26,009 nt of DNA. Origin: a virus. Below are positions 1 through 26,009 of the stretch, piece by piece (positions within the stretch are counted from its first letter, which is position 1; each line of letters opens with the position of its first letter). A program made the position numbers and the translations under genes. The stretch spans positions 1 through 26,009 of IMG/VR virus record IMGVR_UViG_3300045538_000112; one strand, written 5' to 3'. Under the pieces are notes generated by a model that made no database searches, was not told the DNA's origin, and was given only the letters and a program-made list of their open reading frames with translations.

Positions 1-2
1 AC

Positions 3-1106
3 GTTGCTGTCTGCACAGGGACCGAACGCAACCGCATCAGCGTGTTACAGCGCGATGCCGATGTCTACGTCATCAACCGCGAGAACGTCGAGTGGTTGGT
101 CAATCACTACAAAAAGAAGTGGCCGTTCGATTGTGTCGTGATTGACGAGAGCAGTTCTTTTAAGAACGCCACCAGCAAGCGTTTTAAGGCTCTAAAGAAA
201 ATTCTACCAATGACTGAGTACATGGTCCTGCTGACTGGTACACCAAGTCCCAACGGCCTGCTCGACCTGTGGCCCCAGACGTATCTTATCGACCAAGGTG
301 AGGCACTGGGTCGCACAATGACGGCGTTCAAGCAGCGGTACTTTGAAACCGACTATTTAGGATACAAACACACGCCGCGCGCTGGATCGCCGGAGCGCAT
401 TTACGAACTGCTTGCGCCCATGACCATTTCGATGTCGGCAGAGGACTATTTGGAATTGCCGGATCGCATCGACCTAATCGAAAGCGTCGAGTTGCCGCCT
501 GCTGCCATGAAGGCATATCAGGTCTTTGAGGACACGCTCTTGGCCCAGTTGCCTGACGGCGAGATGGTCGAGGCCATGAACGCCGCGGTGCTTGCCAACA
601 AGCTGCTACAGTATGCCAACGGGGCGCTGTACACTGACACCCTTGGCAACTGGTCAGAGGTCCACAGCACGAAGCTGGACGCCCTTGTTGACTTGGTCGA
701 GCAGAACAGCGGGGAGAATTTGCTTGTTTTCTATAATTTTAAGTCCGATCTGGAGCGCATCCTAAAGAAAATCCCACATGCCCGTGTGCTCGACAAAGAC
801 CCCCAGACACTGGTTGATTGGAACGCAGGGCGCATAAAGACATTATTGGCCCAAGCGGCCAGTGCCAGCCATGGTTTGAACCTTCAGCGCGGTGGATCGA
901 TGATAATTTGGTTCTCATTACCATGGAGCCTAGAATTATATCAACAGGCCAATGCCCGGTTGCATAGGCAAGGGCAAGACAAACCTGTGCGGATTATTCA
1001 CATGGTCACGCAGAAAACGATTGACTTGCGGGTCATGGATATATTAGCCGGTAAGGACAAGAGCCAGTCAGCCTTGCTAAACGCATTAAAACCAAAAGGA
1101 AAATAA
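3..1106 (+). CDS. SNF2-like DNA helicase/ATPase, C-terminal part (5' end outside window)
   Basis: The frame is already open at base 3, so the GTG at 42 is internal and the N-terminus with Walker A lies outside the window. The visible 367 residues carry superfamily 2 motifs in order: motif II DESS in VVIDESSSFKN, motif III LTGTP, a motif V-like stretch (ASASHGLNLQ) and motif VI in QQANARLHRQGQDKPV. The last is characteristic of SNF2/Rad54-type proteins, which use ATP to translocate on duplex DNA. Phages often carry such a helicase in the replication block. It is the first visible gene of a + strand operon, and its TAA is followed one base later by the next ATG. The family call is firm; the exact role in this phage is inferred. 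Confidence 0.9.
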   Translation, partial: VAVCTGTERNRISVLQRDADVYVINRENVEWLVNHYKKKWPFDCVVIDESSSFKNATSKRFKALKKILPMTEYMVLLTGTPSPNGLLDLWPQTYLIDQGEALGRTMTAFKQRYFETDYLGYKHTPRAGSPERIYELLAPMTISMSAEDYLELPDRIDLIESVELPPAAMKAYQVFEDTLLAQLPDGEMVEAMNAAVLANKLLQYANGALYTDTLGNWSEVHSTKLDALVDLVEQNSGENLLVFYNFKSDLERILKKIPHARVLDKDPQTLVDWNAGRIKTLLAQAASASHGLNLQRGGSMIIWFSLPWSLELYQQANARLHRQGQDKPVRIIHMVTQKTIDLRVMDILAGKDKSQSALLNALKPKGK

Positions 1107-1107
1107 A

Positions 1108-1440
1108 ATGGACTATAACACCAAAATGCAAATCCGTCACCTGTGCAGCTACATCACCGACAGGTCTGCTGTTCTCAATTATGTGAACCGCGAGAAAAAC
1201 CTCAAGCTGACTATGAAGCACATTGAGCAAGTAATGTCTAAGGCCCCGCGCCAGAAACGCTCGAACTTTAAGCCAATGAAGCCGTCGCCGCAAATCGCCA
1301 CGCACAATGGCCGTGGTTACGATCCACTGGCAATGGCCTTGTTTCAATACCATGCCAACCGGACAACTGGCGCAGAGCATGATTTCTGGCTGTCCCGGCT
1401 GCTCTCAACAAAAGGACGCCGGGCCAAAGTTTCTGTTTGA
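1108..1440 (+). CDS. Hypothetical phage protein, 110 aa
   Basis: The ATG begins one base after the helicase stop, with a purine-rich AAAGGAAAATAAA leader. The protein is basic, with clusters such as KAPRQKR and KGRRAKVSV, has no membrane segment, and its N-terminal half (MDYNTKMQIRHLCSYITDRS) looks helical. No family is recognised. The spacing shows it is co-translated with the helicase, and the basic character would suit nucleic-acid binding, but that is only a guess. The 56 bases after its stop hold no gene, only the ribosome-binding site of the next one. Confidence 0.75.
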   Translation: MDYNTKMQIRHLCSYITDRSAVLNYVNREKNLKLTMKHIEQVMSKAPRQKRSNFKPMKPSPQIATHNGRGYDPLAMALFQYHANRTTGAEHDFWLSRLLSTKGRRAKVSV

Positions 1441-1496
1441 CAAGCATATCGCTTGGGGATAAGTTGAGCATATTAACATTAAGGAGCAAAGTGAAC

Positions 1497-1709
1497 ATGA
1501 TTAAACCAGCACAAGCAGCCCCTATGGGAAAAAAGTATCGCATATCATCAGATAGCGCATGGCCTTTGCGCGGTGCGGACGGCAAGACCTTTGCTGAGCG
1601 CCGAATCTCATGCACACACAGCTATGCGTACACCAGTGGTATAGGCATGGGCCATGTGCTTTATCGCTGCACTTTGTGTGGGGACACTTATGAAAAGGAC
1701 GTATCGTGA
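1497..1709 (+). CDS. Small zinc-binding-like protein, 70 aa
   Basis: The ATG at 1497 is chosen because AAGGAG lies at 1481-1486. A GTG two codons earlier (1491) is possible. The longer frame opening with TTG at 1437 has no ribosome-binding site there and would run into the previous gene's end. The protein has a conserved-looking C-terminal half with C39-x-H41 and C58-x2-C61, about 16 residues apart, which could bind one zinc ion. Family and function are unknown. The stop overlaps the GTG of the next tiny frame. Confidence 0.7.
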   Translation: MIKPAQAAPMGKKYRISSDSAWPLRGADGKTFAERRISCTHSYAYTSGIGMGHVLYRCTLCGDTYEKDVS

Positions 1710-1783
1710 CCCTACGCCAGTTCCTGTTCGACAACTTCGGCTGGGACATTTACGATTGGGCCGATGATGAGATTAGATTTTAA
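1706..1783 (+). CDS. Possible 25-residue protein
   Basis: A GTG start overlaps the preceding stop (GTGA junction) and opens a 25-codon frame ending at TAA 1781-1783, just before the AAGGAG of the next gene. The peptide is acidic and aromatic-rich (QFLFDNFGWDIYDWADDE). It fills the whole gap between two accepted genes and uses the same coupled junction as its neighbours, which favours a real gene. At this length chance cannot be excluded. Confidence 0.4.
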   Translation: MTLRQFLFDNFGWDIYDWADDEIRF

Positions 1784-1794
1784 GGAGAAAATAA

Positions 1795-2013
1795 ATGACT
1801 GACATAATTTCGTTCGATGCCGAAAAGGCCACCCGTTACATTATGCAAGCACTGGTCGGGTTTCTTAACGATCCACCAGACAGCGATTATCAGCGCGGAT
1901 ATTTAGGCGCTTTGCTCACCATTTATGAAGAAGGTTTGGGTAAGGACGCTGGCGATGGCAGACTTCCGCTTCTGCTTCAAATGGTGCGTTGCAATGGGGG
2001 TGATGGCGCATGA
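1795..2013 (+). CDS. Hypothetical phage protein, 72 aa
   Basis: A clear TAAGGAG lies at 1781-1787 before the ATG at 1795. The acidic protein is predicted largely helical, with a central segment YQRGYLGALLTIYEEGLG that could be an amphipathic helix. There are no cysteine pairs or membrane spans and no family is recognised. The stop is in an ATGA overlap with the next gene, so it belongs to the same early operon. Confidence 0.75.
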   Translation: MTDIISFDAEKATRYIMQALVGFLNDPPDSDYQRGYLGALLTIYEEGLGKDAGDGRLPLLLQMVRCNGGDGA

Positions 2014-2342
2014 CCGAAGTATCAATAAAACAAAAGGCGGTGCTACTGCCATGCCCGTTTTGTGGAGATGACGGAGCTATGGCGTTTGAAATGAGCGAAC
2101 AAGGCCATTCATTTTGGGAAGTCTACTGTCTGCCTTGCACCGCGTCTGTGCAGGAAAAAACGCAAGAACAAGCAATCGCAGCATGGAACACCCGCCAACC
2201 CCATACCGATGCGCTCAAGATAGCGCAGGATGCAATCATTGCTGTGCGTCACAATGCGGCTTCAACATTCACCGAGGATTACGACAAGGCCGTTCTGGAT
2301 TGCCATGCCGCCGTTACCGCAGCACTAAAGGAGAGCAAATGA
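2010..2342 (+). CDS. Lar-like (restriction alleviation family) zinc protein
   Basis: The N-terminal 62 residues match the Lar family pattern: LPCPFCG with C15 and C18, a second pair at C40 and C43 (YCLPCT), then the AIAAWNTR block. Lar of the Rac prophage reduces type I restriction, but most phage proteins with this zinc-ribbon pattern are untested. The C-terminal 48 residues are a helical extension (DALKIAQDAIIAVRHNA) resembling segments of other small phage proteins. The gene is joined by ATGA overlaps to both neighbours. Family is confident; anti-restriction activity here is inferred. Confidence 0.82.
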   Translation: MTEVSIKQKAVLLPCPFCGDDGAMAFEMSEQGHSFWEVYCLPCTASVQEKTQEQAIAAWNTRQPHTDALKIAQDAIIAVRHNAASTFTEDYDKAVLDCHAAVTAALKESK

Positions 2343-2728
2343 CTGACATTGAACAAAAAGCCTTGGCGCTGCTGAATGAGGTGCGGAAAGAGCGACACTA
2401 TTCGCCTTGGATGAAGATTTCCCGTGAACACCCCCCTTCATTTGAAATCGAAGCACTATGCCGCGCCATCGAAGCGCATGAAGCCTTTAAGCAAGAGGTG
2501 AGCGATGCGGTGGACACTACCTTGTCTATGCTTGAAACGCATTGTGACGCAGAGGGATTTGTGTTCGCCAGCAATCAGCTTCTCCGCTTCATCACCCACA
2601 AGCCCAAGCCCAAGCCTGACCCGCTGGTGGCAGCAATGAAAGAAGTTGGGCTTATCCCACTTGTGAACCAACTCCGCGCCGCACTGGAAGCGCGTGGCTT
2701 TGAGATACGGGAGAAGAGCGATGACTGA
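2339..2728 (+). CDS. Hypothetical phage early protein, 129 aa
   Basis: AAGGAG is placed 5 bases before the ATG at 2339, which overlaps the Lar-like stop as ATGA. The longer upstream frame is a shadow of the previous gene. The protein is helical with blocks common in small phage early proteins: EALCRAIEAHEAFKQEVSDA, then a short Lys-Pro linker (KPKPKPDP), then a C-terminal LRAALEARGFEIREK segment. This resembles the loosely defined Ead/Ea22-like accessory proteins, of unknown function. No catalytic motif is seen. Confidence 0.78.
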   Translation: MTDIEQKALALLNEVRKERHYSPWMKISREHPPSFEIEALCRAIEAHEAFKQEVSDAVDTTLSMLETHCDAEGFVFASNQLLRFITHKPKPKPDPLVAAMKEVGLIPLVNQLRAALEARGFEIREKSDD

Positions 2729-2891
2729 AGAGCGAAAGCAAGTTTTAGACATCGAAAGCATACTGGCGGAAGCAGACCGTTGCTATGAGCGCGGCGAGTG
2801 CGCGAGATGCTGCGGTAATGGCCAAACATACGGACCTAACAGTGGCGAAGATATTATTTGCCCAGATTGTAATGGAAAAGGAAGTATTTGA
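2721..2891 (+). CDS. Small DnaJ-type zinc-finger protein, 56 aa
   Basis: The ATG at 2721 follows GGGAG at 2710-2714 and overlaps the previous gene by 8 bases. The protein is an N-terminal helix followed by two CxxCxGxG-type knuckles: CARCCGNG from C27 and CPDCNGKG from C47. These are the zinc-binding repeats of the DnaJ cysteine-rich domain, here reduced to one pair. No J domain is present. Such mini-proteins are common in phages, and a protein or nucleic-acid binding role is possible but unproven. Confidence 0.75.
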   Translation: MTEERKQVLDIESILAEADRCYERGECARCCGNGQTYGPNSGEDIICPDCNGKGSI

Positions 2892-2892
2892 T

Positions 2893-3150
2893 ATGACTGA
2901 CAAAACAGAAGAACAGTTGGCCAAAGAAAAAGCATCGGTTGACGCGATGAAAAACGCCAAGGCCAACATGGACGCCGCGCTAAGTCGCATATCGTCTTTG
3001 GAGTTGGCTTTAATGCGTGCGACGGAAAGTTTAATTCGCGCCAAGGCCAACATTGGCTCAAACGTCTATTGCTACCCATCTGGCGGAGCGGCAAAGCTAG
3101 TGCACCAACGCATCGACGAGGAAATAGCTGACCTAAGGAAGGTGCTGTGA
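2893..3150 (+). CDS. Hypothetical coiled-coil protein, 85 aa
   Basis: The ATG at 2893 has AAAGGAAG about 9 bases upstream and begins one base after the previous stop. The first 60 residues are strongly helical with heptad spacing (EQLAKEKASVDAMKNAKANM and SRISSLELALMRATESLI), pointing to a coiled coil. A short Gly/Pro loop (YPSGGAA) separates a final helix. No family is recognised. Its stop overlaps the next start as GTGATG. Confidence 0.72.
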   Translation: MTDKTEEQLAKEKASVDAMKNAKANMDAALSRISSLELALMRATESLIRAKANIGSNVYCYPSGGAAKLVHQRIDEEIADLRKVL

Positions 3151-3635
3151 TGGATGAGTTAGAGCGAAATTATAAGGAAGCTATGGCGCAACATAACGAA
3201 ACAATAGCTACATCTATTGCGCGGCGACTTCGTGACCGTGGCGTTTGTTCAACCGCACAAAATTCGTGTCGGAATGACTACGCTTGCGAAAGCGGCGCGG
3301 ATGTTATTGAAACGCTACAAGCAAGGGTTGAAGTGTTGGAAAAGGCGTTACGACCGTTCGCACTTGCTGCCGAAAAGGGTTCCAATGTTTATGTTGGCGT
3401 CAAGCAGGCCATGGCTGATTACCCCAGCCTTTTCTCATACTCAACAGCCTATATTGATGCGGGGCGGTCTGTGGCACATTCATGTCTAACGTGGAATGAC
3501 TACCGCGAGGCCCGCGCCGCACTGGAAGAACGCGAGTGCGCTTGCGGGGCGTGGGCTGATTACAAGACCATCACATCAGAAAGGGCGATTGAGATCGTCC
3601 GTAACCTTACCGACCTCAAGCGCCCAAGCCCGTAA
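3150..3635 (+). CDS. Hypothetical phage protein, Ead/Ea22-like helical type, 161 aa
   Basis: ATG at 3150 shares a base with the previous TGA and has AAGGAAGG at 3137-3144. GTG at 3147 is an alternative. The order of segments, a helix with ETLQARVEVLEKALRPFALA followed by WNDYREARAALEE, is the layout of small accessory phage proteins sometimes called Ea22/Ead-like. It holds several cysteines (two near residue 33-46, CAC near the end). It is the last + strand gene. Its final 60 bases are antisense to the end of the Rz-like gene, so the two operons collide here without a spacer. Confidence 0.72.
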   Translation: MDELERNYKEAMAQHNETIATSIARRLRDRGVCSTAQNSCRNDYACESGADVIETLQARVEVLEKALRPFALAAEKGSNVYVGVKQAMADYPSLFSYSTAYIDAGRSVAHSCLTWNDYREARAALEERECACGAWADYKTITSERAIEIVRNLTDLKRPSP

Positions 3636-4073
3636 CGCATCCAACTGCGCGTAGGCGTCAGCGACTATTTCGAGATCGGCAACAGGAACGATGGTCGTTT
3701 CGGCTCCTGACACAACTTCACCGGGCACTGGGGCGGCTTCGCTTGCTCCGGTGCTTCCGGTATTACCTTTATTGGCTTGGGAGCGCACCCAGCGATCAAG
3801 AGCAGCGCGGTTATCAGCAATGCGTTTTTCATAATCGGATTCTGCCTTTTCTGATATGGCGGCATATTGGCGCTCAATCTCAGCGACCTTAGCCTTGTTT
3901 AACTCTTTTGCAGCAACCTGTGCAGCCTCATACTGCGCAACGACCTTTTCAGAGGCGGCATATTGCTTCTGCCAATGCCGAGCGTTGCCGTACTGAACGG
4001 CAGCCAGTAAAGCGAAAAGGGCTATCCCTGCGTATGGCGCAAACTTCAGATACGGAACAAATTTAGTTAGCAT
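3576..4073 (-). CDS. Rz: Inner-membrane spanin (Rz-like)
   Basis: The protein starts with a short charged tip and one membrane span (about residues 11-28, APYAGIALFALLAAVQYG), followed by a long Ala/Glu/Lys-rich helix with heptads in the periplasm. This is the type II topology of Rz, which with Rz1 fuses inner and outer membranes at the end of lysis. ATG 4073 (165 aa) gives the usual short cytoplasmic tip; ATG 4091 would add six residues. A lipoprotein gene is embedded in it in another frame, which is the classic Rz/Rz1 arrangement. The last 60 bases overlap the convergent + strand gene. Confidence 0.85.
   Translation of the reverse strand: MLTKFVPYLKFAPYAGIALFALLAAVQYGNARHWQKQYAASEKVVAQYEAAQVAAKELNKAKVAEIERQYAAISEKAESDYEKRIADNRAALDRWVRSQANKGNTGSTGASEAAPVPGEVVSGAETTIVPVADLEIVADAYAQLDALRAWALEVGKVTDDLNRPF
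3665..3832 (-). CDS. Rz1: Outer-membrane spanin lipoprotein (Rz1-like), embedded in Rz
   Basis: This 55-residue frame lies wholly inside the Rz-like gene. It has a lipoprotein signal peptide (MKNALLITALLLIAGC) with lipobox LIAGC and lipidated Cys16, then a mature part of about 40 residues rich in proline (APKPIKVIPEAPEQAKPP). That is the typical Rz1 form. The start at 3832 is chosen because the hydrophobic signal begins exactly there; an earlier ATG at 3877 would put 15 polar residues in front. The embedded arrangement supports both calls. Confidence 0.87.
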   Translation of the reverse strand: MKNALLITALLLIAGCAPKPIKVIPEAPEQAKPPQCPVKLCQEPKRPSFLLPISK

Positions 4074-4317
4074 CAGTGATCTCAATTCCATCTTTGCCAG
4101 CCTTGATGCTTCTTTTTACAAACAGTGCAGTAAACGCAGTCAGGCCAAGCATGATCTGCGCATGAGCAGCCAGTGCTAGGTAGAAGGTATATGCGACGTT
4201 TCCCGACACTAACCAAACGCCAACAGCCGCAAATACGGTCATAATGACGCAGCCGCCGAGTATCGCGCCAAAGGCAGCGGCTCTGCGTCCGTTTGGCGTC
4301 CATAATAAACTAAACAT
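4063..4317 (-). CDS. Small membrane protein, candidate holin or antiholin
   Basis: An 84-residue protein with a short basic N-terminus (WTPNGRRAA) and two strong membrane spans, about residues 14-37 and 42-66, ending in a charged tail (KRSIKAGKDGIEI). GGAG lies 7 bases before ATG 4317, and the gene overlaps the endolysin end by 8 bases. Position directly after the endolysin and before the spanins fits a holin or antiholin, but an unrelated inner-membrane lysis accessory is possible. A second candidate holin lies at 6007-6207. Confidence 0.7.
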   Translation of the reverse strand: MFSLLWTPNGRRAAAFGAILGGCVIMTVFAAVGVWLVSGNVAYTFYLALAAHAQIMLGLTAFTALFVKRSIKAGKDGIEITDAN

Positions 4318-4822
4318 CAGCCATCTCCAGTGCATGAGCGCGAACACCTTGAACGCGTCGTGTCCAACCCTTGCCGAACGTCAGGAAGGTTTTGAGGTTG
4401 CGCAGGAAGCCTATACGACGGTCACACAGGGCGTTGATAGTGGTTGCTGGTGAAGTGATGGCCGCAAGTGTCTTTGCCCCTATCTGGCCATCCTGTGCAA
4501 CGCCCAAGACAGCTTGAAGATACTTCGCAGTGCGACTTACGCCAGAGTTGACCGCAAAGTCAAACACTGCATAATCGACACCCGCCGGTAGGAAGTCACC
4601 TTGCACCTTATCCCAGTATTGGAACTTGTATATCGCACGCAGCTCTTCGTCAGTGATGTGCTTCACTGACAGCAGTCCACGCCCACGCAACTTGCGGTAG
4701 GCGTTATAGACTTCCTGCGTTACGCCCCTCATCGTAGCGTCGCCGGGGTCTTTGGGGTGGTTGACGTAACCACCCTCATGTTCAAGCACTAGGGCAAGAG
4801 CCTTTTCGAAGTTTGCCTTCAT
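4310..4822 (-). CDS. Endolysin, GH108-type muramidase with peptidoglycan-binding end
   Basis: The N-terminus contains the GH108 signature: EHEGGYVNHPKDPGDATMRG, with the probable catalytic Glu16 in EGGY. The C-terminal part (FDFAVNSGVSRTAKYLQAVL, then a QDGQIGAKTLAAI block) matches the peptidoglycan-binding domain usually paired with GH108. The enzyme would cut the glycan strands of peptidoglycan. ATG 4822 has a strong GGAGG 7 bases upstream and forms an ATGA overlap with the phosphoesterase gene. The longer frame to 4921 is a shadow. At 170 residues it is normal in length. No signal peptide is seen, so it should need a holin. Confidence 0.92.
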   Translation of the reverse strand: MKANFEKALALVLEHEGGYVNHPKDPGDATMRGVTQEVYNAYRKLRGRGLLSVKHITDEELRAIYKFQYWDKVQGDFLPAGVDYAVFDFAVNSGVSRTAKYLQAVLGVAQDGQIGAKTLAAITSPATTINALCDRRIGFLRNLKTFLTFGKGWTRRVQGVRAHALEMADV

Positions 4823-5997
4823 CCACCGTCCTCCAACATTTCTGGCGTTGCTGTGTTTGTGCCAACGCGCCCGAATTTCTTGTGGAAGGTTATTGCCGTG
4901 GCTGCGCGTTCTGCAAACCACCCGCCGCGTGCAGCATATGCATCACGTGCCGCAAGCGTTGGGTGTTGGATAACGGTCATGCCGCTATGTTCCTTCTCCT
5001 CTGCATGGTGACGGTGGCCACAGTTTGCATAGCGTTTAGTTGTCCGACCCCAAAGTGGAGCGAACTGTGCAGCAAACAACAGCGGTAGTCCTTCGTTCTT
5101 CTTCAGATGCCCATGGTGATATGCAAGCATCGTGTTGCCATGTTCGATCACATAATAAGGCAAGTCGCTGTCATTGACCGAAACGCGAGGCTCGTTTTCA
5201 TAAAGCGCCACGAACATTTTACGCAGCCAGATGGATGACGAAATGTCGTGATTGCCCTCACAAACAAGCAGCGTGACATTCTCATGCTTTTGAAGCGCCA
5301 TATCTACCAGATGACGGATCAGCTTGATTGCGACATCCACGACTTTGCCAAAGCGGCTATCAGCGTCAAGAATATGACCGTGCGATGGGGTGACAGGCAA
5401 GATGCCGTCCGCATGGAGAAAGTCACCTTGAATGTTGACAACTGCCGAACGGGACTGAGGCGCACCTTCGACAAGCATTTTCATTACGCCAATTCCGGTC
5501 TCATATGCGATATGCACATCCCAGTCCGCACCACCTTCACGATGCCAGCACAATGCCCCAAGGTGGAAGTCGGTGAACGTATATTGCGTCAGCAACTGGT
5601 CAAGCGAGACCGTGGGTGATCCAACTGGGGCGACAGGGGAAATGTCAGCGCACATCGCTGCGACTGCTGCCGCCATAATCTCCTGCTGCCGCTCGTTATC
5701 AACAGACGCCTTAACCCATTGACCGGCTGGCTTACCTTCAGCGTTGTAGTAGGTGGAAACGCCCTTGGCGACAAAGCCATCCGGCACAGGCCGTGTGAAG
5801 TCATGTTCTGGTGAATAGCCAGCCTTTGCGGCCTTTTTCTTGACACAAATATAGGTCTCGCTTGCGCCGCCTATAGCCATTCCTAGCGCGGTGGATGCCG
5901 CCCTTGCACTGCCAAACCGCTCTATTGCTTCTAAAACTTCTTTTTGGCGTGGTGTGCAATATTGATACAGGTTTTCATCTATTTTTAATGGTGACAT
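4819..5997 (-). CDS. Calcineurin-like metallophosphoesterase with N-terminal helix-turn-helix-like region
   Basis: The C-terminal two thirds carry the metal-binding motifs of calcineurin-like phosphoesterases in order: DFH (143-145), GDFLH (191-195), GNHD (248-251), YHHGH (293-297) and GHRHH (327-331). All usual metal ligands are visible, so it is probably active on a phosphoester. Residues 13-60 (TPRQKEVLEAIERFGSARAA and on) look like a helix-turn-helix of the type seen in some phage nucleic-acid enzymes, suggesting a DNA or RNA substrate. Length is 392 aa. It lies between a candidate holin and the endolysin and is coupled to the latter by ATGA, an unusual site. The substrate is unknown. Confidence 0.88.
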   Translation of the reverse strand: MSPLKIDENLYQYCTPRQKEVLEAIERFGSARAASTALGMAIGGASETYICVKKKAAKAGYSPEHDFTRPVPDGFVAKGVSTYYNAEGKPAGQWVKASVDNERQQEIMAAAVAAMCADISPVAPVGSPTVSLDQLLTQYTFTDFHLGALCWHREGGADWDVHIAYETGIGVMKMLVEGAPQSRSAVVNIQGDFLHADGILPVTPSHGHILDADSRFGKVVDVAIKLIRHLVDMALQKHENVTLLVCEGNHDISSSIWLRKMFVALYENEPRVSVNDSDLPYYVIEHGNTMLAYHHGHLKKNEGLPLLFAAQFAPLWGRTTKRYANCGHRHHAEEKEHSGMTVIQHPTLAARDAYAARGGWFAERAATAITFHKKFGRVGTNTATPEMLEDGG

Positions 5998-6006
5998 TTT
6001 TGATCC

Positions 6007-6207
6007 TTAATCTTTTGGCAAGCGTTCCCCTAAGAACCTTGCTTCAAACCAGTCATATATACGTAGGCTCATCCAGACTATTGTCAATAGAGAAGCCAGA
6101 GGCGGAAGTATTTGCGCCATTGCGCCAAACGCTGCCAAGGCAGCGGCACCATCCGCAACATACTTCACGTTATCCCCCATGTGATTCAGAGTCGAGTGAA
6201 CGCTCAT
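6007..6207 (-). CDS. Small membrane protein, candidate holin
   Basis: A 66-residue protein from ATG 6207, preceded by GAGG at 8 bases. The longer reading to 6276 adds residues antisense to nothing useful and lacks this site. It has a polar start, a hydrophobic Ala-rich stretch (DGAAALAAFGAMAQILPPLA), and a second stretch (SLLTIVWMSLRIYDW) ending in a charged tail. This size and layout match small class II-like phage holins. It is the first gene of the lysis block and lies 9 bases ahead of the phosphoesterase. Holin function is inferred from form and place. Confidence 0.7.
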   Translation of the reverse strand: MSVHSTLNHMGDNVKYVADGAAALAAFGAMAQILPPLASLLTIVWMSLRIYDWFEARFLGERLPKD

Positions 6208-6248
6208 TCTAAAAGCCTCGCAATTTAACTTACCATAACGAAAAATTT

Positions 6249-6602
6249 TTATTCCGGCAACTCTATTTCCACCCAATTCAGTGTGGATTCGTCCCAGTAA
6301 TAAGAATTTTCGTCATCTGGATGTGGCGTCGGAGCGTCCCAAAGACAGGTGTCTTCGTTGAGCGTCCACGACGGGAATGGCGAGGGTGGGATAAACGCAT
6401 CGCGCACTGGGTCGTAAGTGTAGCCGACGCCAGCGTAGTTCTTACGCAATGGACGCCCTTCAGGGTGTTGTCCGCCATAGGTGTTGTACGATGTCTGCAC
6501 GAATAGCGCGGGATCGCCAAACAGGCCCGTGTCGATAACGTCCTGTTCGATGACCAAAACTTCTGTGACGATGCCGTCGATGACTTTTGCAAAATGGCTC
6601 AT
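6249..6602 (-). CDS. Trp/Tyr-rich phage protein next to the fibre genes
   Basis: The 117-residue protein begins MSHFAKVIDGIVTEVLVIEQ and contains QTSYNTYGGQH, KNYAGVGYTYD, PPSPFPSWTLNE and YYWDESTLNWVEI blocks. I recognise this layout from hypothetical proteins common in marine and cyanobacterial phages and often found near tail-fibre genes. The aromatic, beta-like repeats suit a virion or fibre-associated role, but function is not established. It overlaps the glycine-rich gene as ATGA. Confidence 0.78.
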   Translation of the reverse strand: MSHFAKVIDGIVTEVLVIEQDVIDTGLFGDPALFVQTSYNTYGGQHPEGRPLRKNYAGVGYTYDPVRDAFIPPSPFPSWTLNEDTCLWDAPTPHPDDENSYYWDESTLNWVEIELPE

Positions 6603-7444
6603 GCGGTGTAGCTTCCCGATGAGTTGAACCTAAGAATTGTGTTTGCGCCGCTAGTCGTTACGATGGGCGAACCAGTTGTGATACCGGTGTAGCTGGCAGT
6701 TGGGATTGAAAGAATGACCACGCCGGAGCCGCCTGCGCCGCCTGTGAGGCCGCCGCTGGTGAAGCCGCCAGCACCACCGCCACCGCCTGTGTTTGCGGTT
6801 CCGGGCGTTCCGCTGACGTTAGATGCGCCACCAGCGCCGCCGCCGCCGATACCGCCGGAACCCCCAGCAGTGCCGGAGCCACCACCGCCACCGGCGCGAA
6901 AAACGGAACTCCCCGTTATGCTAGATGCTGAACCCCCACCACCAGCGCCGCCAGCGTTATTGATAGCAGTTCCACCAACAGAACCAGCGCCGCCACCACC
7001 ACCGCCAGCCAAGTCACCTGAACTACCTGCGCCACCGTTGTTACCTTGGCCGGATGTGCCCGCGCCGCCAGCGCCGGATATAAAGCCGCCACCGCCACCA
7101 GAGCCACCTGCATTGCCTACCAAAAATAAACCGTTGCCACCGATACCGCCGCCGCCGCCGACAGCATTAACGGCATTGAAGGAAGACGCGCCGCCATTAG
7201 ACCCGTAGGAAATCGAACCACCAGTACCACCAGCGCCGACAGATATTGCGTATGTAGTTCCCGAATTTAGCGTTGACGAGCCAGAGAGATACCCACCCGC
7301 TCCGCCGCCACCCCCCGCGTTGCTAAAATCGTTACTACTACCCCCTCCACCGCCACCGCCAGCAATAACTAAATAAGAGGCTGAATACGGGGCGACCACG
7401 GCAGCAGCAGCCATACCCGCCATAACGCAAAGAACGCCCGTCAT
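6599..7444 (-). CDS. Glycine-rich tail adhesin-like protein
   Basis: A 281-residue protein whose middle 200 residues are dominated by Gly with Ala and Ser (runs such as AGGGGGGGSS and GGGGGAGGYLSG). A short hydrophobic lead ends in ASYLVIAGGG, and the C-terminus (GSGVVILSIPTASYTG, then TTSGANTILRFNSSGSYTA) is the capping pattern usual in phage glycine-rich proteins. Such regions can form packed polyglycine-II helices, as in T4-like gp38 adhesins. It follows the main fibre gene by ATGA overlap, so host recognition is a fair inference. Its complementary strand shows a Pro-rich open frame that is only a mirror effect. Confidence 0.82.
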   Translation of the reverse strand: MTGVLCVMAGMAAAAVVAPYSASYLVIAGGGGGGGSSNDFSNAGGGGGAGGYLSGSSTLNSGTTYAISVGAGGTGGSISYGSNGGASSFNAVNAVGGGGGIGGNGLFLVGNAGGSGGGGGFISGAGGAGTSGQGNNGGAGSSGDLAGGGGGGAGSVGGTAINNAGGAGGGGSASSITGSSVFRAGGGGGSGTAGGSGGIGGGGAGGASNVSGTPGTANTGGGGGAGGFTSGGLTGGAGGSGVVILSIPTASYTGITTGSPIVTTSGANTILRFNSSGSYTA

Positions 7445-9249
7445 GTCACGTTGCCCGTTACGGCCCAGACAGTCGCGGTTACCTTTACCAAAGTGGCGAG
7501 GCCGTATTGGGCCAGTGTGCGTGTGCCTGTGTTGGCTGTTCCCGCCTGACGCAGCGTGTCGGAGGTTATTGAAATTGCTTGAGTGCTGCCGCTGTTGTTA
7601 AAGACAACAATCGTTGCACCGACAGGAAACGCAACAGACGCGTTCGCGGGGATCACCACGCCACCCGTCGTAATGGAGATGTGCTTGCCTACGTCGGACA
7701 GCGCCAGCGTGTACGCGCCGGTTTGGGCGTTCTGAGGCAGACCGCGAAAGCCGATGCTATCAGCGGCGATAGTTCCAGTAGCCGCAATGACAACATCTTG
7801 CTTGAGTGATGTGATGTCAGTGTTCGCGCCAGATGCCGCCGCGCCCAAAGAGGTTCTTGCCGCCGCTGCCGTACCCCCGCCCGTTCCGCCACTGGAGACA
7901 GGAAGCGTGCCTGTAACTTGGCTAGTCAGGCTCACGCCGGATAGCGTGCCCCCAAGGGTCAAGGAGCCGCTTGACGTGACAGTGCCAGTCAGCGTTATGC
8001 CGTTCACCGAACCTGTGCCACTGACAGATGTGACTGTATCCGCAGTCGCGCACTTTGCGATTGAAAGATGGTTTACTTGGGTTGCTGTTTGGCCAAGCAA
8101 TGTTCCGAGACGCCTTGCAGTACCATTGGCAACACCCCCTACCGAGACAACAAGCGCACGAGCGTCAACAATATCCCCTGCCGCCAAGGCAATCTGCGTC
8201 GATATTGAATGGCCTCGCTGCTCTGACACAGCCAGCGTTGTTTCTGTGGTGTCTATCGCGACCACTTCCCCGTTCACAAACAAACCGAGGGCGGTTGAGG
8301 ACGCCGCTGACACAGAGGAGGCCTCAATAACAACACCTGTGGTGATGTCGTAAATACCGGCTTCCGCGACAGTTATGCGCCCCGTGCTTCCGACTGTGTA
8401 GTTCGCAGTGTTGTTATTGGTGGTCGTAGTGTCGTAATCCAAAATAGTTAAGACACCCGTCGGTAGCGTTTGGTCAGCCCCAGAAGTTGTCCTGACGAAT
8501 GATTCTTGCGCAGCATTGTCAGCAGGCGTTGAGCCTCCTCCGCCACCAGAAACCGCGACAGTAGTGACCCCAGTTACCAAACCCTTCCCATTTACCGTCA
8601 CAACAGGAATAATTGTGGCGCTGCCAAACGTGCCGACATTGGGATTTACCGTAGCTAGGGTTGCACTTCCCGTTACGTTGCCCGATCCGTCAAAGGGCGC
8701 ACTCGTCCAAGCCATATCGCCAGTCATTGCTATCGTGCGTGCCGTCGTGAGCGTCGCTGCACTGCCTGTGGTGTTTTGGTTTAGGGTTGGAATGTCTGCC
8801 GCCACAATTGCGCGGAAGGTCGGCGTGCCCGAAGTCCCATTGGGACCAGCAAGGAATGTATTGGCCGTTTGTGATGCGAAGTTGGACGGCGTGACCGATA
8901 GCGTGCCGCCAAGGGTCAGCGAACCTGAAGATGTTACCGTACCTGTAAGCGTTATCCCGCTAACCGTGCCTGTCCCAGATACGCTCGTAACGCCCCCGCC
9001 AGACCCGCTGGCAGCAGTTGTTTGGGTTGTCCCATCGGGAAACTTAAAGCCACCGACAGTGCTTTCAACGATACCAGTCGCAGTAAGCGCCCCGGTTTTG
9101 CTGACAGTAAATTTTGATGCCCCGTTGAGACGCAAATCAATTAGGCGGGAGTCGGCTGCGCTCCCGGTATCCGTCACATTCAGCTTGATACCACTAAAGG
9201 TTATTCCTGCGCTGTCCCATGTGTCGCTTAGGTCGTAGATAAAAGCCAT
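7441..9249 (-). CDS. Tail fibre protein, 602 aa
   Basis: Low-complexity Ser/Thr/Gly-rich beta protein with stock fibre phrases: FPDGTTQTTA (70-79), DIPTLNQNTTGSAATLTTAR (152-171), and PVSSGGTGGGTAAAARTSLG (450-469). Residues about 250-400 form a Thr-rich block with alternating hydrophobics (GRITVAEAGIYDITTGVVIE) that resembles a C1q/TNF-like jelly-roll head. A 32-residue unit occurs twice (87-118 and 406-437). AAAGGGGAT precedes the ATG at 9249. The C-terminal part beginning near 482 (KQDVVIAATG and on) is probably the tip. It should project from the tail end and contact the host; the receptor is unknown. Confidence 0.87.
   Translation of the reverse strand: MAFIYDLSDTWDSAGITFSGIKLNVTDTGSAADSRLIDLRLNGASKFTVSKTGALTATGIVESTVGGFKFPDGTTQTTAASGSGGGVTSVSGTGTVSGITLTGTVTSSGSLTLGGTLSVTPSNFASQTANTFLAGPNGTSGTPTFRAIVAADIPTLNQNTTGSAATLTTARTIAMTGDMAWTSAPFDGSGNVTGSATLATVNPNVGTFGSATIIPVVTVNGKGLVTGVTTVAVSGGGGGSTPADNAAQESFVRTTSGADQTLPTGVLTILDYDTTTTNNNTANYTVGSTGRITVAEAGIYDITTGVVIEASSVSAASSTALGLFVNGEVVAIDTTETTLAVSEQRGHSISTQIALAAGDIVDARALVVSVGGVANGTARRLGTLLGQTATQVNHLSIAKCATADTVTSVSGTGSVNGITLTGTVTSSGSLTLGGTLSGVSLTSQVTGTLPVSSGGTGGGTAAAARTSLGAAASGANTDITSLKQDVVIAATGTIAADSIGFRGLPQNAQTGAYTLALSDVGKHISITTGGVVIPANASVAFPVGATIVVFNNSGSTQAISITSDTLRQAGTANTGTRTLAQYGLATLVKVTATVWAVTGNVT
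7939..8034 (-). repeat. Fibre module, copy 2 (32 codons)
   Basis: Encodes fibre residues 406-437, VTSVSGTGSVNGITLTGTVT and the following SSGSLTLGGTLS. It matches copy 1 at 8896-8991 in all but two residues (T to S and S to N), yet many third codon positions differ. Confidence 0.8.
8896..8991 (-). repeat. Fibre module, copy 1 (32 codons)
   Basis: Encodes fibre residues 87-118, VTSVSGTGTVSGITLTGTVT and the following SSGSLTLGGTLS. It is the partner of 7939-8034. The two copies flank the jelly-roll-like part of the fibre. Confidence 0.8.
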
Positions 9250-9302
9250 TACTATCCCCTTTGTGCCGTATCTTTAGCACTTTATTCGGCTACTGCCAAC
9301 TG

Positions 9303-9806
9303 TTACCGCGCCATCGCAGGCACACCCCGCCCATACTTAGCAGAAATATGCTTTGCCCAACACCTTCTAAATGCCTCATGCTGGCTTTTGTCAACTTCAC
9401 CAAGTTTCGCCCTGTACGCAGCAACGTCTACAGCATGTTTTGGATGCGAGAAATCCATAACTTCCTCTTTTATGATCATGTCCGTAAGGTCTGATACAAC
9501 TCCTACGCGCAGGCCCATAAAGATAGTCGTACTGGTATCTGGGAGGTTGAAAGCGGCATCGTGCAGCGCATTAGCAACAACCTCTGCGTCAAACTTTATT
9601 ACAGGAAGATGCCTGTCTCTTGGGATGAGCACAACCACCTCTCTGTTTGGCACTGGGGTCTTTCCCCTGTGGCAAATGTAGTTTTGGTCAGAGAACAAGG
9701 CGCAAAGAGCGTCTAGGTCTTTGCTTGTCGCAAACAGGTCGATGTCATTATATGATGAATCAGCACCCTCTCTCAGGAACTTCGCATAGCCGCCGTGTAT
9801 AATCAT
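9303..9806 (-). CDS. Minimal nucleotidyltransferase-fold protein in the fibre module
   Basis: The 167-residue protein opens directly with the pol-beta nucleotidyltransferase motif: HGGYAKFL (GG at 5-6), then NDIDLF with D21 and D23, then a third acidic residue D73 in VIKFDAEV. A later SDLTDMIIKEE helix and HPKHAVDV segment (121-127) match the C-terminal element of minimal nucleotidyltransferases. All three expected metal-binding aspartates are present, so it is probably active in transferring a nucleotide to some acceptor. ATGA overlap joins it to the upstream structural gene. No partner HEPN or antitoxin gene is visible nearby. Substrate and role (host takeover, defence or virion modification) are unknown. 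Confidence 0.8.
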   Translation of the reverse strand: MIIHGGYAKFLREGADSSYNDIDLFATSKDLDALCALFSDQNYICHRGKTPVPNREVVVLIPRDRHLPVIKFDAEVVANALHDAAFNLPDTSTTIFMGLRVGVVSDLTDMIIKEEVMDFSHPKHAVDVAAYRAKLGEVDKSQHEAFRRCWAKHISAKYGRGVPAMAR

Positions 9807-10549
9807 ACCGTGCCAGTCACGTTTGCCGCCACGGGGTCTTGGACGACGCCATAAAAGGTTGTCCCGCTAGTGCCGCCTCCTGAGTCCAGTTCCACAAAAC
9901 TAGCCGCCAAAATGCTGCCGGAAGCCTGAACGCTGGTCGCTTGGATGCTGCTGCCCTCAACGCGTTCTTGGATAGTAAGCGTAAATGACAGGTCGGTGTT
10001 TAGTGTGTAGTCGTATATATCCTCCACACGAAGGAAGCTTCCTATTGCCGCATATTTCGGACCACTTGGCAATGTAGCCCCAGCCAATCCCACTGGCTTC
10101 AAATGCGCACCGTTTGTTGGGGATATTGGACCGGCGAATATCAGTAGGCCAGTATCGCTAAAAACCTCAATGCCGCGCCCAGAACTACCGCTTGCCGCAA
10201 GAGGTCTGTCGTATATCAAAAGGAACACCGAGCCGCTTGGGCTTGGCGGCGTCGCGCCTTCAGGGTAAGCGACCCCAAGGAGATAGGTCCAAGTGTTTCC
10301 CGATCTGCTTGAGTTGATTATGCCAATGACCCCAGCCGAATGAATCGCGGGGTCAGCATAGACAACCGGAACGGGGATGCTGTTGGCTGTCCCAGCATAT
10401 GATATGCTTATTGTTTGGACGGAGTTCAAATCGCCAAACGTACCAGTCCAAGCGGTGACCGATGTCTTTTGCGCAAGAGCAAGGCACGGGGACTGGTTGT
10501 CAATGACCTTGACGCCATTTGCGTTAAAGACTTCAAAGCCTACAGGCAT
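9803..10549 (-). CDS. Probable tail or fibre-network structural protein, 248 aa
   Basis: Beta-rich, Ser/Gly/Thr-rich protein without cysteine clusters or enzyme motifs. Its N-terminus, MPVGFEVFNANGVKVID, resembles that of the next upstream protein (MPAGLQTFYADGSLALD), suggesting a shared attachment element. TAATG junction with that gene and ATGA junction with the nucleotidyltransferase gene place it in the late operon just after J. A C-terminal segment (SVQASGSILAASFVELDSGG) looks like fibre shaft. Structural role is inferred from place and composition. Confidence 0.7.
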   Translation of the reverse strand: MPVGFEVFNANGVKVIDNQSPCLALAQKTSVTAWTGTFGDLNSVQTISISYAGTANSIPVPVVYADPAIHSAGVIGIINSSRSGNTWTYLLGVAYPEGATPPSPSGSVFLLIYDRPLAASGSSGRGIEVFSDTGLLIFAGPISPTNGAHLKPVGLAGATLPSGPKYAAIGSFLRVEDIYDYTLNTDLSFTLTIQERVEGSSIQATSVQASGSILAASFVELDSGGGTSGTTFYGVVQDPVAANVTGTV

Positions 10550-10821
10550 TAGAAAACCCCATAATAAAGAAGACCACCGTCTGGTCCGTCAAGGCCATAA
10601 GTAACCACGCCTGTGGTTTGGTCTACAAAGCAACTGCCATATGTTGTCGCGCCGCTTGTTAGCAGAAAAGCAAACACAAACTCGTTCGACGCCTTGGTGA
10701 CTGTCAGCGCGGAAGTAGTGTTGGCGGCAACCGTCAGAACGCCATTAAACCGGCCAGTCCGGTCAGTAATGTCGAGGGCAAGGCTGCCGTCAGCATAAAA
10801 TGTTTGCAACCCGGCTGGCAT
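10549..10821 (-). CDS. Small tail-associated structural protein, 90 aa
   Basis: ATG 10821 forms a TAATG junction with the stop of J. A TTG three codons earlier is less likely. The protein starts MPAGLQTFYADGSLALDITD and continues as alternating beta strands (GVLTVAANTTSALTVTKASN), ending DGPDGGLLYYGVF. I know such MPxGL-type short proteins from phage tail regions, where function is not defined. It probably decorates or links the tail tip. It shares its N-terminal pattern with the next gene. Confidence 0.72.
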   Translation of the reverse strand: MPAGLQTFYADGSLALDITDRTGRFNGVLTVAANTTSALTVTKASNEFVFAFLLTSGATTYGSCFVDQTTGVVTYGLDGPDGGLLYYGVF

Positions 10822-13520
10822 TATGTCCAAACTCCCAGCCGGACGCGGCGAACGTTGCTTGCGTCAAATATCTCAATCAGGTTGTCCTTGATTTCAGTTC
10901 TCGCCCCTGTGGTTGCCGTGCGCAGCGTGCCAATGGTTGCTGTGATTGACGACAACTCAGTGACGTTAATTTTAGCCGCTGTGATCGCGCCCGCCGACAC
11001 CTTATCAGCCGTAATGGCATTGGTGGCTATTTCTGTTGCGGTTACAGCATTTGCTGCGATTGTCCCAGCGGTTACTGCGGATGCGGCTATATTACCAGCC
11101 TGCACTGAACTAGCAGCAAGCTTGCCGGCAATCACAGCGCCAGCGGCTATTTTAGGTGATGATATTGCACTGTCCGTAATCTGCGTGCTAGTAATCTGTC
11201 CAGTGACTTTAGCAGCAGCCACCGCCGCAATCTGAGCGTCGGCAAGAGTACCAGTAATATCAATCGCAGGAACCGCCGCTGTCCATGCAGTTCCATTGTA
11301 GCGATACAACTTATCGTCCGTTGTCAGGAATACAACGCGACCCTCAAATAAGTCCGCCGTTGGCAGTGACCCAACAATCTCGTAACCACCCTTGGCCTTG
11401 GACAGGGAAAAGATTTTGTCAACCGCCACACCAGCATAGGCTCCAGAACCTGTAGCGCGGATCGTAAGGCTGGCGGTGTCCTCATTGGCATCGAAACCAC
11501 CAGTTACCGAATATTCTTGGCCAGAATAAACAACAGTCAGTGCTTGTGGGTTGCTCAGGGTCGAAAGCGCAAACGACGAACTTACGTCTGTATCGCCACT
11601 AAACACCTTAAAGCTACCTGTGGCCGAAGAATAAGAAACAACGCCGCCATTGGCATAAGCGAATAGCTGGACCGTTTCCCTTGTCAAATAGGCGCTGATT
11701 GCAGGAGTGCCATCCCCACCAGAAGCCAGTAGCGACCAGTTCGCTCCCGGCGGGCCGTTGTCAGCATTGGATGTGTGGGCGATAATAACTGAATAGGTTG
11801 AGCCACCCCTCTGTACAAAGTCGCCAACAAAATACTCAATTGATAAAGCCGACCACTCGCCCCTGTTGACGTTACGGGTGGCGTTGTTCTCTGGCTTAGA
11901 GCCGTTGTCATCAACGATGGCAGACCAATCTGCTGTCGTCCCAGCGTCATCAATCCCAAGGATTAGCGGGTTATTCAGAGGGTTGTAAATAGTAGGGGCC
12001 GTTGGCGTCACTGGGGCACTGTCTTCAGCGTCCCATGCGTAGATCGCAGCGTTCTCTTCGACTAGGGCAAGTGGCACTTGGCCGTCAAAGCGAATCTCTT
12101 GGCTTGCTACGCGGAATGGCTTATTGGACCATCCAAGCGCCCCAATGCTGAGAAGCACAACGTCTCCAACCTGACAGCCGAGTGCCTTGGTATTAAACAC
12201 CGCAGAGAGCATTCCGCGATACTGGTTGCGCTGGAGTATCTGCTTTGCAATTCGCTGCGCCCTGCGGCCATCCTCTACATAGTACAGGTCAATGCTCATG
12301 ACGCGCTCAACGCCATCTGGCGATGCAAAGCCGACCTCTGGATAATCAACAAGTTGGTAAAGGCTGTTTTGCGAAGGGTCGATAAAGCGGCCACGAGCAA
12401 TGTTGTAGTTTTCGGTCAGCCCACGGGTCTGCTGCCAATCGAACTCGCCCAGCATGTCGCTTTCGTCCAAGCGCAGCGTATAGTCCGCAAGGTCATTCTT
12501 CATGACGGTCAGCGTCAACTTGCCGCCGCTATCCCGAAGCGTGGCGTTCATGGACATGAGGAAGTTGTTGATAATGTCCATGCGGTCATCTGCGTCAGAC
12601 GCCGCGCCACTGGTCCGGTAGCGTTTCTGCGTACCACCTGTGGCAAGGATAACGGTCTCATCGCAAATATTTGCAGCCGTGATGAACGACTCCATATCAA
12701 TACGGGTGTAAGGAACTCCAGCGCCTACGGACAACTTTCCGTTAATCTTCCAGCCCAGAAGCCACCAGAGCAACTGGAGGGCAGGGTTGTCAGTGTCGTC
12801 GGCATCAGTGTAGACGCCCCAAGTCGATTGGTCTGTGGCGCGGTGCGATCCTGAACCGCCGGGAACCGTGCTATCTTTGCGCGGGTCATAAAGAGCAGCG
12901 CCATCACCGATAATGGTCACACGGCTAGGCAGGCCGCCCACCAATGGGCTTTCGGCCTTCTTGTCTACGCCAGTGCGCTTAATGCGCAAATGCACATAGG
13001 CGCAACCAGTAAGGCGGCGCGAGGCTCCCCATTTGCTTCCACCGTTGATGGCGATTGTGTTATCCGCCGTTCCTTCGGTGCGCGTCTGAACTGTTAGGTA
13101 TCCTGTGTACGTGGATGTCACGCCACCGCTGGATGACCACGCCAACTTCTCCTCGAACCATATCTCGTCAATGGATTTTACCTTGTGGGCCGCGACTGCA
13201 ACGATGTAGTCAACAAACTCTTGATCTGTACCACTGGACTCATGGTAACGCAGATCAAGCGGCATTGCCGTAGTGCCCAAGACCGCCTTGCGTGGGGTGC
13301 TGGGGTCAAGACTGACGTTCAGGCGAGATAGTTGTGCTTTAGGCGCTTTGGGGGCGAAGGCAGCGCCAGCGACAGTGGACAGCGCCATTGTCACGCCCAT
13401 CGCAAGGATTGTGCCACTTGTTATAGTAGCCCCTGCAATAGCCAATCCTGCTGGCGGTATTAGAAACGATACGCCGATAATTGCAGCGGCAACAACTAAA
13501 CCCTTAATAGTCCTACCCAC
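10821..13520 (-). CDS. Central tail tip protein (lambda J-like)
   Basis: About 900 residues, the largest tail gene, at the J position after the K-like gene. The N-terminus has a hydrophobic Gly/Ala stretch (GLVVAAAIIGVSFLIPPAGL) typical of J-like proteins, followed by hub-type beta domains (DYIVAVAAHKVKSIDEIWFE; TLRLDESDMLGEFDWQQTRG). The C-terminal third has fibronectin-like or Ig-like strands, then eight 10-residue repeats and a closing TEIKDNLIEIFDASNVRRVR motif. It should form the trimeric tail tip and help recognise the host. GTG 13520 is preferred because GGAG lies 8 bases upstream; GTG 13529 is an alternative. The start is uncertain, the family is not. Confidence 0.87.
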   Translation of the reverse strand: MGRTIKGLVVAAAIIGVSFLIPPAGLAIAGATITSGTILAMGVTMALSTVAGAAFAPKAPKAQLSRLNVSLDPSTPRKAVLGTTAMPLDLRYHESSGTDQEFVDYIVAVAAHKVKSIDEIWFEEKLAWSSSGGVTSTYTGYLTVQTRTEGTADNTIAINGGSKWGASRRLTGCAYVHLRIKRTGVDKKAESPLVGGLPSRVTIIGDGAALYDPRKDSTVPGGSGSHRATDQSTWGVYTDADDTDNPALQLLWWLLGWKINGKLSVGAGVPYTRIDMESFITAANICDETVILATGGTQKRYRTSGAASDADDRMDIINNFLMSMNATLRDSGGKLTLTVMKNDLADYTLRLDESDMLGEFDWQQTRGLTENYNIARGRFIDPSQNSLYQLVDYPEVGFASPDGVERVMSIDLYYVEDGRRAQRIAKQILQRNQYRGMLSAVFNTKALGCQVGDVVLLSIGALGWSNKPFRVASQEIRFDGQVPLALVEENAAIYAWDAEDSAPVTPTAPTIYNPLNNPLILGIDDAGTTADWSAIVDDNGSKPENNATRNVNRGEWSALSIEYFVGDFVQRGGSTYSVIIAHTSNADNGPPGANWSLLASGGDGTPAISAYLTRETVQLFAYANGGVVSYSSATGSFKVFSGDTDVSSSFALSTLSNPQALTVVYSGQEYSVTGGFDANEDTASLTIRATGSGAYAGVAVDKIFSLSKAKGGYEIVGSLPTADLFEGRVVFLTTDDKLYRYNGTAWTAAVPAIDITGTLADAQIAAVAAAKVTGQITSTQITDSAISSPKIAAGAVIAGKLAASSVQAGNIAASAVTAGTIAANAVTATEIATNAITADKVSAGAITAAKINVTELSSITATIGTLRTATTGARTEIKDNLIEIFDASNVRRVRLGVWT
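10971..11210 (-). repeat. Eight 10-residue repeats in the J-like C-terminus
   Basis: Units such as ITDSAISSPK, IAAGAVIAGK, IAASAVTAGT, IATNAITADK and VSAGAITAAK run in perfect 30-base register. Each has a branched hydrophobic residue at position 1 and Ile, Val or similar at position 6. Such repeats are usual in J-like stalks and probably form a trimeric helical or beta shaft. Confidence 0.8.
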
Positions 13521-13911
13521 GGCCAACACTCCAGCATTTGTCCCACATGGCGCGTGGAACTCTCTCTAAGCCGTCGTCCGAAACGAAGTAGGCGAAGCCA
13601 CCCATCACTACACCAACAGAGCCATCAAAGAAAGCCAAGTCGCCTCTTTGTGCGTGCCCAATTGCTACTTCTGGAAACTTTCCGTCAAGAGTTCCCTCAA
13701 GTGTCCCTGCGCCAATCTCTTTGATAACTTTAAGGCTGCCCTTGAGGCTGTCATACTTGCCACGGAACTCAGGCATAGGGTCTTCGCCCGTGATCGCAAT
13801 CACAGCGCCAGCCGCGAATAGGCAGCAGTCGTTGAGGCCATACTCAAACGGATCATGGCGCTTTACCGCTATGTAGTTAGTTAGCGCATCTTCCCAAGTT
13901 GGTATTCTCAT
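13513..13911 (-). CDS. Tail assembly protein, NlpC/P60-like (lambda K position)
   Basis: The N-terminal half has the cysteine motif YGLNDCCLFAAGAV with probable nucleophile Cys29, and the C-terminal half has GDLAFFDGSVGVVMGG, the layout of the DUF6950/NlpC-like proteins found between tail-tip genes. In active NlpC/P60 enzymes a His normally begins the second motif (HVGI-like); here Ser-Val-Gly stands at that place, so hydrolase activity is doubtful. Length 132 aa. It joins the next upstream gene by ATGA and overlaps the J start. Confidence 0.8.
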   Translation of the reverse strand: MRIPTWEDALTNYIAVKRHDPFEYGLNDCCLFAAGAVIAITGEDPMPEFRGKYDSLKGSLKVIKEIGAGTLEGTLDGKFPEVAIGHAQRGDLAFFDGSVGVVMGGFAYFVSDDGLERVPRAMWDKCWSVGRG

Positions 13912-14615
13912 CGCTCCATCTCCCGGCCACCGCCTTCAAATCCACCACCCGGTCCACCGCCACCATAGCTATACGAACCAGCCGCAGCCATGCCGTTAGC
14001 CGCAGATATAGCGGCTTCTGCACTTAAATCGCCAGCGTCGTATAGGTTCTGAATAAGGTAGGTCTTGTTCTGCGCTCCCGCGATGCTGACCAGATAATTC
14101 TCAATCGTCAGCGTTACGACTTGGCTATCTGGAGCGCCAGCTATGCCGACCTCGTTCATATAGCCCGTGTAGTAAGGAATAATAGAGCCGACTTGGTTTT
14201 CGTTCTGATCGACGCAATAGAACCACAGCCGAGCAGTGCGCCCTTGCCAGCGGGTCTTGTCGCCAATGACATTGAGGAAATCTGATGAACGCGCCTGTAT
14301 CAATTCCTCGCTACGGGTGTAAATTAAGTCGCCATCGCGCTCTCTGAGATAGTCAAGGTTGACAACAAGGCCACCGAGCGAAATTGACACAGTGTCTGAG
14401 CCTGTTTCGTTGTGCTTTACAGGCGAGACGTTAATCAGTTCGTGGTTGAAGCTGTCATACGTGCCATCTAACTCAGCGTCGCCGGAACCGGAGATAACTT
14501 TGTCATATAGCCCACTGGTCGCACGCAACACATCGCCCTGAAAGTCTGCATAAATCATTACGCGCCAATTGACGACTTGCGCCTCAAGTGCAGCTTGCGT
14601 GGTTGCGTCAACCAT
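13908..14615 (-). CDS. Minor tail / baseplate hub protein (lambda L position)
   Basis: A 235-residue beta-rich protein with a conserved-looking core (WRVMIYADFQGDVLRATSGL; LVVNLDYLRERDGDLIYTRS; GRTARLWFYCVDQNENQVG) and a Gly-rich tail (SYGGGGPGGGFEGGG). Position between the M-like gene and the K-like gene is that of lambda L or of DUF2163-type hub proteins. Only one cysteine is visible, so the iron-sulfur cluster of lambda L is absent. TAATG and ATGA junctions tie it to both neighbours. Confidence 0.78.
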   Translation of the reverse strand: MVDATTQAALEAQVVNWRVMIYADFQGDVLRATSGLYDKVISGSGDAELDGTYDSFNHELINVSPVKHNETGSDTVSISLGGLVVNLDYLRERDGDLIYTRSEELIQARSSDFLNVIGDKTRWQGRTARLWFYCVDQNENQVGSIIPYYTGYMNEVGIAGAPDSQVVTLTIENYLVSIAGAQNKTYLIQNLYDAGDLSAEAAISAANGMAAAGSYSYGGGGPGGGFEGGGREMER

Positions 14616-15205
14616 TAGAAGGACTCCCGTAAATTCAGCGAGAGGCTATACACATAGCCGTTCTCAACCGAAAGTGTTGGCTCCTCCACCATATACATTA
14701 AGCAATAAGGGTTCTTGAACTCTATGGCCGCATTGTCAGAGGGCGATGTGCGAATAGGCGGCTCAAACGCAAGCGTTGCGACACCAGAGGCGTTCGACGT
14801 TACGTCCTCAGTCAACTGCAAAAGCTGGTTATTGATGGTGACGAACTGGCCAGCGACAAGCACTGTAGATGACACAGGCCAGCCGTCGGTGGCTAGTGTG
14901 CGACCAGTCTGTGATGCACCATTGACCAATGGCGTGGCTGTTGCTGTAGACTGCGCCGTTGGGTCAACAGGTATCTGAAAGTCATTCGCTTTGCCACGGC
15001 TCTTAGCTATAAACGAACGCCATGCGTTGATGCCACTCGTCCCCACGATTGGCGGCAAGGACAACTGGCACTCCCACCAGCCGCGTCCAGATGCAATGGT
15101 CTGACGGCGACCCGTCCATTCCGACACGTTGGTTTGCGCTGGCATAACCAAGCGCCATGACATGCCGTTGGGCTTAGGTGAGGATGGGAAGGTTACTGTT
15201 GCCAT
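14615..15205 (-). CDS. Minor tail / distal tail protein (lambda M position)
   Basis: This 196-residue protein follows the tape measure by a TAATG junction. It has an N-terminal domain (NGMSWRLVMPAQTNVSEWTG; GRGWWECQLSLPP) and a central beta segment (VLVAGQFVTINNQLLQLTED), ending with YVYSLSLNLRESF. The size and strands suit a distal tail protein that joins the tube to the tip. No enzyme motif is seen. The assignment rests on gene order and fold impression. Confidence 0.75.
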   Translation of the reverse strand: MATVTFPSSPKPNGMSWRLVMPAQTNVSEWTGRRQTIASGRGWWECQLSLPPIVGTSGINAWRSFIAKSRGKANDFQIPVDPTAQSTATATPLVNGASQTGRTLATDGWPVSSTVLVAGQFVTINNQLLQLTEDVTSNASGVATLAFEPPIRTSPSDNAAIEFKNPYCLMYMVEEPTLSVENGYVYSLSLNLRESF

Positions 15206-16842
15206 TATTGCATAACTCCACCAAGGCGCGGTCTACGCAGCCCTGCAACCGTGCGCGACTCTGCCGCCGCGATGATGGCTGGGGCCGCTTCAAGAATGCC
15301 CTGTTGCACCTGAGCGCGAACAGCCGCAGGATCGGAAGCGCCACGCGCATCGACGCTGATGCTAATGGGACTACCGCCGCCACCACTCGACAGGTTGCGA
15401 TTAGGGATGATCGTCCCACTACCGCCCGGAATGAACAACTCTGGGCCTTGCTCACCGACCATGTAAGGCTTGTTCTTACCGACCGAGCCGCCGATGGCTT
15501 TGCCGGTTAATTTTACGCCGCTACTTGGCGTGCCGGTCAAGCCACCGATGGCCTTACTCACAAAGCCTACAATCTGCTGAACAACATAAAGCTGCCATAG
15601 CTGGTCGATCACAGAGCCGATAAGCCCCTTCATTGCGTCCTTCCAAGACGTAGCGCCAGTCAGCATACCCTTGAAGGCATCGCTGACAGATTGGCCGACC
15701 GCTTCAAATGAAGCGTTCAGTTCGTTAGTGCGCGAAACGATAGCCTCCATCGCAGGATCGGCCTCGACGGCTCCTCCCAAGAGAGTTTGCACCATATTTG
15801 CAGCTTCATCGTTGCCTGCGCGCCACTGGGCGTCGTAATAGTCGTCCATCTCGCGCTGGTCATTGGCCATCGCGGTCAACGGGTCTTCTTTTTTCTTTTC
15901 GACCTTAGTCACCCTAGGCGCATTGATGGACCCAGCGGCCCTAGAGCCTGCGCGCGCCGCCGACGGCACAGTCGGTTTCAGCAACCGCTTCTTCTGAGCC
16001 GCTATTTTTCTAGTGTACGCAGCATCTGCGTCATCGCGCTTGGAGACAGCGTCTAACTGTTCTTTTCGAGCTGTTTCAGTATCGCCGTAACCGAAGAAAC
16101 CCAGCACCATTGACGCCGCTTTGCCGGTTGCCCCACCCCCGACGTTTAACGCGGCAAGCGCCCTCGCTTCGTTTTTTGCTGTTCTCACACGAATGTTACT
16201 GGCGGTGACAGCAGCCTCAGCCGCATTAAGATCGCTAAGCGCAGCGTTTATCGCCGCAGCCTCTGCGATTGCGTAGGCGTTGGTGTTACGTCCAAGGGCC
16301 TCATCCAGTTCGGCCTTCGCAAACATCAGGTCAATGGACGACTCCCTAACCTTCTTTTCGGACTCCTCAAGTTCTTTAGCAGCCGCGCCTGCGTTAAACA
16401 AACTCTCAATAAATGGAGTTAAGACCATTGTGGCAACAAGAATAGCAGCACCCCAAGGGCCAGCCAAAAACGCGCCAACCGTGCCAAGTTTGCCACCCAT
16501 TTGCGACATGGCATAACCGACCTGACCAATTTGCTGGTTAAACGCCTGTATTGGACTTGCGCCAGTTGAAACACTGGTCGCAAAGTCATTGATCTGCATA
16601 CCAAGCTGCTGCGTACCCTGACGCGCTTGACGCATAGCTTTGGACTGCGCGTCTAAGGCATTGTTGTAGCGGACACCATTACGGACTACGGCATCTGTGG
16701 AAGCAGCAACTCCCGCATTAGCCGTCTTGAGCGCGTCCATTTCCTTACGCAGCTTATCGACAGAGTCCGTCAGCTTTTTAAGCTGCTCGTTCCCAGAAAC
16801 CTGAGCCGCGAATAGAAACTCAACTTTTTGGTCCTGAGCCAC
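15205..16842 (-). CDS. Tape measure protein
   Basis: A 545-residue protein with an N-terminal coiled coil (LKKLTDSVDKLRKEMDALKT), a hydrophobic middle (AFLAGPWGAAILVATMVLTP), Ala-rich helices and the C-terminal signature GEQGPELFIPGGSGTIIPN found in many tape measure proteins. The GTG start at 16842 has AGGAAAGG about 10 bases upstream and lies inside the frameshift extension of the chaperone gene. By the usual 0.15 nm per residue the tail would be about 80 nm, shorter than lambda's. It fills the tail tube, sets its length and is ejected with DNA. Confidence 0.93.
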   Translation of the reverse strand: MAQDQKVEFLFAAQVSGNEQLKKLTDSVDKLRKEMDALKTANAGVAASTDAVVRNGVRYNNALDAQSKAMRQARQGTQQLGMQINDFATSVSTGASPIQAFNQQIGQVGYAMSQMGGKLGTVGAFLAGPWGAAILVATMVLTPFIESLFNAGAAAKELEESEKKVRESSIDLMFAKAELDEALGRNTNAYAIAEAAAINAALSDLNAAEAAVTASNIRVRTAKNEARALAALNVGGGATGKAASMVLGFFGYGDTETARKEQLDAVSKRDDADAAYTRKIAAQKKRLLKPTVPSAARAGSRAAGSINAPRVTKVEKKKEDPLTAMANDQREMDDYYDAQWRAGNDEAANMVQTLLGGAVEADPAMEAIVSRTNELNASFEAVGQSVSDAFKGMLTGATSWKDAMKGLIGSVIDQLWQLYVVQQIVGFVSKAIGGLTGTPSSGVKLTGKAIGGSVGKNKPYMVGEQGPELFIPGGSGTIIPNRNLSSGGGGSPISISVDARGASDPAAVRAQVQQGILEAAPAIIAAAESRTVAGLRRPRLGGVMQ

Positions 16843-17322
16843 GCTTTTTCTGCCTTTCCTCGCTCACATTAAAGTAAGCAATCCAGAGGTTATACTCCTC
16901 AATTGAGATTTGTTCAATCTCTTCAATGGTCTTGCCCAACCGATCAGCGAGGGTTATAAGATTGAAAAGGAAGCTATTCTCCCTTAGGCGTTTCCCGCAT
17001 CCTCAACGCTGGTCCCGCTCATGAACGCAGCGGCAACAGTCGAGATAACACCCACCTCTTCGCGCATCAGAATGGCCTTGTCTTCAAGCGTGAACAGCTT
17101 TTCGCCTTGGCCCGTCTCCGCCTTGAGGATAATCAAATCGACCATCGCCTCAAATGATGCGGAATTAAGGAACTGAGGGTGCTTGCGCTGGATGCGGTTC
17201 AATTCACCAGCAAGAAGGGGGCCGTAGTAAACTTTCTCCGGCGCTCCCTTTTCACCCCATTCTGCGACCTCAATATGTGTCTTGGTCGATGTACGCTCTG
17301 CAATACGCTTTGAAATACTCAT
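16820..17322 (-). CDS. Tail assembly chaperone, -1 frameshift fusion (lambda GT-like)
   Basis: Codons 1-111 read from ATG 17322; slippage at GGGAAAC (16990-16996) gives 56 further residues up to TGA at 16820-16822, 167 in total. The extension begins RLRENSFLFNLITLADRLGK and contains SIEEYNLWIAYFNVSEERQK, the WIAYF-type pattern of the T part of GT chaperones. The extension frame has no start of its own and fills the otherwise empty gap before the tape measure gene. The fusion should bind the tape measure and recruit tail tube subunits. The frameshift efficiency cannot be seen. Confidence 0.88.
16984..17322 (-). CDS. Tail assembly chaperone, unshifted form (lambda G-like)
   Basis: A 112-residue helical protein beginning MSISKRIAERTSTKTHIEVA, encoded between the major tail and tape measure genes, with AAAAGGAT before ATG 17322. 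Its TAA lies two codons after the heptamer GGGAAAC. Position, size and the slippery site identify it as the G-like partner of the GT fusion. In lambda the two forms are made in an unequal ratio and are absent from the finished virion. Confidence 0.88.
   Translation of the reverse strand: MSISKRIAERTSTKTHIEVAEWGEKGAPEKVYYGPLLAGELNRIQRKHPQFLNSASFEAMVDLIILKAETGQGEKLFTLEDKAILMREEVGVISTVAAAFMSGTSVEDAGNA
16990..16996 (-). promoter_or_regulatory. -1 ribosomal frameshift site GGGAAAC
   Basis: The heptamer is in phase as G GGA AAC with the G-like reading frame, the X XXY YYZ form. Lambda uses GGGAAAG at the same place. A GAGG that could act as an internal stimulator lies 5 to 8 bases upstream. No strong hairpin follows at once. 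Confidence 0.85.
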
Positions 17323-17340
17323 AAATTATATCCTTTTAAG

Positions 17341-17736
17341 TTAAACAGTCGTAGCAGTGGTCAGAGCGCCCGTCCCTTGAAGTGTGATAGTCGATTCCAC
17401 CATGCCATCGAAGCTGCCGGTGATAGTTTTGCCGGTGACAATCGCTGCGCCTGTCAAGTATGAGCCACCGGTCCCAGTACCTTCTGGCATAAAGCGAACT
17501 GTGACTTCAGAACCAACAGTAAGGGCCAACTGACCATTCGTGTCAGTCTCATCCCAGAAAACGTCAACCGATCCGGTCCATGCCTTCAAAGTGGTCTTGA
17601 ACGTGCGATAAGCATCGCCCATCGAAGTGTCTTCAGCAGTATCTGCTGTTTCTTCAACAGAATAAGAACGGATTTCAGCAATGGCGTTGGTCGCTCCGAC
17701 GCGAACAGTGCCTTCTGAACCAGTGTGGGTAGCCAT
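17341..17736 (-). CDS. Major tail tube protein
   Basis: A 131-residue protein starting MATHTGSEGTVRVGATNAIA, with the strand pattern of tail tube proteins (IRSYSVEETADTAEDTSMGD; LKAWTGSVDVFWDETDTNGQ; GMVESTITLQGTGAL). Location just before the chaperone pair is the V position of lambda. It lacks the extra Ig-like domain of lambda V, which is common in shorter relatives. The start overlaps the preceding stop as TAATG. Confidence 0.9.
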   Translation of the reverse strand: MATHTGSEGTVRVGATNAIAEIRSYSVEETADTAEDTSMGDAYRTFKTTLKAWTGSVDVFWDETDTNGQLALTVGSEVTVRFMPEGTGTGGSYLTGAAIVTGKTITGSFDGMVESTITLQGTGALTTATTV

Positions 17737-17879
17737 TACTCTTTCTCCTCTTTGGCCGCAGCCTTAGCCTTGGGTTTGTCTTCAGCGGGTTTCCAGCCAT
17801 TAGCGGCATAGTGTTCCAAATCAACAGCACAGGCGAGTATCTCATCGCCAATAGCATTATAGACCTTGACCATTTTCAT
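17736..17879 (-). CDS. Small hypothetical protein, 47 aa, between tail terminator and tube genes
   Basis: ATG 17879 overlaps the terminator gene's TGA (ATGA), and the TAA at 17736-17738 overlaps the tube gene start, so the frame exactly fills the interval. The peptide begins MKMVKVYNAIGDEILACAVD, continues LEHYAANGWKPAED, and ends with a Lys/Ala/Glu tail (KPKAKAAAKEEKE). Proteins of this form recur in siphophage head-tail regions; function is unknown. Confidence 0.75.
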   Translation of the reverse strand: MKMVKVYNAIGDEILACAVDLEHYAANGWKPAEDKPKAKAAAKEEKE

Positions 17880-18319
17880 CGTGCAGTCTCCACATCCGTT
17901 GTGCTGGTGATATATTCAACCGTGTAAACCAGCCTCGCAGACGCAATTGATTTCTCGCCTTCTACATTAATGTCTATCTCAGTGCTAGTCAAAATGCAAG
18001 ATTTAGCGAGGCCGTTAAGCGTAAAGTCCGCAGCGATGGCTTCCTCCGCCGATACGCAGATCGTATCAAGCGAGTCCGACACTGTAGTGCTGCTTCCCTT
18101 AATCATGATGTCAATGGCAACGTTGATAGCCCGACGCAGCGTGCGAGAGCCAATTGTAATTAGCGAACTGCTCTCATCCATCGTATATACGCAGATTGCT
18201 GGCAGCTTCGCGTCATCAAGCGCATAGCGGCGCATCTTATAGACGCTTGCCCCAGTCGCGGGCAGGCCAGTGACTAGCGTTGCAACACGGTCTCTGATCT
18301 GTTGCCTAACGTGGCTCAT
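17876..18319 (-). CDS. Tail terminator (lambda U-like)
   Basis: A 147-residue protein from ATG 18319, with GAGAAGG 6 bases upstream; the reading to 18334 has no such site. It starts MSHVRQQIRDRVATLVTGLP, a form typical of tail terminator proteins, followed by YALDDAKLPAICVYT and an alpha/beta body (INVAIDIMIKGSSTTVSDSL), ending in LVYTVEYITS. Gene order (after the FII-like gene, before the tube gene) matches lambda U, which caps the tube at its final length and binds the head. Confidence 0.85.
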   Translation of the reverse strand: MSHVRQQIRDRVATLVTGLPATGASVYKMRRYALDDAKLPAICVYTMDESSSLITIGSRTLRRAINVAIDIMIKGSSTTVSDSLDTICVSAEEAIAADFTLNGLAKSCILTSTEIDINVEGEKSIASARLVYTVEYITSTTDVETAR

Positions 18320-18320
18320 A

Positions 18321-18644
18321 TCAAACCTTCTCAAGCATCAGGGTCGTGACGCCAGTGCCATCGCTCAAAACAACGCGCACAGTGTACGCCACGGTGCGAA
18401 TGATAATCTCGTCCCCGTCAGCAGCCGCTGGAACGTCAGCCGTGCGGCAAACGAACTGGGGCGACGGGATGGTGATGTCCATCAGGTCAGTTGCGTTGCG
18501 GCTTGCCTGTGGCGCATCAAAGATGCCCAGAACAGACGAAGCACTGCCGCCCACTGGTGTGTAGGTGGCAGTGTCCGCGAAATCGTCGAGTTCGAAGAAA
18601 TCTAAAATGTCAGCGGCAGACTCAACGGGCACGCTTTGGTCCAC
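18321..18644 (-). CDS. Head-tail joining protein (lambda FII-like)
   Basis: A 107-residue protein with the FII layout: N-terminal acidic helix (ADILDFFELDDFADTATYTP), VLGIFDAP, then IPSPQFVCRTADVPAAADGD and a C-terminal beta end (VRVVLSDGTGVTTLMLEKV). FII sits at the bottom of the head and receives the tail. GTG 18644 gives the longest form, but GTG 18632, with GGA 7 bases upstream, may be the true start. It overlaps the end of the previous small gene. Confidence 0.85.
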   Translation of the reverse strand: MDQSVPVESAADILDFFELDDFADTATYTPVGGSASSVLGIFDAPQASRNATDLMDITIPSPQFVCRTADVPAAADGDEIIIRTVAYTVRVVLSDGTGVTTLMLEKV

Positions 18645-18843
18645 GCGAGATCACAGGGTCACGATGCTCAACCTTTGGGGCCTCAGCTACGCGCACTTCC
18701 TCTTTAGCCACAGGGGCTTCGTAAATCTCTAGCTTCTTAGCAGCCATCAATACAACGGCTTCATGCGCAGGAAGCGTGACAATATCGCCCGCATTGACTG
18801 GGCCTTGCGATGTAACAACACCACGAATACATTTATATTGCAT
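18622..18843 (-). CDS. Small head protein at the lambda FI position, 73 aa
   Basis: ATG 18843 has a perfect AGGAGG 5 bases upstream; the longer frame to 18900 is spurious. The protein starts MQYKCIRGVVTSQGPVNAGD, with beta strands (IVTLPAHEAVVLMAAKKLEI) and a charged C-terminal tail (VEHRDPVISRGPKRAR). It lies between the capsid and FII-like genes. Such short proteins are common here in phages; the assignment as FI analogue is by position only. Confidence 0.8.
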   Translation of the reverse strand: MQYKCIRGVVTSQGPVNAGDIVTLPAHEAVVLMAAKKLEIYEAPVAKEEVRVAEAPKVEHRDPVISRGPKRAR

Positions 18844-18862
18844 CAAAACCTCCTGAGAAGTG

Positions 18863-18895
18863 GGGGACCGAGATGACTTCCAAATCCCGGTCCCC
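18863..18895 (-). other. RNA hairpin between capsid and next gene
   Basis: Arms GGGGACCG and CGGTCCCC (8 perfect pairs) extend by three more pairs after an A/C mismatch, leaving a 9-base loop. On the transcript it lies between the capsid stop and the strong ribosome-binding site of the next gene. No U-run follows, so it is not a classic terminator. It may protect the capsid mRNA 3' end or slow polymerase. Confidence 0.65.
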
Positions 18896-18904
18896 AACAT
18901 TCAA

Positions 18905-20791
18905 TTATACGCCGTCGTTGTTGTAAGCGAACGAGACTGGGTTGCGCAATGCAACGTCAACAGTCTGGAGCGCAACTACGCGGACAGTGCCTGTGTTTGA
19001 CGCCGTGTATGGATCAACCGTCAGGTCGAGGCCACCCCACATGCCGATCATGCAGTCGCTGAAGTTACCGAAGTAAACGTTACCAGCAGTTGCCTGCTGA
19101 GTACGAATGATTGGGTAACCGTTTGCTTGGTTGTTTTCAGCAACAAACATGCCCGAACCTGTGTCCTTGCTCTTCGTCTTCAGGCCACCGAGTGTTGCGG
19201 CGTCTGTGATGTAGGCAAGGTTGCCGAACAGTGCGTTGTCTTCTGCAACAGCAGTTTCCAAAGCAACCATTTCAGCAAAGGTTGGAACAGCAGCAGCAAA
19301 GCTGGTTGGCTTGTTGACACCGACGGTGTTCAAGATACCAGTTGGCTGGCCGCTTGCGCCTGAACCTTCAAGAGCGCCCTTGTCGATTGCCAATGCGAGA
19401 GCCTGCGTCAGGTCATCACGCACCAATGCTTCGATGGAAGGCGTCGATTGAAGAATCAATTGCCGCGTCATGTCGCTGAAAGCACCAACAGTCTTTGGCG
19501 TCAGCGATACAGTGCCGAAGGTTGGTTCCGACTCAGTAGGAGCGCCACCTTCTGTCGAAATCCATGTGCCAGCCGAAGCAGCGGTCTTCTTGGGGATTGC
19601 AACGTTGCCGACAAGACCGGGCAACATACGAGCGCCTGCACGCATGACCGAAGCCGAGTTGCGCAGAACGTCGATGAACTCGTTAGCAAGCAAGTTAGTT
19701 GCAACGATTTCGTTGTCGTCCGAGGTGTTGAGGTCACGCTGCTTCCAGACGCCGAGAACGTCGTTAGGAATCATAAGACCCTGTGCAGTGCGGCCATAAC
19801 GCTGTGCAGCGGCATCCGATGCTTCAAATTCAAAAGCAGCGGCTTCACGCAGACGGCGATCACCGGGGTTGGCAAGAGCGGCAATTGCACGGACAACCGA
19901 GAATTGACGAATTTCTTTCTTGCTCAGGCCAATGTTTTCGTTTTCCAATGGCTTGTCCGAACCGATTTCTTCAAGCAGTTCGCCACGGAATTGTTCGATT
20001 GACTTGCCAGACTTAATGGCAGCTTCAGCCAATGAGCGCTTGTTGTGACGAACGCCCAGTTCGAGGATTGCGGATACGTTGCGAGCAGCAGCTTCGGCAG
20101 CTTCAGCCCGGACGTTGTCCAGATTGACTTCAGACATAGTAACTTCCTTCTTGATGATAGGTTGAACTTTAGGTGTTGCTTGGATTTCTACATCTGCGCT
20201 ACGACCGATGCCGACTGACTGGTCTGCCGGTATAGACACAATTGAGGCCTCCATTGGCGACCACGAACGAACGAGATATTCATCTTTGTTCGAAGCGGAG
20301 CGCTCCATTTTGTTGACGCGGTAGCCGACGGAGACGTTCCCCCGGATTCCATCTACAACATCCCCGAACACCTCACTCGCTAACGCAGAGCGCCCAAACC
20401 GGACGTTGGCTCGTAACACTCTATCTGGTGAAAGTTCCACGGATTCAATAACACCAATTTGCCGCTCCGGATCATGGTCCAACAGCAATGGTGCGCGACC
20501 CGAACGAAGAAAGGCCATGTCAATGGACTTCTCGTCGTGCACTAAAACTTCTTTGCCGAAGCTACGTTCGACTGGGAGTTCGGATGAAAGAGCAATTTGA
20601 ACAGTGCGCTTTTTCTCATCGACGCCGCGCAAGGCAATGTCAACGCCAGCCGAACGGCGCTCAACGACGGGTTCTTTGCGCTCAACGTCTTCACCCTCTG
20701 TGACTTCGGCTTCTTCAGCCGCCTCCACAGCCTCAACGACTTCTTCAGTCGCTTCTACGGCATCCTCGACCGGCTCTTGCTCTTCTGACAT
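18905..20791 (-). CDS. Fused prohead protease and HK97-type major capsid protein
   Basis: A 628-residue fusion. Residues 2-45 are acidic (EEQEPVEDAVEATEEVVEAV). The HK97-type prohead protease follows: LLLDHDPERQIG with His106, GNVSVGYRV with Ser154 and WSPMEASIVSIPAD with Glu181. Next come a helical delta-like scaffold segment (about 219-340) and the HK97-fold capsid (GLMIPNDVLG; SEPTFGTVSLTPKTVGAFSD). ATG 20791 is chosen because GGGAG lies 6 bases upstream; the reading to 20818 begins with TTG. The protease should cut itself and the delta region from the shell during maturation. An internal restart site may yield capsid alone. Confidence 0.94.
   Translation of the reverse strand: MSEEQEPVEDAVEATEEVVEAVEAAEEAEVTEGEDVERKEPVVERRSAGVDIALRGVDEKKRTVQIALSSELPVERSFGKEVLVHDEKSIDMAFLRSGRAPLLLDHDPERQIGVIESVELSPDRVLRANVRFGRSALASEVFGDVVDGIRGNVSVGYRVNKMERSASNKDEYLVRSWSPMEASIVSIPADQSVGIGRSADVEIQATPKVQPIIKKEVTMSEVNLDNVRAEAAEAAARNVSAILELGVRHNKRSLAEAAIKSGKSIEQFRGELLEEIGSDKPLENENIGLSKKEIRQFSVVRAIAALANPGDRRLREAAAFEFEASDAAAQRYGRTAQGLMIPNDVLGVWKQRDLNTSDDNEIVATNLLANEFIDVLRNSASVMRAGARMLPGLVGNVAIPKKTAASAGTWISTEGGAPTESEPTFGTVSLTPKTVGAFSDMTRQLILQSTPSIEALVRDDLTQALALAIDKGALEGSGASGQPTGILNTVGVNKPTSFAAAVPTFAEMVALETAVAEDNALFGNLAYITDAATLGGLKTKSKDTGSGMFVAENNQANGYPIIRTQQATAGNVYFGNFSDCMIGMWGGLDLTVDPYTASNTGTVRVVALQTVDVALRNPVSFAYNNDGV
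20135..20149 (-). promoter_or_regulatory. Internal ribosome-binding site and ATG for capsid-only product
   Basis: AAGGAAG at 20143-20149 stands 5 bases before an in-frame ATG at 20137, exactly between protease and delta-like regions. Initiation here would make a 410-residue capsid protein (MSEVNLDNVRAEA onward) from the same mRNA. The site partly reflects the codons for Lys-Lys-Glu, so chance is possible. Confidence 0.55.
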
Positions 20792-20817
20792 ACTCAACTC
20801 CCATGGGTGTTCGCGCA

Positions 20818-20846
20818 ATCATATCACCCGCAACGGATATAATCAA
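20818..20846 (-). promoter_or_regulatory. Candidate sigma-70 promoter for the capsid gene
   Basis: TTGATT (20841-20846), a 17-base spacer and TATGAT (20818-20823) match the consensus in 9 of 12 positions. The start point would be near 20811, about 20 bases before the capsid ATG. The -35 box contains the stop codon of the HNH gene. It would let capsid be transcribed independently of the inserted gene. Confidence 0.4.
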
Positions 20847-21484
20847 CTAGCTAAACGCTTCCAATCATCTGGATGCATTGCGCCTTTGCGGAGGTTGCAC
20901 TTTGGCGTTAAAAGCTGAACATTGCTATCATCGTTCAAGCCACCAAGTGCAATGGGCATGATGTGGTCTAGGTGATAACCAGTTTGCTTTAGGTCCGCAC
21001 CGCAGCAGGCGCACTTGCCTCCTTGCGCTATCATTAGGCGCTCGACAATGTCTTTGGACAATGTGCCCCCGTTGCCCTTGGTGCGGGCGCGACGGTTTTG
21101 TTGCATAACCGCGTGTTTGTCAGGGTTGGCTATTTTCCATTTTCGAGCGTAGTCAAGCACTCTGTCAATATTGGCTGCCTTCCATTTGCGACCACGCTCG
21201 CGCTCCTTTTCCAAATTAGAATAATACCGTTTTCGGTCATGTTCCCGCACCTTTTCAGGGTTGGCGGCTTGCCACTTGCGGTAATACTCGCGGTGCTTTT
21301 CTGGGCTAGCTTCGCGATATTTGCGAGCCAAGTCACGAACCTTATTGGGGTTGGTTTCGCGCCACTTGCGAAGGGCTTGGCGTTTGCAAGGTATACAAGC
21401 CCCGCGTTTATTGCGCTCCCGCGCACCACATTTGCGGCAGGGCTTGACGTCCGTGGATTCAGTGCTATTAATCTGTTCATTCAT
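20843..21484 (-). CDS. HNH endonuclease with six 15-residue repeats, inserted between portal and capsid genes
   Basis: Three parts are visible in 213 residues. A zinc ribbon at 16-33 (PCRKCG, ACIPC) comes first. Then six 15-residue basic repeats run from 39 to 128. A C-terminal HNH nuclease (about 147-205) has GGKCACCGADL, HLDHIMPIALGG with His171, Asp173 and His174, then SNVQLLTPKCNLRKG. AAAGGAA precedes ATG 21484. HNH genes standing between structural genes are often homing endonucleases that cut phage genomes lacking the gene. HNH nucleases helping terminase also exist but usually lie next to the terminase genes. Homing is thus the likelier role. Confidence 0.9.
   Translation of the reverse strand: MNEQINSTESTDVKPCRKCGARERNKRGACIPCKRQALRKWRETNPNKVRDLARKYREASPEKHREYYRKWQAANPEKVREHDRKRYYSNLEKERERGRKWKAANIDRVLDYARKWKIANPDKHAVMQQNRRARTKGNGGTLSKDIVERLMIAQGGKCACCGADLKQTGYHLDHIMPIALGGLNDDSNVQLLTPKCNLRKGAMHPDDWKRLAS
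21101..21370 (-). repeat. Six tandem 45-base units coding 15-residue basic repeats
   Basis: Units are RKWRETNPNKVRDLA, RKYREASPEKHREYY, RKWQAANPEKVREHD, RKRYYSNLEKERERG, RKWKAANIDRVLDYA and RKWKIANPDKHAVMQ, in exact register. Every unit opens with Arg-Lys, and most have Asn-Pro-Glu-Lys in the middle. They probably form a chain of basic helices that lies along DNA. Confidence 0.88.
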
Positions 21485-21509
21485 TGGCGCAGTTCCTTTG
21501 CGTTAGTGC

Positions 21510-21543
21510 GGGCGAGTGGGACTGCTATCCCCTCGCCCTTTTT
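21510..21543 (+). terminator. Terminator-like hairpin facing against the late operon
   Basis: GGGCGAG (21510-21516) pairs with CTCGCCC (21532-21538), and inside it GGGA pairs with TCCC after a single bulged T, with a 6-base loop. TTTTT and then ATTTATT follow on the + strand. It has full rho-independent form for + strand transcription only. On the late mRNA the same hairpin has no U-run after it. Confidence 0.6.
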
Positions 21544-21545
21544 AT

Positions 21546-23030
21546 TTATTCCTCATCATCCTCTGTGTCAATGGGATCAACGCCCTTACTTGCCTCACTT
21601 CCGCCAAACGGGAAAAAGGCCAATTCAAGGCCATATTGTTTGGCGGCTTCGCGGTCGCGATCCCACTGTGCAAACGTTTCGTCCAAATCCTTACCATATT
21701 GGGCACAAACGTCTTGGGGCGACATAATGCCATTATGCATTGCGGTAACAGCAGCGTTAATCTCACGGGATGGGTCCACCCATTGCCAGCCCCGTGCGCG
21801 GAACTGGCTTGCGGCAAAAAATTTGGGAAAGCGCGTCGCTGGGATTGAGACGTAACCGAACTCCATAACGTGCATCAACCATGCCGAATAAGCTGGCACA
21901 ACGAAGTGTTCCATAAGGAACTGCTGGAACATTTTATAACCATCGCGCTCTTCCAATGCGCCTTGGCGAATGGAACTATACGATGTACCCTCAAGGTCGT
22001 TCGACAGCGAGGCATAGGAAACGCCAAGACCTGACGAGATGCCGCGCAATACACCCTTCTGGAACTCAGCGAATGCCGTCGCAGGGTGCGTTGGGTCGAA
22101 TGGCTTGAAGTCAACGCCGTTTGGCAACTGGTGGAATGTGCCGGGTTCAGCGTCAATGATCGGAACGCCATTGTCGTAATCGTCCGCAGGCGTATCTTCG
22201 CCGCTATCCGACGTAAAGAAGCCCATCTTCGATGCCGCCATACGCGATGCCACCAACTCAGCTTCACGATGGGCGTTGAGCATCTTCAACTGGGCAATGA
22301 CAGGAGCCATCCAAGGCTCACCCCGTGTCTGCCCTGCGCGGAGCGGATCATAAACGTGGATAATGTTCTTTGCTTCAATACGCTGAGAGACGTTGACGCT
22401 TATCGCCGCGTAATCAAGGTCTCCGGGGTGACGCTTCTTGACCCAGTAGGCAACAGGCCGCTGGTACGAATCGATTTCAATGCCCATGCGGATTTCATTG
22501 CCGTTCTTGGCCCGCTCGTTTTTCTGCTCGTCAATGAGATCAGCTTCAAAGGGGTGGAAGGCAATACCGTGCACGAAATTGCGGTTGGGGACTATTTGAA
22601 TGAAGGCCTCACCGTCACGTGCGGTGGACTCAATGACGTATTTCTGCAAGTCAACCCAGCTTAGACGACCATCTGCCGTGCAGTTCCCCTTCATGCAGAA
22701 CATGGCCCAAGCGTCTTCGATAATCTGGTTGCCGAAGGTGTCCAAAGAATTGTTGGTGTTACGCGCCTTGACCTGTAAGGTCATGCCCTTTTCACCAACC
22801 ACGTTGGTCTTGAGAAGCGTCAAGTAGCGTTTGACATAGACATCGTCACGAGCCAGCGCACGTGCGCGATTGCGCATCAGCACTAGGTCAGGCTTTAACT
22901 CGCTGTCTGGGCTGCGTGCAGACGCCAAAAAGTCAGCGAACAAACGCCCAGTATTTGCGGCATGGTAAGACCTTTTGGCCACTTTGCCTGTTTTCTGAGG
23001 CAACCCCAATGCTTCTCGCCAAAAACTCAT
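21546..23030 (-). CDS. Portal protein (lambda B family)
   Basis: A 494-residue protein with the lambda-type portal pattern: RARALARDDVYVKRYLTLLK near the start, ESTARDGEAFIQIV, IIHVYDPLRAGQTRGEPWMA and the C-terminal GVSYASLSNDLEGTSYSSIR. Portals form a dodecameric ring at one capsid vertex through which DNA enters and leaves. It overlaps the gpW-position gene by ATGA. The acidic tail (DPIDTEDDEE) is usual. No clear protease or scaffold fusion is present on this gene. Confidence 0.94.
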   Translation of the reverse strand: MSFWREALGLPQKTGKVAKRSYHAANTGRLFADFLASARSPDSELKPDLVLMRNRARALARDDVYVKRYLTLLKTNVVGEKGMTLQVKARNTNNSLDTFGNQIIEDAWAMFCMKGNCTADGRLSWVDLQKYVIESTARDGEAFIQIVPNRNFVHGIAFHPFEADLIDEQKNERAKNGNEIRMGIEIDSYQRPVAYWVKKRHPGDLDYAAISVNVSQRIEAKNIIHVYDPLRAGQTRGEPWMAPVIAQLKMLNAHREAELVASRMAASKMGFFTSDSGEDTPADDYDNGVPIIDAEPGTFHQLPNGVDFKPFDPTHPATAFAEFQKGVLRGISSGLGVSYASLSNDLEGTSYSSIRQGALEERDGYKMFQQFLMEHFVVPAYSAWLMHVMEFGYVSIPATRFPKFFAASQFRARGWQWVDPSREINAAVTAMHNGIMSPQDVCAQYGKDLDETFAQWDRDREAAKQYGLELAFFPFGGSEASKGVDPIDTEDDEE

Positions 23031-23614
23031 AGGAACCGAACCTTCATTGTGGTTTTAGTTTTCTTACCATCCGATATGGCTTTGTCGCGGCGCTCTTTGA
23101 CCACTTCTTTGCGATAGTAATCACGCCACAGCAGCAAATCCGAGATAGTCATCTTGGAGATGGAGCGACCTTGGATGGAGTAGGATGTTACATCCTTGTC
23201 CGCACGTCCGATCAGCAGGCCCTCTATCTTGTCCAGCATGATTTCGGCGTGCGTGCGTGGGTCTGCGCCGTTATTGTCGAGGTCAGCAATAGCCTCGAAC
23301 TCACCGGTCTGCACAACAATGCGGTTGCCGCTTGACGTTTGTGTAATCTCAAGTTGCCAGTGATAGAAGCCAACTTCAAACTCAGCCGTTGTGGCGCTTT
23401 GCGCTTGGAACAAATAGTAACCGTCGCGCTCAACAGCAGGCAACTTGATTTCTGCGCTGGAGCCAGCGGCAACGCGGGCAACATACTCAGCAGAGTGTGC
23501 AGCAGGCGGGTAAATTTCAGCTAAGGATGTCTTTTTCCACTGAAGAAAGTCGCCAACGACGATTTTCTCAGGTTCCCCCTCCGGTGCATTGCTTTCATCA
23601 AACAGGTTTGCCAT
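23027..23614 (-). CDS. Head protein at the gpW position, with extra beta domain
   Basis: Residues about 120-175 (DVTSYSIQGRSISKMTISDL, then LLWRDYYRKEVVKERR) match the beta-hairpin plus helix of gpW or DUF6148-like joining proteins, which complete the head near the portal. The first 115 residues are an added beta-rich domain (EIKLPAVERDGYYLFQAQSA; FEVGFYHWQLEITQTSSGNR), so at 195 aa it is nearly three times lambda W. It lies between terminase and portal as W does. The C-terminal match is fair; the N-terminal domain is not recognised. Confidence 0.75.
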   Translation of the reverse strand: MANLFDESNAPEGEPEKIVVGDFLQWKKTSLAEIYPPAAHSAEYVARVAAGSSAEIKLPAVERDGYYLFQAQSATTAEFEVGFYHWQLEITQTSSGNRIVVQTGEFEAIADLDNNGADPRTHAEIMLDKIEGLLIGRADKDVTSYSIQGRSISKMTISDLLLWRDYYRKEVVKERRDKAISDGKKTKTTMKVRFL

Positions 23615-23620
23615 TATACC

Positions 23621-25477
23621 TCAGCGCCAGTTATTAGCAAAACCACCCCGTTTTGGCCCCTTTTTCGTGGCCAGTGGATGTGGCTTTACCTCCTCAGCCC
23701 CAGAAAGAGCGTCCGTTTTGCGGCTTATAGTAGCATGAAACCGCCTGACTATGCTATCTATATTAATATTGAGAATATGGAAAGCGGCAATCGCATATAC
23801 GCGAACGTCAAGAGCCTCATTTCGAGTGCGGGTCTTTATCCAAGCCCGCGTCGGGTAACCCTTATGGTAGCGCACCACTTGCTTTTCAGCAGTTAGCTGC
23901 CGAAAATACTCGTCATCCCGCTTGGCTTGGAAGTGACAATAGCCACCGCCCGGCTCGTCGATGCGCAGGCGCGAATAATGCACTTCCTTCGCAGTATCAA
24001 CGCCAATAGGATATAGCGGTATCTTGCCAATGTTGTTCCGCGAAGGTCGTCCGACAATGGGCTTACCCTCGCCACCCACACCCTTAATCGCAAACACCCT
24101 GTGGCCCGCTCTGGTCTTGGCATAGTTGTAAACGGCGCGGGTGTGGTGACCACCGGAGTCGATACAGGTTGCGCGAATAAGCATAGGCTCACCGCTTGGG
24201 TGCTCATATGTCGCCAAGATAACCTCGTCCAACTTCGCCCAAAGCGCAGGGGTCGAAGGATCGCCGTACAGAACGTGGTATTCAATCTGCCAACTCTCTT
24301 CGCCTGCGCCCCAGCCGACAATCTCGACCTCCAAGCGGTCATCCTGAACGTCAACGCCACAGGTGAGGACAACTACGTCGTCAGGGACGCCTTCATAATC
24401 CTCTTTGCGCTTGGACACCGCATAATCATCAATGCCCTCGCCTTGGTCCTCCCATGTTTCGGCCAATATCGTGTTGGTAAAGGTCTTTAGGCGCATGGGG
24501 TCTTTGCGGGCGGCTAGAAATTCCTCAACCGTATCGACCAAATCAACCCACGGCGAGTAAAGGGCATTGAACCAGAATCCAGCCACGCCGTTGAATGGCT
24601 TTGTTGCGACCCAGTTGCCCTTGGATACAGCTTGGTGGCGCTCAGGCTCGTTCCAAGCAGACCCACATTCTTCGCAATAATAGCGTGCAGTCTTGGGGTT
24701 GGAGTCTTCCCACTGCACATTGCGCCAAAGCATAATCTGCACATGGTCGCAATGCGGACACGGGACCATGAACTTTCGCTGGTCGGTTTCCTCATACGCA
24801 GCCTCAATACGGCTGGCCCCGCGATTAGTGGGCGTCGATACTAGAACGACCTTCCTGTTCCAGAATGTTGCGGCTCTTCGTTTGGCAAGAGAGATAGGAT
24901 CGCCCTCCTCACCAGCAGAAGCAGGATATCTATCGACTTCATCGCACAGAACAACGCGAATCGGACGAGAAGCAAGGGAACTAGGAGAATTAGCGCCAAC
25001 AAGAGAAAGAGCGCCACCGGGAAAAACTTTATGAAGTGTAGTGTTGTTTGCATCTTTGGCCTTACTATCTTTGACAAGCCCTTGTAGGGACGGAGTTGGA
25101 CGGATTAAACCTGCTGTAATTCGATCTTTTGAGAACGCACTTGCCATATCCACGGTGGGCTGGAGAACTAGAATTGGACAAGGGTCGTGGTGCATGTGGT
25201 ATCCAACCGTATTAAGGATGGCCTCCGACTTACCGGACTGTGAGCCGCACATAACGACAACCTCTCTGACGGTGGGGTCAGAGCAAGCATCCATGATACC
25301 ACGTTGATATTCTGCACGGGATGTGTACCAACGCCCCGGCTCCGCCGATGACTGGCTATCAAGCCTGCGCTCAAGGTCAGCCCATTGCGATATGCTTAGG
25401 TGCGGAGGCGGCGTCAGTTGCCGCATGGCCTTCGCCATATGCTCCAAAGCCTGCTGTCTAGTGGCTTGTTCGATCAT
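23621..25477 (-). CDS. terL: Terminase large subunit (lambda GpA family)
   Basis: 618 residues with Walker A CGSQSGKS (77-84), Walker B VVLCDEVDRYP with D179 and E180, a zinc-ribbon CPHC (240-243) and CEEC (268-271), and the nuclease start GVDVQDDRLEVEIVGWG (Asp376). This is the GpA layout: an ATPase that drives DNA into the prohead and a nuclease that cuts the concatemer. Such enzymes in lambda cut at cos sites, so cohesive ends are likely here, but no cos site was identified. ATGA overlap with the small subunit. Confidence 0.95.
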   Translation of the reverse strand: MIEQATRQQALEHMAKAMRQLTPPPHLSISQWADLERRLDSQSSAEPGRWYTSRAEYQRGIMDACSDPTVREVVVMCGSQSGKSEAILNTVGYHMHHDPCPILVLQPTVDMASAFSKDRITAGLIRPTPSLQGLVKDSKAKDANNTTLHKVFPGGALSLVGANSPSSLASRPIRVVLCDEVDRYPASAGEEGDPISLAKRRAATFWNRKVVLVSTPTNRGASRIEAAYEETDQRKFMVPCPHCDHVQIMLWRNVQWEDSNPKTARYYCEECGSAWNEPERHQAVSKGNWVATKPFNGVAGFWFNALYSPWVDLVDTVEEFLAARKDPMRLKTFTNTILAETWEDQGEGIDDYAVSKRKEDYEGVPDDVVVLTCGVDVQDDRLEVEIVGWGAGEESWQIEYHVLYGDPSTPALWAKLDEVILATYEHPSGEPMLIRATCIDSGGHHTRAVYNYAKTRAGHRVFAIKGVGGEGKPIVGRPSRNNIGKIPLYPIGVDTAKEVHYSRLRIDEPGGGYCHFQAKRDDEYFRQLTAEKQVVRYHKGYPTRAWIKTRTRNEALDVRVYAIAAFHILNINIDSIVRRFHATISRKTDALSGAEEVKPHPLATKKGPKRGGFANNWR

Positions 25478-25914
25478 ACGATAATCGTCCGGCCTTTTTT
25501 GGGCCTGCCGACCTTGCGCTTGGGTTTGGGTGCCTCACCCTCAGCAGTAGGCTCAATCTCAGCAGCGCCGCCACCTGTTCGAACTGGGTCAATCTCCGGC
25601 TGGTAGTTCGCCAGTTCGCTCAGAGCCTCGCGGATCGCCTGTTCAATAACGTTTTTTACCTTCGACGTATCACTTTCGTTCGCCACAACAGGTGCGACCT
25701 TGGTCGGCAGCGACAGGAACTTGGCCTTGCACGCATGAAGCACGCTCTCCCATGCCTTGACGACATCTTCCGTCATACACAGCGTTCCGCGTATCTTCGC
25801 CAGTTCGAGTTCTGCGATCTCAGCTTCGGCGCTTAGTTTGCGGGTGCGGGCTTCGTCGTAACTAGACCCGATCACGATGCCGCCGGTTGAGTTCTTTTTG
25901 TGTGGCTGTTCCAT
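25474..25914 (-). CDS. terS: Terminase small subunit (Nu1-like), without obvious N-terminal helix-turn-helix
   Basis: The 146-residue protein from ATG 25914 contains SYDEARTRKLSAEAEIAELE and TEDVVKAWESVLHACKAKFL, which match the middle of Nu1-like small subunits that bind the large subunit. The winged helix that reads cos in lambda Nu1 is not visible, and in-frame stops lie upstream of a weak TTG at 25950. It ends with a basic tail (PKPKRKVGRPKKGRTI) with an AT-hook-like GRPKKGR. ATG 25914 has only a weak ribosome-binding site. Place and coupling with the large subunit support the call. Confidence 0.85.
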   Translation of the reverse strand: MEQPHKKNSTGGIVIGSSYDEARTRKLSAEAEIAELELAKIRGTLCMTEDVVKAWESVLHACKAKFLSLPTKVAPVVANESDTSKVKNVIEQAIREALSELANYQPEIDPVRTGGGAAEIEPTAEGEAPKPKRKVGRPKKGRTIIV

Positions 25915-25939
25915 CAGGTCTGTAAATTTCCCAAAAATA

Positions 25940-26008
25940 TTATTTTGCAATCGCCTTAATTATGTCCGCGCAATTCTGCCACTTTCGAGGCGCGATGTAA
26001 ACCCCAAA
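25940..26008 (-). CDS. Possible C-terminal end of an upstream gene (partial)
   Basis: An open frame enters from the right window edge and ends at TAA 25940-25942; its last 22 residues end RKWQNCADIIKAIAK. It stops 25 bases before the small terminase ATG, as a preceding late gene would. With so little sequence, chance cannot be excluded and no family is recognised. Confidence 0.25.
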   Translation of the reverse strand, partial: FGVYIAPRKWQNCADIIKAIAK

Positions 26009-26009
26009 A

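Follow-up and report, generated by a model that had tools for sequence, protein, structure and literature searches.

Known roles of minimal nucleotidyltransferases include those of antitoxin, toxin and resistance enzyme. In the HEPN/MNT system the nucleotidyltransferase, MntA, is the antitoxin and adenylylates HepT (PMC7641770). In the MenT enzymes the catalytic Ser/Thr sits two residues before the first Asp, being T39 in MenT1 and S78 in MenT3, and the catalytic Lys/Asp of MenT1 are K137 and D152 (PMC10435456). No precedent for AMPylation with phage tail fibres, or for AbiEii in prophage tail modules, was found in the titles and abstracts searched. Here we describe a candidate minimal nucleotidyltransferase (NTase) gene in a viral window of 26,009 nucleotides, the whole stretch of DNA that was analysed. 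The main new result is genomic, namely that the gene is exchanged together with two neighbouring tail-tip genes, g93 and g248, among phage backbones. That several backbones keep it in one block with tail-tip genes suggests that it acts in adsorption or in receptor-specific exclusion.

The open reading frame, which the preliminary description had reported without its strand, is real and lies on the minus strand (9303-9806), encoding 167 aa from an ATG at 9806. The protein begins MIIHGGYAKFL, which places the glycine motif at its extreme N-terminal end. All three motifs named earlier were recovered, HGGYAKFL at residues 4-11, NDIDLF at 20-25 and VIKFDAEV at 69-76. The window contains a single instance of the motif at this spacing and 100 shuffles contain none, which exceeds chance. 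The surroundings were also described correctly. The stop of the 248-aa gene and the NTase start overlap in an ATGA at 9806-9803, the fibre gene begins 53 bp downstream, and there is no HEPN or AbiEi-like neighbour, the adjacent genes being those of the tail tip and fibre. No convincing promoter or terminator of its own was seen in the sequence for the NTase gene. The features are collected in Table 1.

Table 1. Features of the NTase gene and its surroundings in the window.
Feature	Coordinates	Strand	Evidence or remark
NTase ORF	9303..9806	-	167 aa; relatives L001 72%, L004 57%; dN/dS 0.13; AF2 pLDDT 87.6
Residues 2-8 IIHGGYA, predicted first strand with the Gly-Gly of the NTase motif (L004 has Gly-Ser)	9783..9803	-	no helix ahead
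Residues 21-25 DIDLF, predicted catalytic DxD	9732..9746	-	invariant, 3/3 members
Residues 69-76 VIKFDAEV, predicted strand with the third carboxylate, either D73 or E75 (each invariant)	9579..9602	-	alignment, AF2 model
K113...D127, site of the AbiEii/MenT-type Lys...Asp pair	9426..9470	-	K113 in 3/3 members; Tyr replaces D127 in L004
ATGA start/stop overlap of NTase with g248	9803..9806	-	conserved in 3/3 phages
g248, tail-tip-region protein, PHROG 4062 (unknown function)	9803..10549	-	this allele only with NTase
g93, small tail-tip-region protein, PHROG 2427, cassette gene	10549..10830	-	profile match and locus comparison
TipJ, tail-tip (J-like / GTA-type) protein	10821..13529	-	DNA homology to closest backbones ends near 11881
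Fibre gene (MAFIYDLSDTWD...) downstream of the cassette	7441..9249	-	N-terminus conserved among related phages
Stretch without DNA homology to nearest backbone L020	6208..11880	.	TipJ C-terminus, g93, g248, NTase, fibre, later genes

Two relatives of the NTase were found in IMG/VR. The first, L001 (contig 3300035670_000625), is intact with 175 aa and is 72% identical over 159 aa, and the second, L004 (contig 3300037346_000052), is 57% identical over 144 aa and ends at the contig edge. Both begin MIIHG[GS]YAKFLR, occupy the same position with an identical ATGA overlap with a g248 homologue, and retain D21, D23 and D73, the residues that had been taken as the complete catalytic set. Against the intact L001 the gene has a dN/dS of 0.13 and is under purifying selection; with values of 0.07-0.08 for g248 and g93, this comparison shows the NTase evolving faster than g248. 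Searches by sequence found no further homologue in 50,697 phage records, 72,556 plasmids and genome_contigs, nor in 385 genomes from the class of a Rhodobacteraceae contig. A single weak genome match was rejected as an RNase D-like protein, and motif scans of viral contigs gave chance matches only, apart from the known relatives. The nearest isolated phages are Roseobacter CRP phages by terminase (about 60%) and Synechococcus phages by TipJ (43%), and because of this kinship the host is probably an alphaproteobacterium. The NTase gene is absent from the CRP genomes examined.

Sequence profiles alone are silent on the protein, with no match in Pfam, NCBIfam, PHROG, PADLOC or PDB sequences. The sole Pfam hint, PF14907, has an E-value of 0.14, below the cut-off, and the weak family hints DUF7277 (E 0.034) and phrog_38282 (E 0.34) were discarded as noise. 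The motif is more informative. A DNA pattern for GGYA...DIDLF, run over bacterial genomes, retrieved 34 cellular ORFs with GGYA...DID[LF]F in frame. Pfam nucleotidyltransferase families match at least 28 of them, and one is clearly something else, a glycine dehydrogenase; the motif is therefore a good NTase predictor with a high positive predictive value. The cellular enzymes of this GGYA type (NTP_transf_5 / DUF2204 / DUF6036) share GGYA...DIDLF with the phage protein, with identical spacing in L170 and L210, but the phage protein falls below all cut-offs and has no significant similarity to them after the motif. In hhalign and a global profile test, the part beyond DIDLF was mostly no better than shuffled controls when compared with GGYA NTases, and the one of four comparisons that reached z = 2 was given no weight.

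Structure prediction carries most of the assignment, which is well supported yet partly circular. An AF2 model built from a 20-row alignment, the three phage proteins and, as helpers, 17 of these GGYA proteins picked by motif, reached a pLDDT of 87.6 and a pTM of 0.80, whereas a 2-row alignment gave a useless model (pLDDT 37.5). Selecting the helper rows by motif makes the fold model partly circular, although it is confident also where these rows align poorly. No helix precedes the first predicted strand, and D73 and E75 lie within a predicted strand at 70-76. Foldseek against the PDB placed TglT/MenT3 on top (E 3.9e-5, prob 1.00), followed by MenT1 (E 5.9e-4) and the aminoglycoside adenylyltransferase ANT(2'')-Ia (5cfs; E 1.1e-2, prob 0.97), with TM1012 also among the best solved matches and a BFVD viral protein of equal length giving a TM of 0.62/0.60. 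The pol-beta superfamily is recognised by hG[GS] followed by DxD, a third carboxylate on a later strand and the NTase core fold. The phage proteins have HGGYA...DIDLF, invariant in all three members except for G/S, with D73 and E75 likewise invariant, and the model, partly circular as its alignment is, appears to have the core. By motif and model together, membership of the superfamily is very probable, and the earlier nucleotidyltransferase assignment stands, chiefly through AF2 and Foldseek.

Within the superfamily the protein matches no curated family. Its likeness to the AbiEii/MenT toxins (PF08843, DUF1814) had been proposed before, and it holds for the predicted core fold and the DxD, but not for the catalytic Ser/Thr, whose position is Y19, Y19 and P19 in the three members. 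At the site of the Lys...Asp pair, K113 is present in three of three members and D127 in two, the window and L001. Unlike that family, the phage protein has only 167 aa, its model lacks the N-terminal helix, and it sits in a phage tail operon. As there is no match of any member to the PF08843 profile, no catalytic Ser/Thr and no cognate antitoxin beside the gene, it is not filed under AbiEii/MenT. With MntA (PF01909) it shares minimal size, G[GS]...DxD and a third carboxylate, but MntA has GSX10DXD, and the phage protein has GG (GS in L004), 14 residues and DID, no adjacent HEPN gene and no PF01909 match. It is not filed there because the spacing differs and a HEPN gene is missing. The preliminary description had counted MNT among toxin relatives, which is not borne out, as MntA is an antitoxin (PMC7641770). 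ANT(2'')-Ia resembles the phage protein in predicted fold, but it shows no sequence match, and there is no sign of a resistance role.

The genomic setting is where the locus is most distinctive. A scan based on TipJ gave 80 related loci. After TipJ come small genes of varying kind (98+219 aa, 108+246 aa, 93+241 aa, or none), then a fibre whose N-terminus these loci share. Two TipJ reading frames, L035:2619-10415 (2598 aa) and L041:9776-16666 (2296 aa), resemble fusions of the tip protein with a fibre. The NTase is carried by only three of about 70 related phages, namely the window, L049 (the locus of L001) and L050 (the locus of L004). All three have the same g93 and g248 alleles, and this g248 allele was seen solely in NTase carriers (three of three). 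In a tree of four backbone proteins from 72 phages, the carriers fall in three places, with three changes forced, and vertical inheritance in one clade is rejected (AU test of forced monophyly, p-AU 4.9e-8). The window's backbone is closest to L020 and L044, both without the g93-g248-NTase set; many genes are 88-98% identical to theirs, versus 60-88% for the same genes of L049 and L050. The DNA match of the window to L020 runs to mid-TipJ (window about 11881) and resumes from about 6207. Between L049 and the NTase-less L031, homology breaks at 12435, the end of TipJ, and resumes at 13932, within the final bases of the NTase ORF. The block exchanged against a 98+219 pair is therefore essentially g90-g247-NTase.

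Because the carriers do not form one clade and have the same g93 and g248 alleles, and because in one pair the exchanged block is essentially these three genes, the NTase gene belongs to an exchangeable tail-tip cassette, g93-g248-NTase. The plain reading is repeated exchange of the three genes together, and the tree equally fits gain or loss. A moron, as the preliminary description had it, is an independent single-gene insertion with its own promoter and terminator. The gene is indeed accessory, but it is coupled by ATGA to g248 and is exchanged as a block with g93 and g248 rather than alone, with no promoter or terminator of its own apparent.

What the cassette enzyme does can be put forward tentatively. 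The explanation we lean towards, possible though short of an even chance, is that a minimal NTase transfers nucleotides to a partner specific to the cassette. The protein would be a single-domain pol-beta-type NTase with an AbiEii/MenT- and ANT(2'')-like core but without the usual N-terminal helix, and would be translated, as the third cassette gene, from the late mRNA of g248. We infer that D21, D23 and D73 (or E75) would hold two metal ions, and that the nucleoside monophosphate of an NTP may be moved onto a partner that varies with the cassette. The most economical partner would be the g248 or g93 tail-tip protein made alongside, or the fibre. Since the NTase travels with the same two tail-tip genes in three backbones, it is probably a gene of attachment or host range, not a stray toxin. 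Among a tail-tip protein, a receptor-related molecule, tRNA and a defence protein, a tail-tip protein is preferred with no more than moderate confidence, because of the g248 coupling and the exclusive co-occurrence. Against this explanation, three genomes are few, one copy is severed by a contig end, co-exchange with g93 and g248 can stem from mere adjacency, and the faster evolution of the NTase than of g248 fits a host-facing target equally well. The sharper proposal, that the cassette carries its own protein-modifying enzyme, which nucleotidylates the cassette's receptor-binding protein, is rather unlikely as it stands; if true, nucleotidylation would be part of virion maturation and host-range switching.

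The co-exchange is also what a receptor-specific function in superinfection exclusion predicts. The enzyme would nucleotidylate a cytoplasmic precursor or regulator of the surface receptor that the cassette recognises, and infected cells or debris would stop binding the same phages. ANT(2'')-Ia, a sugar-modifying fold relative, is among the structural matches. However, genes of this kind are most familiar from temperate phages, a search for a tyrosine integrase came up empty for the window and for 9 of 10 related records, and a late operon without an apparent promoter for this gene allows late expression only, which leaves exclusion somewhat improbable. A host-directed MenT/AbiEii-like toxin, modifying tRNA and stopping translation late in infection, is distinctly unlikely. 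MenT3 and MenT1 are the top solved structures and K113 is invariant, with D127 in two of three members, but the Ser/Thr of MenT1/3/4 is replaced by Tyr/Tyr/Pro, D127 is Tyr in L004, the antitoxin gene is absent, and blocking translation from the operon that makes the virion would harm the phage. Equally doubtful is a counter-defence role, in which the enzyme would modify a host defence protein and thereby inactivate it. Minimal NTases of the MntA kind inactivate HEPN toxins such as HepT by adenylylation (PMC7641770), and tail proteins trigger some defence systems (PMC11087260), which could tie the gene to a tail cassette; yet the placement is late for such a role, PADLOC profiles gave no match, and nothing in the analysis points to a defence target. 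An unrelated fold with a coincidental motif, which the silent profile and PDB sequence searches and the non-significant remainder of the protein would allow, is very improbable given three invariant carboxylates at NTase spacing, the motif's predictive value and a model confident even in poorly aligned regions.

Three further genes of the window, each on the minus strand, lie outside the cassette. The fibre is followed by a glycine-rich 281-aa protein (6599-7444; PF21722, E 1.2e-18), which recurs at 85% in the NTase-less L036 and L038. A 392-aa protein (4819-5997) is 93% identical in L020 and L044 and about 62% in other relatives, a pattern that is another sign of mosaic exchange. Between the portal and major capsid genes lies an HNH-endonuclease-like ORF of 213 aa (20843-21484), which is nearly missing from close relatives (matches of only 23-32%) and for this reason is possibly a free-standing homing endonuclease.

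What the first reader, a model, noticed from the sequence alone, without database searches (positions are those of the whole stretch)
20843..21484. HNH nuclease with six exact 15-residue repeats between portal and capsid genes
Six units in perfect 45-base register, each starting Arg-Lys, link a zinc ribbon to an HNH domain. This modular, basic array resembles DNA-reading modules of free-standing homing endonucleases. Repeat number could determine target length. The position splits the usual portal-protease block.
Basis: partly seen in the sequence, partly recalled or inferred. Interest (0 to 1): 0.6.

Follow-up and report, generated by a model that had tools for sequence, protein, structure and literature searches.

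The report
Mobile phage nuclease with repeat rod
A probable selfish DNA-cutting gene sits in a junction between two virus-head genes that is empty in most related viruses; it carries a chain of 15-residue helices whose length varies in whole units among relatives, and an RNA hairpin leader that goes with it to new sites.

Summary
ORF 20843-21484(-) encodes a Zn ribbon, six in-register 15-residue units (0 of 20,000 shuffles match) and an HNH domain, between portal and protease-capsid genes. The units are exact in length, not sequence (3-8 of 15 identical). Of 82 related portal-capsid junctions, 2 carry this gene, 65 no gene and 15 unrelated inserts. Homologues lie at three other sites in the same phage group, some in phages whose portals are 89-92% identical. 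Unit number runs from about 2 to 12, with an exact 135-bp (3-unit) difference between near-identical phages. A 696-bp, 99.4% identical tract on a diverged backbone resembles co-conversion and stops where array meets HNH domain. New: a leader with two predicted hairpins accompanies the gene at three sites and occurs nowhere else in 0.94 Mb; the insert lies just upstream of a conserved capsid promoter-like element. Cleavage, target site and any link between unit number and target length are untested. Best reading: free-standing HNH homing endonuclease, new variant of a known kind.

The parts
20843..21484 (-). HNH nuclease ORF, 213 aa: Zn ribbon + 6 x 15-aa array + HNH
21386..21439 (-). Zn-ribbon core C16-x2-C19 ... 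C30-x2-C33
   Evidence: translation; all four Cys invariant in 7 close relatives
21101..21370 (-). array of six 15-residue units, predicted as 14-residue helices separated by single-residue breaks at Asn
   Evidence: register, shuffles; AlphaFold2, array pLDDT about 86-95, pTM 0.36 / 0.51
20861..21013 (-). HNH catalytic domain (D173-H174 ... N188 ... C196-N197)
   Evidence: above Pfam cut-offs; invariant residues; HNH folds, Z up to 8.8; dN/dS about 0.09-0.11 (dS near saturation)
21485..21545 (-). 61-nt leader between portal stop and HNH start; arrives with the gene, absent from empty alleles
21510..21538 (-). leader hairpin 1 (GGGCGAG/CTCGCCC outer stem, GGGAT/GTCCC inner stem)
   Evidence: leader dG -26.6 kcal/mol, z -4.4; same structure with changed stem pairs at other sites
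21488..21502 (-). leader hairpin 2, 4-bp stem with 7-nt loop AAGGAAC holding the Shine-Dalgarno-like sequence
20818..20846 (-). promoter-like TTGATT-N17-TATGAT before the capsid gene; its -35 overlaps the HNH stop codon, as it overlaps the portal stop in many empty relatives
21093..21788 (.). 696-bp tract 99.4% identical to L001 (4 mismatches) on an otherwise 70-80% identical background; spans portal 3' end, leader, ribbon and array
21546..23030 (-). portal protein, lambda family (left neighbour)
   Evidence: PF05136 E=1.6e-96
18905..20791 (-). fused prohead protease + major capsid protein (right neighbour)

Best explanation
A free-standing HNH homing endonuclease gene of a phage, packaged as a small mobile unit: a two-hairpin leader plus the ORF. 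Proposed mechanism: the basic Zn ribbon and helical array dock on DNA in or next to a head or replication gene of a co-infecting phage that lacks the insert; the HNH domain nicks or cuts there; repair from the carrier copies the unit and some flanking DNA into the empty site. The insert is tolerated because it sits between the portal stop and the capsid's own promoter-like element, breaking no gene. The array changes by gain and loss of whole 45-bp units and by recombination at its border with the HNH domain, which would let target preference drift. The leader hairpins probably control translation by holding the ribosome-binding site, as in several T4-type homing genes. Shown by sequence: domain layout, empty alleles, several insertion sites, conserved leader, mosaic tract, unit-number variation, purifying constraint on HNH. 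Inferred: DNA binding by the array, cutting, homing, leader function.
For: Empty vs filled junctions: 65 of 82 with no gene, 2 with this gene, 15 with unrelated inserts. The annotated relatives CRP-811, CRP-831 and CRP-406 have no gene there. Same subfamily at other sites: before a gp10-like tail gene (L106/L177), after it (L179, L180-183), before primase (L178), the last empty in sister L207 with 91% identical primase. Mosaic: the portal's last 240 bp are 100% identical to L001, and its last 150-bp bin is only 76% identical to L114, although L114 is the closer match over most of the portal. Leader found only with this gene in 0.94 Mb. Unit number about 2-12, with an exact 135-bp gap between L002 and L203. 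HNH residues conserved, dN/dS about 0.09-0.11 vs about 0.37 for ribbon+array against L106. Relatives in named phages lie next to terminase, primase, helicase and lysin genes. Precedent for free-standing HNH homing genes, hairpin leaders, and repeated DNA-binding domains with domain swapping: PMC2988022, PMC10448857, PMC12724721.
Against: No cleavage, target or homing assay exists. Only two genomes carry the gene at this junction, one a 5.2-kb contig. The identity tract covers only two thirds of the gene, so it records recombination between two carriers as easily as homing into an empty allele. No target motif shared by the different insertion sites was identified. dS is near saturation, so the dN/dS values are rough.
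Confidence: 0.72

Rival explanations
1. A cargo gene (moron) that uses its nuclease against co-infecting phages (exclusion weapon) or host DNA, and moves only by ordinary phage recombination, without self-directed homing.
For: The tract boundary inside the gene fits plain homologous recombination. The junction also holds non-nuclease inserts, so it is a general tolerated slot behind which the capsid keeps its own promoter-like element.
Against: The same subfamily is found at several unrelated sites in closely related phages with its leader, which plain homologous recombination between equivalent loci does not explain.
Confidence: 0.15
2. A structure-selective junction resolvase of the T4 endonuclease VII kind working in recombination.
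For: Best PHROG is labelled endonuclease VII (phrog_1035, 2.5e-25).
Against: Pfam Endonuclease_7 scores 17.3 bits, below its 23.6 cut-off, while HNH and HNH_5 exceed theirs. Patchy presence and changing sites do not fit a core recombination enzyme.
Confidence: 0.06
3. A DNA-packaging accessory of the HNH type found beside terminases, displaced to the portal-capsid junction.
For: Lies in the head module, three genes from the large terminase. An HNH protein between large terminase and portal is invariant in some phages (HrdP, 89 of 89 Skunavirus genomes; PMC12724721).
Against: Absent from 80 of 82 related junctions. Sister phages carry it elsewhere or carry only diverged relatives. A different HNH protein lies just upstream of terS in several of these phages.
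Confidence: 0.04

Closest known systems
Free-standing HNH homing endonucleases of phages (T4 mob genes; I-HmuI-like HNHEs of Skunavirus)
   Same: Intergenic HNH genes beside essential genes, patchy presence, several insertion sites per phage group, flanking-exchange signature, hairpin leaders in some (PMC2988022, PMC12724721)
   Different: Those place HNH at the N-terminus with a C-terminal binding region; here the HNH is C-terminal behind a Zn ribbon and a 15-aa helical array, with no NUMOD/IPA/AP2 domain found by Pfam
T5orf172 homing genes with repeated CapR/DUF723 Zn-finger domains (PMC10448857)
   Same: Repeated binding modules with copy number changing by recombination; domain swapping between binding and nuclease parts; placement next to capsid and terminase genes
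   Different: Different nuclease family; their repeats are whole Zn-finger domains, these are single 15-residue helices
seg43(25), a segD-like homing gene of Aeromonas phage 25 (PMC2988022)
   Same: Very stable RNA hairpin immediately upstream of the ribosome-binding site without sequestering it
   Different: SegD-like (GIY-YIG) family, T4-like phage; here a second small hairpin holds the Shine-Dalgarno-like region
phrog_1035 'endonuclease VII' / HNH proteins of Foxunavirus, Rhizobium phage RHph_X2_25, Gordonia phage Yvonnetastic
   Same: Similar ribbon/array/HNH layout in several members, next to replication and packaging genes
   Different: At most about 38% identical; the sampled isolates lack the clear two-hairpin leader

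Membership tests
Free-standing HNH homing endonuclease | HNH catalytic domain with conserved residues | tested here: met
Free-standing HNH homing endonuclease | Gene stands alone between intact genes, not inside an intron or intein | tested here: met
   portal and capsid ORFs intact; no Rfam match above gathering score in the region
Free-standing HNH homing endonuclease | Empty alleles of the insertion site exist in relatives | tested here: met
   second site; second phage group: L217 vs L203
Free-standing HNH homing endonuclease | Same element at different sites in related genomes | tested here: met
Free-standing HNH homing endonuclease | Co-conversion of flanking DNA | tested here: inconclusive
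   696-bp tract fits, but ends inside the gene, so ordinary recombination is not excluded
Free-standing HNH homing endonuclease | Sequence-specific cleavage of the empty allele and biased inheritance in mixed infection | not testable with these tools
   needs bench assays
Terminase-linked HNH packaging protein | Conserved presence beside terminase genes across the phage group | tested here: not met
   2 of 82 junctions; other positions
Endonuclease VII (PF02945) | Pfam family score above curated cut-off | tested here: not met
   17.3 vs 23.6 bits
IscB/HEARO RNA-guided nuclease | RuvC domain plus HEARO/omega RNA | tested here: not met
   213 aa, Pfam finds only HNH-type domains above cut-off; no Rfam HEARO match in the window region or in 10 related loci

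The most novel reading that the evidence does not exclude
The 15-residue helix is a new modular DNA-reading repeat: three hypervariable positions (11, 14, 15) on an otherwise more constant scaffold contact DNA, and unit number (about 2-12) sets how long a site is read, so that whole-unit gain or loss retargets the nuclease.
Probability: 0.15. Interest if true: 0.85.

Novelty: new variant of a known kind. Interest (0 to 1): 0.5.

Why it matters
Phage homing nucleases drive gene exchange and exclusion between co-infecting phages, but how they change targets is poorly known. This family offers a natural series: closely related HNH domains with arrays of 8, 11 and 12 units, some still 91% matched at DNA level, plus empty and filled sites. 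That makes 'does repeat number or identity set the target' directly testable. The leader adds a marker for finding such elements.

Tried and rejected
Packaging role: rejected by patchy presence. DNA-level tandem repeat in the window's array: none. Rfam: no gathering-level family in ten related loci; in the window region only a meaningless weak snoRNA hit. Known fold for the array: Foldseek of the array model alone against PDB gave one match at E=9.4 and the second look none; this does not show that the fold is new. Helical-face clustering of the hypervariable positions: not significant (p=0.28). The single bacterial-genome scan gave only two distant HNH-domain hits. Literature search for 14/15-residue repeats in HNH proteins: nothing relevant. 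MAFFT alignment of the more distant leaders (A6) is unreliable and was not used for counts. Excess of changes in ribbon/array within the shared tract (4 of 4, all nonsynonymous): numbers too small to claim selection.

Full report
Observation. The ORF at 20843-21484 on the minus strand encodes 213 residues. Residues 39-128 are six contiguous 15-residue units in 45-base register (window 21101-21370). Lag-15 self-identity is 33 of 90 against a shuffle maximum of 19 in 20,000 trials. Pairwise, units share only 3-8 of 15 residues and 18-29 of 45 bases, and no DNA tandem repeat is called, so this is a diverged, presumably old array. N-terminal to it are four ribbon cysteines; C-terminal is an HNH domain above the Pfam cut-offs. 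The array is basic (28 K/R, 14 D/E).

Structure. AlphaFold2 predicts each unit as one 14-residue helix, with a single-residue break at the near-invariant Asn of the N-P motif: seven helices in a row including one before unit 1 (array pLDDT about 86-95, pTM 0.36 and 0.51, so the relative placement of helices is uncertain). The HNH part resembles HNH domains of Cas9, IscB and the Gme nickase, which reflects the shared HNH fold. The array alone has no credible PDB match by Foldseek. Over 122 distinct units, N7, E9, K10, R1 and W/Y3 vary least, and positions 11, 14 and 15 are the most variable (entropies 3.1-3.5 bits).

Junction. Portal and capsid searches gave 82 distinct portal-capsid junctions, counting the window and three annotated Roseobacter phages. 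Two carry this HNH (window, L001), 65 have no intervening gene, two carry a different 1.6-kb insert (L113, L114) and 13 a 2.7-3.5-kb cassette of several ORFs; in one (L174) a different HNH_3 gene is nested inside the cassette. In empty alleles such as L156 the portal TGA runs straight into a promoter-like TTGATT-N17-TATTGT and the capsid start. In the window the HNH TGA occupies that same position. The element TTGAnn-N17-TATnn(T/A) precedes the capsid in 67 of 79 junctions, against 0.8 expected in shuffles. Inserts therefore land just upstream of the capsid's apparent promoter.

Mobility. Homologues lie elsewhere in the same phage group. L106/L177 (60% identical; portal 89% identical to the window's) has it before a gp10-like tail gene; L179 and L180-183 have it after that gene; L178 (55%; from the contig whose portal is 92% identical) has it abutting primase. 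The primase site is empty in L207, L209 and L210, whose primases are 89-91% identical. A second, unrelated phage group (L002, L202, L203) has an array-HNH gene just before its capsid gene; a relative with a partly 72% identical capsid gene (L217) has none there.

Mosaic. Window and L001 are identical except for 4 of 696 bases from 21788 to 21093, while the portal upstream is about 80% identical and the sequence next to the tract on the HNH side about 70%. The tract stops at the border between array and HNH domain. Over most of the portal the window is closer to L114, but its last 150-bp bin is only 76% identical to L114. This looks like co-conversion, or recombination between carriers, with the array half exchanged separately from the catalytic half. 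HNH dN/dS is about 0.09-0.11, ribbon+array about 0.37 versus L106 (dS near saturation).

Repeat number. Called units run from about 2 to 12 (weak units in distant proteins make low counts approximate). L002, L202, L203 and L204, with closely related HNH domains, have 8, 11, 11 and 12 units. L002 and L203 differ by one internal gap of exactly 135 bp, and in L204 the 45-bp units are 91% matched at DNA level. Stand-alone ribbon/array ORFs without HNH also occur (L003, L004, and a second copy in L202).

Leader. The 61 nt before the gene fold into a strong hairpin and a small one holding the Shine-Dalgarno-like sequence in a 7-nt loop (-26.6 kcal/mol, z -4.4). The same layout with changed stem pairs precedes the homologues in L177, L179, L180 and L183, and similar two-hairpin leaders precede more distant ones (L191, L193, L194, L185). 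Control leaders of 52 other genes average z -0.55, none below -3.5. A covariance model finds the leader only before these genes in 938,533 bases; weaker hits are the same palindromes read on the other strand. L178 (overlapping an upstream ORF) and the L202/L204 group lack it. Covariation within the close set is modest (2 pairs with both sides changed). Hairpin leaders controlling translation are known for T4-type homing genes (PMC2988022).

Reading. The evidence fits a free-standing HNH homing endonuclease (confidence 0.72) better than packaging, resolvase or passive cargo. It is a variant of a known kind; repeated binding domains and domain swapping in phage homing genes are already described for another nuclease family (PMC10448857). 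No description of these 15-residue arrays or of this leader was found in the searched papers, which does not prove there is none.

Noticed in passing
window 20818-20846(-): Conserved promoter-like element TTGAnn-N17-TATnn(T/A) directly before the capsid gene in 67 of 79 related junctions, its -35 overlapping the upstream stop codon in many empty alleles.
   Followed up: partly
L114 (and L113), just upstream of the capsid start: About 20 nt (AAGCGTTAGCTAGTTGATT) match the 3' end of the window's HNH gene although another insert is present: possible scar of a lost HNH copy.
   Followed up: no
L035, L117, L118, L049, L115, L141, L067, L163, L171 between portal and capsid: A 2.7-3.5-kb cassette of several ORFs, one with many short ...NGQTFYxxTV... 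or ...DNSNxFYxxT... repeats, occupies the same junction; function unknown.
   Followed up: partly
L174:3279-3926(+): A different HNH gene (HNH_3, phrog_20891) is nested inside that cassette.
   Followed up: partly
L033:2237-3112, L078, L089, L094, L104, L123, L168: A separate, larger multi-ribbon HNH gene lies upstream of the terminase genes in several relatives; candidate packaging HNH.
   Followed up: partly
L003, L004, L202:4035-4406, L007, L018-L023: Stand-alone proteins made of the 15-residue array, with or without the ribbon and with no HNH domain; possible free regulators or decayed copies.
   Followed up: no
L225, L226 (Foxunavirus FoX3, FoX5), gene between terS and terL: Array-HNH relatives annotated 'glycolate dehydrogenase' in GenBank, apparently a misannotation.
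   Followed up: no
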